This document shows positions 1 to 64,000 of a stretch of DNA of 64,000 bases, in pieces. Source of the stretch: Acerihabitans arboris (GTDB lineage Bacteria > Pseudomonadota > Gammaproteobacteria > Enterobacterales > Enterobacteriaceae); contig NZ_WUBS01000003.1 of assembly GCF_010131535.1 (NCBI RefSeq), forward strand, positions 186,001 to 250,000. The letters run 5' to 3'. The translations under genes were made by a program, and so were the position numbers. The first letter of the stretch is position 1; each line of letters opens with the position of its first letter. The notes under the pieces were generated by a model. The model was not told where the DNA came from and made no database searches. It was given only the letters and a program-made list of their open reading frames with translations.

Positions 1-1
1 C

Positions 2-883
2 CGGGCGCCGCACGACAAGGTAGTGTTTCGCATGATAAGCGAGCCAGCGGTGCGCGTGTCGGCGTTGCTGGCCGGCGAGCTGGACCTGGCGCTGGACATC
101 CCGCCCACGGATATCGATCGTATCAATAAAAGCGGCATCGCCCATGCCGGCTGGGGCGAGAGCAGCCGGGCGATGATCGTTAAAATGAATAACCTCAAGC
201 CGCCCTTCGCGAATAACCTGAAACTGCGCCAGGCCATGAATTACGCTATCGATCGCCAGGGCATTATCGACGCTATCTATAACGGCCACGGCGCCGTCAG
301 CAAAGGCCAGTTGCTGTCGCCGATGTATTTTGGCTACAACGATAAATTACCGCCCTACCCCTACGATCCGGACAAGGCGCGCAAACTGATTGCCGAGTCC
401 GGTTTGCCGCAGCCGATTTCCTTTGAGCTGCAGGTGCCGCTGGGGCGCTATCTGTTAAGCCAGGAAATCGGCCAGGTGATTGCCGCGCAATTGCAGGAGG
501 TGGGACTGAATGTGACCATCAGGGAAATGGAGTATGCCAACTGGTCCAATGCCTATACCCGCGGCGATATGGGCCAGGCCTCGTTTTTAGGCCAGGCCTG
601 GCCGACCCTGGACGCCGACGGCCTGCTGGGGCTTTATTTGCCCGGCGATCCGGGCGCCTACTGGAAGGATGAGGTGTTTGCCGGACTGGTGATGCAAGGC
701 CGTTCAACGGTCGATGGGCAAAAACGCGCCGCCTATTACCAGCAGGCTACCGAACGGATGCGGGAGCAGGCGCCGCTGGTCTTTTTGTTTAACCAGCCGC
801 TCACCTACGCCACATCGAATAAATTCAGTTGGCAAGTACGCGGCGATGACTGGGTGCGGGTTTACGATCTGGTGGCAAAATAA
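2..883 (+). CDS. Peptide/opine-type ABC transporter substrate-binding protein (5' end outside window)
   Basis: C-terminal 293 residues of a family-5 (DppA/OppA-like) periplasmic solute-binding protein. The reading frame is open to the window edge, so the signal peptide and N-terminal lobe lie upstream; the internal GTG at 23 is not a likely start because the residues before it (RAPHDKV) already fit the family. The KVVFRMISEPAVRVSALLAGE stretch, the YAIDR block and the RKLIAESG block are typical of this family. It is followed after 13 bases by a permease gene and heads a five-gene importer operon. Ligand unknown; the downstream histidine ammonia-lyase suggests a histidine-containing compound (inference). 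Confidence 0.9.
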   Translation, partial: RAPHDKVVFRMISEPAVRVSALLAGELDLALDIPPTDIDRINKSGIAHAGWGESSRAMIVKMNNLKPPFANNLKLRQAMNYAIDRQGIIDAIYNGHGAVSKGQLLSPMYFGYNDKLPPYPYDPDKARKLIAESGLPQPISFELQVPLGRYLLSQEIGQVIAAQLQEVGLNVTIREMEYANWSNAYTRGDMGQASFLGQAWPTLDADGLLGLYLPGDPGAYWKDEVFAGLVMQGRSTVDGQKRAAYYQQATERMREQAPLVFLFNQPLTYATSNKFSWQVRGDDWVRVYDLVAK

Positions 884-896
884 CAGGCGGTGACGC

Positions 897-1817
897 GTGG
901 CAAAATACATCCTGTCCCGACTGCTGGAAGCCGTGGTGGCCGTGTTTGGCCTGGTGACCCTTATTTTCCTGGTCTCCCGGCTGCTGGGCGACCCGGTTTC
1001 CCTACTGCTTCCCCAAGGCGCCAGCGCCGGCGATCTGCAGGCGATGCGCGAGCAGCTTGGCCTGCAGCGCCCGTTGCCTGAACAGTATCTGCGTTTTCTT
1101 GGCCAGGCGCTGTCCGGCGATTTCGGCCAATCTTTTTTTTACCAGCATTCGGCGATGCGCATCGTGCTGGAGCGAATGCCGGCAACGCTTTTGCTGGCGG
1201 CGCTTTCCGCCCTGTTCGGCATCATCGGGGGGTGCCTGGCCGGGATGATCGCGGCACGCTATCGCAACTCGTTCTGGGAGTTCCTGGTCTTGACCTGCGC
1301 GATGTTGGGACAGGCCACGCCGGCGTTCTGGCTGGCGATCATGATGATATTACTGTTCTCCGTCGACCTGGGCTGGCTGCCCACCGGCGGCACCGGCAGC
1401 CCGCTGCATCTGGTGCTGCCCACCGCGGTGATGTCGATTTTTGTCGCCGCCAATATTTCCCGCCTGTTCCGCTCCAGCCTGCTGGATGTGATGAGCGAGG
1501 ACTACGTGCGCACGGCGCAGGCCAAGGGCCTGTCCCCCCGCGTCATCATGACCTGGCATATGGCGCGCAACGCCATGCTGCCGGTGGTCACCCTGAGCGG
1601 GCTGTTGGTGGGCGAGATGCTGGGCGGCTCGGTGGTGGTCGAAACCATCTTTTCCTGGCCGGGCGTCGGCAGGCTGATTGTCGAGGCGGTGGCGAACCGT
1701 GACTTCCCCTTGATCCAGGCCGGCGTGATGGTGGTGTCATGTCTGTACCTGCTGGTGAGCCTGGCGGTGGATCTGCTCTATAGCCTGCTGGACCCGCGCG
1801 TGAGGCAAACCCGATGA
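897..1817 (+). CDS. Peptide-type ABC transporter permease 1 (DppB/GsiC family)
   Basis: Inner-membrane permease of 306 residues. The N-terminus (AKYILSRLLEAVVAVFGL) and the following LGDPV and EQLGL segments are the usual DppB-type start, with a periplasmic loop and then five further hydrophobic segments. The EAA-type loop lies near the sequence AKGLSPRVIMTWHMARNA. The start is GTG at 897; an overlapping GTG at 890 is in another frame. The stop codon overlaps the next gene by four bases (ATGA), so translation is probably coupled. It should pair with the second permease to form the membrane channel of the importer. Confidence 0.92.
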   Translation: MAKYILSRLLEAVVAVFGLVTLIFLVSRLLGDPVSLLLPQGASAGDLQAMREQLGLQRPLPEQYLRFLGQALSGDFGQSFFYQHSAMRIVLERMPATLLLAALSALFGIIGGCLAGMIAARYRNSFWEFLVLTCAMLGQATPAFWLAIMMILLFSVDLGWLPTGGTGSPLHLVLPTAVMSIFVAANISRLFRSSLLDVMSEDYVRTAQAKGLSPRVIMTWHMARNAMLPVVTLSGLLVGEMLGGSVVVETIFSWPGVGRLIVEAVANRDFPLIQAGVMVVSCLYLLVSLAVDLLYSLLDPRVRQTR

Positions 1818-2689
1818 CCCTGTCAACCGGCGTGCGTACCTTGGGCATCCGTATCGCCACCAGCAAAATCGGCCTGTTCGGCGTGATGGTAATGGGGGTC
1901 TTGCTGCTGGGCGCGTTATCCACTTTCGTTATCCCCCTGCCCAGCCCGGTGCATGGCAATTTGCTCCAGCGGCTAAAGCCGCCCTCGTACCGTTTTTTCG
2001 AGCTGGCCTCGCATCCGCTTGGCACCGACCAGTTGGGCCGGGATATGTTCAGCCGGCTGCTCTATGGCAGCCGGGTATCGATGATGGTGGGTTTTATCGC
2101 GGTGCTGCTTGGCGGCGTGGTCGGCGTACTGGCCGGAATGATCTCGGGGTATGCCGGCGGCATTACCGACCGTCTGCTGATGCGTATTGTCGATATGCAA
2201 CTGTCGATCCCGCTGATTCTGCTGGCGCTGATAGTCATCGCCGCCACCGGCCCCAGCCTGGGCAATTTGATTATCGTGCTGGCCATGACCAGTTGGATCC
2301 GCTATGCCCGCCTGGTGCGCGGCCAGGTGTTGGCCCTGCGGCGGCGGGAGTTTGTCCTGTCGGCGGTGGCCATCGGCGCCCGGCCCTGGTATATCCTGCG
2401 TTATTACATCCTGCCCAATATCCTGACGCCGATCCTGGTTATCGCCACGCTGGAGTTTTCGCGGGTTATCCTGCTGGAGGCCAGCCTGAGTTTTCTCGGC
2501 TTGGGGGTGCAGCCGCCCTGGCCGAGCTGGGGCCGGATGCTGGCGGAAGGACGCTCCTACATCGCCACCGCCTGGTGGGTTACCACCTTTCCGGGACTGG
2601 CGATAGTCATGACGGTCATGAGCGCCAATTTTGTCGGCGACTGGCTGCGCGATTTTTTCGATCCCAAACTGCGATCCACCGGGGAGTAA
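1814..2689 (+). CDS. Peptide-type ABC transporter permease 2 (DppC/GsiD family)
   Basis: Inner-membrane permease of 291 residues. It has the N-terminal TM followed by the HPLGTDQLGRDMFSRLLYGSR motif that marks DppC-type proteins, and the EAA loop around AVAIGARPWYILRYYILPN. The PPWPSWGRML motif near the C-terminus is also typical. ATG at 1814 overlaps the end of the first permease; the next gene begins 5 bases after its stop. Length is normal for the family. It forms the heteromeric channel with the upstream permease. Confidence 0.93.
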   Translation: MTLSTGVRTLGIRIATSKIGLFGVMVMGVLLLGALSTFVIPLPSPVHGNLLQRLKPPSYRFFELASHPLGTDQLGRDMFSRLLYGSRVSMMVGFIAVLLGGVVGVLAGMISGYAGGITDRLLMRIVDMQLSIPLILLALIVIAATGPSLGNLIIVLAMTSWIRYARLVRGQVLALRRREFVLSAVAIGARPWYILRYYILPNILTPILVIATLEFSRVILLEASLSFLGLGVQPPWPSWGRMLAEGRSYIATAWWVTTFPGLAIVMTVMSANFVGDWLRDFFDPKLRSTGE

Positions 2690-2694
2690 ACGCG

Positions 2695-3717
2695 ATGCAA
2701 CCGCTGCTGGACGTACGCAATTTAACCGTTGAAGTCCCGGCCGGGCGCGGCAAGCCGCCGGTCAGGATTATCGATAATATCAGCTACACCCTTGAGGATA
2801 ACCAGACGCTGGGCATCGTCGGCGAAAGCGGCAGCGGCAAGAGCATGCAGGCGCTGGCCATGCTGGGCCTGTCGCAGCAGCGCGGCCGGGCGCGGGCGGG
2901 CGGCGAGGTGTTATTCAAAGGACAGAACCTGCTGGCCCTGTCGGATAAAGCGCTGCGCGCCGTCCGTGGCGTACAGATCGGCATGATTTTCCAGGAACCG
3001 ATGACCTCGCTCAATCCGGTCCTGACCATCGGCCGGCAGTTGGCTGAACCCTTGGTGCACCACATGGGGATGAGCCATGCCAAGGCGCGGCGGCGCGCCA
3101 TTGACCTGCTAAGCCTGGTCGGCATAACCGATCCCGCGCAGCGCGTCGGGCAATATCCGTTTCAGTTTTCCGGCGGCATGCGCCAGCGGGTCATGATCGC
3201 CATGGCTCTCGCCTGCAAACCCAGGCTGTTGATTGGCGATGAGCCGACCACCGCGCTCGACGTTACCGTCCAGGCGCAGATTATCGAGCTGATCCGCGAG
3301 CTGCGTGACGAAATGAAAATGTCCATTATCTGGATAACCCATGATATGGGGGTGGTCGCCGCGCTGGCGGATCGGGTGCAGGTGCTCTACGCCGGCAAAA
3401 TCATGGAGATGGGGCCGGTCGACCAGGTATTTCGCCAGCCCCGCAGCGCCTATACCTGGGCGCTGTTGCAGTCGATTCCCAAACGGGGACAGCGCCCGCG
3501 CGAACCGCTGTTTCAAATCGCCGGCCAGCCGGTGGACCCGGCGCGGCGGCCGCCCGGCGATCCCTTTGCGCCCCGCAATCCGTTCGCCACCGAGCGCTGC
3601 CATCGCGAAGCGCCGCCGTTACGCGCCGTGTCGCCCGATACGCCGCTGCATCGGGCGGCGGCCTGGTACGATCTGCCCCGCTGCCTGGCGGACCTGAACG
3701 CGGGTGAGGAAAAATGA
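2695..3717 (+). CDS. Peptide-type ABC transporter ATPase 1 (DppD family)
   Basis: Cytoplasmic ATPase of 340 residues. Walker A is GESGSGKS at residues 43-50, the signature is FSGGMRQRV, and Walker B is [12 protein letters not shown]. The C-terminus carries the oligopeptide/dipeptide ATPase tail with [11 protein letters not shown] and a following Cys. The frame is open far upstream into the permease gene, but the ATG at 2695, five bases after the previous stop, is the only start giving a normal N-terminus. It overlaps the next ATPase gene by four bases. Partner of the ATPase at 3714. Confidence 0.93.
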
Positions 3718-4646
3718 AGGACATGCCGCCGTTGTCCCCACCGTTGCTGCAGGTGGACGGATTAAGTAAAGAATACGCCGTCGGCGCGTCGCTGATGGGC
3801 GCGCGCAAGGTGTTCAGGGCCGTTGACGGCGTCAGCTTTACGCTGGCGCGGGGAGAAACCCTGGGGTTGGTCGGGGAGTCTGGCTCGGGCAAGAGCACGG
3901 TGGCGCGCTGCGTGATGCAGCTGGAACGGCCGACCGGCGGACGGGTGCTGCTCAACGGCCAGGACCTGGTCGGCATGAGCCAGTCGCGGCTGCAGCCGCT
4001 GCGTAAAGTGATGCAGATAATCTTCCAGGATCCCTATTCTTCCCTCAATCCACGCATGACGGTGGGCCGTTTTGTCGCCGATCCCCTATTAATCCATGAG
4101 GGCAAACTGACGCGTGAGGCGCTCACGCAGCGCGTGCGGGCGCTTTTTGCCAAGGTCGGCCTGGACAGCAGCCACATCGGACGTTATCCCCATGAATTTT
4201 CCGGCGGCCAGCGTCAGCGCGTCTGCATCGCCAGGGCGCTGGCCATGTCGCCGCAGCTGATCGTTGCCGACGAGCCGATCACCGCGCTGGACGTCTCCAT
4301 CCAGGCGCAAATTATCAATTTGCTGCAGACACTGCAGGATGAACAGGGGCTGGCGTATCTGTTCATCTCCCACGATCTGGGCATGGTGCGCCATATCTGC
4401 CATCGCGTGGCCGTGATGCTGCGCGGGCTGATTGTCGAAACCGGCCCCGCCGACGCTATTTTCAGCGATGCCCGGCATCCCTACACCCGGGCGCTGCTCA
4501 GCGCCACCCTGGAAGCCGATCCCGCCCGGGAACGGGTGAAAACGCGCCATTTTTTTGATATCCGCCAGTTGGCAGGGCAAGGCGACGGTTTTATGAAAGA
4601 GGTCGCTCCGGGCCATTTTGTCAGGGAATATCGCCCCGCCACCTGA
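3714..4646 (+). CDS. Peptide-type ABC transporter ATPase 2 (DppF family)
   Basis: Cytoplasmic ATPase of 310 residues with Walker A GESGSGKS, signature FSGGQRQRV, Walker B LIVADEPITALD and the H-loop ISHDLGMV. ATG at 3714 overlaps the preceding stop. The C-terminal oligopeptide-transporter extension is short but present (HPYTRALLSATLEADP). It is the last gene of the importer; the following intergenic region holds two HutC-like palindromes, so the downstream genes probably have their own promoter. Confidence 0.93.
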   Translation: MKDMPPLSPPLLQVDGLSKEYAVGASLMGARKVFRAVDGVSFTLARGETLGLVGESGSGKSTVARCVMQLERPTGGRVLLNGQDLVGMSQSRLQPLRKVMQIIFQDPYSSLNPRMTVGRFVADPLLIHEGKLTREALTQRVRALFAKVGLDSSHIGRYPHEFSGGQRQRVCIARALAMSPQLIVADEPITALDVSIQAQIINLLQTLQDEQGLAYLFISHDLGMVRHICHRVAVMLRGLIVETGPADAIFSDARHPYTRALLSATLEADPARERVKTRHFFDIRQLAGQGDGFMKEVAPGHFVREYRPAT

Positions 4647-4672
4647 AAAAAAACGCATCTCATACCTCTAAT

Positions 4673-4706
4673 TGTATATACATAATAATTTATTGTATAT
4701 ACAATA
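4673..4706. promoter_or_regulatory. Two HutC-type GntR operators in the promoter of the 4777-7375 genes
   Basis: The 10-base palindrome TGTATATACA occurs at 4673-4682 and again at 4694-4703; the second is the core of a perfect 16-base palindrome (4691-4706). The copies are 21 bases apart, two helical turns. The core GT-N-TA-N-AC is the consensus known for the HutC subfamily of GntR repressors, whose model member represses histidine-utilisation genes. The next operon encodes a histidine ammonia-lyase, so a HutC-like repressor (not in this window) is the expected ligand. Confidence 0.75.
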
Positions 4707-4776
4707 ATCTGTCCGTGCCGCCGCGCCTTGAGGCCGCCGGCGCAAATTTCCCGAGAATCTATGACAGGAGGATGGA

Positions 4777-5730
4777 ATGAGCTATGCAAGCCTGGGAGAG
4801 GTAATAGATCACGTTCGCCGCAGTACGGCCACCATGGCCGCCGAGGAGCCAGCGGAGATCTACGCGTTCCGCACCGGCACCCTGGACAACCAGGCGGGCA
4901 GCTACGGCCAGTATTTCGGCACATGGGATATCGCGGCCGGCATGATGCGCGATTACTCGATGTATACCTATTATCCGCTGCTGCAGGTGATTGAAAACCC
5001 AGATATCACGCTGCCGCAGTTCTGTTTTATCCTCGATAGTTTCGATCATCCCTATAGCAACTATCTGCGTTACAGCGGGTTTCCACAGCTGGGCAAACTG
5101 GCGTTGGCCCTGCGGGAATGGCTGCCCAGGGCGGACTCGCGCCAGCAGGCCATCGAGGCGATCCGGGCCTTCTGCATCTATACCGATACCTTTGCCGCCT
5201 GGTCGTTCCATTATTTTCCCTGGGGACTCGGCAAGCAGTTTACCTATGCCAATCCTGAAATCGCCGCGCCGTCCGTGGCCGATCTGTCCCGTCGCGTAAC
5301 CATTCAGCCGGGCCGTAAGATCCGCCTGACCTGGCAACCGCTGGATATCACCGTGGAAGCCTATCTGGCGGTGCATGAAAATCCGGAATTATGCCAGGAT
5401 TTGATGGACGCCCTACCCTTTACCATCTTGCAGGATCATGCCGTGGTGACCGGCGAATCCATGTATGCCTGGTGTCCGATGGTATCCACCGCGCCTATCC
5501 ATGTACGGGAGCGCATCTGCGACGCGCCTAAAGGGCGACTGCGTTTTTCCCAATCCACCGGACAGAAATTTATCGTGCAGTACGGACCGACCACCGAGGA
5601 CCTGGCCCAACCGGTACTGGGCGAGGTTATCGCCGAACATGCCGATCGCCTGGATGCCGTTGGCGCCGAAGTGTGGAAAAGCACCTTCGACACCAAAACG
5701 CCCATCTGGCTGACCGTCGAGCTGGCCTGA
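4777..5730 (+). CDS. Two-domain protein, helical N-half and probable cyclophilin-like (DUF3830/cucumopine-synthase-like) C-half
   Basis: Cytoplasmic protein of 317 residues with a clear ribosome site (AGGAGG upstream of ATG). Residues 1 to about 170 look all-helical and are rich in aromatic residues ([31 protein letters not shown]). Residues about 178-317 look beta-rich; the [14 protein letters not shown] and [11 protein letters not shown] segments resemble the cyclophilin-like fold of DUF3830 and of cucumopine synthase. Cucumopine synthase condenses histidine with 2-oxoglutarate. The fold assignment is from memory of the family and is moderate; the reaction is unknown. It sits between HutC-like operators and a histidine ammonia-lyase, suggesting action on a histidine derivative. 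Confidence 0.5.
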
Positions 5731-5836
5731 CCGCGGGAAACGCGGCCGCGCGGTCCCGCCTTTACCCCGGCGGGGCACCGGCGGCTCCCGTCCCGTATCA
5801 CAGCATCCTAAATTATTGTATTTTCAGGAAAAGACC

Positions 5837-7375
5837 ATGACTATTATTTTAAAGCCCGGGTATGTCACGCTGGCTCAACTTGAACTTGTCTATCGGTCTG
5901 ATGTGGCCGTCCGGCTTGATCCGGCGATGGAACCGGCCATCCGGAAGAGCGCGGCGCGCGTGGCGGAAATCGTCACGGGAGAGGTGGCGGTGTACGGCAT
6001 CAATACCGGCTTTGGCAAACTGGCATCGGTGCGTATCCACGCCGATGAGGTGGTGACGCTGCAACGCAACCTAATTTTATCGCACTGCTGCGGCGTCGGC
6101 GACGCGCTGGCCAAACCGGTGGTACGCCTGATCATGGCGCTGAAGCTCATTTCGCTGGGCCGGGGAGCGTCGGGCGTGCGTTATGACGTCATTCGCCTGA
6201 TTGAGGCCATGCTGGTCCAGGATATCGTGCCCGTTATCCCGGAGCAGGGGTCGGTGGGCGCGTCGGGGGATCTGGCGCCGCTGGCGCATATGGTGGCCGC
6301 CATGATCGGTGAAGGAGACGCGTGGCTGCGCGGCCAGCGGATGCCGGCGGCGCAGGCGCTGGAGCGCGCGGGGCTGCAGCCCATCGTCCTGGCGGCCAAA
6401 GAGGGGCTGGCCTTGATTAACGGCACCCAGGTTTCCACCGCGCTGGCGCTGAAAGGGCTGTTCGGGGCGCACCGGGCGCTGCAGTCCGCGCTCATCTCCG
6501 GCGCGCTCGCAACCGATGCGGTGATGGGATCCACGGCCCCGTTCCATGACGAGATCCATCAGCTGCGCGGCCACCAGGGGCAAATTGACGCGGCGCGGAC
6601 CCTCAACCTGCTGCTGCGCGAGTCTGGCATACGTCAAAGCCATCTGGACAATGACAGCCGGGTGCAGGATCCCTATTGCATCCGCTGCCAGCCGCAGGTG
6701 GACGGCGCGGCCCTGGACCTGATCCGCCAGGTGGCCGCCACGCTGCGCCAGGAAGCGAATGCCGTGACCGATAACCCGTTGCTGTTGTCCGATAACAGCG
6801 TGGTGTCCGGCGGCAATTTCCATGCGGAGCCGGTGGCTTTCGCCGCGGATATCCTCGCGCTGGCGATTGCGGAAATCGGCGCTATCGCCCAGCGCCGCAT
6901 CGCCCTGTTGGTTGACCCGTCGATGAGCTATGGCCTGCCCGCCTTTTTGGTCGCCGCGCCCGGGCTTAACTCCGGCATGATGATTGCCGAGGTGACCTCC
7001 GCCGCCTTGATGAGCGAAAACAAGCAGATGACGCATCCGGCGTCGGTCGACTCCACCCCCACCTCCGCCAACCAGGAGGATCATGTCTCCATGGCCTGCC
7101 ACGGCGCCCGGCGACTGGGTAAAATGCTGGATAATCTCTATGCCATCATCGGCATCGAAGCCATGGCCGCCGTGCAGGGCATTGAATTCAGGCAACCGCT
7201 GAAGACCAGTCCGGCGCTGCTTAACGCGGTGCAATGCGTCAGGAACCAGATTGCGCCGCTGACCGTGGATCGGTATATGGCCGGCGATATCGCCGCCGCG
7301 GCGCGTCTGGTTGCCGACGGCGCGTTAACCGGCGCAGTGGGCGGCACGGCGTGCTTGCCGCCGTTACAATACTGA
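5837..7375 (+). CDS. hutH: Histidine ammonia-lyase (HutH family)
   Basis: Protein of 512 residues, the usual HutH length. It should deaminate L-histidine to trans-urocanate. The MIO prosthetic group forms from Ala-Ser-Gly, seen here at residues 142-144 in [15 protein letters not shown]. Tyr53 ([10 protein letters not shown]) and His83 (LSHCC) fall at the numbering of the Pseudomonas putida enzyme, and the [17 protein letters not shown] block is diagnostic. ATG at 5837 has CAGGAAAAG upstream; an in-frame TTG at 5816 would lack a ribosome site. No hutU, hutI or hutG lies nearby, so urocanate would need enzymes encoded elsewhere. A close relative acting on a modified histidine cannot be excluded. 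Confidence 0.88.
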
Positions 7376-7404
7376 GCAAATACCCGGCGCGCCATTTCCG
7401 CCGC

Positions 7405-7438
7405 CACGGGCGTAGTCCCCTCGTCGGGGGCGCCCGTG
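7405..7438. terminator. Hairpin between convergent hutH and NIPSNAP genes
   Basis: CACGGGCG (7405-7412) pairs with CGCCCGTG (7431-7438), with an inner CCCC/GGGG pairing. There is no clear T-run on either strand, so it may be a weak bidirectional terminator for the two convergent genes. Confidence 0.45.
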
Positions 7439-7467
7439 CTTGCCCGCCAGGGCAAGATACCCGAACG

Positions 7468-8091
7468 TCAGGCGCCGTCGGCCGGGTCTTTTTCCGCCAG
7501 GCAAATAAAGGAGGTCGCGCCGGCAATTTGCCGGGGCCCGCCCTGCGGCGGCCAGAGCCCGGCCGCATAATGTTCCGCCCTTAATCGGCCTCGCTCTTCC
7601 AGGCTGGCGAATTTCCATATATGGGTAATGCGCGGCGGCCCGTCCAGCGCGTACATATTGGTGATCAGGTGCGAGGAGTAGGCCCGCGCCGGCGGCAGCG
7701 CTTTTTCCCATCCCGCGAGGGTGGGACCGAGGCCGCCGGGTTTTAACCTATAGGTCCTGATTTCATAAAACGCCCCCGGTTCCTCCACCTGTGATGGCGC
7801 AGGCGGCAGGAAAGGGAAAGGCCGGTAGCTTTCCATGCTGATGCCGACCGCCTGGCCGGCAAGGTTAAACGGCGTGTGGGAGAGTTGCGCCCGTTCCCGC
7901 TCCCGCTGTAATGCCTCCAGCTGGTCGAAGCCGCGCAGAACAAGCAACTGGAACAGTTCACCGATTTCCGTACGCCAGAAACCCAGGATCCGTCCGCCGG
8001 CCTCCGGCGCCTTGACCCATCGCCACGCCCTGGCTGAAGCGTTATCAAGCTCCAGCGGAGGTACGGACAGTTTTGTCAGCTCATAGAACAT
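7468..8091 (-). CDS. NIPSNAP-family protein
   Basis: Protein of 207 residues built from two ferredoxin-like alpha/beta repeats, about residues 1-95 and 106-205; the second opens with FYEIRTYRLKPG, the hallmark of NIPSNAP proteins. The bacterial members have no settled biochemical role and often sit by small-molecule catabolic genes. It is convergent with hutH and has no same-strand partner close by. ATG at 8091 follows GGCGAG. Confidence 0.8.
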   Translation of the reverse strand: MFYELTKLSVPPLELDNASARAWRWVKAPEAGGRILGFWRTEIGELFQLLVLRGFDQLEALQRERERAQLSHTPFNLAGQAVGISMESYRPFPFLPPAPSQVEEPGAFYEIRTYRLKPGGLGPTLAGWEKALPPARAYSSHLITNMYALDGPPRITHIWKFASLEERGRLRAEHYAAGLWPPQGGPRQIAGATSFICLAEKDPADGA

Positions 8092-8259
8092 AGATTATCT
8101 CGCCTGGATTTACCCGCCGGCATGCCGAACAACGGGTTCCACTCCCCAATGCGCAGCGCACAACTCAGCCCTTCACGGCTGGGATCGCCCCGGACCCTTT
8201 CCCCGACCTGTTCACGGCTATCCGCCCATCCAATGTCCGATCGGATCGCCATAGGGGGT

Positions 8260-8331
8260 AGTAGGCATACAGGCAGCTTAATCAACAACTATAACGAAAT
8301 AAATTAACGCATAGTTGTTTGTTTGCCTACT
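8260..8331. repeat. 72-base nested inverted repeat
   Basis: AGTAGGCA (8260-8267) is inverted as TGCCTACT (8324-8331), and inside it AACAACTAT (8284-8292) is inverted as ATAGTTGTT (8311-8319). Arms are perfect, with an AT-rich centre. It could be a small miniature-element remnant or a regulator site; no target duplication is evident. Confidence 0.55.
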
Positions 8332-8373
8332 CTGGGTTTCTAATAGCACCGGGAAAAAAAGTCACGGGCCAAC

Positions 8374-8397
8374 GGGGCCGGAGACCACACCGGCCCC
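8374..8397 (-). terminator. Probable terminator of the MFS gene at 8412
   Basis: GGGGCCGG and CCGGCCCC form an 8-base-pair stem with an 8-base loop 15 bases past the MFS stop. Reading the minus strand, a run of seven T follows about 20 bases further on, so the hairpin is a reasonable but imperfect intrinsic terminator. Confidence 0.55.
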
Positions 8398-8411
8398 GCC
8401 GCGCCTGGGTT

Positions 8412-9707
8412 CTAGCTATAGGCTACCGCCTTTGGTGTATTTGCCGGCGGCAATGGATTGCTAAAGCGGGTCAGCGCGGTTAACGCCACCGCCAGCACCA
8501 GCGAACCGCCCATAAAGACATAGGACGCCTGCGGCCCCTGGAAGACGCCGTTCAGGTAGCCGACAATCCACGCCCCGACAAACGAGCCCAGCGCGCCGAA
8601 GCTGACGATAAACGCCATCGCCCCCGCCATGACGTTGCGCGGCAACAGCTCCGGGATCGCGGCGAAAAACGGCCCATAGGGGGTGTACATCGCCCCGCCG
8701 GCGATCACCAGCAGCACGTAGGACAGCCAGAAATGGTCGGCGCCCAGGGTAAAGGATCCGCAAAAACATACCGCTCCCAGTCCCAGGAACAGCAGCACCA
8801 CCCGCTTGCGCTGCTGGAATTTATCGGAGAAATAGGAAGCGGTCAGCATCAGCGGCACCGCCAGCAGGTAAGGCGCGGCGGATAGCCAGCCGGTGGCCAC
8901 GATGCCCAGGCCCGATGCGGTCTTCAGGATCGAAGGCAGCCACATGATGAAACCGTACATGCCGATATTCCAGAAGAAATGGATAAACGACAGCGCCAGC
9001 ACCTTCTTCGAGCGGAACGCCTCGGCGTAGTTTTTCACCGGTTTCATTTCCGCCTGCTCGGCCGCCAGCGCGGCCTCCAGATCCTGCTTCTCTTGGTCGG
9101 TCAGCCATTTGGCGTCTTTCGGCCGGTCGACGAAGATCGCCCACCAGATAACCGCCCAGACGATCGCCGGTACGCCTTCGATGATAAACATGCCGCGCCA
9201 GCCGAAGGAATTCACCAGGTAACCGGACACAATCGACATCCACAGCACGGTGATCGGGTTACCGAGGAACAGGAACGTATTGGCCTTGGAACGCTCGCGC
9301 TTGGTAAACCAGTGGCTGAGGAACACCAGCATCGCCGGCATCACCACGCTTTCGGCCACGCCCAGCAGGAAACGTATCACCGCCAGCGCCGCCACGCTAT
9401 GCGCCATGCCGGTCGCCGTCGCCAGTATCCCCCACAATACCAGGCTCCAGAAAATCAGTTTTTTGGCGCTGCGCCGTTCGGTATAGATGCCGCCCGGCAC
9501 CTGGAAGAAAAAATAGCCCAGGAAAAACAACGCCCCCAGCAGCGACGACATGCCCGGGGTGATATTCAGATCGTGCGCCAGTCCCGACGCGGCGCCAAAT
9601 CCGTAGTTGGCGCGATCGAGATACGCCAGGCTGTAGGTGATAAACGCCAGCGGGATCAGTTTACGCCAGCGTACCGGCGCCAGGTTCTGTGGCAAAAGTT
9701 GACTCAT
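8412..9707 (-). CDS. MFS transporter, anion:cation symporter (sugar-acid type)
   Basis: Inner-membrane carrier of 431 residues with about 12 hydrophobic segments and the central cytoplasmic loop after TM6 (EQAEMKPVKNYAEAFRSKK). The N-terminal motif YSLAYLDRANYGFGAASGL and the RFLLGVAESVVMPAMLVFLSHW block are typical of the ACS family that moves hexonates, glucarate and tartrate. Divergent from a GntR-family gene; its promoter region carries a double copy of that regulator's presumed operator at 9787-9812. The substrate is likely the sugar acid handled by the 10846-15795 enzymes. Confidence 0.85.
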   Translation of the reverse strand: MSQLLPQNLAPVRWRKLIPLAFITYSLAYLDRANYGFGAASGLAHDLNITPGMSSLLGALFFLGYFFFQVPGGIYTERRSAKKLIFWSLVLWGILATATGMAHSVAALAVIRFLLGVAESVVMPAMLVFLSHWFTKRERSKANTFLFLGNPITVLWMSIVSGYLVNSFGWRGMFIIEGVPAIVWAVIWWAIFVDRPKDAKWLTDQEKQDLEAALAAEQAEMKPVKNYAEAFRSKKVLALSFIHFFWNIGMYGFIMWLPSILKTASGLGIVATGWLSAAPYLLAVPLMLTASYFSDKFQQRKRVVLLFLGLGAVCFCGSFTLGADHFWLSYVLLVIAGGAMYTPYGPFFAAIPELLPRNVMAGAMAFIVSFGALGSFVGAWIVGYLNGVFQGPQASYVFMGGSLVLAVALTALTRFSNPLPPANTPKAVAYS

Positions 9708-9786
9708 GTCGATATTCCAAGGAGAGGTTAATTATTATCGGCCAGTGCCTGAAGCCGGGATGTTTGCCTTTCTTGCAAAGCACAAC

Positions 9787-9812
9787 ATGTCATACAACAT
9801 CTTGTATGACAT
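9787..9812. promoter_or_regulatory. Double GntR/FadR-type operator, MFS promoter
   Basis: ATGTCATACAA (9787-9797) is followed after four bases by its exact inverse TTGTATGACAT (9802-9812). Each half fits the FadR-subfamily core GT-M-N-K-AC. The same word recurs at 12457-12467, and a variant at 9979-9989 and 12225-12235, so the site is read as belonging to the GntR protein at 10007. Confidence 0.8.
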
Positions 9813-9978
9813 CATTCGTGTTTATAAATGCGGCATTTAGCGCCGCCGATCAATCACCAACCCGACGAAATGAAACGGCGATCACAAAATTTATTTTTAG
9901 CGGCCGGGTCCGGGCTGGGGCACAAAAATACGCCTTTTGGCTTCACAGTCTCCGCGGGGCGTGCTATACACAGGCATG

Positions 9979-9989
9979 TTGTAGGACAA
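9979..9989. promoter_or_regulatory. GntR operator overlapping leader of its own gene
   Basis: TTGTAGGACAA ends 17 bases before the gntR start codon. Its exact inverse TTGTCCTACAA lies in front of the ManD-type gene (12225-12235). Position suggests autorepression. Confidence 0.75.
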
Positions 9990-10006
9990 CGCATGCGACG
10001 GACACC

Positions 10007-10720
10007 ATGAGCATTCAATCAATACAGAAACACAACGTGGTTAACGCGGTTTATGAACAGATCAAGGAAAAGCTGCTGGACGGCAGCTGGCCGCCGGGCA
10101 GCAAGCTGCCTTCCGAGGCCGAACTGACCGCCTCGTTCAACGTCAGCCGCGTCAGCATCCGCAGCGCGGTACAGCGCCTGCGCGATCTCGGCATCGTCAT
10201 CACCCACCAGGGCAAAGGCAGCTTTGTTACCAAGAACCTTAACCGGCAAAGCCTGCTGAACGAACACCAGCCCATCATGCACCTGAGCCGCGAAGAGTTT
10301 CACGACATGATGGTGTTCCGCCAAACGGTGGAGTTCAAATGCATGGAACTGGCGGTACGCAACGCCACGCCCGACGACATCACCGCCCTGGAACAGGCGT
10401 TGAACCGCATGCTGGTGAACAAGGACGACTACAAAAAGTATTCACAGGCCGACTTTGATTTCCATCTGGCGATCGCCAAGGCATCGCAGAACAAAGTGTT
10501 TTACAACGTGATGAATTCCATCAAAGACATCTACTACTACTACCTGGAAGAGCTGAACCGCGCGCTCGGCATTTCGCTGGAAAGCGTCGAGGCCCATATC
10601 AAGGTGTTCATGGCGATCAAGAACCGCGACTCCTCCACCGCGGTGGCGGTGCTCAATGAAGCAATGTCGGAAAACGTGGCGGCGATTGAGAAACTGAAAC
10701 AATCGGCGCCGGACGAATAG
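10007..10720 (+). CDS. GntR/FadR-subfamily transcriptional regulator of the sugar-acid regulon
   Basis: Protein of 237 residues: an N-terminal winged helix (PPGSKLPSEAELTASFNVSRVSIRSAVQRL is the family's signature region, quoted only to name its key PSE and SRVSIR motifs at about residues 34-55) and an all-helical FCD ligand domain with metal-type His residues (DFHLAIA). The long upstream open frame has no ribosome site; ATG at 10007 gives the normal N-terminus. Identical operator words occur before this gene, the MFS at 8412, the ManD-type gene and the idnO-like operon, so it is the probable repressor of all four units. The effector is unknown. Confidence 0.88.
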   Translation: MSIQSIQKHNVVNAVYEQIKEKLLDGSWPPGSKLPSEAELTASFNVSRVSIRSAVQRLRDLGIVITHQGKGSFVTKNLNRQSLLNEHQPIMHLSREEFHDMMVFRQTVEFKCMELAVRNATPDDITALEQALNRMLVNKDDYKKYSQADFDFHLAIAKASQNKVFYNVMNSIKDIYYYYLEELNRALGISLESVEAHIKVFMAIKNRDSSTAVAVLNEAMSENVAAIEKLKQSAPDE

Positions 10721-10845
10721 CCGCCGCCTGTCGGCAGACGGTAACTCACGCGCCGCCGGGATCCCGTGCCGGAAGGCGGGTCCTTAGTACCCGCCCCGCC
10801 GGTATAAGGCGAGGCAATACTCCGCCCCTACCACGCGTTCCATGG

Positions 10846-12105
10846 CTATGGCCGCGACGCCGTCCCGTCCGGCGTACGCGCCAGCGTCCAGGACGGAATA
10901 CCGCCGATACAGGGGTATTGCGCCGCTTTTTCCTCATCGATATCAATGCCCAGCCCCGGTCGGTCGCTCAGGTACGCATAACCCAGCTCGATTTCCGGGC
11001 AGCCGGGGAATACCTCGCGCAGCGCGTCGTTGACCGGCGTGTATTCCTGGATGCCGAAGTTGGTCACGCTCATATCCAGGTGCAGGTTGGCGCAAACGCC
11101 CACCGGCGAAATGTCCCCCGGGCCATGCCAGGCGGTACGCACGCCGTGGATTTCGCTCAGCGTCGCCAGCTTTTTCGCCGGGGTGATGCCGCCGATGGTG
11201 CTGACATGGCAACGGATATAATCGATCAGGTTGTTGGTAATCAGCGGCTTCCAGTCATTGACGCTGGTAAACAATTCGCCCATCGATATCGGCGTGGACG
11301 ACTGCTGGCGCAGCATCTTGAGCCAATCGATATTTTCCGGCGCCACGGGATCCTCAAGATAGAACAACTGGTACTGTTCCAGGTTCTTGGCCAGCTGGAT
11401 GGCGGCCACCGGCGTCACGCGTTCGTGCACGTCATGGATAAATTCGATGCCGAAACCGAGTTTACTGCGCAGGTGGTCGAACAGGCGCGGCACGCTCTTC
11501 ACGTAGGCATCCGGATCGAAATAGATCCCCGGCGTGCTGGCGCGCGGCGAACGTTTCGGCTGGATGTTCCTTGCCCGGGCCAGCCGGGTGGCGATAAGCT
11601 TCAGATCGTCGGTGCCCGCGCCGCCATACATGCCCATCTGGCAACGGACGTACTGATAGCCCTCTTCCATGCGCGCGCGGACATTGTCCTCCACTTCACA
11701 TTCGTCGCCGCCGTCGGTATGCACGTACAGGGGAATGCCGTCGCGGCATTTGCCGCCCAGCAGTTCATATACCGGCATGCCGGCCAGCTTGCCTTTGATA
11801 TCCCATAACGCCATATCCACGCCGGACAGCGCGTTATTCATGATGGGGCCGCTGCGCCAGTAGCCGCTTACGCAGGCCGATTGCCAGATATCCTCGATGC
11901 GCGCCGGGTCCTTGCCGATAAGAAACGGCGCCATGTAGCCGTCGATGGCGGTTTTCACCGCCTGGATACGCTGGGTAAAGGTGGCGCAGCCCAGGCCATA
12001 TAATCCCGGCTGATTGGTTTCCACCTTCACCACCGCCAGATCGATGCCGCCCGGGGCGGTCAGAATGGTTTTCACCGCGGTGATTTTCAAATTACTCACA
12101 GTCAC
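10846..12105 (-). CDS. Mannonate dehydratase-family enolase superfamily protein (RspA/ManD type)
   Basis: Protein of 419 residues. The N-terminal capping domain has YGLGCATFTQR and the CVSGYWRSGPIMNNALSGVD block typical of ManD. Catalytic and metal positions are present: the HDVHER motif, Glu in YLEDPVAPEN, Glu in SMGELF, and His in WHGPGDISPVG. The family dehydrates D-mannonate or D-gluconate; many RspA-like members are slow or of unknown function. ATG at 12105 follows AAGGAGTG. It is transcribed away from the idnO-like operon, with a shared operator region between them. E. coli pairs rspA with an alcohol dehydrogenase, as here. Confidence 0.85.
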   Translation of the reverse strand: MTVSNLKITAVKTILTAPGGIDLAVVKVETNQPGLYGLGCATFTQRIQAVKTAIDGYMAPFLIGKDPARIEDIWQSACVSGYWRSGPIMNNALSGVDMALWDIKGKLAGMPVYELLGGKCRDGIPLYVHTDGGDECEVEDNVRARMEEGYQYVRCQMGMYGGAGTDDLKLIATRLARARNIQPKRSPRASTPGIYFDPDAYVKSVPRLFDHLRSKLGFGIEFIHDVHERVTPVAAIQLAKNLEQYQLFYLEDPVAPENIDWLKMLRQQSSTPISMGELFTSVNDWKPLITNNLIDYIRCHVSTIGGITPAKKLATLSEIHGVRTAWHGPGDISPVGVCANLHLDMSVTNFGIQEYTPVNDALREVFPGCPEIELGYAYLSDRPGLGIDIDEEKAAQYPCIGGIPSWTLARTPDGTASRP

Positions 12106-12224
12106 TCCTTAATTTCAAAGTTTGCCCGTTAATGTCGGTATTCATCTCAAGGCGGCATGTTCCCTCGCTTTAACCCGCCCGGGCACCCAACCGGCTAGCG
12201 ATATCAGATCTATTAACTTATGTG

Positions 12225-12235
12225 TTGTCCTACAA
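12225..12235. promoter_or_regulatory. GntR operator, ManD-type gene side
   Basis: TTGTCCTACAA, the exact inverse of the site in front of the gntR gene (9979-9989), 120 bases upstream of the ManD-type start. Confidence 0.75.
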
Positions 12236-12456
12236 GTAAAGTCAGTTATACCAGCGAATTTAGGCCGAGCCAAGCTTGGGTGCCTCATTATGTGCGCCAG
12301 ATCATAAAATTAAGAAATTCCATAACAACTATATGTTTTAAAACATATTTATAATTTATTTAAAAGTCAATTAGTGTTTGTTTTGTGATCTTCCCGGCAA
12401 AAAAAGATTATACGTGTTGCTTTAAATACTTCATTACAGCACCTTGAATATGAATG

Positions 12457-12467
12457 ATGTCATACAA
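12457..12467. promoter_or_regulatory. GntR operator, idnO-like operon
   Basis: ATGTCATACAA, identical to 9787-9797, 45 bases before the idnO-like start codon. Confidence 0.75.
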
Positions 12468-12512
12468 GTTAGCGGGTGATATCCATCACCAAGGCCATGA
12501 TGAGGAATAGCT

Positions 12513-13280
12513 ATGTCTGCTCTATTTGATTTAACCGGGAAAACGGCGCTGGTGACCGGCTCGGCGCGCGGTTTAGGATATTGTTATGCCGAAGGGCTGG
12601 CCGCCGCGGGCGCCAGCGTAGTCCTGAACGATATCCGCGCGGAACTGCTGGATGAATCGGTACAAAAACTGCGCGCCAAAGGCTACCAGGCGCACGGCGT
12701 CGCCTTCGACGTCACCGATGAGGACGCGGTGGAAAGCGCGTTCGCCGCCCTGCAACAACAGGGGCTGCCGGTGGATATCCTGATCAACAATGCCGGCATC
12801 CAGTACCGCAAGCCCATGGTGGAGCTGGAGCTGGAACAATGGCAACGCGTCATCGACACTAACCTGACCAGCGCGTTTATCGTTGCGCGCGCGGCGGCGA
12901 AACGGATGATCGCCCGCGGCAACGGCGGCAAGATCATCAATATCGGATCGCTGACCAGCCAGGCCGCCCGCCCCACCGTGGCGCCCTATACCGCGGCCAA
13001 AGGCGGCATCAAGATGCTGACCTGCGCGATGGCCGCCGAATGGGCGGAATTTAATATCCAGACCAACGCCATCGGCCCCGGTTATATCCTCACCGATATG
13101 AATACCGCGCTTATCGACAATAAAGATTTCGACGCCTGGGTCAAAGCCAGCAACCCGTCAAAGCGCTGGGGCAAGCCGGAAGAGCTGATCGGCACCGCGG
13201 TGTTCCTTTCCTCCACCGCGTCCGATTACATCAACGGCCAGATTATCTACGTCGACGGCGGCTGGCTGGCCGTGCTGTAA
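12513..13280 (+). CDS. SDR oxidoreductase, gluconate 5-dehydrogenase-like (IdnO family)
   Basis: Protein of 255 residues of the classical SDR family. NAD(P)-binding TGSARGLG lies at about residues 15-22, NNAG near residue 93, and the Ser...Tyr-X3-Lys active site in YTAAK. The C-terminus ends with the usual VDGG. It is colinear with E. coli IdnO, which interconverts 5-ketogluconate and gluconate. It heads an operon with an MFS carrier and an IdnD-like enzyme. The true ketose/aldonate pair may differ since a ManD-type dehydratase replaces a gluconate kinase here. Confidence 0.82.
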   Translation: MSALFDLTGKTALVTGSARGLGYCYAEGLAAAGASVVLNDIRAELLDESVQKLRAKGYQAHGVAFDVTDEDAVESAFAALQQQGLPVDILINNAGIQYRKPMVELELEQWQRVIDTNLTSAFIVARAAAKRMIARGNGGKIINIGSLTSQAARPTVAPYTAAKGGIKMLTCAMAAEWAEFNIQTNAIGPGYILTDMNTALIDNKDFDAWVKASNPSKRWGKPEELIGTAVFLSSTASDYINGQIIYVDGGWLAVL

Positions 13281-13299
13281 CCCGCCCGGCCCGATTTTG

Positions 13300-13321
13300 C
13301 CCACGGTATCGCCGCCGTGGG
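13300..13321 (+). terminator. Hairpin between idnO-like and MFS genes
   Basis: CCCACGG (13300-13306) pairs with CCGTGGG (13315-13321) without a following T-run. It is more likely an mRNA-stabilising or partial termination structure inside the operon. Confidence 0.45.
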
Positions 13322-13384
13322 TTATATCCCTGTATCCGTCCGTTTATAAAATAAAAAATGGCAACTACTGACCAGGACAATAAA

Positions 13385-14752
13385 ATGAAGGCAACCAAGT
13401 CGCGATTCTTTATTCTGTCGCTGCTGTTTATCGTAACGGCTATCAATTATATGGACCGGGCCAACCTGTCCGTCGCCGGCAGTAAAATCCAGGCCGATTT
13501 TGATTTAAGCCCCACCCAGCTTGGGCTGCTGTTCTCCATGTTCACCTGGTTCTACGCCGCCAGCCAGATCCCGGTGGGCTATGTGCTGGACCGCATCGGC
13601 TCGCGCATCCTGTACGGCAGCGCCATCATCCTGTGGAGCGTGTTTACCTTCCTGATGGGTTTTGCCTCGCACCACCTGTTCGCCACCGCCACGGCGTCAT
13701 TCCTGATGTTGCTGGGCTGCCGGGCCCTGATCGGCATAGCCGAAGCGCCCTCCTTCCCGTCCAATACCAAGATTATCGCCACCTGGTTTCCCGATCATGA
13801 ACGGGCGCGCGCCACCGCCATCTATTCCAGCGCGCAATATATCGGGCTGGCGCTGTTGACCCCGGCGCTGTCGTTTATCGTGGCGGAATACGGCTGGCAA
13901 ATGTCGTTTTACCTGTCCGGCGCCGCCGGCATCCTGTTCGGCGCCTTCTGGCTGGCGAAATATCGTGATCCGCAGCACAGCAAAGCCACCAACCGGCAAG
14001 AACTGGATTACATCCGCGCAGGCGGCGGCTACGGTTCGCTAAACCAGGCTAACGTCAGCGAAAAAGTGCGCTGGGCCGATATTGCCTTCTTCCTGAAAAA
14101 GCGCACCATCTGGGGCCTGTTCATTGCCCAGTTCGCCTGTTCCTCCACGCTGTACTTCTTCCTGACCTGGTTTATCGTCTATCTGGAAAAGGGGCTGCAC
14201 CTGTCGATTGCCACAGCGGGCCTGGGGGCGTCCTTTCCGTACCTGATGGCCATGGCCGGCGTGCTGTGCGGCGGCACGTTAAGCGACATGCTGCTGAAAA
14301 AAGGCGCATCGCGCACCCTGGCCCGCAAGCTGCCCGTGATGTCCGGGCTGTGCCTGACCATGGTGATCTGCCTGGTCAACTTTTTTGAAGACCAGCCCCT
14401 AATCGCCATTGCCATCCTGTCCATCGCCTTTTTCGCCAATGCTTTTTCCAACCTGGGCTGGGTGGTATGGAGCGACGTTATCCCGCGCAACTTTCTCGGC
14501 ACCATGGGCGGCTGCCTGAATATCTGCGGCAACCTGTCCGGCATCATCAGTCCGATTGTCATCGGCGTGATCCTGCAGCGCACCAACAATTTCCAGTATG
14601 CTATGTGGTATATCGCCGCCGTCGCGCTGGCCGGCCTGCTGGCCTACACCTTCCTGGTCGGGAACATCGACGTCATCGTCCCGCCGAAATCAACGGAACC
14701 TGTCCCGCCGCGCTCCGGCGCGGACGCACTTAACATTGAGGTCAAACAATGA
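13385..14752 (+). CDS. MFS transporter, anion:cation symporter (GudP/GarP-like)
   Basis: Inner-membrane carrier of 455 residues with 12 expected TM segments. The N-terminal sequence SRFFILSLLFIVTAINYMDR and the RALIGIAEAPSFPSNTK block resemble glucarate/galactarate carriers. ATG at 13385 has AGGA nine bases upstream; an in-frame ATG at 13358 lacks a ribosome site. The end overlaps the next gene by four bases. It is the second ACS carrier in the same GntR regulon, so the two may take up two related acids. Confidence 0.85.
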   Translation: MKATKSRFFILSLLFIVTAINYMDRANLSVAGSKIQADFDLSPTQLGLLFSMFTWFYAASQIPVGYVLDRIGSRILYGSAIILWSVFTFLMGFASHHLFATATASFLMLLGCRALIGIAEAPSFPSNTKIIATWFPDHERARATAIYSSAQYIGLALLTPALSFIVAEYGWQMSFYLSGAAGILFGAFWLAKYRDPQHSKATNRQELDYIRAGGGYGSLNQANVSEKVRWADIAFFLKKRTIWGLFIAQFACSSTLYFFLTWFIVYLEKGLHLSIATAGLGASFPYLMAMAGVLCGGTLSDMLLKKGASRTLARKLPVMSGLCLTMVICLVNFFEDQPLIAIAILSIAFFANAFSNLGWVVWSDVIPRNFLGTMGGCLNICGNLSGIISPIVIGVILQRTNNFQYAMWYIAAVALAGLLAYTFLVGNIDVIVPPKSTEPVPPRSGADALNIEVKQ

Positions 14753-15795
14753 GCACACATACAGTCAGTTGCAAAGCCTGCCTTGCCTACGGTGAGAAGG
14801 ATGTTCGCGTGGAACAGCGCGAATTGGAATACCAGGATGAGGATGTGCTGGTGAAGGTGGACCGCGGCGGCATTTGCGGGTCCGATATCCACTATTACCA
14901 GCACGGCCGCGCCGGCATGTCAGTCCTTAAGCACCCCATGGTGATCGGCCATGAGTTCGTCGGCGTGGTCAGCCGGGCGCCGGCGGGTTCGAACCTGCGG
15001 GTCGGCCAGCGCGTGGCGGTCAATCCATCACGGCCCTGCAACCACTGCGAGTTCTGCCTGGAGGGCAAACAAAACCTATGCTCCACCATGCGGTTTATGG
15101 GCAGCGCGCAGTTCAACCCGCATGTGAACGGTGGATTTTCCGAATACGTGACGGCCACGGTTGAACAGTGTATTCCGTATGACGATCGCGCCGAGGCGAA
15201 AGTGATGGCCTTTGCCGAACCGCTGGCGGTGGCGATCCACGCGGTAAACTCGGCCGGCACGCTGGTCGGCAACAAAGTGCTGGTGATCGGCGCCGGGCCG
15301 ATTGGCTGCCTGATCCTGGCCGCGGCGCTGAGCGCCGGGGCTTCCGAGGCCGTCGCGTGCGATGTCAGCGACCGCTGCCTGACGCTGGCACAACACATGG
15401 GCGCCACCGCCACGTTTAATCCGATGAATGAAGGCAGCGCCGGGTCTTATCAGCAAAACCGGGGCTATTTCGACGTGGTGTTCGAGGCCTCCGGCAGCCC
15501 GGCCGCCATCAAATCAACCGTCGCCCTCACCCGCCCCGCCGGCACCGTGGTACAGGTGGGCATGGGCGCCGCCAGCGTGGAATATCCGGTGATGCCGATG
15601 CTGGTCAAGGAGATCCGCTGGGTCGGCTCCTTTCGCTTTATAAACGAGTTCGACACCGCGGTGAAATGGCTGCAGGACGGACGCATCAACCCGCTGCCGC
15701 TGCTGAGCGGCGAATATCAGCCGGAGGCCATCGAGAGCGCGCTGATTGCCGCCGCCGATAAAACGCTGTCGTCAAAGGTACAGATTAAATTCTGA
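14749..15795 (+). CDS. idnD: Zinc alcohol dehydrogenase, L-idonate 5-dehydrogenase-like
   Basis: Protein of 348 residues of the medium-chain dehydrogenase family. Catalytic zinc ligands are in GICGSD and GHEFVG; the structural zinc Cys cluster is in PCNHCEFCLEGKQNLC; the Rossmann motif is GAGPIG. It matches E. coli IdnD closely along its length, including MAFAEPLAVAIHA and INPLPLLS. IdnD oxidises L-idonate to 5-ketogluconate. With the IdnO-like enzyme this gives the two steps of idonate-to-gluconate conversion. The gene symbol reflects similarity, not proof of substrate. Confidence 0.8.
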   Translation: MSTHTVSCKACLAYGEKDVRVEQRELEYQDEDVLVKVDRGGICGSDIHYYQHGRAGMSVLKHPMVIGHEFVGVVSRAPAGSNLRVGQRVAVNPSRPCNHCEFCLEGKQNLCSTMRFMGSAQFNPHVNGGFSEYVTATVEQCIPYDDRAEAKVMAFAEPLAVAIHAVNSAGTLVGNKVLVIGAGPIGCLILAAALSAGASEAVACDVSDRCLTLAQHMGATATFNPMNEGSAGSYQQNRGYFDVVFEASGSPAAIKSTVALTRPAGTVVQVGMGAASVEYPVMPMLVKEIRWVGSFRFINEFDTAVKWLQDGRINPLPLLSGEYQPEAIESALIAAADKTLSSKVQIKF

Positions 15796-15804
15796 TTTGC
15801 CCGA

Positions 15805-15822
15805 GGCGGGGTAAGCCCCGCC
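15805..15822 (+). terminator. GC hairpin after idnD-like gene
   Basis: GGCGGGG (15805-15811) and CCCCGCC (15816-15822) form a 7-base-pair stem with a 4-base loop 9 bases after the stop. No T-run follows. Confidence 0.55.
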
Positions 15823-15838
15823 GCCGGTTACCCGGCAG

Positions 15839-15925
15839 CTAAAGCATTAAGCGCAGATGGCTTTCGACCTCTTCAATACGCCTGCCGGGCACGTCTTCAC
15901 TTCCAGCTTTGTAGCTGTAGGCGAG
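15839..15925 (-). pseudogene. Short coding-like remnant, C-terminal end of an unrecognised protein
   Basis: On the minus strand the frame reads DLAYSYKAGSEDVPGRRIEE and continues to a stop at 15839, with a stop directly before the first residue. Codon use is like the surrounding genes. I do not recognise the family. The rest of 15926-16109 shows nothing I can name. Confidence 0.3.
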
Positions 15926-16109
15926 ATCCTAGGCTGGCGCCAATTGCCATTGATATTGCTGGTTGATTATAAAAGCGAAATTTTTTGAGCGATCGTCATG
16001 ATTTCCGGCTACTACATTAAAGATCATACGCCGAAACAGTCGGTCAGCTTTTTTAATTTTCAGCTTTAACCGGCGGGCAATACCAAACAATTTTTAATGC
16101 GCGCCATCC

Positions 16110-17711
16110 TCAGTGCGCCGACGTTGACGGCGCGGCCGGTTTAGCCGTTTTTTTCATCAGGGGCACCATGGCGGTGGCGATCAAAAAACACCACATAATG
16201 GCCGTAAAGGTATCGCTGAAGGTTAAGGTGCGCGCTTCACGAAAGGTTAACGACCAGAGCTGCCGTAATGCGGCGCTGGCGGCGCAGGACGTATCGTAGC
16301 CGAGCCGGATGAATTGCCCGCTCAGGGTATCAAGCATGGCGCTCATCGCCTCGTTGGGCGCCGTCAGGGACTCCGCCAGGCGGGAAAAATGCAAATTGGT
16401 GCGATCGTTCAATAAGGTCGCACACCAGGCAATGCCTATGGCGCCGCCCAGGTTACGCATTAAGTTAAACAGACCCGAGGCCATTTTCAGCCGTTCCGGC
16501 GCCAGGCCGCCGAGGGTAAGCGTCACCACCGGCGCGACGGAGAACTGCTGCGCCATGCCGCGAAACGCCTGGGGTGCCAGCAGCTCCCGCGCGCCCCAGT
16601 CATGGGTAATCGGCATAAAGTTCCACATGGAGAGGGCGAAACAGGCGAGTCCGAACATCAACAGCCAGCGCAGATCGACCCGGTTGGCGAAAAAGGCATA
16701 AACCGGAATGGACAGCACCTGGAAGATACCGGTGGAAAATACCGCCATGCCGATTTGCAGGGCGCTGAAGCCTCTCACCTGGCCGAGGAACAGCGGTGTC
16801 AGGTAGATGGTGGCAAAAATACCGACGCCGGTGATAAATGAGAAAAAACAGCCGAACGCGAAGTTGCGCTCCTTCAACGCACGCAGATCGACAATCGGAC
16901 GGGCAAACGTCAGCGAGCGCCAGAGGAATAAGACGCCCGCCAGGGCGGAAATCCAGGCGGTGGCCAGAATGGTCCGATCGCCAAACCAATCCCAGCGCGG
17001 CCCCTCCTCCAGGGTGTACTCAAGGCAGCCCAGGGAGAGCGCCAGCAACATGATGCCCAGGTAATCCGCGCCGCGCAGCAGCGCTGCATTGGGCCGGTCA
17101 ATCTTCACCAGCCATGGCACCGTCACGGCGACAAATATCCCCGGCACCACATTAATGAAAAATAACCAGTGCCAGGAATAGTTATCGGTAATCCAGCCGC
17201 CCACCGTCGGGCCTAGGGTCGGCGCCAACGACGCAATAGCGCCGACGGTGGCGGCGGCAAACACGCGCTGCGAACCGGAAAAAAAGATAAAGGCGGTGGT
17301 AAACACCAGCGGGATCATCGAACCGCCGAGAAATCCCTGCATCGCCCGAAACGCGATCATGCTCTGGATATTCCAGGCCCATCCGCACAGCAGGCTCGAC
17401 GCGGTAAAACCGATGGCGGAAACGCAGAATAACCAGCGGGTCGACATCACATGCGCCAGCCAGCCGGAAAGCGGTATGACGATGATTTCGGCAATCAGGT
17501 AGGCGGTCTGGACCCAGACGGTTTCATCGGTGCCCGCGGATAAGCCGCCGCCGATATCCTTCAGGGAAGCGGAGACGATTTGTATATCCAGCAAGGCGAT
17601 AAACATACCGACGCACATGGTGGAAAAGGCGAAAATCCTGGCGCCCAGCGTCATGCCGGCCGGCAGGGCCGCCACCGATGAGTGCGGGGACCGGGCGGCG
17701 ACGTCGCTCAC
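16110..17711 (-). CDS. MFS multidrug efflux pump, DHA2 family (EmrB/QacA-like)
   Basis: Inner-membrane protein of 533 residues, the length of 14-TM DHA2 drug:proton antiporters. Motifs seen include LDIQIVSASLKDIGGGLSAG after TM1, the LSGWLAHVMSTRWLF loop and the SLAPTLGPTVGGWITD motif C region. Start is GTG at 17711, overlapping the end of the adaptor gene (GTGA). With that adaptor and an outer-membrane channel from elsewhere it should form a tripartite pump. The regulator gene in the same operon suggests induction by its substrates. Confidence 0.88.
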   Translation of the reverse strand: MSDVAARSPHSSVAALPAGMTLGARIFAFSTMCVGMFIALLDIQIVSASLKDIGGGLSAGTDETVWVQTAYLIAEIIVIPLSGWLAHVMSTRWLFCVSAIGFTASSLLCGWAWNIQSMIAFRAMQGFLGGSMIPLVFTTAFIFFSGSQRVFAAATVGAIASLAPTLGPTVGGWITDNYSWHWLFFINVVPGIFVAVTVPWLVKIDRPNAALLRGADYLGIMLLALSLGCLEYTLEEGPRWDWFGDRTILATAWISALAGVLFLWRSLTFARPIVDLRALKERNFAFGCFFSFITGVGIFATIYLTPLFLGQVRGFSALQIGMAVFSTGIFQVLSIPVYAFFANRVDLRWLLMFGLACFALSMWNFMPITHDWGARELLAPQAFRGMAQQFSVAPVVTLTLGGLAPERLKMASGLFNLMRNLGGAIGIAWCATLLNDRTNLHFSRLAESLTAPNEAMSAMLDTLSGQFIRLGYDTSCAASAALRQLWSLTFREARTLTFSDTFTAIMWCFLIATAMVPLMKKTAKPAAPSTSAH

Positions 17712-18790
17712 GGGCGCCCCGCCTCGCGGCTGTCGATAGCGGCGGTGACCGACAGGCCCGGCCGCAACAATCCCAGCGTGCCGTCGTCGCTGTCAAGGTT
17801 GATGCGCACCGGGACGCGCTGAACGATTTTGGTAAAATTACCGGTGGCGTTTTCCGTCGGCAGTACGCTGAACTGAGCGCCGGTGGCCGGCGCCAGGCTG
17901 GCCACCGTACCGTGAAACAGCCGTCCCGGCTGGATATCGGCGCGGACGGTGGCGCGTTGCCCCGGCCGCATAGCCGCCAACTGGTCTTCTTTAAAATTGG
18001 CGTCCACCCATAAACCCCTGGCGGGGATTATCACCAGTAACTGGCTGCCGGCGCCGGCCCACGCGCCCAGCCTCGCCCGGCGGTTGCCCACCACTCCGTT
18101 AATCGGCGAACGGATTTGGCTGTATTCCACATTGAGTTTCGCCAGGTCGCGGCCGGCAATCGCCTGATCCAGCGCGGCCAATATCTGCCCTTTTTCGCTG
18201 TCCGTTACCGCCAGCTGACGCTGCGCAGCCAGCAACGCCGCCCGTGCCTGCAGGCCGTCGGCCGTCGCCTGCCGGTAATCGGCGTCGGCTTTTTGCAGGC
18301 TCTGCAGCGAGACGGCGTCGGTCACCTGCAGCTTTTTATAGCGCTCAAGGTCATGGCGGGTACGTTCCGTTTGCGCATCATAACCGGCAATGACGGCCCT
18401 GGCCTGATCGATCAGGGCTTCCTTCAAACTGCGGGTCGAGGCCAGATTGACCAGCGCGGCCTGTTGCGCGGCGAGTTCCCCCTCCGCCTTCGCCAGCGCC
18501 GCCCGATAATCCCGGTCGTCAAGTTGCAGCAGCAGATCGCCGGCATGAACCGCCTGGTTATCGGTGACCTCCACGCTTGCGACATAACCCGCCACTTTGG
18601 CGCTGATAGTGGTGATATCGCCGCCCACATAAGCATCGTCCGTGGTTTGCACAAAACGGCTTTGGGACCACCAATAATAGCCGTAACCGGCGAGGATGGC
18701 CGCCCCGGCCACCGCGGCGGCCAGCGCCCACCCGCGCCGTTTCTTCGGGTTGCGCGCCACCGCGCCCTCTGCGCTCATGGAAGTGTTCAT
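17708..18790 (-). CDS. HlyD/EmrA-family periplasmic adaptor subunit
   Basis: Protein of 360 residues. A basic stretch (RNPKKRRG) is followed by one TM near residues 18-40, then a biotinyl-lipoyl-like half (DDAYVGGDITTISAKVAGYV), a long helical hairpin (about residues 100-210, rich in Ala, Leu, Gln), the second lipoyl half and the beta-barrel domain. ATG at 18790 has AGGA eight bases upstream; earlier in-frame ATGs do not. It lies between the HxlR regulator and the EmrB-like pump in one operon and bridges the pump to an outer-membrane channel. Confidence 0.87.
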   Translation of the reverse strand: MNTSMSAEGAVARNPKKRRGWALAAAVAGAAILAGYGYYWWSQSRFVQTTDDAYVGGDITTISAKVAGYVASVEVTDNQAVHAGDLLLQLDDRDYRAALAKAEGELAAQQAALVNLASTRSLKEALIDQARAVIAGYDAQTERTRHDLERYKKLQVTDAVSLQSLQKADADYRQATADGLQARAALLAAQRQLAVTDSEKGQILAALDQAIAGRDLAKLNVEYSQIRSPINGVVGNRRARLGAWAGAGSQLLVIIPARGLWVDANFKEDQLAAMRPGQRATVRADIQPGRLFHGTVASLAPATGAQFSVLPTENATGNFTKIVQRVPVRINLDSDDGTLGLLRPGLSVTAAIDSREAGRP

Positions 18791-18803
18791 CGAGGGCATC
18801 CTG

Positions 18804-19346
18804 TTAAGCACGCGTTTTAGCGGGAGGGTTAAAACGCAGGTCGTCATCCCCGCAGGCCTCTTTCATTTGCAGAAAATCCAGACGGTAGCGCATTTGTTCG
18901 CTGGCCATCGGCCCCGGCCCCACCCGATAGGTCTCGGGGGTAATTTGCCGGCCGGTCGCCGCATCAACCAGGATAGGCTGCGCCGGCACATGGGTTTCCC
19001 GGTTAACCAATACCGATGCCAGCCCCTCGGGCGCGAAATGGGCATTGCCCCAGGCCAGCAGCGCCCATAGCACCGGCAGAAAATCGCGCCCGGCGTCGGT
19101 AAGACGATATTCATGACGCGGGGGTTTATCACTGTACTGCCGGCGCTCCAGCAGCCCGTTTTCCACCAGTTCATTCAAGCGGCGCGTCAGCATATTGGGG
19201 GCGATTTTCAAGCTGGTTTCGAATTCATAAAATCGCGTCAGGCCGTAAAAGGCGTCACGCAGTATAAGGATGCTCCACCACTCGCCTACCCGGCCCAGGC
19301 TGCGGGCAATCGGACAGGGCATCGCGCTGAAATCGGTCTTGTTCAT
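18804..19346 (-). CDS. HxlR-family transcriptional regulator of the efflux operon
   Basis: Protein of 180 residues with the HxlR winged helix (CPIARSLGRVGEWW, LTRRLNELVENGLL). The Cys early in the domain is the position used as a redox or electrophile sensor in some family members (YodB, HypR); that use here is inference. The start at 19346 gives the normal N-terminus; an upstream in-frame ATG at 19415 does not. It is the first gene of the hxlR-emrA-emrB operon, with a perfect 17-base palindrome just upstream, so autoregulation is likely. Confidence 0.85.
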   Translation of the reverse strand: MNKTDFSAMPCPIARSLGRVGEWWSILILRDAFYGLTRFYEFETSLKIAPNMLTRRLNELVENGLLERRQYSDKPPRHEYRLTDAGRDFLPVLWALLAWGNAHFAPEGLASVLVNRETHVPAQPILVDAATGRQITPETYRVGPGPMASEQMRYRLDFLQMKEACGDDDLRFNPPAKTRA

Positions 19347-19368
19347 GGGCAGGTACCGCCGTCTGGTT

Positions 19369-19385
19369 ACTATCAAGTTGATAGT
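19369..19385. promoter_or_regulatory. Palindromic operator of the HxlR regulator
   Basis: ACTATCAA and TTGATAGT flank one G to make a perfect 17-base palindrome 23 bases upstream of the hxlR start. A partial repeat (ACTATCAT) occurs near 19400. Both lie between the HxlR gene and the divergent MBL gene, so either or both may be controlled. Confidence 0.7.
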
Positions 19386-19577
19386 AGCATACCGGCAGTG
19401 ACTATCATCATGCAAGTGTCAAATTCAAATTGTGTAAAACAGATTGAGGCGACCGGCCACCGCCAGCAAAACGGCGGTAAGCAATATCAGGTTGCACAGG
19501 CGGCGGACAGCGCGTATTGGTTATTTACCGGGCGCCGGTCCTGCGCTGCGACTTCATCATATTAAGGCAGGTGTTGT

Positions 19578-20501
19578 ATGTCAGAGCATCAGCATGCCGT
19601 TTCCCAGGCCGTTACCATGAGAATCTGCCGGCCCTGGCCGGGTATCATGGCCTTTTATGACGGACGGATTGAACATAAAAGGCTCTACGGCGAGGAAGAA
19701 AACTGGCTCGACGACGGCGCCTTCATACTCGGTACCGCCACTTATGCCATTTTCGAGGGCGCCGAGGCGGTGGTTTACGATACCCATATGACGCTGGATC
19801 ATGCCGCGGTTATCCGGGCCACCCTTGAAAAACAGGGTGTTACCTCCATCCGGGTGGTCATGAGCCACTGGCATACCGATCATGTAGCCGGCAATGCGGT
19901 GTTCAGCGATTGTGAGATTATCTCCTGCGATCTGACCCGGCAACGGCTGATCGAACACCGGGAAGAACTGGAAAACGGCTCCCCGCCAATCAAGCCGCTG
20001 GTCTTGCCCACCACCACCTTTACCGACAGGCTCGATCTGACCGTCGGTTCCATTACCCTGGAGCTGCGCCAGATTGATATCCACAGCGCGGACGGCACCC
20101 TGGTCCTTATCCCTTCACTGGGGCTGGTGTTGGCCGGCGATACGCTGGAAGATACGCTGACCTATGTGACGGAACCCGGACGGCTCGCCATACATCTGCG
20201 CGAGCTGGCCCGCTTCAGGCGGTGGGATTTCCAGTGGATCCTGCCAAATCACGGCCGCTACGAGATGATTGCCGCGGGCGGCTATCAGCGTGATCTGATC
20301 GCCGCCACGGAACGCTATCTCGAACAGCTCATCAGGCTGGCGGGACAACCGGAATTAGCCGATCTGCCGCTGGTGGAGTTTGCCGCCGGGTCGCTGGCAA
20401 CCGGCGCGGTGGCCTGGTTCGCACCCTATGAAGAGGTGCATCGGCATAATATCCGCTGCGTGTTGAAGGCTGCCGGCGAAAAGCCGGCGCCGGCGCCATG
20501 A
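19578..20501 (+). CDS. MBL-fold metal-dependent hydrolase
   Basis: Protein of 307 residues with the metallo-beta-lactamase fold motif SHWHTDH (HxHxDH) near residue 97, preceded by YDTHMTLDHA and followed by a later Asp in LAGDTLEDTL and His in LPNHGRYE. Two zinc ions should sit at these residues. No signal peptide is seen. Substrate unknown; it is divergent from hxlR-emrAB and shares its operator region, so it may detoxify compounds that induce that operon (inference). Confidence 0.8.
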   Translation: MSEHQHAVSQAVTMRICRPWPGIMAFYDGRIEHKRLYGEEENWLDDGAFILGTATYAIFEGAEAVVYDTHMTLDHAAVIRATLEKQGVTSIRVVMSHWHTDHVAGNAVFSDCEIISCDLTRQRLIEHREELENGSPPIKPLVLPTTTFTDRLDLTVGSITLELRQIDIHSADGTLVLIPSLGLVLAGDTLEDTLTYVTEPGRLAIHLRELARFRRWDFQWILPNHGRYEMIAAGGYQRDLIAATERYLEQLIRLAGQPELADLPLVEFAAGSLATGAVAWFAPYEEVHRHNIRCVLKAAGEKPAPAP

Positions 20502-20677
20502 TGAAACGGCCTAATCCATTGCGTAGAGTGGGCCGGGGATGAAATCACCTGCGGCATTATAAAAACATTTCGGCAGGGACGTTAACACGGGCCGGCAGTG
20601 CTTTGATATGCCGTACTGTCAATGCGCGGCAACCGTTCAGGATGTTGCTTGCGTTGGAGCAACCGGTTAATGAATTA

Positions 20678-21709
20678 TCACACCAGCGCGATAAGTTCCC
20701 GCACCTGGCGTGGCGTCAGTGCCGGCCCGGCGGCGGCGGCGTTTTCAGTCATGTACCTGGGATTGCCCGTGCCCGGTATGGCGCAGGTGATGGCCGGATT
20801 GGCGAGCACGAACTTTAGCGCCAGCTGCGCCCATGACCCGGCGCCGACGTCCCCGGCCCAGGCGGGCAATGGCGTCGAACCCAGGCGCCTGAGCAACCCG
20901 CCGCCGCCGAACGGCGTATTGCAGAGCACCGCCACCCCTTTCTCCCGCGCCAGCGGCAGCAGCCGACGTTCGGCCGCGCGATCGTCCAGGGCGTAGTTGA
21001 TCTGCAGGAAGTCCAGCGGCGTGGTATTAAGCACGCTCTCCAGCGCATCGTACGCCGAGGAGGTATAATGCGTGACGCCGATATAGCGGATGCGGCCCGC
21101 CGCCTTCATGTCCCGCAGGGTCGGCAGGTGCGTTTGCCAGTCCAGTAGATTATGGATTTGCATCAGATCGATGCTGTCGGTTTGCAGCAACCGAAATGAA
21201 TCCTCCATCTGCCGGATCCCGGCCTCGCGCCCGGATGTCCATACCTTGGTCGCGAGAAACGCCTTGGGCCGGGGCTGGCGCTTACCGAGCAATTCCCCCG
21301 TCGTGCGTTCCGCCCGTCCGTACATGGGGGAACTGTCGATAACGCTGCCGCCGGCGGCGAACAGCGCGTCCAGCACCGCCGGCAGCCGGGCGTACCCGGC
21401 GCTGCCGGGTGCAACATCGAAGCCGCGGTAGGTGCCGAGCCCGATAACCGGTAGCGCCTCGCGGGAGGAAGGAATGATACGGGTCGGCATAGCCTGTGCT
21501 CCTGTTAAACGTCGGCCATGGGTTGTTGCCGGCGCGCCACAGGCGACGACGCCGCCCAGGCTCGACCATCCGGCGGCCACGGCCGCGCATCCGGCGCCGA
21601 GGCGCAACAGCCGGCGGCGGGATAGCGCCCCCGTCATCAGGGCATCGCGCCGGTTGGCTTCCCCCTGGACGCAAGGCGGGCATGTTGTCATTGCGGGCCG
21701 TTTTTTCAT
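20678..21709 (-). CDS. Aldo/keto reductase with Tat signal peptide
   Basis: Protein of 343 residues. The N-terminus has a twin-arginine motif SRRRLLRLG followed by a hydrophobic stretch and a Cys-containing segment (VVACGAPA), so it is probably exported folded. The reductase domain starts near residue 75 (LPVIGLGTYRG) and keeps the tetrad: Asp in VIDSSPMYG, Tyr in the same motif, Lys in FLATKVW, His in MQIHNLLDW. Exported family members are uncommon. ATG at 21709 follows AGGAGG, which lies inside the SDR remnant upstream. Confidence 0.85.
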   Translation of the reverse strand: MKKRPAMTTCPPCVQGEANRRDALMTGALSRRRLLRLGAGCAAVAAGWSSLGGVVACGAPATTHGRRLTGAQAMPTRIIPSSREALPVIGLGTYRGFDVAPGSAGYARLPAVLDALFAAGGSVIDSSPMYGRAERTTGELLGKRQPRPKAFLATKVWTSGREAGIRQMEDSFRLLQTDSIDLMQIHNLLDWQTHLPTLRDMKAAGRIRYIGVTHYTSSAYDALESVLNTTPLDFLQINYALDDRAAERRLLPLAREKGVAVLCNTPFGGGGLLRRLGSTPLPAWAGDVGAGSWAQLALKFVLANPAITCAIPGTGNPRYMTENAAAAGPALTPRQVRELIALV

Positions 21710-21713
21710 CGCA

Positions 21714-21812
21714 TCATCCTCCTGATTTTTCCGCCTGGCCGATAAACCTGCCGCCATCGACGAGAAGACGTCCATTAATATAACCGCTGCCGGCCGACAT
21801 AACAGCGATTAC
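21714..21812 (-). pseudogene. C-terminal remnant of an SDR dehydrogenase
   Basis: The minus-strand frame ending at 21714 reads SGYINGRLLVDGGRF, the usual C-terminal block of short-chain dehydrogenases, then stops 4 bases before the aldo/keto reductase start. The rest of the gene is missing upstream. It is the fossil of an operon partner lost by deletion. Confidence 0.6.
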
Positions 21813-21890
21813 CGGGTGTATCATCCCTTTAGACTTACCGGCAATTGTAATATATTCACCCAAGCTATCTGATAAAACGGACAATACCGT

Positions 21891-22577
21891 ATGTCGATCA
21901 TTCACGTCCTACATGCCGGTCAACCGGTAAATCAGCAGATTTACCGATTCCTGCGTCAAGAGATTGTTACTTGTATCATCCCGCCCGGTTCGCTGCTTTC
22001 TGAAAAAGAGATCTCCGCGCGGTTTAATGTCTCGCGCCAGCCGGTGCGCGAGGCCTTTATTAAACTGGCGGAAACCGGACTGGTCCAGGTATTGCCCCAG
22101 CGCGGCACCTTTGTACGGAAAATATCCGCCAGGCTGGTGGAAGACGGGCGTTTTATTCGTGAATCACTGGAAACCGCCGTGGTGCGCCGCGCCGCCAAAC
22201 AGGCCCGGCCGGATTACCTGGAACGGCTGGATTATAATCTGGAGCTGCAGACGCGGGCGGCGCAAAAACAGGACAGCAATGAATTCCTCCGGCTCGATGA
22301 TGATTTCCATCGGCTTATCGCCGGAAGTATAGACTGCGCGCTGGCGTGGGAAACGGTGGAAAATATCAAGGCGGCCATGGATCGGGTGCGCTTCCTGACA
22401 TTAAGTGAAGTGTCGCCGCCGGATCGGCTTATCGAGCAGCACCATACCATCTTCAATGCCATTAAATCCGGCGACGCCGACGCCGCCGAACAGGCGATGC
22501 GCACTCATTTGCAGGAAATGATCTTTTCCATCACGCCGATCAGCGAACGCAACGGCGAGTGGTTTGAAGACGAATAA
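21891..22577 (+). CDS. GntR/FadR-subfamily transcriptional regulator
   Basis: Protein of 228 residues: winged helix with PPGSLLSEKEISARFNVSRQ (about residues 31-50) and PVREAFIKL, then an FCD helical effector domain (DDDFHRLIAG). Divergent from the aldo/keto reductase and convergent with the GPH carrier at 22608. Its target is not evident from operator repeats; the adjacent divergent reductase gene is the simplest candidate. Confidence 0.85.
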   Translation: MSIIHVLHAGQPVNQQIYRFLRQEIVTCIIPPGSLLSEKEISARFNVSRQPVREAFIKLAETGLVQVLPQRGTFVRKISARLVEDGRFIRESLETAVVRRAAKQARPDYLERLDYNLELQTRAAQKQDSNEFLRLDDDFHRLIAGSIDCALAWETVENIKAAMDRVRFLTLSEVSPPDRLIEQHHTIFNAIKSGDADAAEQAMRTHLQEMIFSITPISERNGEWFEDE

Positions 22578-22607
22578 ATAAAGGCGGCGGCGTACCTGAT
22601 GCCCTGT

Positions 22608-24107
22608 TTATCGGGTTTGTGGCCAGACCTTGTCGTATCGATAGCCGGTCAGGTCTTCGACGATGGCCCGGGTGCGCGGGTCGACCTGTTGTTTATCCCC
22701 GCTGTTTTTCAGCCGCTCGACGTCCTGCACCAGGATGGTATGGGTGCGTTTATTCAGCCTAAAGGTCAACGCCACCCACAGCGCCAGCGCCAGCAGCCCG
22801 CCGGTGCCGATAAACAGCAGCATGGCGATGGTCGATATCGCGTGCGCGGACTGGACGGCGCTGCCGGTAATAAAGCCGCCTTCCTGCAAGATAACCCCGA
22901 CAAAAAAGGTCGCGATGGCCACGGTAGTCTTGCGGGAGAAGGTCATCACCGCGGCAAACAGCCCTTCCCGGCGCTTTTTGGTCACCATCTCGTCAATATC
23001 CGGAATAAACGGGAACACGTTCCAGGGGGTAAACTCCAGCAGGCAGCGGCCGATCTGGTAGGTCACGGCGATAGCGTACAGCAGCAGGATTTTCGACTGC
23101 GGGTGGTAGACATATACCGCGTACAGCGACGCCAGGCAGAGCAGCATGATGGAATAAGAGCAGATATAGAGGCGCGAGGGGCCGTATTTAACGATCGCCA
23201 GTCCCGCCAGCAGCGTCACCGGCAGGCCGATAATGCTGAGCGAGAGCAGGCCGGCGGCAAAGGAAGAGGATACGCTCAGGCAGTACACGCAGAAAAAGAC
23301 AAACACCGTATTGAAGATATCCTTGGCGGTAAAAGACAGCAGGTAAATGGCTAAATGTTTGCGGAAGGCCCTGATTTTCAGCGTCGAACCATACTCCGCC
23401 CACAGTTTGCCAAAACGCCTCAATTGCTGGCCGAGCGTTTTTTTATCGGTGGATTTAATGCGGTCCAGATCCGCCAGCATGGCCGGCGTCAACGCCCTCT
23501 CCCACGTTACGCTATAAGACACCATTACGCATACCGCGAACAGCACGGCAAAAAACAGCCCGTTAACCAGGTAGGCCATGGCATTATTTTCGCCAAAGTG
23601 GCCAATCAGCAAACCCGGGATAAAGGTCGCCATGAAGGTGCCCACCGCCGAGAGAAACATCCGGCAGGTCGATAGCTTGGTGCGCTGGTTAAAGTCCTTG
23701 GTCATTTCCGACGGCAGGGTTTCCCAGGGAATAAGCACCATGGCGGCAATGATTTCAAATAATAAATACACCGACAGGTAAAACCAATAATTCATGCCGT
23801 TAAGCCATAGCAAGGCATACACCAGCATTAACGGCGAGCCGATTAATAAAAAGAAGCGCCGCCGGCCGAACTTTTTGCCAAAATGGTTTTTATAAAAATG
23901 ATCGGTAAAACTGCCCATAAACAGGCTGACGATGGCATCGACGATGCGCGCAATGCCCACGATGGACGCGGCCTGGATTGGCGATAAACCCACAAAGGTG
24001 GTGTAGTAGAACAGTAGCCAGGCGCCGATAACGGTAAACGCGCCCCCGCCCATGATATCGGTCAATCCATAGCCGATACCTATAGGTATGGTGACTTTTC
24101 TTGTCAT
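22608..24107 (-). CDS. GPH-family sugar/glycoside:cation symporter
   Basis: Inner-membrane carrier of 499 residues. The N-terminus (GYGLTDIMGGGAFTVIGAWLLFYY) and the cation-site motif DAIVSLFMGSFTDH, then KKFGRRRFFLLIG, are typical of the MelB/YicJ/XylP family of glycoside-pentoside-hexuronide symporters. 12 TM segments are expected. It is divergent from the RpiR regulator and may be under its control. The substrate cannot be read from the sequence; the neighbouring genes include no glycosidase. Confidence 0.85.
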   Translation of the reverse strand: MTRKVTIPIGIGYGLTDIMGGGAFTVIGAWLLFYYTTFVGLSPIQAASIVGIARIVDAIVSLFMGSFTDHFYKNHFGKKFGRRRFFLLIGSPLMLVYALLWLNGMNYWFYLSVYLLFEIIAAMVLIPWETLPSEMTKDFNQRTKLSTCRMFLSAVGTFMATFIPGLLIGHFGENNAMAYLVNGLFFAVLFAVCVMVSYSVTWERALTPAMLADLDRIKSTDKKTLGQQLRRFGKLWAEYGSTLKIRAFRKHLAIYLLSFTAKDIFNTVFVFFCVYCLSVSSSFAAGLLSLSIIGLPVTLLAGLAIVKYGPSRLYICSYSIMLLCLASLYAVYVYHPQSKILLLYAIAVTYQIGRCLLEFTPWNVFPFIPDIDEMVTKKRREGLFAAVMTFSRKTTVAIATFFVGVILQEGGFITGSAVQSAHAISTIAMLLFIGTGGLLALALWVALTFRLNKRTHTILVQDVERLKNSGDKQQVDPRTRAIVEDLTGYRYDKVWPQTR

Positions 24108-24593
24108 TATGCTAAGCCTCTATTTTACGTTTTATGGAGCAAATTAAAAAATGGTTATTAGCGACGTTATTAAAATAAATGTGATCGAGTTAAATTTTTA
24201 TAATAAAGATTCTGGCCCGCCTGAAAAAACACCGCGAAAAAAATACATACCATTCCATCCCGGCATAATCGCGGCGGGCATGATCCAGACGTTAACGGTA
24301 TTGAGAACGGAATCTACCATACTAGATGGTTCATGATGGGATTATGAGCGCAGTCACACTTCCGCGGCTAACCAAGAAAATATCCTTATGCTTGCCGCGC
24401 AGAGCCTACCCGGCGCGCGGGGTCTGCCCGCCGGCGGCATTGACTACCCGGGGATAAGGCGCGATCTGAAAGCGCTATACAGGATTAATGAGATATGATA
24501 CACATTTTTCACAAGGGAAATTTCAATTCCCCTTTCCTATCTCTGCGCTTTTGATATTAATGAAGCAGGGATTTACGGGGGAGGAAACAACAA
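24108..24593. other. Divergent intergenic region, GPH carrier and RpiR gene
   Basis: No gene recognised in about 485 bases. The left part is AT-rich. An inverted repeat ACCAT-ACTAG-ATGGT at 24316-24330 is the only operator-like feature noticed and could serve either gene. A strong ribosome site (GGGGGAGGAAAC) precedes the RpiR gene. Confidence 0.5.
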
Positions 24594-25451
24594 ATGAACA
24601 GAGTAGAGTTCTCTCAACGTATCGCAAAAATTGAAAATCCAACCGAGACTGAACGGCGCATCATTGATTATTTTGATAAACATTTCATGTCCATACCCTA
24701 CGGTAAAGTTATTGATATTTGTCAAGAAATAAAAATTGCCAAGTCAACACTCGGGCGTTTTATGATAAAAATCGGCTTTAACGGCTTCCAGGATTTCAAA
24801 AAATCCACCCTTAGACCCGAACAGCGAAGAAACATTTCGCCCATTGAACATTTTAATAAAGAACGTAATATAGCCAGCGGCATAGAATACATTGCCAGGC
24901 ATTTTACCGAAACCACAGAAAATATAAACAGTACGTTTGCAAAAATAGATAAGCAGGATCTGGAAAAAACCATCAGCCTGATTTGCGACCCGCAAAAAAA
25001 ATTATACGTAATCGGCAGCGCAACGGCGCATTCCCTGGCGGAGTACTTTTACCTGCTGGGCCGATATATCAAGAAAGATATTATTTTGCTTGACGCCAAC
25101 ATTGCCAATCTGCCGCATAAATTGGTCGATTCGCGTAAAGGCGATGTATTGCTGGCGATATCCTACTACCGCTTCTCCAGCGTCACTACCCGGTTGATCC
25201 GGTGGTTTTATCAGCACCGGGGCGAGACGGTGGTTATCACCGACCGGGCGGTGAACCCCTTCAGCCATTTTGCCACCGCGCTGCTGTTGATGGACAGCCG
25301 TCATGACGGGCTGTTCAGCAGCCGCAGCGCCGGGTTTGTGCTGGTGGAAGCCCTGGTGAATTATATGGGCGAGGTAACAGGAAATGAGCTGGGTGATAAT
25401 TTTAACGTGATGGAATCCTTATTCGAGGAATTCAACGTGTTTAATAAATAA
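24594..25451 (+). CDS. RpiR/MurR-family transcriptional regulator
   Basis: Protein of 285 residues. An N-terminal HTH domain (about residues 1-80; KSTLGRFMIKIGFNGFQDFK is the recognition region) precedes a SIS phosphosugar-binding domain from about residue 120 (KLYVIGSATAHSLAEYFYLL, DVLLAISYYRFSS). Such proteins sense phosphosugars. It precedes an alpha/beta hydrolase and a DcuC-type carrier on the same strand. The first half of the gene is more AT-rich than its neighbours, a possible sign of transfer. Confidence 0.85.
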   Translation: MNRVEFSQRIAKIENPTETERRIIDYFDKHFMSIPYGKVIDICQEIKIAKSTLGRFMIKIGFNGFQDFKKSTLRPEQRRNISPIEHFNKERNIASGIEYIARHFTETTENINSTFAKIDKQDLEKTISLICDPQKKLYVIGSATAHSLAEYFYLLGRYIKKDIILLDANIANLPHKLVDSRKGDVLLAISYYRFSSVTTRLIRWFYQHRGETVVITDRAVNPFSHFATALLLMDSRHDGLFSSRSAGFVLVEALVNYMGEVTGNELGDNFNVMESLFEEFNVFNK

Positions 25452-25604
25452 CGCAACTTAATAAGGATAGTTATCCAGACGAACAGGTAGCGTCATGGCT
25501 ATGCCAAATATAGCTAATGGACCTGCATGTCCTTTTATTCCCGCCGCCTTAAAACGGCCCGGCATAACACCGAATCTTTGATTATTGAACAAGAGGCGAA
25601 GATC

Positions 25605-26429
25605 ATGACCGCAGAAATCAACAGCGTGCCCGCGTGCCCGGGGCAACAGAATATAACTACCTCCCAGGGGAATTTGTCATTCCGTTCCCGTGGGGAGGGT
25701 GAAGTCATTATTTTTTTACACGGCCTGCTGGGCAGTTCCAAAGCCTGGGCATTCCAGTTTGCCGCGCTGTCGCCCGCCTATCGTATGGTGGCATGGGATG
25801 CGCCGGGTTACGGAGATTCCACACTGGTGGCGGCGGATATCGGCGCTTACGAACACATGCTGCATGAGCTTATCCAGGCCTGCGGCGAGCGGCAGGTCTC
25901 GCTGGTGGGGCATTCCATGGGCGGCACGGTGGCCAGCCGGTATGCGGCCAGGCATCCCGATAAAATAAAGCGCCTGGTATTGTCATGTACCCATCCGGGT
26001 TACGCGGCGCCGGAGACCGCGCCGGTATCGGAAAAACTGCAAAAACGCCTCCGCGAGCTGGCGGATATCGGCCGCGACGCCTATGGCTGGAACCGGGCCC
26101 GTGATCTATTGCCTTTTCCGGATATCCCGGCGGCAGTGTTGTCCTATGCGGCGGAAATCGCGGCGCACACCAATCCTGAAGGCCTGGCCCGCGCCTCGCG
26201 CATGCTGCAGCTTGCCGATAATCGGCCGCTGCTGCCCCAAATCGCCATGCCGACGCTCGTGCTGACCGGCGAAAAGGATAGCGTGGTCCAGCCGCGGTTA
26301 ACCGCGGATCTGCTTGCGTTGGTGCCCTTTACCCGGCATATCGGCATGCCCGGCCTGGGGCATGCCCCCTATTTCCAGGCGCCCGATTATTACAACGCCT
26401 TGCTGCGGGATTTTATGTCCCATAACTGA
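25605..26429 (+). CDS. Alpha/beta-fold hydrolase
   Basis: Protein of 274 residues. The oxyanion region is FLHGLLGSSKAW, the nucleophile elbow is GHSMGG, the acid is Asp in TGEKDSVV and the base His in GLGHAPYF, a complete Ser-Asp-His triad. The family includes carboxylesterases, lactonases and C-C bond hydrolases, such as 3-oxoadipate enol-lactonase. The frame is open to 25527, but ATG at 25605 has the better upstream site. Followed 21 bases later by a dicarboxylate-type carrier, so it may release a carboxylate after import. Confidence 0.8.
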   Translation: MTAEINSVPACPGQQNITTSQGNLSFRSRGEGEVIIFLHGLLGSSKAWAFQFAALSPAYRMVAWDAPGYGDSTLVAADIGAYEHMLHELIQACGERQVSLVGHSMGGTVASRYAARHPDKIKRLVLSCTHPGYAAPETAPVSEKLQKRLRELADIGRDAYGWNRARDLLPFPDIPAAVLSYAAEIAAHTNPEGLARASRMLQLADNRPLLPQIAMPTLVLTGEKDSVVQPRLTADLLALVPFTRHIGMPGLGHAPYFQAPDYYNALLRDFMSHN

Positions 26430-26450
26430 ACGCCATGAAAGGGTGAGACG

Positions 26451-27821
26451 ATGACCGGCTTTTTAATAGCAACAATCATTACCGTATTTGCCGCCTGGTT
26501 TATTATAAAGAATTATCAACCGCAGACCGTACTGCTGCTGGCGGGGCTGGCCCTGTTGCTGATCACGGCGTTTTTTTTTCCGGATCGGTCGATATTGTAC
26601 GGACCGGCAAAATCAACCGGCTGGATTGGCTGGGATATTTTCGCTTTTGTCAAAGAGTCGCTGGCAACCCAGGTGGCCGGCATTGGGTTGATTATCATGG
26701 CCGCCGGCGGTTTTGCCGATTATATGGACCATATCAAAGCCTCGAACGCCATGGTCGACGCCTGCATCAAACCCTTGCAGCTGATCAAGGCGCCTTATGT
26801 CATCCTGGCGGTGGGCTACATATTATCGCAATTATTGCACGTCGCCATTTCCAGCGCGGCGGGGCTGGCCATGCTGTTATTGGTGACGTTTTTCCCGGTG
26901 CTGGTGCGTTTGGGCGTCAGCAAGGCGGCGGCGGCGTCGATGATCGGCATGTCGGCCTTTATGGACCTCGGCCCGGCGGTGGGAACGGCCAACCTGGCCG
27001 CCAAGCACGCGGGCATGGAGGCGGCGGTGTATTTTGCCCACTATCAGCTGCCGCTGGCCATGGGCGTCATGGCGACGGTGGCCGTGCTGATATTTTTCAC
27101 CGCGCGCTATTTTGATGCCAAGGACGGGCCGGCGTTCGCCGGCGCAACCCCCCAACCCGCCGGAGAGCCGGAGGTGAGCCGCGCCCCGGCGTTCTATGCC
27201 CTGCTGCCGGTGTTTCCGGTGGTATTGGTGCTGGTTTTCAGCCCGTTATTTATTAGCGCCGTCAAGATTGACGTGGTGACCGCGATGATCATAGGCACGT
27301 TATTGGCGTTTTGCTGCGAGCTGCTGGTAAAGCGCGATTTCAAGACGGCCTGTAAGGGCGTGCAGGCATTTTTCAAAGGCATGGGCACCATGTTTACCAG
27401 TATTGTCTCGCTGCTGGTTTGCGCGGATGTCTTTGCGCAGGGATTGCAGATTATCGGCGCCGTGGATTTTATCATTAATACCGTCCAGACCGCCGGCTTT
27501 GGTTTCGGCATCATGACCCTGGTGATGGCGCTGTTGGTATGCGTCACCGCCGCCCTGACGGGATCCGGCGTGGCCGCGTTTTTCTCGTTTTCAGGATTGG
27601 CGCCCGGGATCGCGGCCAAATTCGGCGCAAGCGCGGTGAGCATGATTTTACCGATGCAGCTGATGGCGGGCATGGGCCGGTCAATATCACCCGTTGCCGG
27701 CGTCATTATTGCCGTCAGCAGGGCGGGCGAGTGCTCGCCGTTTATGATCGTGCGCCGGACGTTTATCCCGGCGCTCGGCGGCATGGCGGCCATGCTGGTG
27801 ATTAATGGCGTCTTTAACTGA
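26451..27821 (+). CDS. DcuC-family anaerobic C4-dicarboxylate-type carrier
   Basis: Inner-membrane protein of 456 residues with about 12-14 hydrophobic segments and no soluble domain. The family motifs ALTGSGVAAFFSFSGL and the GRSISPVAGVIIAVSRAGE stretch near the C-terminus are typical of DcuC. Known members exchange or take up succinate, fumarate and related acids. It follows the hydrolase gene closely, with GGGTGAG before the ATG. Confidence 0.8.
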   Translation: MTGFLIATIITVFAAWFIIKNYQPQTVLLLAGLALLLITAFFFPDRSILYGPAKSTGWIGWDIFAFVKESLATQVAGIGLIIMAAGGFADYMDHIKASNAMVDACIKPLQLIKAPYVILAVGYILSQLLHVAISSAAGLAMLLLVTFFPVLVRLGVSKAAAASMIGMSAFMDLGPAVGTANLAAKHAGMEAAVYFAHYQLPLAMGVMATVAVLIFFTARYFDAKDGPAFAGATPQPAGEPEVSRAPAFYALLPVFPVVLVLVFSPLFISAVKIDVVTAMIIGTLLAFCCELLVKRDFKTACKGVQAFFKGMGTMFTSIVSLLVCADVFAQGLQIIGAVDFIINTVQTAGFGFGIMTLVMALLVCVTAALTGSGVAAFFSFSGLAPGIAAKFGASAVSMILPMQLMAGMGRSISPVAGVIIAVSRAGECSPFMIVRRTFIPALGGMAAMLVINGVFN

Positions 27822-27944
27822 ATGCGTGGCGCGGCTGAATAAGGCAACCCGCAAACGCCGCCGGCATACGCATCGATTGGCCGGCGGCGTGATGCGGCCC
27901 GCGTTGTCCGTGGCGGAGCGGTTTCATCCGGGCGGACAGGTTAT

Positions 27945-28613
27945 TTACCCTATTGCCGCCCGGGCGCTAACGCCCAGCCGCCGCTCCACCGCGTCGGCCA
28001 GTTCTGTCAGGAGCAAGCAGCACGATACCGCGCCCGCATCCAACACCCCGCGCGAGCGTTCGCCCAGACGGCTGGCGCGTCCTATCTTCGCCACCAGTCC
28101 CAGGGTTGAATCGCGGCCCTGCGCGGCCGCCTGCCGCATACTTTCCAGCGCCACGGTAAAATTCTCGCCCTGTTCCACCGCCCGCTCGAAGCGCTCCACC
28201 GCCGGGATCAGCGTGTCCATCAGGCACTTGTCGCCCACGGTGGCGACGCTGATATCCTGCAGCCCGCTCAGTCCGTTGCGCAGCATCGCCTGGAAAACCA
28301 GCTTATCCAGCACCGTCTTATCGCGCACGCTGTCCGCCATGCCGGTAAATAAGCTGCCGTACAGCGGCCCCATCGATCCGCCGATGCCTTCCATCAGCGC
28401 ATCGGACAGCACGTCCAGCGCCTCTGCCAGCGTCAATGCTTTTCCTTTGATCGCCTCCGCGCACAAGGTAAAACCCTTTGCCATATTGATACCGTGGTCA
28501 CCATCGCCGATGGCACCGTCAATCTCGCTGAGATAGTCACGGTTTTTCACAATGACCCGTACCAGCTCCGCTACGATATCGCCGCCGTGCCGCGTTGAAA
28601 TATGCTCTGTCAT
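27945..28613 (-). CDS. dhaL: Dihydroxyacetone kinase-type subunit L (DhaL)
   Basis: Nucleotide-binding subunit of 222 residues. The EIDGAIGDGDHGINMAKG block contains the Asp cluster that holds Mg-ADP/ATP in DhaL. It lies three bases after dhaK in the same operon. No DhaM phosphotransferase gene is seen in the window, so the phosphoryl donor is uncertain: either a DhaM from elsewhere, or ATP directly as in tetrulose kinases with separate K and L domains. Confidence 0.88.
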   Translation of the reverse strand: MTEHISTRHGGDIVAELVRVIVKNRDYLSEIDGAIGDGDHGINMAKGFTLCAEAIKGKALTLAEALDVLSDALMEGIGGSMGPLYGSLFTGMADSVRDKTVLDKLVFQAMLRNGLSGLQDISVATVGDKCLMDTLIPAVERFERAVEQGENFTVALESMRQAAAQGRDSTLGLVAKIGRASRLGERSRGVLDAGAVSCCLLLTELADAVERRLGVSARAAIG

Positions 28614-28616
28614 GGT

Positions 28617-29618
28617 TTACTCCACCTGGGTTAGGCCGAGCGATCGCGCGGGTACATCAACCAGTTTTTTGAGCTCATCGTCCAGTTTCATTATGGTCAG
28701 CGTTACCCCCATCATGTCCAGCGAGGTAAAATAATTGCCGATATAACGGCGATGCGTCACGACGCCTTTAGCACCCAGCCGCTTTTCAATTTCAGCGTAA
28801 TAAATGTATAGCTCCATTACCGGGGTGGCGCCCAGCCCGGAGATCAGCAATACCACTTCCTGTCCTTTATCCAGCGGCATATCGCCCAGCACGTAGCTCA
28901 GCATGGTTTCGGCCATAACGGCGGCGGACTGTACAGGCGATACCTCCACGCCCGGCTCGCCATGGTGTCCAATCCCGATCTCCATCATGCCGTCCGCGAT
29001 ATGGAAGTTTGGTTTGCCGACCGCCGGAATGGTGCAGGAACTCAGGCCGATGCCGATGGAACGGCAATTGTCGATCGCTTTTTGCGCCGCGCCGATCACG
29101 CCATCCAGATCGTAGCCTAGCGCCGCGGCGGCGGCGCCGATTTTCCACATCAGGATTTCCCCGGCCACGCCACGCCTTTTTTCAATTTCCCCGGCGGGAG
29201 CGGAAGCCACATCATCGTTGGCCACCACGGTCTTTACCGCGATACCGGCGCTCCCGGCCTTTTTCATCGCCATTTTAACGTTCATGTTGTCGCCGGCGTA
29301 ATTGCCGTACAAACAGGCGACGCCCGCCCCGCTATCCGCGGCTTTAAAGGCGGCCAAAAATGCACCGGCGGTCGGGGATGAGAAAATCTCGCCAATCGCG
29401 ACGGCATCCAACATGTTTTTGCCCACATACCCCAGGAACGCCGGTTCATGACCGGAACCGCCGCCGCTCACGATGCCGACTTTGCCCTTCAGCGGCGCCG
29501 GCGGGTATTTAACCACCCGTGCGTTATCGGTGGCGGTATAAAATTCCGGGTGGGCCGCGACATACCCCAAAATAGCGTCTTCCACCACATGGTCCGGATC
29601 GTTGATAATTCTGTTCAT
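28617..29618 (-). CDS. dhaK: Dihydroxyacetone/tetrulose kinase-type subunit K (DhaK)
   Basis: Protein of 333 residues. It has GGGSGHEPAFLGYVGKNMLDA, the substrate site, and the His that binds the ketose as a hemiaminal in the GHHGEPGVE motif. ATG at 29618 has AAGAGG upstream; an upstream in-frame ATG at 29651 lies inside the SDR gene. Context (an SDR, RpiB, SorC regulator and sugar importer sharing an operator) suggests phosphorylation of a tetrulose such as erythrulose rather than dihydroxyacetone; this is inference. Confidence 0.87.
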   Translation of the reverse strand: MNRIINDPDHVVEDAILGYVAAHPEFYTATDNARVVKYPPAPLKGKVGIVSGGGSGHEPAFLGYVGKNMLDAVAIGEIFSSPTAGAFLAAFKAADSGAGVACLYGNYAGDNMNVKMAMKKAGSAGIAVKTVVANDDVASAPAGEIEKRRGVAGEILMWKIGAAAAALGYDLDGVIGAAQKAIDNCRSIGIGLSSCTIPAVGKPNFHIADGMMEIGIGHHGEPGVEVSPVQSAAVMAETMLSYVLGDMPLDKGQEVVLLISGLGATPVMELYIYYAEIEKRLGAKGVVTHRRYIGNYFTSLDMMGVTLTIMKLDDELKKLVDVPARSLGLTQVE

Positions 29619-29647
29619 CGTTGCCTCTTCTTCACCAGGATATGAAA

Positions 29648-30409
29648 TCATTGGATGGTATAACCACCGTCAATCACCAGATTGGCGCCGGTTATCATGT
29701 CCGCCGCGTCGCTGGCGAGGAACAGCGCGCACGCGGCGATTTCCGGCGGGTAGGCGAAACGACGCGCCGGAATCTTCATCTTCATTTCCTCGGCCACCGC
29801 GCCCGACCAGGCTTTTTTGCCCAATTCCGTCAGCACCACCGTCGGTGAAATCGCGTTAACCTGAATACCGCGGGGACTCCACTCCAGCGCCAGGACCTTG
29901 GTCATGCCGATCACCGCGGCTTTGCTCGCGCAGTAAGCCACGTGGTTCGGTAGGGCGACGACGCCGGCCTGGGAGGCGAGGTTGATGATCTTGCCCTGCC
30001 CGCGCACCAGCATGTAACCCCCGGCGCTTTGGCTTACCAGGAAAACGCCTTTCAGGTTGACCGCCATGGTGTTGTCCCAATCCTGCTCGCTGAGCTCTTC
30101 CGCCGCGTCCAGCGCGACAATGCCGGCACTGTTTACCACGATGTCCACCTGGCCGAAGCGCTCGACCGCCCGGGAGACGGCTTTTTCCACCGAGGCTTTA
30201 TCCGTAACGTCACACACCAGCCCCAGGCTGTCCTTCATTCCCGCGGCGATATCGCGGACGTTATCCGTTCTGTCAAGCAGGGCGATGGATGCGCCTTTCT
30301 TCAAAAACAGTTCCGCGATGGCTAACCCGATGCCGGCCGCGGCGCCGGTTACGATGGCTACTTTGCCCGTAAGGGAGAAATCGGTATCAAATCCGGCATA
30401 GTCTTTCAT
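29648..30409 (-). CDS. SDR polyol dehydrogenase (tetritol/pentitol type)
   Basis: Protein of 253 residues, classical SDR. TGAAAGIG is the cofactor site near residue 21, NSAG follows, and the catalytic Ser and Tyr-X3-Lys are in the ASQAGVV and YCASK segments. It ends with VIDGGY. It is the first gene of an SDR-dhaK-dhaL operon, so it should make the ketose the kinase uses, for example by oxidising a polyol to erythrulose (inference). The promoter region has paired ATGAACA repeats also found before the RbsABC-type operon. Confidence 0.82.
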   Translation of the reverse strand: MKDYAGFDTDFSLTGKVAIVTGAAAGIGLAIAELFLKKGASIALLDRTDNVRDIAAGMKDSLGLVCDVTDKASVEKAVSRAVERFGQVDIVVNSAGIVALDAAEELSEQDWDNTMAVNLKGVFLVSQSAGGYMLVRGQGKIINLASQAGVVALPNHVAYCASKAAVIGMTKVLALEWSPRGIQVNAISPTVVLTELGKKAWSGAVAEEMKMKIPARRFAYPPEIAACALFLASDAADMITGANLVIDGGYTIQ

Positions 30410-30569
30410 CTTTTTTATATCTCCTTACCTTTGATTTTTCGCGCCAAAGCACCCTGATTCGTCATCGTTAACCGACGGATGGCGGTGGACCGCCTTTTGT
30501 TCCCCGACCGGCAACGGTGGGTACGGCCCCGTTGGCTGGCGGTGTTTTACCGTACACCAGCCTCATCAC

Positions 30570-30598
30570 ATGAACAAAAACAAAACAAATGAACACTA
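30570..30598. promoter_or_regulatory. Paired ATGAACA direct repeats, SDR-dhaKL promoter region
   Basis: ATGAACA occurs at 30570-30576 and 30589-30595, 19 bases apart. The second copy lies in the 16-base word AAACAAATGAACACTA (30583-30598), which is repeated exactly at 40074-40089 with the same 19-base pairing. Probable binding site of the SorC-family regulator at 35229. Confidence 0.75.
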
Positions 30599-30792
30599 AA
30601 TCCAAAGGGAAAAACTGTCCACGGCGATGCATAAATTTCGCTACACGCCTCAAAGTTTTTCTTTTAAACGCCGATAAATCGCGATCCACGGCTCATAATG
30701 GCCATTTATTGTCCAAGACATCTCGCATCAGGTTAAATAATATGTGTACCATAAGATCATTATATGAGCATGTGAACATGAAAGAAAAAGAT

Positions 30793-31223
30793 ATGGCATT
30801 ATCGATTGCTATCGGCGGTGACAATGCCGCGATGGGGCGCAAGCTGCTATCGAGCGATTTCCCCAAGGACAAAGGTGTAGCCCTGGTCGACTACAACAAT
30901 TCGCCGGGAAGCGGCTATCCGGACATCGCGTTCCAGGTGGCCCGGGCAATTAAGGAAAATAAACATCAGCGCGGCACCGGCATCGGCATGAGCACCGTGG
31001 CGAATAAAGTGCCGGGCATTCGCGCCGCGCAGTGTTACGACATTTATTCCGCGCAGCGGGCGCGCAAATCATTACGCTCGGCGCGCGGGTGACCGGCCCG
31101 GAACTGGCAAAAGCCGTCATCGACGCCTGGCTGGCATCGGAATTTGAAGGCAAAGGTTCAGCGCCCAAGGTGGAGAAAATCGGCTATTACGAACGCATTG
31201 CCGGCCGGCGCCGAAACCCGTGA
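30793..31223 (+). pseudogene. Decayed rpiB (LacA/RpiB-family isomerase)
   Basis: Reads as a second copy of the intact gene at 40284 but is broken twice. An in-frame loss of 15 bases near 30974 removes the residues GILIC, including the catalytic Cys, leaving HQRGTGIGM. A deletion of about 16 bases near 31067 then shifts the frame after RARK; the remainder (IITLGARVTGPELAK) continues in another frame. Divergent from the SDR-dhaKL operon, in the same arrangement as intact rpiB is to the RbsABC-type operon. Confidence 0.85.
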
Positions 31224-31956
31224 ATCGAGGCCCCTGGTTGCCGAAGCGCTGGACTACGCCCGCCAGCAGCGCGGCGGCAAAGCAACCCGGCTAATTAACG
31301 CCGGAGACAAGCTGGTGGTAAACATTGCCTGGAAATCCTGAAAATCGTGCCCGGGCGCATCTCCACCGAAGTCGACGCCCGTCTGTCATTCGACCGCGGC
31401 ATGTGTGTCGCCAAGGCTCGCAAGCTGGTTGGCCTGTATCAAAAACACGGCGTCGATAAATCCCGCATCCTGATCAAGCTGGCGTCAACCTGGGAAGGGA
31501 TCAGGGCCGCGGAAATCCTGGAAAAAAATGGCATCAACACCAACCTGACGCTACTGTTTTCCTTCGCCCAGGCGCGCGCGTGCGCCGAAGCGGGCGTGTT
31601 CCTGATTTCATCCTTCGTCGGCCGTATCTATGACTGGCATCAGGCCAGGCAGCCCAAGGCCGGCTATGACCCCGAGCAGGATCCGGGGGTAAAATCGGTA
31701 CGCGCTATCTATGAATACTACAAACAGCACCGCTACAAGACCGTGATCATGGGAGCCAGCTCCGCCGCGTAGAACAGGTCCTGGCGCCGGCCGGCTGCGA
31801 TCGGCTGACCATTGCGCCGAACCTGCAGGAAGGACTCAGGCAAAGCGAGCAGAGGTTCGAACGTAAACTGGTTCCCCTGGCCGAAGCGGTCCTTTCGCCT
31901 TCGCCGCTAACCGAGGCCGAGTTCCGCTGGCTGCATAATGAGGACGCCATAATCCG
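31210..31956 (+). pseudogene. Decayed transaldolase (talA-like)
   Basis: Three frame segments together match TalA. The first (about 31210-31335) reads SRPLVAEALDYARQQRGG to KLVVNIA; a one-base loss there shifts into the segment [20 protein letters not shown] to VIMGAS (31335-31760); a second one-base loss shifts into EQVLAPAGCDRLTIAPNLQE and ends near EAEFRWLHNEDAI. The Schiff-base Lys in RILIKLAST survives, but the N-terminal 40 residues or so (with the catalytic Asp) and the C-terminal end are gone. Fits the neighbouring phosphosugar pathway. Confidence 0.85.
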
Positions 31957-32025
31957 GCCCTCCGGGCACCGCCATGGACATGGCGGACATTGCCGCAGTC
32001 CCGTGGCGCGCGGCCTGCCCCCTGT

Positions 32026-32961
32026 TCAGCCGGAAGCCGGCGTGGCCCAGGGCGGTCGCGGCTGGAAAGCCGCGACAAGAAAGTCGATCATCACGCGGAT
32101 TTTGGCCGGGAAGGCATAGCGGGTGGCATAGACCAGATGTATGCCGCCAAGGCCCGCCGTCTCCGTGTCCAACGCGACGGCCTCAAGATCGCCACGGGCC
32201 AGCGCATCGGCGACGATAAATTCCGGCTCGTAGATAACGCCGAGCCCGGCGGTCGCCGCCGCCAGCAGCGCGTCGCCATTATTGGCCCGCAGGGTGCCTG
32301 TTATCGCTATTTTTTTTTCCCGTTTACTCCCGAATACCCATGCATCGGCCTGGGCAATATTTGAAATCATCGAACCCAGGCAGTTATGGCCGGACAAATC
32401 CGTTATCCTCACCGGCCGTCCATATCGCCGCCAGTAAGCGGGCGACGCGCAGACCACCATGGAACAATCGGTCAGCCTGCGGGACACCAAACGACTGTCT
32501 TTAAGCGCACCGACCCGGATGGTTAAATCCCAGCCTTCGTCAATCAGATCCACGACGCGATCGTTTAAGCCCAATTCCACCGTAACGCCCGGGTGCCGCA
32601 GTGAAAATGCCGGTATCAACGGCGCGATATACCGGGCGCCGAATGACAACGGGGCATTGAGGCGGAGCATGCCGCCGGCCTCGATGCGCTGCGAGGCCAG
32701 CATATTTTCAACCTCTTCCAGTTCGGGCAACAGCCGATTGAGCGCCTGGAGATATTGCTGCCCCGCTTCCGTCAGGCTTAGCCTGCGCGTGCTGCGCTGG
32801 AACAATCTTACCCCCAGGCGCCCTTCCAGCGCGTCGAGATGTTTTGTCGCCATACCCGGCGATAACCCGAGCAGACGCGCCGCGCCGGAAATACTGCCCA
32901 TCCGCGCGGCGCGTGAAAACACCTGCATACCGGTAATACGATCAAGCATTTTATTTCTCAC
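32026..32961 (-). CDS. LysR-family transcriptional regulator
   Basis: Protein of 311 residues (or 308 from the Met at 32952). The winged helix (FSRAARMGSISGAARLLGLS) sits at the N-terminus and is followed by a periplasmic-binding-like effector domain (GMLRLNAPLSFGARYIAPL), as in the CrgA/DsdC-like subgroup with the LVSRRL segment. Divergent from a quinone oxidoreductase gene; LysR proteins of this group commonly control such a neighbour. Confidence 0.87.
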   Translation of the reverse strand: MRNKMLDRITGMQVFSRAARMGSISGAARLLGLSPGMATKHLDALEGRLGVRLFQRSTRRLSLTEAGQQYLQALNRLLPELEEVENMLASQRIEAGGMLRLNAPLSFGARYIAPLIPAFSLRHPGVTVELGLNDRVVDLIDEGWDLTIRVGALKDSRLVSRRLTDCSMVVCASPAYWRRYGRPVRITDLSGHNCLGSMISNIAQADAWVFGSKREKKIAITGTLRANNGDALLAAATAGLGVIYEPEFIVADALARGDLEAVALDTETAGLGGIHLVYATRYAFPAKIRVMIDFLVAAFQPRPPWATPASG

Positions 32962-33158
32962 TGTGGGTAAGAACTGAATTTACTAAACGGCAGATTATCA
33001 TCTCGGCAGGGAAAATATAGTCTCTAACCCCAGCCATGGGTTATTCCACGCGCATTTACCGGCAACGGGTCAAACCCCGCCGGGAGAGCGTGCCTGCGGC
33101 GTCCTGGCGACCCTAGCTACCGGGGCTTAATGTAATGACGAATCCATCGGGAGAAAAT

Positions 33159-34085
33159 ATGAAAGCTTTACGTGTCGGCGACTATGTGTCGCTTAACAGC
33201 GCATCGGTCGAGAATATCGAACGCCATGTACCGGGACCGGATGAAGTGTTGGTCCGCATCAGCGCGGCGAGCGTTAATCCGCTTGATCTCAAGCTGCTCT
33301 CAGGCCGGATGTCCACTATTTTTCCCTTGTCTTTTCCCTATATCCCCGGCACCGATCTGGCCGGGACCGTAGAAGCGGTCGGGGCGCTGGTGCAGCACCT
33401 CATACCCGGCGACAGGGTATTCGGCCGCCTGGACCCGCGCAAAGGAGGCGCATTTGCCGAATACGCCCTGCTCCCGGCGCACGATTTAAGCTTAACGCCC
33501 ACAGGCGTCGACGCCGCGATGGCCGCGTGTCTGCCCACCGCGGCGGGAACGGCCTGGCTGGCGCTGTTCGATATCGGCCGCATCCGGGCCGGACAAAAGG
33601 TTTTGATTCATGCCGCCGGCGGGGGCGTGGGAACATTTGCCGTACAACTGGCCAAACGGGCCGGCGCCTGTGTTATCGCCACCGCCTCGGCGGACAATCA
33701 CGGCTTGCTCAGGCGCCTGGGCGCGGATGAGGTGATTGACTACCGGCAGGATGATTTTACCCGGCTGGTCGCCGATGTTGATATGGTGCTCGATCCCGTT
33801 GGCGGGGAAACGCAGCGGCGGTCATGGAGCGTGCTCCGCGCCGGCGGTATCCTGGTGTCGCTTATCGACCGGACGCTGGGGGCAACTAAGGGCGACATCC
33901 GCAGCGCCTTCGCGCCGTTGTCCCATAATGCGGCGACGCTGCTTAACCTGGCGTTGCTGCTAGCGGACGGGAAATTACAGGCGGTGATAGATACCGTCTA
34001 CCCGCTCGACCAGGCACGGCAAGCGCTGGAACACGTTGCCGGCGGACATGCGCATGGAAAAGTGCTGGTTGGCATGACGAAATAG
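33159..34085 (+). CDS. Zinc-independent MDR oxidoreductase (quinone oxidoreductase/enoyl reductase-like)
   Basis: Protein of 308 residues of the medium-chain reductase family without zinc ligands. NPLDLK, PYIPGTDLAGTV and the NADP site HAAGGGVGTFAVQLAKRAG are the usual markers. ATG at 33159 follows GGGAGAAAAT; the longer frame from 33135 is less likely. Probably reduces quinones or alpha,beta-unsaturated carbonyls with NADPH. Likely regulated by the divergent LysR protein. Confidence 0.83.
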   Translation: MKALRVGDYVSLNSASVENIERHVPGPDEVLVRISAASVNPLDLKLLSGRMSTIFPLSFPYIPGTDLAGTVEAVGALVQHLIPGDRVFGRLDPRKGGAFAEYALLPAHDLSLTPTGVDAAMAACLPTAAGTAWLALFDIGRIRAGQKVLIHAAGGGVGTFAVQLAKRAGACVIATASADNHGLLRRLGADEVIDYRQDDFTRLVADVDMVLDPVGGETQRRSWSVLRAGGILVSLIDRTLGATKGDIRSAFAPLSHNAATLLNLALLLADGKLQAVIDTVYPLDQARQALEHVAGGHAHGKVLVGMTK

Positions 34086-34199
34086 CCCCTTGACGGCGTC
34101 GGTTATTCAACGCGCGCCGTCGTCCAGGGATGCTGTTATCACGCTGCCGCGGCGGACAATTCCCGTCCCCGCCCATTAAGCCGGGGCCGGATAACTGCG

Positions 34200-35117
34200 C
34201 TAGGCCGGCACGATGGCCGGGACCTGGAAAAAGAGGGGGATGTCGGCCTCGTGATTAAAGGTGACGTATTCCCACGCCCGTTGATCCGCCAATACCGCCC
34301 GCAGCAGTTTATTATTCAGGGCATGGCCTGATTTAAACGCCGTAAACGCACCGATAATATTATGCCCGCACATAAACAAATCGCCGATCGCATCCAGCGT
34401 TTTGTGCCGGACAAACTCATCCGCAAAGCGTAATCCGTCCTTATTCAACACGCGGTAATCGTCCATCACTATCGCGTTGTCCAGACTGCCGCCTAAGCTC
34501 AGTCCATGCTCTCGCAAATATTCGATATCACGTAAAAAACCGAACGTGCGCGCGCGGCTGATATCGCGCACAAAGGCGTCCGTCGAAAAGTCCAGCCGGT
34601 AGCGCTGCGAACCGGCGGCAATCACCGGATGATCGAAATCAATGGTAAAATCCAGGCTGAAGCCGCTGAATGGCGACAGTTCGGCCCATTTATCATCTTC
34701 CTCTACGCGGACGCTATCTTTCAGCCGCAGGAATTTTTTCGCGCCGTCCTGTTCTTCAATGCCCGCATCGAGCAGCAGATAAACAAACGGACTCGCGCTA
34801 CCGTCCATGATGGGGATCTCCGCCGCATCCACCTCGACGATAATATTATCAATGCCCAGCCCCGACAGCGCGGCGTTCAGGTGTTCAACCGTGGCGACCC
34901 GAATCCCCCGGGCATTGATAAGGTTAGTGGAAAGCACGGTGTTATATACCGAGCCGGCATCGGCCAAAAGATCAACCGGCGGATCCAGATCGGCGCGCCG
35001 ATAGATAATGCCGGCGTCAACCGGCGCCGGACATAGCGTCATGGTGACTTTGTTGCCCGAATGCAAACCGACTCCCGTGGCCTGGACCCTGCGTTTTACC
35101 GTTTTTTGTTTGATCAT
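34200..35117 (-). CDS. lpxC: UDP-3-O-acyl-N-acetylglucosamine deacetylase paralogue (LpxC)
   Basis: Protein of 305 residues, colinear with E. coli LpxC. Glu78 and His79 (TVEHLNA) fall at the E. coli numbers, the HKTLD motif supplies the other zinc ligands and His in KSGHALNN is the acid. It should catalyse the committed step of lipid A synthesis. Usual lpxC sits at the end of the cell-division cluster; here it lies among sugar-catabolic genes behind a SorC regulator, so it is probably a second copy. Residue 63, Cys in E. coli, is Ser. Start chosen as the second of two tandem ATGs, giving MIKQK. Confidence 0.9.
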
Positions 35118-35228
35118 CATTATTCCTGTCATGCCGCCCGGGGGATGCCTAACCGGCGATGGCGGGCAGCGTGATAAGGCAGGAACACCGGCTGTTCTTT
35201 AACATCCCCGTTTAGCCCGCGGCCGGCG

Positions 35229-36191
35229 CTATTGCGACAAATTAAGCAGAGTACGGATATTGAGCGCGCTGGTGGCAATGATATCAATCGCCCCGGTGCG
35301 CAGGGCGCCCAGGATGGCCAATGATTTATTATTTTCCGACGCAATGGCGATGACACAGGGAATTTTACGCAGTTCATCAATACTCAGCCCGATAACCCGA
35401 TCGCTCATCACGGTATCCACATGCTGCCCCTGGGTATTGAAGAAATCGTAACCGGCTATATCGCCAATCACACCCTGGTTAAGGCTGGCGTCGATAATTT
35501 CATGCCGGGTGAACCAGCCCAGCTGCACCATATAGCTGTCCTCGTTCATATCTCCGATGCCCACCAGCGCCACGTCCGCCTTGCGCGCGCGATCCAGGGT
35601 TTCCTTAATGGTTCCGTTCTGCATAAACGCTTCCTTCAGCGCGCGATTTTCGACGTACGCCGGGGCATAAAGCGTTTCGCTGCTGCCGCCGAATTTCCTG
35701 GCGATCCGGCGACAGACATGATCGGCGTTTATCGCGTCGCCGGGGCGATGGGTACCACCGATGCCGCTGATAAATTTACAGTTTTTTTCCGGCACGCTGC
35801 CGATATGATCGGCGACCGCCGCCACGTTGCGCCCCTGCCCAACCGTTACCACCATGCCGTCTTTCAGGGACGTCGCCAGATAGTTGGACACCAGCGCGGC
35901 GACCTGGCGCCGCTGTTCTTCCGCATCTTTATAATCGAGCGCAATCAACGCGCGGCTGATGGGAAAACGCTCCATCATCTGCTGTTCCAGATGGGTGCTG
36001 AACACCGGATGGTAGCGCACGGTAATCTCGACGATCCCCTCTTCCTTCGCGCGTTTGAGCAAGCGTCCGACTTTGATGCGTGAAACACCGAACTTTTTGG
36101 CTATTTCTTCCTGCGTAATCTCATCTTGGTAATAGGCAACAGCAATTTCAGTCAGTAGTTCGATATCCTGGGACATTATTTGTTTTTCCAT
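35229..36191 (-). CDS. SorC-family sugar-responsive transcriptional regulator
   Basis: Protein of 320 residues. The N-terminal HTH has YYQDEITQEEIAKKFGVSRI and KVGRLLKRAKEEGIV; the rest is a SorC sugar-phosphate domain (VTVGQGRNVAAVADHI, KFISGIGGT). The erythritol repressor EryD belongs to this family, which fits the tetrulose-pathway reading. It follows the SBP gene after about 200 bases on the same strand. Probable ligand of the ATGAACA repeats at 30570 and 40061. Confidence 0.87.
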   Translation of the reverse strand: MEKQIMSQDIELLTEIAVAYYQDEITQEEIAKKFGVSRIKVGRLLKRAKEEGIVEITVRYHPVFSTHLEQQMMERFPISRALIALDYKDAEEQRRQVAALVSNYLATSLKDGMVVTVGQGRNVAAVADHIGSVPEKNCKFISGIGGTHRPGDAINADHVCRRIARKFGGSSETLYAPAYVENRALKEAFMQNGTIKETLDRARKADVALVGIGDMNEDSYMVQLGWFTRHEIIDASLNQGVIGDIAGYDFFNTQGQHVDTVMSDRVIGLSIDELRKIPCVIAIASENNKSLAILGALRTGAIDIIATSALNIRTLLNLSQ

Positions 36192-36391
36192 CCGATATAG
36201 GTTTCCCTACCGCGAGTTAGCTGTTTTTTTTGCTCCTTCCCTGGCAGGAGGAGAAAGGAAGGTCCCGACATCCTGATACGGTTGACCCGTTGAGGCGGTA
36301 TTAATCGTTTTGGTATTATAGCCGATATGTGTTCCATAGCGTTATCCCCCCTCGCCCGGGTTTGCTCAAACCGCGGCAAAAACCCGTTCGA

Positions 36392-37393
36392 TTATTGACG
36401 CATTTGCAACAGGCTGTCCGCATTTTCAGCAGTGACTTCGGTCCAGGGAATTTCGTACATCTTCGCCTGGCCGTCCTGCCAATCCAGCTGTCCGGTATAT
36501 TGAGCCCAAATTGGCGACATCGGTTGATACTCGTTACCTTTCACCTTGCGCAGCGCCACATCGATAGCGCCCTGCATTTGCGCGCGGCCGTCCTGCAAAA
36601 TGGACATCATTTCACCCGCTTTGACCAAACGCAGCGCGTCGGATACGCCGTCCACGCCGGCAATGGCAAAATCTTTTACATTCAGGCCCTGCCCTTTGAT
36701 GGCTTCGATGGCTCCCAAGGCCATTTCATCGTTCTGGCCGATCACGCCGTTGATTTTACCACGGTGTTTTTGCAACCAGTTTTCCATCAGCGGGATGGCT
36801 TCCGCGCGGGACCAGTTGGCGGTCTTTCTTTCCAATACGGTGACCTTGCCCGGGCCGCACTCCTTAATGGCCCGGTCGTTGCCCTGGCCGCGCTGGATTT
36901 GGCCGGAAATGCCTATCGGGCCTTCAAGAACGACCACATTGCCCTGACAGTTCATTTTGTTCAATACCGCTTTAGCCTCAAGATAACCGCCTTTGACGTC
37001 ATCGGAAACCACTTCGCTGGTCGCCCGATCGGTATTGAGACGCGAATTGGAGACGATAACCGGGATGCCGGCCTTGTTCGCCATGGTTACGACATCCACA
37101 TTGGCCTCAAAGTCCGCCGGATCGATAATAATAGCGTCATAATGCGTGGCGATCGCCGTTTCCGCCTGGTTGTTCTGGACCAGCGGATCGTAACGGCCGT
37201 CAAACAAGGTCAACGTAGCCAGTCCTTGCTTGACCGCCGGATGTTCCCTGCCCGCTTTCTCCATCAGCTGGACAAATTCCGCCTTCATGCCGTACATCAG
37301 CACGGCGATTTTAACCGGGGCGGCCTGAACGGCGGCCGAGAACGCGAGGGCCAGCGTAACCGCGAGCAGCCGCGGTTTCATTATTTTTTTCAT
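36392..37393 (-). CDS. RbsB-type sugar ABC transporter substrate-binding protein
   Basis: Periplasmic protein of 333 residues with a clear signal peptide (KPRLLAVTLALAFSAAVQA, cleavage after AQA-like VQAA). The mature part has the Peripla_BP_4 fold: IAVLMYGMKAEF, HYDAIIIDPAD, PVIVSNSRL, GQNDEMALGAIEA. Ligand not readable; context suggests a small polyol or tetrose. AGGAG precedes the ATG. Last of the ATPase-permease-SBP set. Confidence 0.9.
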   Translation of the reverse strand: MKKIMKPRLLAVTLALAFSAAVQAAPVKIAVLMYGMKAEFVQLMEKAGREHPAVKQGLATLTLFDGRYDPLVQNNQAETAIATHYDAIIIDPADFEANVDVVTMANKAGIPVIVSNSRLNTDRATSEVVSDDVKGGYLEAKAVLNKMNCQGNVVVLEGPIGISGQIQRGQGNDRAIKECGPGKVTVLERKTANWSRAEAIPLMENWLQKHRGKINGVIGQNDEMALGAIEAIKGQGLNVKDFAIAGVDGVSDALRLVKAGEMMSILQDGRAQMQGAIDVALRKVKGNEYQPMSPIWAQYTGQLDWQDGQAKMYEIPWTEVTAENADSLLQMRQ

Positions 37394-37457
37394 GTTAACT
37401 CCTCAGTAGGGTAGTCTTTTATGGTCAGGATAAAATGCCGGGGGTATTTTCCCGCGT

Positions 37458-38495
37458 TTAGTCACGTTGTTGTTTGCGGGACGGATCAAGCATTACCGCA
37501 AACACGATCAGGGCGCCTTTGATAATTTGCTGGTAATAAGATTGCACCCCGAGTAAATCCAGCCCGTTATTCATGACGCCGATGATCAGCACGCCGAACA
37601 GGGTGCCCCGCAGGGTGCCAATCCCCCCCGCCATACTGGTCCCGCCGATGACCACGGCGGCAATGGCGTCCAGTTCATAGGATGCGCCCGCGCCGGTCTG
37701 GGCCGAACCGGTGCGCGCCGTCAGGATCAAACCCGCGAACGCCGATAAAACGCCGCACAGGGTATACACGATGACCTTGATGCGCAGCACGTTGATGCCG
37801 GAAGTGCGCGCGCTTTTCTCATTACCGCCGACCGCATAGACATAGCGGCCGAAAGTCATTTTATTCAGGGCAAACCACGCCAGGGCGAACAGCAGCGCAA
37901 AGACAACCACCGGCATCGGAATGCCGAACACATAACCATTACCCAGCCAGCGGAAATTATCCCGCAGCTGTGAAACCGGATTGCCGTCGGTGGTCAGGAG
38001 CGTCAGCCCGCGCGCGGCTGAGAGCATGCCCATGGTGACAATAAAGGGCTGCAGACGATATTTACCCAGGATATAACCGTTCAGGAAACCACAGATAAGG
38101 CCGATGCCCAGTGCTATGGCGACCGGCATCAGCAGCGGCCACTCCGTGCCGCCAATGGCCATGGCGCTGCCTGAAGTGGCGAAACGCGCCGCCACGATAC
38201 CGGCCAGGCCAAGCACCGAGCCTACCGAGAGGTCGACGCCGGCGGTAATAATGACGAACGTCATGCCGATAGCTAAAATGCCGTTAATGGATATCTGGCG
38301 CAGCACAATCAACATGTTATCTTGTGAGAGAAAGTAATTTTCATTCCAGCTGCCGCGGGCAACCGACCACTCGCCGGCCAGGGCGATAACCAAACACAAT
38401 GCGATAAAAGCCAAAATAATACCGTATTGGTGCAACGCCTGTTTAAACCTACTGGCATGAGCCAGTGAAAATATTGAGGACAAATTTCCACTCAT
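37458..38495 (-). CDS. RbsC-type sugar ABC transporter permease
   Basis: Inner-membrane protein of 345 residues with about 10 hydrophobic segments. GMTFVIITAGVDLSVGSVLGLAG and ALGGN-like AVGGNEKSARTSGIN are the hallmark permease motifs, as is AAVVIGGTSMAGGIGT near the end. Middle gene of the importer operon, probably a homodimer in the membrane. Confidence 0.92.
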   Translation of the reverse strand: MSGNLSSIFSLAHASRFKQALHQYGIILAFIALCLVIALAGEWSVARGSWNENYFLSQDNMLIVLRQISINGILAIGMTFVIITAGVDLSVGSVLGLAGIVAARFATSGSAMAIGGTEWPLLMPVAIALGIGLICGFLNGYILGKYRLQPFIVTMGMLSAARGLTLLTTDGNPVSQLRDNFRWLGNGYVFGIPMPVVVFALLFALAWFALNKMTFGRYVYAVGGNEKSARTSGINVLRIKVIVYTLCGVLSAFAGLILTARTGSAQTGAGASYELDAIAAVVIGGTSMAGGIGTLRGTLFGVLIIGVMNNGLDLLGVQSYYQQIIKGALIVFAVMLDPSRKQQRD

Positions 38496-38539
38496 TTTTT
38501 TCTCGCAGATAAAATTCAGAATATAACCTCAGGCCCGGC

Positions 38540-40048
38540 TTATACCGCCAGCGACATTACCCCCGCCTGAGTCGCCTCATCCCGAGAGAGCTCACCAACG
38601 ATCTTGCCTTTATTGAAAATTATTATCCTGTCGCTCATGCCGATAATTTCCGACAGTTCGGAAGACACCATGACAATGCCTTTACCCTTGAGCGCAAATT
38701 CCGACATAAAACGGTAGATTTCTTTTTTTGCGCCGACATCAATGCCGCGGGTGGGTTCATCCAACAACAACACCTGCGGATCCAGCAGCGCCCAGCGCCC
38801 TAATACCACCTTTTGCTGGTTGCCGCCGCTTAAATTCATCACCAGCTGCCGACAGCCCGAGGTCCTGATATTAAAAGCGCGTATCATATCCCTGGCCCGG
38901 CACAGCAATTTGCTTTCGTTAACAACCAGCATGCGGCTTATCGACGCGAGTGATGAGATAGTGATATTTTCGGCAACCGTACTGCTTAACACCAGGCCGG
39001 TTTCCTTGCGATCTTCGGTAACATAAGCAATGCCCGCGCGAATCGATTTTTCCGGGCTATGCCTCAGAAGAACTTTATCTCCAATATAAATGCTGCCGCT
39101 GTCGGCATGTTCAATGCCAAAAACCAAATCAAGGAACTCGCTGCGCCCCGACCCGACCAAACCATAGATGCCTAATATTTCCCCGCGTTTTAACTCCAGG
39201 CTGATATTATTTACTTTCTTTTTCCAGCATAAATTCGATACGTTGAAAATAGTCTCGTTGGTTGGCTGGTTAAATTTGGCGAATTCACCGTCAATTTCCC
39301 CACCGATAATCTGCTCAATTAATTGCTCGCGGGTAATATCCTTAATGAAACCTTCACTGATATAGCTTCCATCGCGGAAAACGGTGTAACTGTCGGCAAT
39401 CTGAAATATTTCAGACAGCCGGTGAGAAACATAAATAATGCCTTTCCCCAAGGACGCCAATCGGTTAATGGCCTGAAACAGCTTTTGCGCATCTTGCTCG
39501 CCCAACGCCGAGGTCGGTTCATCTAAAATAATAATATCGGCAAAGGTATGCGAAAGCGCTTTGGCGATTTCCACCAGCTGCTGTTCGGCGACGCTGAGAC
39601 TTCGCATCTTGGCTTTCGCTGCAATGGCAAAACCCAGCTCGCGCAACAACCTGTCCGCCCGTTGATTCAATTTATTAAAATCAACCATGCCGTAGCGTCT
39701 CGGCTCGGATCCTAAATAGATATTCTCCGCCACGGACAAATCCCGTACTCCGCTGAGCTCTTGCTGCACGATGGTGATCCCGGCGACCAGCGCCTGTCTG
39801 GGGGAATCAAACTCGCAACGCACCCCATTGACGAAGATATCGCCCTTATCGGGACGGATGAACCCCATCAGTAAACCGAGAAATGTTGATTTACCCGCGC
39901 CATTACTGCCGCAAAGGGCGTGGATGGACCCTTTTCTCAAGCAAAATTCCGCATTTTTCAATGCAATAACGTCACCGAAAGATTTTTTCAGTCCAGTCAC
40001 CTCCAATAGATAGGCGGGTTCTTTGGCTACTACTGCCTCTTGCTGCAT
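38540..40048 (-). CDS. RbsA-type sugar ABC transporter ATPase (two domains)
   Basis: Protein of 502 residues with two ABC domains. Domain 1 has Walker A GSNGAGKS, signature LSVAEQQLVEI and Walker B IIILDEPTSAL. Domain 2 has a degenerate Walker A (GLVGSGRS), signature LSGGNQQKVVLGRW and Walker B VLLLDEPTRGIDVG. The open frame reaches 40243, but GGAGAAGGGT just before ATG 40048 sets the start. First gene of the operon; two ATGAACA repeats lie directly upstream. Confidence 0.92.
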   Translation of the reverse strand: MQQEAVVAKEPAYLLEVTGLKKSFGDVIALKNAEFCLRKGSIHALCGSNGAGKSTFLGLLMGFIRPDKGDIFVNGVRCEFDSPRQALVAGITIVQQELSGVRDLSVAENIYLGSEPRRYGMVDFNKLNQRADRLLRELGFAIAAKAKMRSLSVAEQQLVEIAKALSHTFADIIILDEPTSALGEQDAQKLFQAINRLASLGKGIIYVSHRLSEIFQIADSYTVFRDGSYISEGFIKDITREQLIEQIIGGEIDGEFAKFNQPTNETIFNVSNLCWKKKVNNISLELKRGEILGIYGLVGSGRSEFLDLVFGIEHADSGSIYIGDKVLLRHSPEKSIRAGIAYVTEDRKETGLVLSSTVAENITISSLASISRMLVVNESKLLCRARDMIRAFNIRTSGCRQLVMNLSGGNQQKVVLGRWALLDPQVLLLDEPTRGIDVGAKKEIYRFMSEFALKGKGIVMVSSELSEIIGMSDRIIIFNKGKIVGELSRDEATQAGVMSLAV

Positions 40049-40060
40049 ACCCTTCTCCAT

Positions 40061-40089
40061 ATGAACATCAATTAAACAAATGAACACTA
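40061..40089. promoter_or_regulatory. Paired ATGAACA direct repeats, RbsABC-type operon / rpiB promoter region
   Basis: ATGAACA at 40061-40067 and 40080-40086, 19 bases apart, the same spacing as at 30570. The word AAACAAATGAACACTA (40074-40089) is identical in both regions. The repeats lie in the divergent promoter region of the importer operon and rpiB. Confidence 0.75.
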
Positions 40090-40283
40090 GCGTTAGTGCA
40101 ACATATCGTCTACATAATTCCATTAAATTCGTTACACACGTCAAATAACGGCAAAAGAAAAGATAAAACAGCGCGATCTGCGCATCATTTTTACTATTAC
40201 GGCACTTTTTAGATCGAAAAATGCCCACGAACGGATGTAACATAAGTTCTTAAATTAATCATTTGATCAACAAGAGGTATGAG

Positions 40284-40742
40284 ATGTCGTCAATTGCAAT
40301 CGGTGGTGATGATGCGGCGGTGGAACTCAAGCGCGTCGTAAGCGAGTTTTTGCAGCAGCAGGGGTATGACGTGGTCGACTATAGCCGCTCGCCAGGCGAT
40401 GGCGGCAACGCCTATCCGGATATCGCCTTTTTGGTCGCGCAGGCCATCAAGGCGGATAAGCATGACCGGGGCATCCTGATCTGCGGTACCGGCATCGGCA
40501 TGAGCATCGTGGCCAATAAAGTGCCGGGCATTCGTGCGGCGTTGTGCCATGACACCTATTCGGCACAACGCGCCCGTAAAAGCAACAATGCGCAGATCAT
40601 TACCCTGGGCGCGCGCGTTCTGGGGCCGGAGCTGGCCAAAACCATTATCGGCGCATGGCTGGCCGCGGAATTTGAAGGCGGCCGCTCGGCGCCCAAGGTC
40701 GCTAAAATTACCCATTACGAGCAAACCGCGCTGAAAGAATAA
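40284..40742 (+). CDS. rpiB: RpiB/LacAB-family sugar-phosphate isomerase
   Basis: Protein of 152 residues. IAIGGDDAA opens the fold; GILICGTGIGMSIVANK holds the active-site Cys; AQRARKSNNAQIITLGARV is the C-terminal substrate region. Members isomerise ribose 5-phosphate, allose 6-phosphate or, as EryH, D-erythrulose 4-phosphate. The start at 40284 has AAGAGGTATGAG upstream. Divergent from the importer operon and under the same repeats. A broken copy lies at 30793. Confidence 0.88.
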   Translation: MSSIAIGGDDAAVELKRVVSEFLQQQGYDVVDYSRSPGDGGNAYPDIAFLVAQAIKADKHDRGILICGTGIGMSIVANKVPGIRAALCHDTYSAQRARKSNNAQIITLGARVLGPELAKTIIGAWLAAEFEGGRSAPKVAKITHYEQTALKE

Positions 40743-40834
40743 ATCTGCTGTCAGGTGATGACCTGAATATCGACTGAAACCTGTCCGTTTCAGCGTTTTA
40801 ACCTTACCTGAATACCCGGCACCAGGAGATACCA

Positions 40835-40999
40835 ATGAAATTTATATTTGAAAATGAATCTTTTTCCTTCGAAACCTTGCGTACCGCCGGCTTCGCGAAC
40901 CATGGCGGCGCCGATCTGGGCGAAGTGATCATGACGGCAAACGCTATTGCCGAAGGGGACGAGACGGCGTGGCTGGCACAAACAGCCGTCCGCCGTTGA
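40835..40999 (+). pseudogene. Truncated alpha/beta-hydrolase N-terminus
   Basis: A strong ribosome site (CAGGAGATACCA) is followed by a 54-residue frame reading KFIFENESFSFETLRTAGF and GGADLGEVIMTANAIAEGDE, which matches the N-terminal lid segment of hydrolases of the EstFrsA/dienelactone group. It then runs into AQTAVRR and stops; the catalytic part is missing. It follows rpiB by about 90 bases and was probably in that operon before a deletion. Confidence 0.65.
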
Positions 41000-41117
41000 T
41001 GCGCAATGCGCCGATATCCATGGTATTCGCCGTTGCGGCCAATATTTTACCGGTCATATTTTTGGGTCCTTATCGGGTCCGGGCGGCGGGCGGCCCGCCC
41101 CAACCGGAGCATCATAG

Positions 41118-41840
41118 TCAGGCAGGCGTCTCGGCCTCATCCAGTCCGCAGATGCGAAACACGGCGGACACCACATGGGCGGTGGCGCGTTCGCGCTCAG
41201 GCTGGTCCATCGGCGCGCCGCCCATGACCGCGGCTATTTGCGCATCGAAGTCGGCATAGGTTTGCGTCATGGCCCAAATGGAAAAAAACAGATGGGTGCT
41301 GTCGAGCCTGCGCAGTTTGCCTTGGGTTATCCAGCCGTCGATAACCGCCGCCTTGCTTTCCACCAACTGGCGCAGGGTGGTGGCGAGCAGCGGCAGGGCC
41401 AGCGGCGCGCCGGCGAGGATTTCGCTGGCAAACAGCTTGGACGCCGCGGGCCGGGCGAAGGTAAACGCCATTTTCGCCCGCACATAACGTTCGATTACGG
41501 CGCGCGGACAGGCGGCGGGATGGAAATAATCCAGCGGAGACAACCAGTCGCCCAGGATGCGGTCCAGCACGGTCAGGTACAGCCTGTGCTTATTGCCGAA
41601 ATAGTAATGGATATTCGGCTTGGGCAACCGCGCCTCATCGGCAATCATCGCCATGGTGGCGCCCCTGAAGCCGTAGCGCGCAAAAATACGCTCCGCCGCC
41701 AGCAGGATCGCCGCTTCATTATCCAGGCGGATACGTCCCTTGCCCGCGCTGTCCTCCACCCCGGCCAGCCGGGCGCGCGCCTCCCGCGCCTCGGGCGGCG
41801 TCGCGCCGGTAATCGGCCGGATGATCGATGACGGTATCAT
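41118..41840 (-). CDS. TetR-family transcriptional regulator (RutR-like)
   Basis: Protein of 240 residues with a 40-residue unstructured N-terminus, then the TetR HTH (ILLAAERIFARYGFRGATM, PKPNIHYYFGNKHRLY). The C-terminal region (LDRILGDWLSPLDYF) resembles RutR/YcdC, regulators of pyrimidine and nitrogen-compound catabolism. It sits just downstream of a broken ABC importer remnant that was probably its target. AAGGAAC precedes the ATG. Confidence 0.83.
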   Translation of the reverse strand: MIPSSIIRPITGATPPEAREARARLAGVEDSAGKGRIRLDNEAAILLAAERIFARYGFRGATMAMIADEARLPKPNIHYYFGNKHRLYLTVLDRILGDWLSPLDYFHPAACPRAVIERYVRAKMAFTFARPAASKLFASEILAGAPLALPLLATTLRQLVESKAAVIDGWITQGKLRRLDSTHLFFSIWAMTQTYADFDAQIAAVMGGAPMDQPERERATAHVVSAVFRICGLDEAETPA

Positions 41841-41916
41841 TATGCTGTTCCTTCGTTAACGGCCCGTCGTTCGCCAACACGGCGGGCCGGCTGATGCGGC
41901 CGCCAAGGCCGGCCGC

Positions 41917-42411
41917 TTATTTAATCCTGGCGGCCGCGTCCCAGATCACATGGGTCATGGCGCTGTCGCCAGGGTCTTTTTTGATTACCGGGGCGCCGCC
42001 GTCCTTAAGCAGGACGTCCACCGTGCGCCGGTAGGCCTCGGGCGTCAGGTAGCCGATACGCGCGGTATCGACATTGGCGATCAGCTTGGCGACGTTTTCC
42101 ATCTGACGCTGCTGAACCTCCGCCGTGGCCGCGCCCGACATATCCTGATCCACCCCGATCTGCGCCGCTTCCGCGGGATTCTTCACCGCTTCCCGCCAGC
42201 CCGGGTAGGTGGCGTGCAGGAACCTGGCCATTTTGGCGACAAACGCCGGGTCCTTCAGTTTCGGTTCAAGCACGTACGGGCCGTCTTCCCGCGTCGAGAC
42301 GCCCTGGTCCTCATACGGGAACGAGATCAGATCGTCTTTTTTCATGCCCGCGTCGATCAGGTTGAGGTTGTCGCGCGTCAGTTCGTCCAGGGCGCCGAAC
42401 GGCTCGTCCAT
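41917..42411 (-). pseudogene. Chimeric remnant: ABC ATPase Walker B fused to NMT1-type substrate-binding protein C-terminus
   Basis: The frame opens with MDEPFGALDELTRDNL, the Walker B/D-loop of an SsuB/TauB-type ATPase, then passes directly into an NMT1-like binding protein C-terminus (DDLISFPYEDQGVSTREDGP, RFLHATYPGWREAVKNPAEA). The lost Walker A, permease and binding-protein N-terminus imply one or more deletions. It is a gene fossil, although the frame is open and might still be translated. Confidence 0.75.
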
Positions 42412-42612
42412 CCGCTGTTTTTTGACTGGGTGGTTAGGTTTTCATCAATGCCATGCCAATATCATGCCAATGACGAGATGTGGGCATGAAAGAAGTAATT
42501 GGGGCAGATTTACCGGCGGCCCTGCGCCAATCGCGATTATTTTGGTGCACCCTGGTGATAATGTCGCCTTGAAATAGCGCAGTACGCCTGCATAGCCTAA
42601 TGTATTGGCCAG

Positions 42613-42629
42613 CACGCCAAAACGGTGCA
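42613..42629. promoter_or_regulatory. NtrC-like enhancer site, nitrilase operon
   Basis: Read on the minus strand: TGCACC-GTTTT-GGCGTG, against the NtrC consensus TGCACC-N5-GGTGCA. Its centre is 126 bases from the -24 GG at 42747; the equivalent site of the nitrile hydratase operon is 125 bases from its -24 element. Confidence 0.65.
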
Positions 42630-42746
42630 ACGGAGGCGCAAACGCACCGCCGGCGTGAACGCCTTAACGGGGATGGCGGATGGCGCAGGCTTTCGTTAAA
42701 ATTAATTAATTGATATCAAAAGACATTTCACAAGAATTGTTTTTCA

Positions 42747-42760
42747 GGCACGTATATTGC
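42747..42760 (+). promoter_or_regulatory. Sigma-54 -24/-12 promoter, nitrilase operon
   Basis: AGGCACGTATATTGCTT: GG at 42747-42748 and GC at 42759-42760 with the exact 10-base gap of sigma-54 promoters. Transcription should begin near 42772, about 60 bases before the attenuator element. Confidence 0.82.
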
Positions 42761-42834
42761 TTAATTCTTTGCATTGCTCGGCGCCCCGTACACCCCTCTG
42801 TAGCGGAAGGCAGGACGTCATAACACCTAAATCT

Positions 42835-42881
42835 GGCAAAGATGCCCTATCAACCGTAACGGTTGATGGGGCTTTTTTTTT
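42835..42881 (+). promoter_or_regulatory. ANTAR-type attenuator (hexaloop element plus terminator), nitrilase operon
   Basis: GGCAAAGATGCCC (42835-42847) can fold as GGC/GCC closing the six-base loop AAAGAT, with A at position 1 and G at position 4 as ANTAR proteins require. Its 3' arm is also the start of a strong terminator: 44-55 pairs with 61-72 of this 42800 block (12 base pairs), followed by nine T. The folds are mutually exclusive, as in amiE and nas leaders. The same 13 bases precede the nitrile hydratase terminator. A second upstream hexaloop hairpin was not found with confidence. Confidence 0.75.
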
Positions 42882-42900
42882 ACCCAAGGAGCGCGTGAGA

Positions 42901-44613
42901 ATGATCAAAGAACCTGTTTCCGTCGCGGCAATTCAGTTTGAACCCACCCAATTTCGTAAAGAAGACAACATCCTCAGGCTGCTGGCCCTGGCCGGGGAAG
43001 CTGCGTCCAACGGCGCGCGCCTGATCGTCATGCCCGAGATGGGCACCACCGGCTATTGCTGGATGGATCGGGAAGAGGTGGCCGGCTACGTCGAGACGGT
43101 GCCCGGCGCCACCACCGATCGCTTCGGCCTGCTGGCGGCGCGCTATCAATGCTACCTGGTGGTCGGTTTGCCTGAAGTGGACGCGCGCAGCGGCCTGTAT
43201 TACAACAGCGCGGTACTGATAGGCCCCGACGGCGTGATCGGCAAACACCGCAAAACCCATCCGTATATTTCGGAGCCCAAATGGGCGGCGAACGGCGATT
43301 TGGGACATCAGGTCTTCCCTACCCCGCTTGGCAATATCGCGCTGCTGATTTGCATGGACATCCATTTTATCGAAACCGCCCGCCTGGCCGGCTTACAGGA
43401 CGCGGACGTCATTTGCCATATCAGCAACTGGCTGGCCGAGCGCACTCCCGCGCCTTACTGGATTAATCGCGCCTATGAAAACGACTGCTATCTGATTGAA
43501 AGCAATCGCTGGGGACGGGAACGCGGCGTCCAGTTCAGCGGCGGCAGCTGCATTATCGAGCCCAACGGCCATATCCAGTCCTGGCGCGACACCGGCGACG
43601 GCATCGTCTCCGGTCTCCTGCATCCCGGCGCCCAAGGGCGCGGCCTGCTGGCGGAGCGCCGGCCCGAGCTGTACAAGGAATTGATGACCAATACCTTTAT
43701 GTGGAATCCGCTGGATTTCTTCGGCCTGTACGCCGCCAGGCCCCTGCCGGAGGGCAAACGCTCGCATATCGCCGTCGGGCAATTCGAACCCGACGATGAT
43801 ATCAACGTCAATCTCAGCCGCATCGGACAATTGGCCGCCAGGGCAAAGGCGCAGGGCGCGGAGCTGCTGACGCTGCCCGAGCTTTGCCTTACCGGCAAAT
43901 ACCGCGCCCCCGCCAGCGCCATTACCCTGCGGCACGCCTCCGTCGGCGCCCTGATGGATCTGTGCGCCCGACTGCGGCTTTATTTGGTGGCGGGCATGGT
44001 GGAAGACGACGGCGACGGCAACCGCTATAACTCGGCATTGTTGATCGGTCCGGACGGCCTGCCGGGCGTGTATCGCAAAATCCATTTAACCGCGGAAGAC
44101 AAGACCTGGGCCACGCGCGGCAGCGCCTGGAAAACCTTTGATATTCCCTGCGGGCGCATCGGCCTGCTGATCGGCCATGACCTCGATTTCCCCGAGGCGG
44201 GACGGATCCTGGCAATGCGCGGCTGCGATATTATCGCCTGCCCGGCGGCGCTGGATCTGCCGGGGCCGATAGATCATCCCGGCACCAGCGTGCCCCACGA
44301 TTACCCCATTGCCACCGGGGCGTCCCGCCACCACTGGCTGTTAACCCGGGTGCGGGCCGGGGAAAACAATGTCTACCTGAGTTATGCCAATGCCAATCTT
44401 TCGGGGCTGAGCGGTATTTTCGGGCCGGATACCTTTGCCTGGCCCAGGCGCGAGGCGCTGGTCACCGAGGCTCGGGGCCTGGCCGTGCTGGAAATCGATA
44501 CCAGCAACCTGGACTCGGCCTATCCTACCAATGTGGTGCGCCGAAAAGATCTGGTCGCCATGCGCCAGCCCCATTATTACCAGCCGCTGATCCAGGTTGC
44601 CGGCGGCGAATGA
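42901..44613 (+). CDS. Tandem nitrilase-superfamily protein with one active-site-complete and one Cys-less domain
   Basis: Protein of 570 residues, about twice the usual length. Domain 1 (residues 5-260) has the full triad: Glu46 (MPEMGTTGY), Lys118 (HRKTH), Cys151 (LLICMDIHF). Domain 2 (residues 288-565) keeps Glu327 (LPELCLTG) and Lys393 (YRKIHLT) but has Gly425 (LLIGHDLDF) where the nucleophile Cys should be. Domain 1 should hydrolyse a nitrile or amide; domain 2 may be structural or a sensor. AAGGAG precedes ATG 42901; the frame open from 42757 runs through the leader terminator. First gene of an operon with amiC- and amiR-like genes. Confidence 0.87.
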   Translation: MIKEPVSVAAIQFEPTQFRKEDNILRLLALAGEAASNGARLIVMPEMGTTGYCWMDREEVAGYVETVPGATTDRFGLLAARYQCYLVVGLPEVDARSGLYYNSAVLIGPDGVIGKHRKTHPYISEPKWAANGDLGHQVFPTPLGNIALLICMDIHFIETARLAGLQDADVICHISNWLAERTPAPYWINRAYENDCYLIESNRWGRERGVQFSGGSCIIEPNGHIQSWRDTGDGIVSGLLHPGAQGRGLLAERRPELYKELMTNTFMWNPLDFFGLYAARPLPEGKRSHIAVGQFEPDDDINVNLSRIGQLAARAKAQGAELLTLPELCLTGKYRAPASAITLRHASVGALMDLCARLRLYLVAGMVEDDGDGNRYNSALLIGPDGLPGVYRKIHLTAEDKTWATRGSAWKTFDIPCGRIGLLIGHDLDFPEAGRILAMRGCDIIACPAALDLPGPIDHPGTSVPHDYPIATGASRHHWLLTRVRAGENNVYLSYANANLSGLSGIFGPDTFAWPRREALVTEARGLAVLEIDTSNLDSAYPTNVVRRKDLVAMRQPHYYQPLIQVAGGE

Positions 44614-44630
44614 GGTAACACGAGGTGAAT

Positions 44631-45794
44631 ATGTTTTCAGCAGATAATAGCCTGACGCCGGGCGGGAGCCGATCCAAGGCCATCATTCCGGTGGGCGTGC
44701 TCTATTCGGTATCCGGTCATTATGGCGGCATCGGGCGGGAAATGCTTAACGGCATTATGCTGGCCATCGAGGAAGTCAATGCCAGTAAAAGCTTTAACTT
44801 TACCCTGGCGCCGGTCATCTACGATCCCGGCTGCAACCTGGATAACTATTATCGCCATTGCCACGACCTGCTATACCAGCACGGGGTAAAACATATCGTC
44901 GGCTGTTATACCTCCGCCTCGCGCAAGCTGATTTTACCGCTGGTCGAGGGCGCCGACGCCCTGCTTTGGCATAGCGCACGCTACGAGGGTTTTGAAAGCA
45001 GCAACAACGTCATGTACCTGGGCGCCGCGCCTAACCAGCACGTGCTGCCGATGCTCGACTACGTCATCAATCACTATCCGGCCGAGATATACCATGTCGG
45101 CTCTGACTATATTTGGTCGGAAGAGATCGATCGCATCATCCGCGACGCGCTGGACGCCCGGGGCGGCACCCTGGTCCAAAGCCAGTTCCTGGCGCTCGGC
45201 GACACCGGGGTGGAACAGGTCATCCTGGATATTATCCGCCGCCGCCCCCCGGTGGTCATGGTCACGCTGGTCGGCATTTCGGCATACCGTTTTTACCGCG
45301 TCTGGAAAACCATGGAGCAAGAGCATGAATTCCTGCGTTCATCTTCCATCGTGCGGCTCAGCCTGACGCTGTGCGAATCGGAGGTGGCGATGGTGGGCGC
45401 GGACGCGCTGGAGGGATACCTGGTCTCCGCCGTGTATTTCCAAAGTATCGACAACGCGCAGAACCGGCAGTTTATCCAGCGCTATCGCAGCCGCTTCGGC
45501 GAAAACGCCACCACCACGGTGGACGCCGAGGCCGCCTGGATGTGCGGACACTTTTTAGCCAAGGGAATTAACCGGTGCGGCAGCGACGAGACGTCGGCGG
45601 TGCGGGAGGCGGTGTACGCCGAAAGCCTGTCGGCGCCCAACGGCATCACCCGCATCAACCGGGAAAATAACCATGCCAGCCTGACGCCGCGCCTGGCGCG
45701 GCTCGGCAAGGACGGGCGCTTTCATCTCCTTTGGCAGTCCCCCGCCCCGGTAATCCCAGACCCCTGGTTAACCTGGTCCGATTTTTCGTTATAG
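44631..45794 (+). CDS. AmiC-like cytoplasmic inducer-binding protein
   Basis: Protein of 387 residues with the type I periplasmic-binding fold (VGVLYSVSGHYGGIGREMLNG, YIWSEEIDRIIRDAL) but no signal peptide, as in AmiC of the Pseudomonas amidase operon. AmiC binds amides and releases the antiterminator AmiR. Here it probably senses a nitrile or the amide derived from it. GAGG before the ATG at 44631 decides against the GTG at 44625. Twenty bases separate it from the amiR-like gene. Confidence 0.85.
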   Translation: MFSADNSLTPGGSRSKAIIPVGVLYSVSGHYGGIGREMLNGIMLAIEEVNASKSFNFTLAPVIYDPGCNLDNYYRHCHDLLYQHGVKHIVGCYTSASRKLILPLVEGADALLWHSARYEGFESSNNVMYLGAAPNQHVLPMLDYVINHYPAEIYHVGSDYIWSEEIDRIIRDALDARGGTLVQSQFLALGDTGVEQVILDIIRRRPPVVMVTLVGISAYRFYRVWKTMEQEHEFLRSSSIVRLSLTLCESEVAMVGADALEGYLVSAVYFQSIDNAQNRQFIQRYRSRFGENATTTVDAEAAWMCGHFLAKGINRCGSDETSAVREAVYAESLSAPNGITRINRENNHASLTPRLARLGKDGRFHLLWQSPAPVIPDPWLTWSDFSL

Positions 45795-45814
45795 CGAGCA
45801 GCGCGAGGTGTTAA

Positions 45815-46429
45815 GTGCAAGAGGCTAAAAAACGACTGATGGTGCGAGGGTTGAAAATTGCGCTGTTCGGCTGTGCGCCTCGTGACGAAAAGAACCTGCT
45901 GCTGCAGTTTCAGCGTCTCGGCATCCAGGGCGACAGCTTTGCGGATTTCCATGATGACGTGTTCCGCGATCGTTATGACAGCGTGATTTTTGATTCCGAC
46001 AATAGCGTCCTGATCAAACAAATCAGCCAGGGCACGTGGCCGTCATTGCCTAAAATCGCCCTGATGGGACTGGAGACCCCGTCCCGCTTGTCCTGGGTCA
46101 TCGATCAGGAGGTGGACGGCTGGCTGCGCAAGCCGGTAAAGACCGACGGCATTTTATCCACCATCATCCTGGCCCGGCATCACTTTGAACGCCATCAGGC
46201 GCATCTGGACGCGCTCAGGCAACAGGACATTCGCATCCGTTCGCGCCGTTTCCTGTTGTCGGCGCAAATATTATTGATCCAGGAATTCAACTATAGCGAG
46301 CAGCAATCCTATGAATTATTGCGCCGTCTGGCAACCGAACAACAGCAAACGGTGGAGGAATTCTGCATCGTTTTTTTATCGCGCCAACGGGAATGGTTAT
46401 GCCTGCTGAAATCGCGCCATATGCAATAA
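45815..46429 (+). CDS. AmiR-like ANTAR-domain transcription antiterminator
   Basis: Protein of 204 residues: an N-terminal pseudoreceiver-like domain (LKIALFGCAPRDEKN; DSVIFDSDNSVL), a helical linker (about residues 125-150) and a C-terminal ANTAR domain (AQILLIQEFNYSEQQSYELL, RRLATEQQQTVEEFC). ANTAR domains bind paired hexaloop hairpins and prevent terminator formation. Start is GTG at 45815 with GAGG at good spacing. The two GGCAAAGATGCCC leaders in this window are its predicted targets. Confidence 0.88.
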   Translation: MQEAKKRLMVRGLKIALFGCAPRDEKNLLLQFQRLGIQGDSFADFHDDVFRDRYDSVIFDSDNSVLIKQISQGTWPSLPKIALMGLETPSRLSWVIDQEVDGWLRKPVKTDGILSTIILARHHFERHQAHLDALRQQDIRIRSRRFLLSAQILLIQEFNYSEQQSYELLRRLATEQQQTVEEFCIVFLSRQREWLCLLKSRHMQ

Positions 46430-46486
46430 TAGAGGTATTACGCTGCCCTCCCGGCATAGCTCAGCCGGCGGCCGATCGAGGCAGTG

Positions 46487-46503
46487 CGCACCATTTTGGT
46501 GAC
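46487..46503. promoter_or_regulatory. NtrC-like enhancer site, nitrile hydratase operon
   Basis: CGCACC-ATTTT-GGTGAC, against TGCACC-N5-GGTGCA; centred 125 bases before the -24 GG. Confidence 0.7.
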
Positions 46504-46619
46504 CGGCCTGCCCTTAAACGGCACAAGGAAACGGCACGATCGGGACAAGCGGCGATACCGATAATAAAGGTAAAATTTAATAGTCTGTTTTATAACAGTA
46601 AAAATACAAGTCACACATT

Positions 46620-46633
46620 GGCATCCATATTGC
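46620..46633 (+). promoter_or_regulatory. Sigma-54 -24/-12 promoter, nitrile hydratase operon
   Basis: TTGGCATCCATATTGCTT: GG at 46620-46621 and GC at 46632-46633 with a 10-base gap. The -12 region (ATATTGCTTAA) is identical to that of the nitrilase operon. Confidence 0.85.
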
Positions 46634-46723
46634 TTAACAAGATTATCATGTGAATTTTATTTTCCCGACGTCCAGGTCCGTTGATATTCATTATTGGTAG
46701 TGTCATAGAGTAAACATAACGCC

Positions 46724-46771
46724 GGCAAAGATGCCCCCGCGGCTCGCAAGAGTTGCAGGGGCTTTTTTTTT
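46724..46771 (+). promoter_or_regulatory. ANTAR-type attenuator, nitrile hydratase operon
   Basis: GGCAAAGATGCCC (46724-46736) is identical to 42835-42847. Its 3' arm begins the terminator: GCCCC (46733-46737) pairs with GGGGC (46758-46762), with an inner CTC/GAG stem closed by GCAA, followed by nine T. Outside the shared 13 bases, the GTCATA word and the T-run the two leaders differ, so conservation marks the functional element. Confidence 0.77.
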
Positions 46772-46844
46772 GCGCGGTATTTCCCGCGACCCACGCGCGC
46801 AACCAGCCGCGAAGGGTCGCGAAAACACAGTAAGAGGAAAGACA

Positions 46845-47456
46845 ATGAGCGATATTCTGGAGCCAACCGCGCCACCCAATATTCCGACGTTGCGGATTAA
46901 AGCCATTCAGTCCTTATTAATTGAAAAAGGCTATCTCAAGGCTGAAGCGGTGGATGAAATCATCGATATCTTTGAACATCGCTTCGGTCCGAAGAACGGC
47001 GCCAGGGTGGTGGCCAAAGCCTGGAGCGATCCGGCCTACAGGCAACGATTGCTGGATGATGCCACCGCGGCCATTGCCGAACTGGGTTTTACCGGGCTGG
47101 AAGGCGCCCACATGTTCGTGGCCGAAAATACCGCGACGGTCCACAACATGGTGGTGTGCACGCTGTGCTCCTGCTATCCATGGCCGACCCTGGGCCTGCC
47201 GCCCACCTGGTACAAAGCGCCGCAGTATCGCTCGCGGGCGGTCATGGAGCCGCGCGCGGTGCTGGAGGAGTTTAACGTGCGGCTGCCGGACAGCGTTGAA
47301 ATCCGGGTGTGGGACAGCAACGCCGAGATCCGCTATATGGTCCTGCCGCTGCGTCCGGCCGGCAGCGAAGGCATGGGCGAGGACGAACTGGCCGCCCTGG
47401 TCAGCCGCGACTCGATGATCGGCACCGCCGTGCTGCCCCCCGTAAGCCAGGCCTGA
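46845..47456 (+). CDS. Nitrile hydratase alpha-type subunit, cobalt type
   Basis: Protein of 203 residues. The metal claw is CTLCSC at residues 105-110; Thr in the second position marks cobalt-type enzymes (iron types have Ser). TARGET-type residues such as [14 protein letters not shown] and [13 protein letters not shown] follow as usual. It hydrates nitriles to amides after oxidation of two Cys to sulfinic/sulfenic forms. ATG at 46845 follows AAGAGGAAAGACA. Because the beta subunit is split, thiocyanate hydrolase (gamma subunit) is an alternative identity. Confidence 0.9.
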
Positions 47457-47483
47457 TAACCCAAGCCCGAACAGGAGAGAACG

Positions 47484-47801
47484 ATGAATTCAATTCACGA
47501 TGTAGGCGGCATGCATAACCTCGGCCCGGTGGCGATCAACCCCGGCGAGCCGGTATTCAAGGCGGAATGGGAAAAGCAGGTTTTTTCCACCATCGGCCTG
47601 TATTTTGCCGGTGGGCTGTGTCCCATCGACGAATTCCGCCACGCCATCGAGGTAATGGATCCCGCGGAATACCTCAGCACGCCCTACTACGTGCACTGGT
47701 ACCACGCGATGGAAAAGCTGGGGATCGAAAACGGATTGTTTACCCGGGAAGAGCTGGAAGACAAGATTCGGCAGTTGGCGCAGCGGGAGAAGGCATCATG
47801 A
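47484..47801 (+). CDS. Nitrile hydratase beta subunit, N-terminal half (separate gene)
   Basis: Protein of 105 residues, starting NSIHDVGGMHNLGPV as full beta subunits do. It has the conserved Arg in EFRHAIEVMDPAEYL that contacts the oxidised Cys ligands, then YYVHWYHAMEKL. A normal beta subunit is roughly 220 residues; this gene ends after the N-terminal domain and overlaps the next by four bases. Equivalent division occurs in thiocyanate hydrolase and toyocamycin nitrile hydratase. Confidence 0.88.
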   Translation: MNSIHDVGGMHNLGPVAINPGEPVFKAEWEKQVFSTIGLYFAGGLCPIDEFRHAIEVMDPAEYLSTPYYVHWYHAMEKLGIENGLFTREELEDKIRQLAQREKAS

Positions 47802-48151
47802 AGATCCTGGAAAAAGAGCAGGTTTACGACGCGGTGAAAACCAACCCGGTCTACGTACGGCCCACCGATCTGCCGATCCGCTTCGCCGCCGGCGATCGGG
47901 TTCAGGCAAAAAACATCCATCCCCAGGGCCATACCCGCCTGCCGCGCTACGTTCGCGGCAAGACCGGCACGGTGGTGCGCCGCCACGGCTCGTTCGTGTT
48001 TCCCGATACTGTTGCCCACGGCAACGGGGAAAAACCTCAGCACGTCTACAGCGTGCGCTTCGAGGCGCGGGAACTGTGGGGCGAGGAGCGCGGGGATAAT
48101 TCCGCCGTCTATCTCGATCTTTGGGATGACTATATCATTCCGGCAACCTGA
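47798..48151 (+). CDS. Nitrile hydratase beta subunit, C-terminal half (separate gene)
   Basis: Protein of 117 residues starting MKILEKEQVYDAV. FAAGDRVQAKNIHPQGHTRL and PRYVRGKTGTVVRRHGSFVF are the SH3-like C-terminal domain of the beta subunit, with the second conserved Arg in YSVRFEARELWG. Its ATG overlaps the stop of the N-terminal half (ATGA), so the two polypeptides are made in coupled fashion. The frame is clean, so this is an ancestral split rather than a recent nonsense mutation. Confidence 0.88.
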   Translation: MKILEKEQVYDAVKTNPVYVRPTDLPIRFAAGDRVQAKNIHPQGHTRLPRYVRGKTGTVVRRHGSFVFPDTVAHGNGEKPQHVYSVRFEARELWGEERGDNSAVYLDLWDDYIIPAT

Positions 48152-48164
48152 GGGGGAGCGCAGC

Positions 48165-48650
48165 ATGACGACGATAACCACATCCACCCCCGCCGCGACG
48201 GCCGGGGACGAGCCGGAAATGGCGTTCGGCGAGCCCTGGCAGGCGGAAGCCTTCGCCACCGCCCTGCAGCTGTCGCGCAACGGACTCTACCGCTGGAGCG
48301 AATGGGTAGAGGTGTTTTCGCGCACCATCAGGGAACGGCCGCAGCGGCCGGACGAAACCTTGGGGGAAGCCTATTATCGCCAGTGGCTGGGCGCGCTGGA
48401 AACGCTGCTGCAGGGCAAATCGCTGCTGTCCGGCGAGGATGTCGACGCGCGCCAGGCATTGTGGCACCTGGCCTATTTGCATACGCCGCATGGACAACCG
48501 GTGTCGCTGCAGCGCGTAGCGCATATCATCGATCCGTGCGCCACCCTGGATCGGGTCGCCGACCCTCATGCGGCGCATCACCATCACGGCCACGCGCATG
48601 GGGGCCGCCCGATCCCCACGCCGATTACGGTGGTTCCCGGAGCAGGCTGA
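48165..48650 (+). CDS. Nitrile hydratase accessory/activator protein with His-rich tail
   Basis: Protein of 161 residues. EPEMAFGEPWQAEAFATALQ and YRWSEWVEVFSRTI match the activator family (P14K-like), which is related to the beta N-terminal domain and delivers cobalt to the alpha subunit. The C-terminus ends in HAAHHHHGHAHGG, a likely metal-binding tail. GAGGGGGAGC precedes ATG 48165, 13 bases after the previous stop. Confidence 0.86.
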   Translation: MTTITTSTPAATAGDEPEMAFGEPWQAEAFATALQLSRNGLYRWSEWVEVFSRTIRERPQRPDETLGEAYYRQWLGALETLLQGKSLLSGEDVDARQALWHLAYLHTPHGQPVSLQRVAHIIDPCATLDRVADPHAAHHHHGHAHGGRPIPTPITVVPGAG

Positions 48651-48787
48651 CCAGGACATAACGCCAGGGAATGGCGTAAACCGCATGGAAAACACGATGG
48701 TACAGAGGACACATTCGCGCCGGCCCGACGCACCGGCCGGCCGTCCTGGCTGAACATCCAGCCCCAACACACACAGGAAGCTCGACT

Positions 48788-49798
48788 ATGAGTGATTTAT
48801 CGCAGGGCCTTCCCCGGAAGGCCCCGGGCTCCCCTCGGCCCGGAAAAGGCCAACTCCCGGCGTTGCGCGGCGCGGCGTTGGCAATCGTGGTGTATGTGAT
48901 CATGTATCTGCTGTACGGCTGGTCGGAGCCCGGCGCGTTCAGCGCCTACGCCGTCGCCGACCTGGTCAATAACGCCGCCCCGCTGGCGCTGGCCGCCGCC
49001 GGGCAAACGCTGGTGGTGCTGACCCGGGGATTCGATTTATCCCTGGTGGGCGTCATTTCCATTGCCAACGTATTAACCGCCATTGCCCCGTTCGACGGGC
49101 CGGGCGGCGCGCTGTTCAGCCTGCTGCTATGCGTGGGCGCCGGCGCGCTGATCGGCCTGCTCAACGGTTACCTGGTGGCCTATCGCGGCATCCAGAGCAT
49201 CGCCGCGACGCTTGGCACCATGATTATCGGCCAGGGTATCGCCCTGCTCCTGCTGCCGGTGCCCGGCGGCTCGGTATCGGAGTTTATCAGCGACGGCCTG
49301 ACGGGCATGCTGTGGCAAATCCTGCCGGTATCAGCCCTGGTGCTGGCGTTTTTTGCCCTGGTCTGGCTGTTTATCAAGCGTACCGACACCGGCGTCGCCT
49401 TTTATGCGGTGGGCGCCGATGAAACCTCCGCCGGGTTGTCCGGCATCGCCGTCAAGTGGATGCGCTGCAAGGCGTTTATCCTGGCCGGCTGTTTCTACGG
49501 CGCGGCGGGATTTATGCTTAGCGCCCAAACCGCCACCGGCGATCCCAACTCGGGCCTGCCCTTTCTGCTGCTCTCCTTCGCCTCGGTAGCGCTGGGCGGC
49601 ACCAGCCTCGGCGGCGGGCGCGGCGGCGCGTTCGGTTCGATGGTGGGCGCGGCGGTGCTGCTGTTAATGCAAAAAATGCTGTTCGCCATTGGCGTCTCCT
49701 CGTTCTATATCGGCTTTTTCCAGGGCGTGCTGCTGGTGCTGTCCATCCTATGCGAGAAGGTGCTTAACCGTTCGCCACGCACAGGAGCGCATTCATGA
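48788..49798 (+). CDS. RbsC-type ABC transporter permease 1 of the nitrile hydratase operon
   Basis: Inner-membrane protein of 336 residues. LAAAGQTLVVLTRGFDLSLVG and AVGADETSAGLSGI are the permease family motifs; SVALGGTSLGGGRGG lies near the end. The first 30 residues are basic and Pro/Gly-rich. AGGAAG precedes ATG 48788. It starts 137 bases after the activator and is four-base-overlapped with a second permease, so the channel is probably heteromeric. Confidence 0.87.
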   Translation: MSDLSQGLPRKAPGSPRPGKGQLPALRGAALAIVVYVIMYLLYGWSEPGAFSAYAVADLVNNAAPLALAAAGQTLVVLTRGFDLSLVGVISIANVLTAIAPFDGPGGALFSLLLCVGAGALIGLLNGYLVAYRGIQSIAATLGTMIIGQGIALLLLPVPGGSVSEFISDGLTGMLWQILPVSALVLAFFALVWLFIKRTDTGVAFYAVGADETSAGLSGIAVKWMRCKAFILAGCFYGAAGFMLSAQTATGDPNSGLPFLLLSFASVALGGTSLGGGRGGAFGSMVGAAVLLLMQKMLFAIGVSSFYIGFFQGVLLVLSILCEKVLNRSPRTGAHS

Positions 49799-50829
49799 GC
49801 AAAATCTCCCTGGCGGCTCCGGAGGCCGGGCGTATCGACCGGCGCGCCAACGGCCGGATGAGTCCCGAGTCGGTCGCGCCGCTATTGTTGCTGGGCCTGA
49901 CGGTGGTGATGATCCTGGCCTCCCGCCTGATCAGCCCGTCCCTGGGATCCTGGTCGCAGGTGTTGATGATAGTGACCCTGGGCTCCTTCCTGCTGGTGGT
50001 GTCGTTCGGGCAGGGGCTGGTGGTCCTGTCCGGCGGCATGGATCTGTCGGTGGCGTCGCTGTTTATGTACGGCGGCGTGATGTCGGCGGGCGCGATAGGC
50101 GCCGCCGGCGGCAATATTGCCTATATGCTGCCGTTAATCCTGCTGTCCGCCGCGGCCATCGGCGCGCTCAGCGGCCTGGGGATCACATTGCTGCGCATCC
50201 CGCCGTTTATCATGACCATGGGCACCGGCATCATCGTCGCGTCACTGGCGCTCGGCGCCACCGGCGGCAGCACGCTCGGCGCGTCGCCCAAACTGTTGGC
50301 GGATATCGTCAAGGGCAGCGTATCCGGCATACCCTGCATCGTTCTGTTCACCCTGGTTTTCAGCGCGCTGGGGATCGTGATCCAGACGCGCACGGTGTTC
50401 GGACGCAACCTGTACGCGCTGGGAGGCAGCCCGGGCGCGGCCAGGGTCGGCGGCATCCCGGTCGGCGCGGCCACCGTGGCCGCCTATGCCCTGAGCGGGC
50501 TGTGCGCGGCCCTGGGCGGCGCGCTGCTTACCGGCTATTCCGACGGCGCCACCCTGCGCATGGGCGACCCTTACCTGCTGCCCTCCATTGCCGCGGTGGT
50601 GGTGGGCGGTTCCTCGATACTGGGCGGCAAAGGCACTTTTATCGGCACCATCGCCGGGTCGCTGTTTTTAACGACCGTGGACTCGGTGATTGCCGCCACC
50701 AGCCTCGGCCAGGGCTGGCGGCTGATTGTTTCCGGCGCGATTATTACCGTCGCCCTGTTATGCCAGTCCGGCTCGGCGAATTCACTCATCTTATTATCAG
50801 GAAAGACCCGGGCACTGTTTAAACGTTAA
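49795..50829 (+). CDS. RbsC-type ABC transporter permease 2 of the nitrile hydratase operon
   Basis: Inner-membrane protein of 344 residues. VVSFGQGLVVLSGGMDLSVAS and ALGGSPGAARVGGIPV are the family motifs, with AAVVVGGSSILGGKGTF near the C-terminus. The ATG overlaps the stop of permease 1. Most sugar importers of this class use one permease gene; a pair suggests a distinct subgroup. Confidence 0.88.
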   Translation: MSKISLAAPEAGRIDRRANGRMSPESVAPLLLLGLTVVMILASRLISPSLGSWSQVLMIVTLGSFLLVVSFGQGLVVLSGGMDLSVASLFMYGGVMSAGAIGAAGGNIAYMLPLILLSAAAIGALSGLGITLLRIPPFIMTMGTGIIVASLALGATGGSTLGASPKLLADIVKGSVSGIPCIVLFTLVFSALGIVIQTRTVFGRNLYALGGSPGAARVGGIPVGAATVAAYALSGLCAALGGALLTGYSDGATLRMGDPYLLPSIAAVVVGGSSILGGKGTFIGTIAGSLFLTTVDSVIAATSLGQGWRLIVSGAIITVALLCQSGSANSLILLSGKTRALFKR

Positions 50830-50878
50830 TTAACACCAAACATTTGGAATCAACTTAACAAACCGATCGGGAGTTAAT

Positions 50879-52102
50879 ATGTCAATGCAAACACGTCTTA
50901 AAAGATGTGCGGCCGCGGCCGTCGTTTTAATGGGATTATCAGGTTATTTTTCAGCGGCGCAGGCGGAAGACGCGCCGAAAAAATATAAAATATTCCTGAG
51001 CCTGAGCTATAGCGGAAATAACTGGATGAGCGAGACGGCAAATATTATCAAGTCGCTGGCGAAAACGCCGCCCTATGACAAAATGGTGGATTTGCAGGAG
51101 GTTATTTCCGGTACCGATCCGCAGGCGCAGATATCGGCTTATGAAAGTATGATTGCCGCCAAAGCGGACGGAATCATCAGTTTCCCGATATCGCCCACCG
51201 CCTTGAACCGCGTGATCCGGCGCGGCTGCGGCCAGGGCGTCAAATTTTTCATGTTTGATTCCACGGTAACGGAAAAATGCGCCTACAACATCAGTTATAT
51301 TTCAGCCGGCGCCGGGGAAAACATGGCCCAGCAGTTAGTGAATGAACTGGGCGGCAAAGGAAAGATATTTATGAATCGCGGCGTGCCCGGCACCTCGGTG
51401 GATAAACGCCATTTTGACGGCGCCATGCATATATTTAGCCAGTATCCGGGGATCTCGGTGGTCTCGGAATACTATGGCTATTGGGACGACCGCATCAGCC
51501 AACGTGAAACCGCCAAGGCCCTGGCGGCCCATCCGGACGTGGACGGCATTTGGTCCGAACTGGGCGAAGCCGGCGTGCTGAACGCCGTAGCCGACCGTAA
51601 AGGCCGGATGATGCCCATCATGGGGGAAAATATGAACGGCTTTCGTCTTGGTTTCCTCAATGCCGATTACCGCAAGCGCGGCCTGAGCGGCGTGTCCGCT
51701 GGTTCGCCCCCCGCCACCGCCGGCTACGCGTTCAAGCTGATGATGGAGGTCTTGACCGGCAAACGGAAACTGGAGCCGGCCAATATCGAGTATCCGCTGC
51801 CATGGGTCACCGCCGACCAGATGAAACTGTGCCAGGGCGGCGTCATTGCCGACGGTTGTAATGTGTTCGCGGCCAACCTGGTGCCGGAAGGTTTCTCGAC
51901 CGAGATCTATCACCCGGCATTCCTGCCGGAAATCACCCTGGATTCGGCGCTCAAGGGCGTGCCCACGCCGGGAACGACCATCCAGCCATTGCCAGAGGAA
52001 ATAACCAGGGCCGCGGATGAGCCAGGCATCAACTGCGAACGCTGCCAGGCGGCGCCGGATCAGTACAAGCTGACCAAGGTCCAGCCCACGGTTAAACCAT
52101 AA
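50879..52102 (+). CDS. Periplasmic substrate-binding protein of the nitrile hydratase operon
   Basis: Protein of 407 residues with a signal peptide (LKRCAAAAVVLMGLSGYFSA, cleavage near AQA-ED). The Peripla_BP_4 fold begins YKIFLSLSYSGNNWMSET. It is longer than RbsB-type proteins, with Cys pairs near the C-terminus (MKLCQGGVIADGC, INCERC) that could form disulfides. GGGAG precedes the ATG. As part of an operon with nitrile hydratase it may bind a nitrile, amide or nitrile-containing glycoside; unproven. Confidence 0.85.
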   Translation: MSMQTRLKRCAAAAVVLMGLSGYFSAAQAEDAPKKYKIFLSLSYSGNNWMSETANIIKSLAKTPPYDKMVDLQEVISGTDPQAQISAYESMIAAKADGIISFPISPTALNRVIRRGCGQGVKFFMFDSTVTEKCAYNISYISAGAGENMAQQLVNELGGKGKIFMNRGVPGTSVDKRHFDGAMHIFSQYPGISVVSEYYGYWDDRISQRETAKALAAHPDVDGIWSELGEAGVLNAVADRKGRMMPIMGENMNGFRLGFLNADYRKRGLSGVSAGSPPATAGYAFKLMMEVLTGKRKLEPANIEYPLPWVTADQMKLCQGGVIADGCNVFAANLVPEGFSTEIYHPAFLPEITLDSALKGVPTPGTTIQPLPEEITRAADEPGINCERCQAAPDQYKLTKVQPTVKP

Positions 52103-52124
52103 AGCACGCCGGGCCTCGCCCCGG

Positions 52125-52172
52125 CGTGCCGGGGAGAGACCATACCAATGCCGGGGAGACCGTGCCAACGCC
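52125..52172 (+). repeat. Short tandem repeat in the SBP-ATPase spacer
   Basis: TGCCGGGGAGAGACCATACCAA is followed directly by the variant ATGCCGGGGAGACCGTGCCAA. Together with the 42-base repeat in the next gene, it shows local duplication in this 220-base spacer. Confidence 0.5.
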
Positions 52173-52318
52173 GGACTTAACCGTGGAGCGTTAAACACAG
52201 AGCGCGCCAGCTCCGCACTTAATACCGGCGTGTTGCAGCCGGGTGGCGGCAAGGTTGGCCAGCAACTCATACTATTCTACCGATGGCCGCGCGCCATCGG
52301 GACAGGAGATCGCAATTC

Positions 52319-52402
52319 ATGCAACCATCCTTAACTCAACCGACATCCGGCGCGCGAGGCATGCAGCCATCCCTGCCTCAACCGGTATCAGGCACGCAAG
52401 GC
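52319..52402 (+). repeat. 42-base tandem duplication in the ATPase N-terminus
   Basis: Two 42-base units (52319-52360 and 52361-52402), each beginning ATGCARCCATCC and ending with GGC, encode MQPSLTQPTSGARG and MQPSLPQPVSGTQG. Each unit begins with ATG, as does the canonical domain start at 52403. Confidence 0.8.
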
Positions 52403-53893
52403 ATGCGCCTTTCCTCGGTTTCAAAATCCTATGGCGCCACCGTGGCGCTGGAGAGCGTCTCATTGACTATCGAACCCGGACAGGTACAGGCTATACTCGG
52501 GGAAAACGGCGCCGGGAAATCAACGCTGGTAAAAATTCTCTCGGGAGTGGTGACGCCCAATACCGGCGCCATGATCCTGGAGGGCCGGGACTATGCCCCG
52601 CGTTCACTGCTCCAGGCTCGTCATATCGGCGTCAGCACCGCGTTCCAGGAGCTCAGCCTGCTGCCCAATCTCAGCGTCGCCCAGAATTTTTTCCTGCCGA
52701 GTTCCCTCAAACAACAGTTTTTTTTCACCTCGCCAAAACAGATGGCGCGCCGCGCCGAAGCCATTTTAGCCGATCACGACGTACAGGATATTTCGCCACA
52801 TGCCAACGTTGAAACGCTCTCCCTGGCCGCGCGCCAGCGGGTGGAAATCGTTCGCGCCATGCACTACCGCCCCCGGCTGCTGCTGCTGGACGAGCCCACC
52901 GGCGCGCTGGCCGACGTAGACTGGCTGTTCCGCCTGGTGCGCCGGCTCACCGCCGCGGGCACCGCCGTGCTCTATATCTCGCACCGGCTGGCGGAAATCC
53001 GGGAAATCGCCAGCCATGCCATGGTATTGCGCAGCGGTAAAACCATCTCGACGGTGGAGCTAAAACAGGTGACCAACGCCGACATTTTCGAGATGATGGT
53101 GGGACGCCGGGCGACGCGGGATCGGCCGCGCGGGCGCGCCGAGCCGTTGCACCCGCAAAGCGCCGCGCTTACGGCCAACGATTTGGGCGGCCAGAATTTC
53201 AGCGATATCTCTTTTGAACTGCGGCGGGGGGAAATTCTCGGCGTGGCGGGCCTGGAGGGCCAGGGACAGCGGGAATTGTTCCGCACCCTGGCGGGCCTGA
53301 TGCGTCATAGCGCGGGACAAATGCTGCTGCGCGACCGCGAGGTGATATTGCGCAGCCCCCGCGATGCGCTGCGTAAATACGGCGGCATTGCCTTTGTGCC
53401 GGAGGATCGCAAAAGCGAAGGCATTTTCCCTACCCTGTCGGCCGGCGCCAATATTACCCAATCCATGCTGCATCGGTTTAGCCGGTTCGGGCTTATCCGC
53501 CGGGACAAGGAGCGCCGGGCGGTCGGGCGCGTGGCGCCGCAGGTGGAGCTGGGCGAGCGGTATTTATCTTTTAAAATCAGCGCGCTCTCGGGCGGCAACC
53601 AGCAAAAGGCCTTGATTGCCCGCGCCCTGCTGACCGGCGCCAGCACGCTGCTGCTGTTTGATCCCACGCGCGGGGTGGATGTGGGCACCAAGGAGGTGAT
53701 CTACCAGGCCATTAAGGCGTTCGTGGACCAAGGCGGCGCGGTCATGATCTACTCCACGGATCTGGCCGAGCTGCAAACGTTGGTCGATCGGTGCCTGGTT
53801 ATGTATCGTGGCCGTATCCTGGCGGATTTGCCGCGCGACAATCTGGATGAAGGCGAGATGATCGGGCTGATGACGGGCAACGCCGCCGGATAA
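52319..53893 (+). CDS. RbsA-type two-domain ABC ATPase of the nitrile hydratase operon
   Basis: Protein of 524 residues. Domain 1: Walker A GENGAGKS, signature LSLAARQRVEI, Walker B LLLLDEPTGAL. Domain 2: Walker A degenerate (GLEGQGQR), signature LSGGNQQKALIARAL, Walker B LLLFDPTRGVDVG, with Asp-Pro instead of Asp-Glu, as common in domain 2 of this class. ACAGGAG precedes ATG 52319. The first 28 residues are two copies of a 14-residue unit (MQPSL-QP-SG-G), before the usual start at MRLSSVSKSYG. Confidence 0.88.
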   Translation: MQPSLTQPTSGARGMQPSLPQPVSGTQGMRLSSVSKSYGATVALESVSLTIEPGQVQAILGENGAGKSTLVKILSGVVTPNTGAMILEGRDYAPRSLLQARHIGVSTAFQELSLLPNLSVAQNFFLPSSLKQQFFFTSPKQMARRAEAILADHDVQDISPHANVETLSLAARQRVEIVRAMHYRPRLLLLDEPTGALADVDWLFRLVRRLTAAGTAVLYISHRLAEIREIASHAMVLRSGKTISTVELKQVTNADIFEMMVGRRATRDRPRGRAEPLHPQSAALTANDLGGQNFSDISFELRRGEILGVAGLEGQGQRELFRTLAGLMRHSAGQMLLRDREVILRSPRDALRKYGGIAFVPEDRKSEGIFPTLSAGANITQSMLHRFSRFGLIRRDKERRAVGRVAPQVELGERYLSFKISALSGGNQQKALIARALLTGASTLLLFDPTRGVDVGTKEVIYQAIKAFVDQGGAVMIYSTDLAELQTLVDRCLVMYRGRILADLPRDNLDEGEMIGLMTGNAAG

Positions 53894-53978
53894 ACCGGCG
53901 CTAAACCGGTTCGATGGACTGAATACCCGCGACGTCGCCAGGGTCGCGTTATTTTTTTTAACCATAAGAAAAATATTC

Positions 53979-54803
53979 ATGCATAATACGCCCATGAGTA
54001 ATGATATAACATCACAATCAAGCCTGAGCGCCCCGCTGCTTGAGCTGCGGGGAATTACCGCCGGAGCCCATGGCTGCGCGGCGTTGCTGCGGGGCGTGAG
54101 CCTGACGCTTAACCATCATCAATGCCTGGCGGTGATCGGCCCCAACGGCAGCGGCAAATCCACGCTGCTGCGCGCCGTTATCGGCGAAATCGGGCTGGCG
54201 TCGGGGCACATCCTGCTCGACGGCCGGCCGCTGGGCAGCTTATCCAGGCAGGCGCGCGCGCGGAGCATCGCGCTGCTGGCGCAAAACGATATGCCCGACC
54301 TGCGGTTGACGGTGGCCGAATATGTCGGGCTGGGGCGGTTGCCGCACTATGCGGATTTTAGCGCGCGGCAACACGAGGAGATCGTTGACCAGGCAATAGA
54401 CGACACCGGTTTACCCACGCTGCGCCGCCGGCTGCTGGGCACCCTGTCGGGCGGCGAGCTTCAGCGGGCCGGGCTGGCGCGCGCGTTCGCGCAAACGCCC
54501 CGGGTGTTGCTGCTTGATGAGCCGACCAATCATCTCGATCCGCTGGCCCGGGCCCAGTTGCTCGGCCTGGTGCGCGCGCGGGGCATCGCCACCATCGCCG
54601 TGCTGCACGATCTTACGCTGATTGAGTCCTTTGCCGGCCGCGTGGCGGTGCTGCAACACGGACGCCTGGTGTGCTGCGATACGCCGGAACGGGCGCTGGT
54701 ATCGTCTTGTATCGAACCGGTGTTCGGCATGCGCAGTTTTACGGTGTCGCACCCCGCCACCGGACAACCATTGAAAATTTTCGAAGCATCGTTACGCGCG
54801 TGA
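53979..54803 (+). CDS. FecE/BtuD-type ABC transporter ATPase
   Basis: Protein of 274 residues. Walker A GPNGSGKSTLLRAVIGEI, signature LSGGELQRAGLARAF, Walker B VLLLDEPTNHLDP, H-loop AVLHDLTL: the pattern of metallophore/cobalamin importers. ATG 53979 is used, with ATG 53994 as an alternative. It follows the RbsA-type gene by 85 bases and precedes a binding protein and FecCD permease, so it belongs to a separate three-gene importer in the same run of genes. Confidence 0.87.
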   Translation: MHNTPMSNDITSQSSLSAPLLELRGITAGAHGCAALLRGVSLTLNHHQCLAVIGPNGSGKSTLLRAVIGEIGLASGHILLDGRPLGSLSRQARARSIALLAQNDMPDLRLTVAEYVGLGRLPHYADFSARQHEEIVDQAIDDTGLPTLRRRLLGTLSGGELQRAGLARAFAQTPRVLLLDEPTNHLDPLARAQLLGLVRARGIATIAVLHDLTLIESFAGRVAVLQHGRLVCCDTPERALVSSCIEPVFGMRSFTVSHPATGQPLKIFEASLRA

Positions 54804-54832
54804 CGGCCTTTTTGACCTGAGGACAGCTATGT

Positions 54833-55801
54833 ATGAAGACGTATGCGAAAAAATCTCTGCTTGCGGTGGTGTTGAGCCTGCTGGCGACGGCGGCGCAGGC
54901 CTCGGGTTTCCCGGTTACGGTCTCCAGCTGCGGACAGCCGCTGACCTTTACGCAGGCCCCGCAGCGTGCGGTAATCCATGATTTGAATATGACGGAAATG
55001 GCGTTTGCCCTGGCATTGCAACCGCATATCCGCGGCGTGACGGGTATTACCGGCTGGTATAAGGCGACGCCGGAATTCACCCGCCAGCTGGGCGGCATCC
55101 CGGAACTGGCGCCTAAATACCCTACCCTGGAAAATCTGCTGGCGGTCAATCCCGATTTCTTTTTTGCCGGCTGGAATTACGGTATGAAGGTAGGCGGCGA
55201 GGTGACGCCGCAATCGCTGGCCCGTTTCGGCGTGCCGACGCTGGTGTTGACCGAAAGCTGCGTGCATATCGGCCGGCAAAAAGAAAAGGCCACCATGGCG
55301 CTGTTGTATGGGGATATGCTGAACCTGGGCAAGATTTTCGGCCAGGCGGAGCGCGCGCAGGCGCTTATCGACGGCTGGAAAGCGCAGATCGCCGCGCTGC
55401 GGCAAAAAATCGGCCAGCGTCCGCCGTTAAAGGTATTCGTGTATGATTCGGGCGAGGATAAACCATTTACCAGCGGTCGTTATGCCATGCCTACCGCGCT
55501 GATTGAGGCCGCGGGCGGGCGCAATGTGATGGATACGCTGGACACCAACTGGGGCACCACCTCCTGGGAGAGCGTGGCCACCGCCGGACCGGATCTGATC
55601 ATCCTGCTGGACTACCAGACGGGCGGCGGCGCGCAGACCCTGCAGGACTTCCTCGAGCGCCATCCCCTGATGAAACACACCCCGGCGGTGATGAACCGCC
55701 GTTACCTGAAGTTGCAATATGCGCAGCTGACGCCGGGACCGGCCAACATCGAGGCCATCAACCAACTGGCCCGGGCGCTGTATCCGGACAGTTTCCAGTG
55801 A
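54833..55801 (+). CDS. FecB/BtuF-type periplasmic substrate-binding protein
   Basis: Protein of 322 residues with signal peptide KKSLLAVVLSLLATAAQASG. The type III fold is shown by PQRAVIHDLNMTEMAFALAL, TLENLLAVNPDFFFAGW and the long connecting helix with KIFGQAERAQALIDGWKAQI. YDSGEDKPFTSGRYAMPTAL is distinctive. Ligand: a metal chelate, corrinoid or related compound. The neighbouring cobalt-type nitrile hydratase makes a cobalt compound the natural guess (inference). Confidence 0.85.
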   Translation: MKTYAKKSLLAVVLSLLATAAQASGFPVTVSSCGQPLTFTQAPQRAVIHDLNMTEMAFALALQPHIRGVTGITGWYKATPEFTRQLGGIPELAPKYPTLENLLAVNPDFFFAGWNYGMKVGGEVTPQSLARFGVPTLVLTESCVHIGRQKEKATMALLYGDMLNLGKIFGQAERAQALIDGWKAQIAALRQKIGQRPPLKVFVYDSGEDKPFTSGRYAMPTALIEAAGGRNVMDTLDTNWGTTSWESVATAGPDLIILLDYQTGGGAQTLQDFLERHPLMKHTPAVMNRRYLKLQYAQLTPGPANIEAINQLARALYPDSFQ

Positions 55802-55814
55802 GAAATGGCGTTTT

Positions 55815-56870
55815 ATGAGAGAAAGCGTTTTATGTGGGATGGAATGTGATAAGGGACAGCGTTTCATGAGGCAACGGGGCCGTGGATTTGCGTTAATCTT
55901 GACGGCGGCATTGCTGGCCCTGGTGCTGATGGGCATGGCCAACGTGGTGTTTGGCAGTACCTCGCTCACGCCGGATGAAATACTGTCGGCCCTGGGGTTG
56001 GGGACGGGACGGGCCGAGCCGATGGTGGCGCGGATCATACTGGAGATCCGCCTGCCCAGGAGCCTGCTGGCGATGTTGACCGGCGCCGGCCTCGCCATGG
56101 TCGGCGCGTTATTGCAAACCACCACCCGCAACGATCTGGCCGATCCCTTTTTGTTCGGGCTCTCCTCCGGCGCCTCCGCCGGCGCGGTGGCCGTAATGAC
56201 CCGCCTGGGCGATCGGCTGGGTGACTGGGCATTGCCGGTGGCGGCCTTCGTTGGCGGCGTAGTGTCGGCGCTGGCCGTCATCTTGCTATTTTTACAGCAG
56301 AAATCGCGCGGCGCGGCGCGGCTGGTGCTCTCCGGCCTGGCGGTATCGTTCCTGTTCGGCGCCCTCACCAACTTCCTGGTGTTCTCGGGCGACCAGCGGG
56401 CGGCCAGTTCCATCCTGTTCTGGTCACTGGGCGGGCTTGGGCTGGCCCGTTGGGACAATATCGGCTTTGCGCTGGCGGGGCTATGCCTGCTGGGCGCGCT
56501 TGCCGCCCTGCGCTGGCGCTCGCTGGACGCCCTGCTGGCCGGGGAACAGAGCGCGGTGTCGATGGGCATCAACGTCACGGTATTGCGCATCGAAGTATTT
56601 TTATGCTGCGCGTTCGCCACGGCGCTGTTTGTCGCCCTGACCGGCGTCATCGGGTTTATCGGCCTGATGGTGCCGCACCTGGCAAGGCCGCTGGCGGGCG
56701 TGCGCCACCGGTGTTTATTGCCGCTGGTGGCGGTGCTGGGCGCATTGCTGATGTCCGCGGGCGATTTGCTCAGCCGCTGCCTGCTGGCGCCCCAGGAACT
56801 GCCTATCGGCATTATTACCGCCGGCGTCGGCGCGGTATTTGTGCTGGCCCTGCTGATCAGGAAAGACTAA
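55815..56870 (+). CDS. FecCD/BtuC-type ABC transporter permease
   Basis: Inner-membrane protein of up to 351 residues with about 10 TM segments. RLPRSLLAMLTGAGLAMVGA and GFIGLMVPHLARPLAG are the family motifs, and LMSAGDLLSR precedes the last segments. The true start may be ATG 55866 (MRQRGRG), which has GGGACAG upstream; the first 17 residues from 55815 are atypical. Completes the three-gene importer. Confidence 0.86.
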   Translation: MRESVLCGMECDKGQRFMRQRGRGFALILTAALLALVLMGMANVVFGSTSLTPDEILSALGLGTGRAEPMVARIILEIRLPRSLLAMLTGAGLAMVGALLQTTTRNDLADPFLFGLSSGASAGAVAVMTRLGDRLGDWALPVAAFVGGVVSALAVILLFLQQKSRGAARLVLSGLAVSFLFGALTNFLVFSGDQRAASSILFWSLGGLGLARWDNIGFALAGLCLLGALAALRWRSLDALLAGEQSAVSMGINVTVLRIEVFLCCAFATALFVALTGVIGFIGLMVPHLARPLAGVRHRCLLPLVAVLGALLMSAGDLLSRCLLAPQELPIGIITAGVGAVFVLALLIRKD

Positions 56871-56888
56871 ATAAAATCGCCCGCTCAA

Positions 56889-56914
56889 GACAACTCAAAC
56901 GGGCTTGCGGGATT
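56889..56914 (+). terminator. Weak hairpin after the FecCD-type gene
   Basis: GCCCG (56889-56893) pairs with CGGGC (56910-56914), 16-base loop, no T-run. It separates the plus-strand island genes from the amidase remnant on the other strand. Confidence 0.35.
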
Positions 56915-56951
56915 TGGGTACGCAACCGGGAAAAGGCGGCCAGGCACGTCG

Positions 56952-57560
56952 TCAGCTTTTGCCGCCTACGGCATCGTGCGGCAAATCCCCATAAGGGCAT
57001 TCCGCCACGCCGATGGTGCCGCGGGTGATGCGCTCCACATTTTCCCGCGCCTTTTTCGCATCGAGCACCCAGGTCCGGTAGAAATCAAACGGATACTCGG
57101 CAACGCCCTTTTCGCCATCACCCGAATGATAGATGCCGGTATACCCCCGGTGAAGCAGTTTAAATAGATGGTTCTGCGCCCGATCGTATTTACGCGCATC
57201 GCGGATTTCTGGTATCGAGAGCTGGGCATACTGGATACCCCTCTCCTCTTCCCCGCATTCGCCCAGCGTGCGACCGTCAAACCCGATAATGGCCGAATGG
57301 CCGAAATAGGTATAGACGCCGTCAAAGCCGGTACAGTTCGCCACCGCGACATAACAGTTATTGGCCCAGGCCATGGCCTTGGAAATAAGCACCTGCTGGT
57401 CTTTCGCCGGATACATATATCCCTGGCACCTGACAATTAACTCTGCCCCTTTCATGGCGCAACCACGCCAGATTTCCGGATAATTACCATCATCACAGAT
57501 GATGAGGATGTATTGGGCGCCGCGCGCTGACGGGTTGGGATGTAAAGCCGATAGCGTCAT
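56952..57560 (-). pseudogene. amiE: Truncated aliphatic amidase (amiE)
   Basis: The minus-strand frame reads [51 protein letters not shown] and [18 protein letters not shown], a close match to the C-terminal half of aliphatic amidase, including the Cys nucleophile in IICDDG. The N-terminal half, with the catalytic Glu and Lys, is missing: before LIICDDG the frame is unrelated. The break lies at about 57500. In Pseudomonas amiE is the gene controlled by AmiC/AmiR, so this fossil links the ANTAR system to amide hydrolysis. Confidence 0.85.
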
Positions 57561-57648
57561 GGCGTTCTGCCTGCGGCTTGTGTTACATCATTCTCCCTGG
57601 CCGGGCGCAGCGGCGTAACAGGCCATGCTGACGCCGTTTTGTTAGCCG

Positions 57649-57699
57649 AATGCCATTATTCCGGCACTTTTTGCCTTAAAATGCCGGAATAATGGCATT
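57649..57699. promoter_or_regulatory. Large perfect inverted repeat upstream of the PfpI-family gene
   Basis: 18-base arms (57649-57666 and 57682-57699) are exact inverses across a 15-base spacer. Each arm contains the partly palindromic unit TGCC-N8-GGCA, so it may be two operator copies; a further TGCCGG lies at 57703. As an RNA it would fold into a strong hairpin, but no T-run follows. Confidence 0.7.
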
Positions 57700-57778
57700 T
57701 TAGTGCCGGTGCGGCCCTACACTGGCCTGGGCCGTACTCAGCGGCATCCTCCGCATAACTATCCAGGGAGTTCCCATC

Positions 57779-58348
57779 ATGACCAAGAAAAAGATTTTGA
57801 TGCTGGTCGGCGATTACGTTGAAGATTATGAAACCATGGTGCCGTTCCAGGCGCTGCAGATGCTGGGCCATCGCGTCGATGCCGTCTGCCCCGATAAAAG
57901 CAAGGGCGATTATGTATTAACGGCAATCCATGATTTTGACGGCGCGCAGACCTATAGCGAAAAACCCGGGCATCGCTTTGTGCTGAACGCTGATTTTGCC
58001 GAAACGCGGGCGCAGGACTATGACGCCCTGGTAATCCCGGGAGGCAGGGCGCCGGAGTATCTGCGGCTGAACCCCAAGGTCATCTCGCTGGTGCAGGATT
58101 TTGACGCCGCCGATAAGCCCATTGCCGCCGTATGCCATGGACCGCAGATCCTGGCGGCGGCCGGCGTGCTGAAGGGGCGCACCTGCAGCGCCTATCCGGC
58201 CTGCGCGCCCGAGGTTCGCCTGGGAGGCGGCCAGTTTGCCGATATCGCCGTCGACCAGGCTTACGTTGACGGCAACCTGGTGACGGCGCCGGCCTGGCCC
58301 GCCCATCCGCAGTGGCTGGCCAGGTTCGCCGAGCTGCTGGATAGCTAA
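57779..58348 (+). CDS. PfpI/DJ-1-family protein
   Basis: Protein of 189 residues. The nucleophile Cys lies in [15 protein letters not shown], preceded by the acidic residue in VEDYE and [14 protein letters not shown]. The family includes deglycase/glyoxalase-like proteins and isonitrile hydratase; the closest resemblance by motif is to PfpI/YhbO-like proteins. The ribosome site is CAGGGAG. The promoter region has a large inverted repeat. Relation to the nitrile genes is positional only. Confidence 0.83.
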
Positions 58349-58515
58349 CCCGGCGCCCGCTGCCGGCGCTAGGGCCGGCATTGTCCTGGGCAACGGTCCC
58401 TTTGCCGGCGGCGGGGTTATGGCTAAACGCCGGCCGGCATGGCGCGCCGCCTGCCCGATATTATCCAGCCGGCGGCTGGCAGAAATGATATGCGGGCCTG
58501 CGGCTCAATCGTTCG

Positions 58516-59667
58516 TCAGCCCTGGCCGAGTATTTTTTGCACGCAGGCCTTAAATACCCGCACCCCGATCTGCAGCGCGTCCAGGTCAAAACGCATATCA
58601 GGATGATGCAGACCCGGCGTCAGGTTGGCCCCCAGGCCCCAGAAACCGGTCTTGACCGCCGGACGCTGGCGCGGGTAGTGGAAAAAATCCTCGCTGCCCG
58701 GGGTAAATTTCGCCTTGGTTAAACCCTGCGGCCCCAACACCTCGACAATGGCCGCGCTAAGCACGGCGGTCATGTCGTCATCGATAATGGCCGCCGGCAT
58801 TTCCTTTAATACCTTGATATCCGCGCCGGCGCCGATGGCCGCCACGCTGTGCTCAATCGCCTGGATCACCCTGGCTTTTAACTCATCCATCGGCTCGTTA
58901 AACTGCGAGCGCAGATCCCAGCACACGCGCGCCAGCGCAGGAATGGAATTGGTCACCCCGGCGTCGCAGATAAACTGGGTGGCTTTAACGCTATAGGTCA
59001 GGTTCGGCGCCAGATGAATAGTATTGACCGCGTTGACGGCGGCGACCGCCGCATCCAGCGCGTTAACGCCCAAATGCGGACGGGCCGCGTGCGCGGGCAC
59101 GCCGGTGATGGTGGCTTCAATCGCCGCGCAGGCCGAATAATGCATGGCCGGGGCCGCCAGCCCCAGCGGGCACTCCTCAAGCGGGCGCACATGGAACCCG
59201 AGCAGCATATCGACATCGTCGATGGCGCCGCCCGCAACCATCGCCAGCGCGCCGGTGCCCAGCTCCTCGGCGGGCTGGAACAGGATTTTCAGGCGGCCGC
59301 GCCTGACGATCCCTTCCTTGATCACTTCCTGGGCCGTCGCCAATACCACCGACGAATGGCCGTCATGGCCGCAGGTATGGCGGGCCACCCGCTGGCCGTC
59401 AATAATATGCCCCAGGGCATCCATATCGGCGCGCAGCGCCAGCACCGGCCCGGGCAGGCCGCTGTCCAGCTCGGCAATGATGCCGGTGGTGCCGTTGACA
59501 TCGCGGGTAACGGCAAAACCCGCCGCTGCCAGCGTATCGGCGATATACGCCGAGGTTTTGAATTCTTCGAATCCCAGTTCGGGAATTTGATGCAGATAGC
59601 GATAATGTTCTAAGGTCTTGGTCACGGCCGGGGTCTCCACTGGCGACAATCCATAGGCGATACGCAC
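58516..59667 (-). CDS. M20-family amidohydrolase (N-acyl-amino-acid/hippurate hydrolase type)
   Basis: Protein of 383 residues. Metal-binding HTCGHDGHSS and ADMDALGHI; acidic residue in QPAEELGTGA; ligands at FHVRPLEECPLG and at the C-terminal GLHHPDMRFD. The dimerisation domain inserts at about residues 180-290. Such enzymes cleave N-acyl amino acids or aminobenzoyl-glutamate-type amides. It begins 7 bases after the yjiG-like gene ends and is probably its operon partner; in E. coli the yjiHG pair is followed by the isoaspartyl dipeptidase gene iadA. Confidence 0.87.
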   Translation of the reverse strand: MRIAYGLSPVETPAVTKTLEHYRYLHQIPELGFEEFKTSAYIADTLAAAGFAVTRDVNGTTGIIAELDSGLPGPVLALRADMDALGHIIDGQRVARHTCGHDGHSSVVLATAQEVIKEGIVRRGRLKILFQPAEELGTGALAMVAGGAIDDVDMLLGFHVRPLEECPLGLAAPAMHYSACAAIEATITGVPAHAARPHLGVNALDAAVAAVNAVNTIHLAPNLTYSVKATQFICDAGVTNSIPALARVCWDLRSQFNEPMDELKARVIQAIEHSVAAIGAGADIKVLKEMPAAIIDDDMTAVLSAAIVEVLGPQGLTKAKFTPGSEDFFHYPRQRPAVKTGFWGLGANLTPGLHHPDMRFDLDALQIGVRVFKACVQKILGQG

Positions 59668-59673
59668 GCCATG

Positions 59674-60141
59674 TCAGGCAAAAATACGGGTAAAAATCAT
59701 GGCGATAATTGAATTCAGGATGCTGGTCAGCATCAGCAGCGGCCAGTATTTTTTCGGCACATCCGCCACGCCGAGCAGGCGTCCCATGTATTGCAGTTGG
59801 GAACCCATCAGAAAAATGGCCGGCGCCAGGATGGTAAGCTGCGACGCGTCCAGGGTGCCTTTGGTCAGCAGGCTGATGGCCACGCCGGTTCCCGCCGATG
59901 AGGATAACCAGGAGGTTAGCAATACGGTGATCGCCTCGCCCGGCAGGCCCAATAATCCCATCAGCGGGGCAAACAGGATGCCCAGCAAATGCATTACGCC
60001 CAGCAGGTTAAGCATTTCGGAGATGACATAGGCCATGACGACATTAGGCATGAGATTATTGATGGCGATATTAAAACCTTTACGCGCGCCAATGACAAAA
60101 ATATCGAAAGGATTATTAGACACCTTGGCAACATTACTCAT
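59674..60141 (-). CDS. yjiG: YjiG-family membrane protein
   Basis: Protein of 155 residues with four or five TM segments and the nucleoside-recognition-like motif SSSAGTGVAISLLTKGTLD. It is the partner of YjiH; together they are thought to form an exporter or importer linked to a peptidase. ATG 60141 overlaps the 3' end of yjiH by 8 bases. Confidence 0.82.
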   Translation of the reverse strand: MSNVAKVSNNPFDIFVIGARKGFNIAINNLMPNVVMAYVISEMLNLLGVMHLLGILFAPLMGLLGLPGEAITVLLTSWLSSSAGTGVAISLLTKGTLDASQLTILAPAIFLMGSQLQYMGRLLGVADVPKKYWPLLMLTSILNSIIAMIFTRIFA

Positions 60142-60820
60142 TTTCTGCAAAATCCTTTTTATATACCGAACCCAGGACAAAACGCACAAATACCGCGCCG
60201 ACGAATTTCATCACAAACATGACCAGCAGCGGAATAATGACCGGGATGGTCAAGGATGCGAACATCGCCGACCCGATGGAAAAATAGTTATTGATTAATC
60301 CGGCGCCGGAATATTGCCAGGCGCCCATGATGACCACATCTTTCTTGGTGACCTATTTGTTATCGTAAAGCTCTTTACTTAATGCCGCGCCCGCATCGGT
60401 GCTTTGCAGGTCGGTAATCAATGCCAGCCCGGTATGGCCGGGGATGCCTAATATGGGTTTCAGCAGCGGCGTCAGTAATTTATGCGCCGCCCTGATGGCG
60501 CCGTAATGGGTGAAAATTTCCAGCAGGCCCAGCGCCAGCATCACCGTCGGTACCAGTGACAACGCAAACAGGAAACCGGCCTTGGCGCTGATGCCGCCGG
60601 CGCCGACAAAGGTATTGGTATCCGGCGTTGTCATGGTGCCGTACGCCCCGCCCAGGGTGGTAAAATCAAAGGCGCCCAGCCAGGCCAGGCCGTCGACCTT
60701 TAAAAATATGCCTGAAAACAGCAAGCAAACTATTATCAGCGATAAATATGCGCCTTTGCCGACCCGCCACTCGTCGGTCTCGTTGGTAAGATTTTCTTGC
60801 GGTATTCTTGTGTCGCTCAT
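60134..60820 (-). pseudogene. yjiH: yjiH with in-frame amber stop
   Basis: One frame of 229 codons runs from ATG 60820 to 60134 but is interrupted by TAG at 60353-60355 after KELYDNK. The part before reads LITDLQSTDAGAALSKELYD, and the part after VTKKDVVIMGAWQYSGAGLI, which together make a normal YjiH. There is no frameshift, so a single CAG-to-TAG-type change is the likely cause. Suppression or a sequencing error are alternatives. Confidence 0.82.
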
Positions 60821-60961
60821 TTTACTGCCCTTCTTTGATGTCAATTTAAAATAGATGTCATCACCTGCCTAACAACATACATCCTGATAGCCCATGGCAT
60901 ATTTAACGGGCCTTGGCGGTTCAGGAAACTTTTCATCGCTTTACGATTTATATAAATTAAA

Positions 60962-60975
60962 GCACGAACCGTGCC
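60962..60975 (-). promoter_or_regulatory. Candidate sigma-54 promoter, yjiHG operon
   Basis: Minus strand reads TTGGCACGGTTCGTGCTTTA: the GG (60974-60975) and GC (60962-60963) have a 10-base gap and TGGCACG is perfect. The -12 part has GTGC rather than TTGC. Confidence 0.55.
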
Positions 60976-61139
60976 AATGATGGCCTGAATAAAAATAGTG
61001 CCAACAAGTGGTAAAATAGCATTTACATCCTGAAATTAAGTTCAAAAATAAAAATAAAAAAACAGAAGTAAATCGCCCTTAAATTAATAAAGGCCAGAGG
61101 GAAAAACCCGGCAGAATAATTATAAGTCATGGACTTCGC

Positions 61140-61156
61140 CGCACCATCATGGTACT
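61140..61156. promoter_or_regulatory. Candidate NtrC-like site, yjiHG operon
   Basis: CGCACC-ATCAT-GGTACT, sharing GCACC-N5-GGT with the two island sites; about 174 bases from the candidate -24 element. Confidence 0.45.
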
Positions 61157-61309
61157 TAACGCACCAATATGCAGCCGCAAGATGTTATTATTATGTTTCA
61201 ATTACAAATATATTTCTCCATCATACCGCCTATCGGGGCGATATTTATGCCCGGCCGGCGCGCTGATATCCTCATTGCCGGATTAGCGCGCCGGCGGTGC
61301 CGGAAAATG

Positions 61310-62440
61310 TCAGGCAATATCGCCGCGGATGATTTCGGCCAACAGCGCGGCGCGCTGCGGTATATCCGCGATAATGATATGCTCGTGCCTGGCGTGGATG
61401 CCGGCCCCGGTCGCGCCCAGGCCGTCAAGGGTGGCTATGCCCAGCGCGGAGGTAAAATTACCGTCGCTGCCGCCGCCCACCGCCCTGCCGGCAAGTTCGA
61501 TGCCAAGCCGCCCGGCGGCGCGCTGCGCCTGGCGGAACAGCGCCTCGTTTTGCGGCGTCTGTTCCATTGGCGGCCGGGACATGCCTCCCGTTACCAGGAT
61601 CTCAATCCCCGGCACCCTGGGGGTGATGCCGTTTATCGCCGCTTCCAGGCGCGCCGCCTCGGCCATATTGGCCACGCGCAAGTCCACGCCCAGGCAGGCC
61701 CGATCGGCCACCACGTTGATTTTCCCGCCGCCCCGGGCCACCCCGACATTAACCGTGGTGCCAGCCTCGGGCGCGTTCAGGCCATGCAGGTAGAGGATAT
61801 GATGAGCCATCTCCTGTATGGCGCTGACGCCCTCCTCCGGATTATTACCGGCATGGGCGGCGCGCCCGGTGATCCTGATATCATAACGGCCCACCCCCTT
61901 ACGGGCGATCTTCGCCTCGTTGGTCAGGGCCACGGCGGGCTCCGCCACCAGCACACGGCCGGCGCCGGCCGCCTGTTCCTCAATCCACCGGCGCGAGCTG
62001 GGGCTGCCCAGTTCCTCATCGGACGGACAGATAAAGATAACCCGGTGCCCTTGCAGCTGCCCGCACTGTTGTAACGCCCGAACCGCCCATACCGCCTGGA
62101 TCAATCCCCCCTTCATATCCAGCACGCCCGGCCCGAACAGCTTGCCGCCCCGCTCGGCCATCTCCAGCTCGTCGATTTCCCATACGGTATCGAAATGGCC
62201 GAGGATACAGGTCACCGCCGGCCCCTCGCCGACGGAAAACGCCAGGTGATCGCCCGCTTGCTCCTGCCGGCACACCTGGGCGTCCACCCCCAGACGCTCG
62301 GCGACAATGCCTTGCAGCACCGCGCCGCAACGGTCCACCGCGGCTTTATTCAATGACGGGGATTGGGCCTGGACCAAACGTTTGATATCGCCGAGTATTG
62401 CGGCGGCATGGTGTTGCAGGTAGTCATGGGCGGTTTGCAT
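61310..62440 (-). CDS. M20-family metallopeptidase (glutamate carboxypeptidase-like)
   Basis: Protein of 376 residues. Metal ligands in GHFDTVWEIDE, DMKGGL, PSDEELGSP and at the C-terminal GIHARHEH. This is the CPG2/ArgE/DapE group of zinc exopeptidases, which remove C-terminal Glu or acyl groups. The start at 62440 follows GGAA; a longer frame to 62548 lacks support. It is divergent from a LysR gene and is probably controlled by it. Confidence 0.85.
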   Translation of the reverse strand: MQTAHDYLQHHAAAILGDIKRLVQAQSPSLNKAAVDRCGAVLQGIVAERLGVDAQVCRQEQAGDHLAFSVGEGPAVTCILGHFDTVWEIDELEMAERGGKLFGPGVLDMKGGLIQAVWAVRALQQCGQLQGHRVIFICPSDEELGSPSSRRWIEEQAAGAGRVLVAEPAVALTNEAKIARKGVGRYDIRITGRAAHAGNNPEEGVSAIQEMAHHILYLHGLNAPEAGTTVNVGVARGGGKINVVADRACLGVDLRVANMAEAARLEAAINGITPRVPGIEILVTGGMSRPPMEQTPQNEALFRQAQRAAGRLGIELAGRAVGGGSDGNFTSALGIATLDGLGATGAGIHARHEHIIIADIPQRAALLAEIIRGDIA

Positions 62441-62565
62441 AATCGGGTTCCGGTGTGGCATAACGTTAGCGTACTTATTTTGATTATCTACAACCGATAA
62501 ACTAATATAAATGTCATTTCTATAACTAAATCGTTGATCACAGGGCAACAGTCCAGGACCGCGGC

Positions 62566-63480
62566 ATGAGCCAGATGTTCCACGAAAAACATATCAGTTA
62601 TCTCTATCAGGTGGGGGTGCAGGGCGGCATCCGCCGCGCCGCGGATGTGCTGGGGGTAAACCCGTCGGTGATCAGCCGGCAAATCGCGCTGCTGGAACGC
62701 ACGCTGCAGTTGCCGCTGCTGGAGCGCCGGGGACGTTCGGTGGTATTGACCGAGGCGGGCAAACTGCTGGCCGATGATTATTACGAAAGCAGCCTGCGCC
62801 GTGAAAAGCTGGAGCGGCATTTAAAGGATTTGCGCTATATGAAAGGCGGCGCGGTAACCATCCGGGTCGGCGCGGGACTGGTGGATACCTTTATCCAGCA
62901 TGTGCTGACCACCTTCGCCGCCGCCTATCCCAATGTCTTTGTCGAAGTCGTCTCGGGCACCATGCAGGCCACCATGGACGCCATCGTGCAGGGCGAGGCG
63001 GATATGGCGCTGGCCTTCGGCCCGATAGGCAATCCGGAACTGAAGCGGCACAGTTTTCCCTGGGGACCGATATGCGCGGTGGTTAACCCGCAGCACCCGA
63101 TTGCGCATCTGCGCACGGTGTCGGTTGAGGAACTGAACCGGCACCGGCTGATATCATTAAGCGATGCCTTTGGACTGCAGCGGCATATGAATGCTATTTT
63201 CCAAAGTAAAGGCTTGCTGTTTACCCCGTCCTATCGCTGCAACCAGTTCACCACCGCCATGAGCCTGAGCATGGCGGGGATGGGCATTGCGTTTATGAGC
63301 GCCCAGGCCGCCATAGAGCGTATCAGCCATAAGATGCTGGTGGCGGTGCCCATTGACCACCCCATCGCCACGGAAGCGCAATGCCATCTGCTGCGTAACT
63401 CCGATCGCCGGTTTACCCCGGCGTCGCATCACTTATGGCAACTGCTGTTAAATTTTTTCCAGCAGAAAAACGAACGCTGA
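62566..63480 (+). CDS. LysR-family transcriptional regulator
   Basis: Protein of 304 residues. N-terminal HTH HISYLYQVGVQGGIRRAADV and NPSVISRQIALLERTL; the effector domain starts near residue 93 (VTIRVGAGLVDTFIQHVL). The ATG is 125 bases from the divergent peptidase start. The effector is unknown. Confidence 0.85.
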   Translation: MSQMFHEKHISYLYQVGVQGGIRRAADVLGVNPSVISRQIALLERTLQLPLLERRGRSVVLTEAGKLLADDYYESSLRREKLERHLKDLRYMKGGAVTIRVGAGLVDTFIQHVLTTFAAAYPNVFVEVVSGTMQATMDAIVQGEADMALAFGPIGNPELKRHSFPWGPICAVVNPQHPIAHLRTVSVEELNRHRLISLSDAFGLQRHMNAIFQSKGLLFTPSYRCNQFTTAMSLSMAGMGIAFMSAQAAIERISHKMLVAVPIDHPIATEAQCHLLRNSDRRFTPASHHLWQLLLNFFQQKNER

Positions 63481-63528
63481 CGGCGCCCCGCTCCGGCCGG
63501 GCCACGAGATAAACGCCTGGCCGCCGGG

Positions 63529-63575
63529 CTATAACGCCAGCATGATCCCCCCGTCAATCGCCAGTTCCTGCCCTA
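63529..63575 (-). pseudogene. C-terminal tail of an SDR dehydrogenase
   Basis: Minus-strand frame GQELAIDGGIMLAL then stop: the end of a short-chain dehydrogenase, with no upstream part in frame. It abuts the MFS N-terminal fragment. Confidence 0.6.
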
Positions 63576-63686
63576 TTTCATGGTGCCGGGCAGCACGGCC
63601 AGGATGATAAACCGCGTTTTCCCCGTGGCGGCCAGGTTAACCGCGGCCTCGGGCATTAGCGGGCCGTGATTGGAATTCAGCGACAT
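63573..63686 (-). pseudogene. N-terminal fragment of an MFS carrier
   Basis: GGGAGGCGACG precedes an ATG and the 37-residue frame SLNSNHGPLMPEAAVNLAAT then GKTRFIILAVLPGTMK and stop. KTRFIILAVL is a usual first TM of ACS-type carriers. It is joined to the SDR tail at the stop. Confidence 0.5.
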
Positions 63687-63792
63687 CGTCGCCTCCCTAT
63701 TATTGGATTATCAGGTTGCAGGTGATGGCAAGGACATCATCACCTTACGCGGCGCGAAGGCGATGATGCGTTGGCGGCAGCCGCGCCGGGAT

Positions 63793-64000
63793 CTATGCGC
63801 GGCCGACGGAAACCTGTTGTGTCCCCGCAGGGACATCCTCGACGATGGGTTCGACCTTACCCATCAGGAACAGATAGTTGACAATCCCGAGCACCACCAG
63901 CGCGGCGGAGAACACCAGCGCAAAGGTAAAGGATCCGGTGGCCGCCACGATGGCGCCGGTGACTATGGGGCCGATGGCGCCGCCGAGGTTCGAGACGGTG
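63793..64000 (-). CDS. MFS transporter C-terminus (5' part outside window)
   Basis: The minus-strand frame from the window edge reads NLGGAIGPIVTGAIVAATGS, LVFSAALVVLGIVNYLFLMG and ends VSVGRA with a stop at 63793. This is the last two TM segments and the tail of an ACS/phthalate-permease-like carrier. Only 69 residues are visible. Confidence 0.75.
   Translation of the reverse strand, partial: TVSNLGGAIGPIVTGAIVAATGSFTFALVFSAALVVLGIVNYLFLMGKVEPIVEDVPAGTQQVSVGRA

Follow-up and report, generated by a model that had tools for sequence, protein, structure and literature searches.

Two neighboring operons for a tandem CN-hydrolase and a nitrile hydratase with predicted sigma-54 initiation and AmiR-dependent antitermination

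Introduction

How a nitrile hydratase (NHase) operon shares its control elements with a neighboring CN-hydrolase operon is the question raised by a locus of Acerihabitans arboris, a relative of enteric bacteria. The window, that is the whole stretch of DNA analyzed, is 64,000 nucleotides long. A sequence-only reading proposed that both operons are switched by NtrC and sigma-54 initiation together with ANTAR antitermination. This interpretation proved right in outline, and overstated in its novelty and in the fit to the ANTAR RNA consensus.

In known ANTAR systems, the protein dimer needs two hexaloop hairpins (P1 and P2), the second of which overlaps the terminator (PMC3369931). Both hairpins are required in the EutV and NasR systems (PMC3369931, PMC7496416). 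A later structure of EutV raised the possibility that a single hexaloop is the minimal target, a point that was left open, and Met172 is essential for RNA binding by EutV (PMC8934654). In Klebsiella, Ntr activation of nasF is combined with ANTAR antitermination (PMC5424462).

Results

Organization of the locus

The two operons follow each other on the same strand (Table 1). The first, termed nit, consists of an NtrC-like dyad, a promoter and the 13-mer GGCAAAGATGCCC merging into a terminator, followed by the genes of the tandem CN-hydrolase, AmiC and AmiR. The same succession of dyad, promoter, GGCAAAGATGCCC and terminator is found before the NHase genes, which are followed by a transporter that is probably part of the NHase operon. 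The AmiC- and AmiR-like genes between the two leaders, and the 13-mer with a nine-T terminator before both the CN-hydrolase and the NHase genes, are present as the sequence-only reading had described.

The preferred explanation of the whole, with a probability of about 0.8, is that nit-amiC-amiR and NHase-plus-transporter are two neighboring operons, each of which would be gated twice. Transcription would start from a sigma-54 promoter, with NtrC as its probable activator in nitrogen shortage, and elongation would meet the terminator that closes a leader of roughly 110–130 bases. The terminator would form as long as AmiC holds AmiR. Upon binding of an inducer by AmiC, AmiR would be freed and would hold the GGC-AAAGAU-GCC hairpin, occupying the 5′ arm of the terminator so that RNA polymerase reads on. 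A single AmiR would act on both leaders and, since the first of these precedes amiC and amiR, the system would be self-regulating.

Table 1. Positions in the window of the genes and control elements of the two operons.
Feature	Position	Strand	Basis
NtrC-like dyad, upstream of nit promoter	42613–42629	+	CACGCCAAAACGGTGCA, 9/12 to TGCACC-N5-GGTGCA
Sigma-54-type promoter (GG-N10-GC), nit	42746–42761	+	AGGCACGTATATTGCT; kept in L031, L056, L058
Hexaloop hairpin GGC-AAAGAU-GCC (P2-like putative antiterminator), nit leader	42835–42846	+	Sequence motif
Intrinsic terminator, nit leader	42844–42881	+	Stem 42844–42872, T9 42873–42881; GCC arm common with hexaloop hairpin
Tandem CN-hydrolase ("nitrilase"), 570 aa	42901–44613	+	Domain 1 E-K-C; domain 2 Cys to Gly
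AmiC-like ligand sensor	44625–45794	+	Homology
AmiR-like antiterminator	45815–46429	+	AmiR_N and divergent ANTAR domain
NtrC-like dyad, upstream of NHase promoter	46487–46503	+	CGCACCATTTTGGTGAC, 9/12
Sigma-54-type promoter, NHase operon	46619–46634	+	TGGCATCCATATTGCT
Hexaloop hairpin GGC-AAAGAU-GCC, NHase leader	46724–46735	+	Sequence motif
Intrinsic terminator, NHase leader	46733–46771	+	Stem 46733–46762, T9 46763–46771
NHase alpha subunit	46845–47456	+	Motif VCTLCSC (cobalt type)
NHase beta, N-terminal half, own gene	47484–47801	+	Family match
NHase beta, C-terminal half, own gene	47801–48151	+	Family match
NHase accessory/activator protein	48159–48650	+	Family match
Sugar-type ABC transporter (two permeases, binding protein, ATPase)	48788–53893	+	Order same in L031, L056

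Leader elements and their conservation

The 13-mer, at 42835–42847 in the nit leader and 46724–46736 in the NHase leader, folds into GGC-AAAGAU-GCC. The 3′ arm of this hairpin doubles as the 5′ arm of the terminator, and the two structures are mutually exclusive by sequence. Both leaders of the window thus display a P2-type element, with a short stem, a hexaloop with A1 and G4, and an overlap with the terminator stem. For the composite of hexaloop and terminator, the window has three occurrences where 0.28 are expected, and these leaders account for two. The third, at 29127, lies inside a gene, as does a hexaloop-plus-T-run match at 15900 in L058, and both were discarded. The bare 12-mer was also discarded as a genome-wide regulon marker, the other six of its eight copies in the genome being inside long ORFs.

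The close relatives comprise four genomes with eight leaders: the window, Brenneria alni (L031), and G399 (L056) and G397 (L058), which belong to the genus of the window. Complete nit-amiC-amiR-NHase clusters are found in all three other genomes, and the B. alni proteins, from nit to the transporter, are 77–93% identical. Promoter of the sigma-54 type, hexaloop and terminator are present in 8/8 leaders. The 13-mer, the loss of which from related genomes would have spoken against the sequence-only reading, is kept exactly in seven leaders and with one mismatch in the eighth (GGCAAAGTTGCCC). The terminator stem covaries, with a score of 0.352 against 0.203 when shuffled (0/500), and 90.7% of its cells are paired, against at most 56% when slid. 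The GGC and GCC arms of the hairpin are invariant in 10/10 aligned leaders; as they never vary, the hairpin is backed by constancy and not by covariation. Conservation across these genomes is taken as the decisive evidence that the leader elements are real.

It is clearly improbable that the terminators are constitutive attenuators, with GGCAAAGAUGCCC merely an A-rich terminator foot and AmiR acting elsewhere. Predicted folds do favor the terminator, AAAGA is able to pair with the U run, and no P1 partner was found, but termination does not call for a GGC six bases before GCC, and yet this GGC is invariant in 15 leaders and reappears beside distant AmiRs. Control by AmiR of the first leader only, the NHase leader being a degenerate copy that is crossed by transcription from upstream, is highly improbable. 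The tandem layout on one strand and the split amiR reading frame of G399 would suit it, but each of the four genomes retains a separate promoter, hexaloop and terminator for the NHase leader despite divergence of the remaining leader sequence.

Under the preferred reading of AmiR acting on both leaders, a P1 hairpin would be looked for. Strict and relaxed searches for an upstream hexaloop with A1 and G4 at a short distance gave two of the eight leaders, against 1.3 expected; the nit leader has none, and in the NHase leader a single weak candidate lies at a distance of 21 bases. This absence of P1 above chance speaks against the main reading, as both hairpins are required in the EutV and NasR systems. 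Of the proposed ANTAR target, the conserved P2-type hairpin at the terminator is retained and the P1 partner is not. The leaders are therefore said to work like ANTAR dual-hexaloop antitermination leaders, and are not filed as members of that class. A covariance-model search, proposed with the sequence-only reading, was run against Rfam at a low threshold and returned chance matches only, with no ANTAR-type family. Recurring WAGYG words seen by eye upstream had inconstant spacing and an inconsistent stem, and no claim is made of them.

Promoters and NtrC-like sites

The GG-N10-GC promoters before both operons have ATATTGCTTAA in common. Their presence in all eight leaders of the four genomes, with rpoN and ntrC genes in the genome, supports their earlier assignment to sigma-54, and transcription is expected to start near 42772 (nit) and 46645 (NHase). 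The six sigma-54-type matches in the window compare with about seven expected from a first-order Markov model and are singly not significant. For the dyads, both matching at 9/12, the chance probability of each alone is 0.08 (nit) and 0.05 (NHase). As these single-site tests are not significant, the argument rests on conservation. The common spacing claimed for the two operons holds for the upstream sites, with 126 (nit) and 125 bases (NHase) from dyad centre to the −24 GG, and not for the leaders, in which the −24 GG is 88 and 104 bases from the 13-mer.

The TGCACC-N5-GG-type sites do precede both promoters, as had been claimed, with a modest match that makes them suggestive of NtrC and individually weak. 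The leaders could be AmiR-controlled while the sigma-54 promoters are driven by an enhancer-binding protein other than NtrC. The low scores of the dyads would fit this, as would the NHase leader of G397, where no site exceeds 8/12, and the several further sigma-54 activators encoded by the genome. Against it, sites of 9–10/12 lie upstream in 7/8 leaders and some Pantoea/Kosakonia leaders have sites of 10–11/12; the nit-to-NHase gene set contains no gene for an activator, and the genes serve nitrogen acquisition. Another activator is therefore considered rather unlikely.

AmiC and AmiR

The identity of the two regulators proposed from sequence is borne out by homology to the Pseudomonas aeruginosa pair of solved structure. 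AmiC matches PDB 1pea (P. aeruginosa AmiC) with an E-value of 3e-67. The AmiR profile matches 1qo0 with an E-value of 5e-20, and EutV as well. The amiC gene adjoins amiR, and in AmiR an ANTAR domain follows a receiver-like domain of the AmiR type (AmiR_N, 36.5 bits for a cut-off of 27). The ANTAR domain itself scores 23.7 bits, below the Pfam cut-off of 27.3, whereas that of the G397 AmiR reaches 28.2.

In AmiRs of the window lineage, the counterpart of EutV Tyr164, which stacks on G4, is kept and that of Met172 is replaced by Thr. P. aeruginosa AmiR has His at the Tyr position. Pantoea AmiRs keep the Met and their leaders have a clear P1 as well. The presence of Met would thus track that of P1, which is only a lead, drawn from two lineages. 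The ANTAR score, the missing Met172 counterpart and NtrC-like sites of 8–10/12 count against the main reading. It is tentatively suggested, as a possibility on the doubtful side, that a single hexaloop suffices for antitermination by AmiR, the leaders without P1 and the ANTAR domain without the methionine plug forming a natural one-hairpin switch.

AmiC positions 104, 106, 107 and 152, presumed to belong to the ligand pocket, differ from those of P. aeruginosa AmiC. The compared AmiC positions are alike in the NHase-carrying loci and in Pantoea/Kosakonia loci that lack NHase.

Enzymes and inducer

The first CN-hydrolase domain has the Glu, Lys and Cys residues. In the second, Cys is replaced by Gly in 10/10 aligned homologues, which indicates a conserved pseudoenzyme domain. 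The name nitrilase given in the sequence-only reading is uncertain: the first domain is of the active type, the second is catalytically dead, and no nitrilase family cut-off was reached, the best NCBIfam model being nitrile_Arch (254.6 bits, cut-off 500). The protein may be an amidase. The NHase alpha subunit matches TIGR01323 with 299 bits (cut-off 249.9); the thiocyanate hydrolase model remained below its own cut-off. The CTLCSC motif of the alpha subunit denotes the cobalt type.

Because homologues lacking NHase have amide- or nucleobase-like transport genes and, in Pantoea/Kosakonia, alike AmiC positions, the shared inducer is most likely not the nitrile but an amide-type compound on which the CN-hydrolase would act. 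NHase would feed this pathway by providing such an amide from a nitrile. For some Rhodococcus NHases the amide product is the inducer, with an AmiC-like regulator involved.

Wider AmiC/AmiR family

Among about 85,000 species genomes scanned, no further NHase-bearing locus of this kind was found, and the full nit-amiC-amiR-NHase arrangement therefore looks rare. The tandem CN-hydrolase has relatives that accompany AmiC and AmiR in two further settings. In Pantoea and Kosakonia they follow an NCS1-type cytosine/purine permease; in Klebsiella, Yersinia and other enterobacteria they stand with urea-type ABC transporter genes. In the latter setting, the annotated plasmid L021 also has a formamidase-family gene.

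In Pantoea/Kosakonia, the leaders combine sigma-54 promoters with GGC-GAAGAA-GCC and, in 7/7, an upstream hexaloop hairpin CAGGC-RCCGWA-GYCTG. A Brenneria salicis leader has GGC-AAUAGA-GCC and a sigma-70-like TTGACA-N18-TATAGT in place of sigma-54. GGC-N6-GCC at the terminator base is found in AmiC/AmiR leaders of both the Pantoea/Kosakonia and the Yersinia/Klebsiella/Brenneria groups. It also occurs near AmiC/AmiR in Pollutimonas, Shinella, a Sneathiellales MAG and two more gammaproteobacteria, where G4 is not kept in all leaders. From these comparisons, the antitermination layer looks old and shared, and the sigma-54 layer confined to part of the family.

Discussion

The two-layer principle is not new, as Klebsiella nasF already pairs Ntr activation with ANTAR antitermination. 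The claim of novelty made in the sequence-only reading is thus narrowed to the use of this scheme on NHase: a literature search, mostly outside subscription journals, found no prior report of NHase with ANTAR, NtrC or antitermination. Within the literature searched, two-layer control of NHase would be a new use of a known scheme. It would extend AmiC/AmiR antitermination to an industrially used enzyme and predicts nitrogen shortage with an amide-like inducer as the condition for NHase production. Brenneria alni and the Pantoea/Kosakonia homologues form a natural series (P1 unrecognisable or clear, Met absent or present, sigma-54 or sigma-70-like start), most useful for asking whether an ANTAR protein takes one or two hexaloops.

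The closest parallel to the sensor and antiterminator is P. aeruginosa AmiC/AmiR with the amiE leader. Both proteins are homologous, the genes act on amide or nitrogen substrates, and a short-stem hexaloop stands at the terminator base (PMC3369931). Distinct features of the present locus are its sigma-54-type promoters, two leaders per AmiR, an NHase target, the divergence of the ANTAR domain and residue changes at the compared AmiC positions. Klebsiella oxytoca nasF/NasR likewise combines Ntr activation in nitrogen shortage with substrate-driven ANTAR antitermination (PMC5424462). Its sensor is a NIT domain in NasR itself, whereas here it is a separate AmiC, and P1 as well as P2 is present in the nasF leader (PMC7496416). 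In Enterococcus faecalis, one ANTAR protein, EutV, also serves several terminators of one pathway through G4 hexaloops, but is controlled by phosphorylation, requires both hexaloops and depends on Met172 (PMC8934654).

The locus also resembles the ami operons on plasmids of Klebsiella and relatives, where a nitrogen-acquisition operon includes amiC and amiR (PMC13209695), and the related plasmid L021 bears a relative of the tandem CN-hydrolase; these operons are without NHase. The chromosomal leaders related to them differ from those of the window by GGC-AAUAGA-GCC and, in one that was read closely, by a sigma-70-like start.

The CN-hydrolase and nitrile hydratase genes

In the second domain of the 570-residue CN-hydrolase, the catalytic Cys is replaced by Gly in all ten homologues aligned, among which the Lys of this domain is also often missing. 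Judged from these sequences, the second half of the protein is a conserved fused pseudoenzyme.

The beta subunit of the nitrile hydratase is encoded by two genes that overlap by one base, and likewise appears as two separate matches in Brenneria alni (L031) and in two loci from the genus of the window (L056 and L058). A two-gene beta arrangement is known from toyocamycin nitrile hydratase and thiocyanate hydrolase. An ABC importer of the Fec type comes after the nitrile hydratase operon, and its first gene is likewise downstream of that operon in B. alni. The importer could supply cobalt or corrinoid for the cobalt-type enzyme.

Positions of the features (window coordinates unless a locus or genome is named)
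Feature	Position	Strand
ABC ATPase-like reading frame	41917-42411	minus
Second CN-hydrolase domain	43756-44613	plus
Nitrile hydratase beta, two genes	47484-48151	
Fec-type importer	53979-56870	
amiR of G399	L056 10604-11193	
Second nitrile hydratase cluster of G399 (L057)	G399:C1:3728000-3747000	

A minus-strand reading frame without any Pfam match resembles a piece of an ABC ATPase (MDEPFGALDELTR) fused to the terminal part of a binding protein; it is probably a deletion remnant.

Related loci and leaders

In G399, the genome of L056, amiR is divided over two reading frames, and is either a pseudogene or affected by a sequencing error. This genome has an additional, more distant nitrile hydratase cluster (alpha subunit 58% identical), with a CN-hydrolase relative of its own nearby; no ANTAR-type leader was seen at this cluster. 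The Pantoea and Kosakonia leaders (L018, L032-L034, L036, L037, L059) contain a second conserved hairpin, GTGGC-N5-GCCAC, with a variable loop, located between the upstream hexaloop and that of the terminator.

Follow-up and report, generated by a model that had tools for sequence, protein, structure and literature searches.

A tandem nitrilase-fold protein encoded in Acerihabitans arboris pairs one apparently catalytic domain with a second copy of the fold whose nucleophilic cysteine is replaced by glycine, and this dead state appears to be shared across its family. Gene content and order, residue conservation and leader elements observed in the window (the whole 64,000-nucleotide stretch of DNA analysed) and in related loci, together with a predicted fold, point to an inducible cytoplasmic amidase. 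In this enzyme, domain 1 would be catalytic, domain 2 would be a dead, fused dimer half, and an AmiC/AmiR-type switch would be shared with nitrile hydratase. We give this reading a probability of roughly 60%. The protein is a variant within a known enzyme kind, not a new enzyme kind. In the literature searched, whose coverage leaves out most subscription journals, we found no account of a tandem nitrilase protein with one dead domain.

The 570-residue chain contains two CN_hydrolase stretches (Pfam PF00795, E 2.7e-74; Table 1), as expected from an earlier note on this DNA that had described a double-headed nitrilase-fold protein. The residues numbered in that note (Glu46, Lys118 and Cys151 in domain 1; Glu327, Lys393 and Gly425 in domain 2) all lie where it had placed them. 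The second catalytic Glu of domain 1, Glu125, corresponds to Asp400 in domain 2, and the RRP..Y motif of the domain 1 tail (residues 253–258) lies shortly before the linker. The gene very probably begins at ATG 42901. An alternative 618-residue frame with a TTG start at 42757 is unlikely to be real, because it runs through the terminator-like leader and because ATG 42901 is preceded by AAGGAG.

Table 1. Features of the tandem nitrilase and nitrile hydratase region, in window coordinates
Feature	Position	Strand	Remarks
Leader 1, before tandem gene	42835..42881	+	GGC-AAAGAT-GCC hexaloop hairpin, 3' arm shared with intrinsic terminator
Tandem CN_hydrolase (nitrilase-fold) protein	42901..44613	+	570 aa ORF; two CN_hydrolase stretches
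Domain 1	42901..43686	+	Residues 1-262; intact Glu46-Lys118-Glu125-Cys151; Cys codon 43351-43353
Linker	43687..43749	+	Residues 263-283; invariant W268, N269, L276, Y277
Domain 2, putative pseudo-domain	43750..44610	+	Residues 284-570; Gly425 codon 44173-44175 in place of Cys
AmiC-like amide sensor (Peripla_BP_5), putative	44625..45794	+	P. aeruginosa AmiC 1pea, E 3.4e-67, residues 23-383
AmiR-like ANTAR antiterminator, putative	45815..46429	+	AmiR_N and 1qo0 AmiR match
Leader 2, before nitrile hydratase operon	46724..46771	+	GGC-AAAGAT-GCC plus terminator
Nitrile hydratase alpha	46845..47456	+	TIGR01323, 298 bits (cut-off 250); CTLCSC metal motif
Nitrile hydratase beta, N-terminal half, own gene	47484..47801	+	NHase_beta_N
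Nitrile hydratase beta, C-terminal half, own gene	47798..48151	+	NHase_beta_C; ATGA overlap at 47798-47801
Nitrile hydratase accessory protein	48165..48650	+	TIGR03889, 77.5 bits (cut-off 46)
Ribose-type ABC importer	48788..53893	+	Two permeases, binding protein, ATPase

Residue conservation indicates that the loss of the domain 2 nucleophile is old. We aligned 79 full-length homologue rows, a few of them near-identical, taken from genome contigs and a family-level search. Glu46, Lys118, Glu125 and Cys151 of domain 1 were each present in 79/79, and position 425 of domain 2 was Gly in every row; 12 further full-length rows likewise had Gly at this place, as did the Thermomicrobium roseum protein (GLLIGSD). 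The earlier note had proposed a dead second domain that is retained, and had named Cys at position 425 in homologues as the sign of a local mutation. Such homologues were looked for, and none of the tandem proteins examined (sampled at family, order, class and phylum level and on plasmids) had Cys in domain 2; wider sampling could find one. Since Gly425 is invariant and Cys was absent from these homologues, we interpret domain 2 as an old, family-wide pseudo-domain, and the 79/79 count rules out a local mutation, a pseudogene or a sequencing error at this position. Hosts of the family belong to six phyla (Pseudomonadota, Bacillota, Spirochaetota, Thermodesulfobacteriota and Planctomycetota, with Thermomicrobium in addition), and E. 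coli genomes had no near match.

The other former catalytic residues of domain 2 drift, while its dead state is stable. Position 393 is Lys in 41 rows and Gln in 38, a distribution that needs 10 changes on the tree, at least 8 of them forced by supported branches. Glu327 is kept in 72/79 and replaced in the other seven, and the place of Asp400 is Asp in 61/79. Mean pairwise identity is 51% for domain 2 versus 69% for domain 1, so domain 2 is diverging faster. The statement in the earlier note that only the nucleophile was lost therefore holds for this copy, which has both Glu and Lys, but not for the family. Judged from the alignment, drift at Glu327 and Lys393 argues against a substrate site of the former type in domain 2, substrate binding being the other role offered in the earlier note, and would be compatible with another ligand.

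Structure prediction of the entire chain, a check suggested in the earlier note, gave a nitrilase fold for both domains and placed them in one confident unit (AlphaFold2 from 57 sequences, mean pLDDT 90.6, pTM 0.90). Domain 2 predicted alone, from 39 rows, was again a nitrilase domain (pLDDT 85.1, pTM 0.84). When the predicted structures were compared with solved ones by VIA-align, the Pyrococcus horikoshii amidase 6ypa was closest to both domain 1 (Z 39.0, rmsd 1.5, 255 aligned) and domain 2 (Z 34.4, rmsd 1.8, 230 aligned).

Domain 2 lost roughly 15–30 pLDDT points in two regions when folded alone: the C-terminal tail (residues 544–570; 47 alone versus 63–80 in the full chain) and the loop at 454–483 (56–69 versus 83–89, with residues 464–473 at 61 versus 83–88). 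This lower confidence suggests that the full model probably packs the tail and loop against domain 1, although the gain in the tail may be owed partly to the deeper alignment (57 versus 39 rows). Both tails contain invariant residues (R253, R254, P255, Y258, W268 and N269 on the domain 1 side; R547, K549, M554, R555 and Y560 in domain 2), and for some amidase and Nit2 chains the alignment starts in domain 1 and reaches the domain 2 tail (model residues 3–550 and 3–563). Dimerization through the A interface is general in nitrilases, and most of the superfamily retains this interface (PMC6214922). From the prediction confidence, the invariant tails and the generality of this interface, we infer an intramolecular pseudo-dimer. 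To this extent, and on modelled grounds, the earlier suggestion that the second domain shapes the oligomer is supported.

Domain 1 belongs to the nitrilase superfamily by fold, profile and catalytic tetrad; domain 2 matches by fold and profile but lacks the nucleophilic Cys. The best NCBIfam match was the archaeal nitrilase NF040852, at 254.6 bits far below its cut-off of 500, and the aliphatic amidase AmiE profile NF009802 scored 51.6 against a cut-off of 427 bits. True nitrilases (branch 1) usually have the nucleophile motif Cys-Trp-Glu. The motif of domain 1 is Cys151-Met-Asp, with C151 and M152 both invariant (79/79); this motif and the amidase 6ypa as nearest solved structure speak for an amidase. 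In fold and catalytic residues, domain 1 resembles the P. horikoshii amidase PH0642 (6ypa/1j31) and the hyperthermophilic nitrilase 3ivz, with 34%–35% identity and Z of about 39. These proteins and NF040852 are single-domain and lack the dead copy present in the tandem protein. Receptor protein tyrosine phosphatases have the same architecture of an active D1 and a dead D2 in one chain (PMC7320164), but their fold and role are unrelated, and the likeness is an analogy only. Public annotation of the family is limited to 'nitrilase-related carbon-nitrogen hydrolase' or 'amidohydrolase'.

The genes following the tandem gene encode putative amide-responsive regulators. No signal peptide was seen in the AmiC-like sensor. 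The AmiR-like protein matched AmiR_N at 36.5 bits (cut-off 27) and the AmiR structure 1qo0 at E 4.6e-7; its ANTAR match, 23.7 bits, was below the Pfam cut-off of 27.3. The window contains exactly two copies of the sequence GGCAAAGATGCC, against 0.02 expected, one in each leader. In both leaders, the 3' arm of the GGCAAAGATGCC hairpin is also the 5' arm of a terminator, which is followed by a T run. In the AAAGAT loop, positions 1 and 4 are A and G, both important in the hexaloops of ANTAR targets (PMC3369931), and the leaders contain the P2 element, an A1/G4 hexaloop hairpin overlapping a terminator. The first hairpin of the dual-hairpin ANTAR target (P1) was not found in consistent or clear form in nine leaders, and a search of the leaders against Rfam gave nothing above the gathering threshold.

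We scanned 1.48 Mb of loci for leaders that likewise combine a stem, an A..G.. loop and an overlapping terminator and found 38 sites, compared with two in the reversed-sequence control. All but one of the 38 had a cluster gene no more than 350 bp downstream, and these 37 include near-copy loci and represent fewer than 37 independent events. The arrangement recalls the Pseudomonas aeruginosa operon amiE-amiB-amiC-amiR-amiS, which likewise combines a nitrilase-fold enzyme, AmiC/AmiR homologues and a hairpin-terminator leader before the enzyme gene. However, P. aeruginosa AmiE has one domain and belongs to another amidase subfamily, no amiB or amiS was noted here, and a second leader serves nitrile hydratase. 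A truncated aliphatic amidase AmiE is also present in the window (56952–57560, minus strand; profile positions 157–341 of 345, 348 bits). It lacks the N-terminal part bearing the catalytic Glu and Lys and is likely a remnant.

The nitrile hydratase operon has its beta subunit split into two genes. The split is kept in five relatives (L009–L012 and L113), and beta is apparently fused in two others (L060 and L114). Toyocamycin nitrile hydratase (alpha, beta, gamma) and thiocyanate hydrolase also have three subunits, two of them small. In the toyocamycin enzyme, the two small subunits are halves of beta. Their masses are 10 and 11.4 kDa (PMC8574189). Unlike in these two systems, nitrile hydratase here adjoins an amidase, AmiC/AmiR and an importer.

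Tandem genes of relatives occurred in three contexts: with Urt-type ABC importers, usually plus FmdA; with nitrile hydratase and/or a ribose-type importer; and with a CodB-like permease. Many, not all, of the loci examined also had AmiC-like and/or ANTAR genes. Nitrile hydratase was absent from most relatives, so nitriles are not the general starting point of the family. Among the carriers of the tandem gene that also have nitrile hydratase are Erwinia typographi and Pseudomonas typographi (L010, L060). The name 'typographi' points to bark beetles, and these carriers may hint at plant-derived nitriles. On the minus strand before the tandem gene (41118–42411), we observed a RutR-like TetR regulator (RutR profile 179 versus 368 bits) beside a frame in which the start of an ABC ATPase appears to run into the last part of a substrate-binding protein; this frame may be what a deletion left behind.

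These features suggest a pathway in which the tandem protein, as a cytoplasmic amidase, would convert amide to acid and ammonia through the Glu-Lys-Glu-Cys tetrad of domain 1. Domain 2 would take the place, within one chain, of the partner subunit in the standard nitrilase dimer and would hold the dimer-face tail and active-site surroundings of domain 1 in place. On sensing amide, the AmiC-like protein would release the AmiR-like ANTAR protein, which could then stabilize the leader hairpin, a competitor of the terminator. Because the same switch would act on both leaders, we propose that termination would be lifted in both and that nitrile hydratase and amidase would be made together. Nitrile taken up by the importer of the nitrile hydratase operon would be hydrated to amide, and the tandem amidase would finish the path.

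Other roles for domain 2 have to be weighed against that of a fused dimer half. It could be a regulatory module that exerts allosteric control over domain 1 by binding amide or product in its former active-site pocket. We consider this possible, if unlikely: the fold is kept, the former nucleophile turn has an invariant Gly and a near-invariant Asp, and domain 2 has conserved residues of its own (H395, W403, P469-I470 and H478), but the drift of the former catalytic residues and the faster divergence of domain 2 argue against such a module. A new catalytic chemistry without cysteine is highly improbable, as the residue next to Gly425 is variable (H/E/Y/Q/D/N/T/S) and no conserved replacement nucleophile was seen in the 79-row alignment; the invariant RxRxGENN, PRxE and SG motifs outside the old tetrad would suit such chemistry, although some are probably ordinary fold residues.

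Domain 1 might have a different substrate, a doubtful alternative that would leave the reasoning about the dead domain unaffected. The tandem protein would then be a true nitrilase, turning nitrile into acid, or else a carbamoylase or ureidase. The former would agree with NF040852 as the best NCBIfam match, despite its low score, but not with the Cys-Met-Asp motif, and the adjoining nitrile hydratase would make a nitrilase redundant. The latter draws on the Urt-type importers and FmdA beside relatives, which also suit urea-like substrates.

If domain 2 is a dead, fused dimer half, as we favor, the family would offer a direct, natural way to separate catalysis from assembly among nitrilase-fold enzymes, which are used industrially and whose activity and specificity hinge on contacts between subunits (PMC6214922). 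The putative amidase would add an unassigned type to nitrile hydratase pathways, with a candidate antitermination regulon linking nitrile hydration to amide hydrolysis. More tentatively, we can imagine an early, lineage-wide swap of a C-N hydrolase homodimer for a covalent active/dead pseudo-heterodimer, with the dead half free to become a ligand-sensing regulator and the AmiC/AmiR-like switch reused to couple nitrile hydratase. If true, this would fix stoichiometry and possibly block the spiral growth typical of nitrilases.

More distant tandem proteins show the same loss. Gly occupies the domain 2 nucleophile place in the diverged proteins recovered by phylum- and class-level profile searches (L104–L106, with E 3e-86 to 6e-93; L120; and L118). 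L114 also belongs to these diverged families and has no Cys in its second domain. L118 has an apparent signal peptide, and a secreted version of the tandem nitrilase may thus exist. A Klebsiella plasmid member of the diverged family, read by eye, has Asp at this place (GLLNDYD) and lacks the catalytic Glu and Lys of domain 2 as well; nitrile hydratase genes cluster with its tandem gene. In a tree of separated domains, which has several long branches, a single branch with 82/79 support, recovered in 80% of 200 bootstrap trees, had all domain 2s on the same side; this fits one origin of the dead domain without proving it. Domain 2 may have arisen by duplication of domain 1 or by fusion of a close paralogue. 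A domain 2 profile search recovered tandem proteins and many single nitrilases matching partially. Elsewhere in the same genome, 30 residues in a short open frame (L115:3661-3750) are 70% identical to the C-terminal tail of the tandem protein, possibly the remnant of a second tandem copy.
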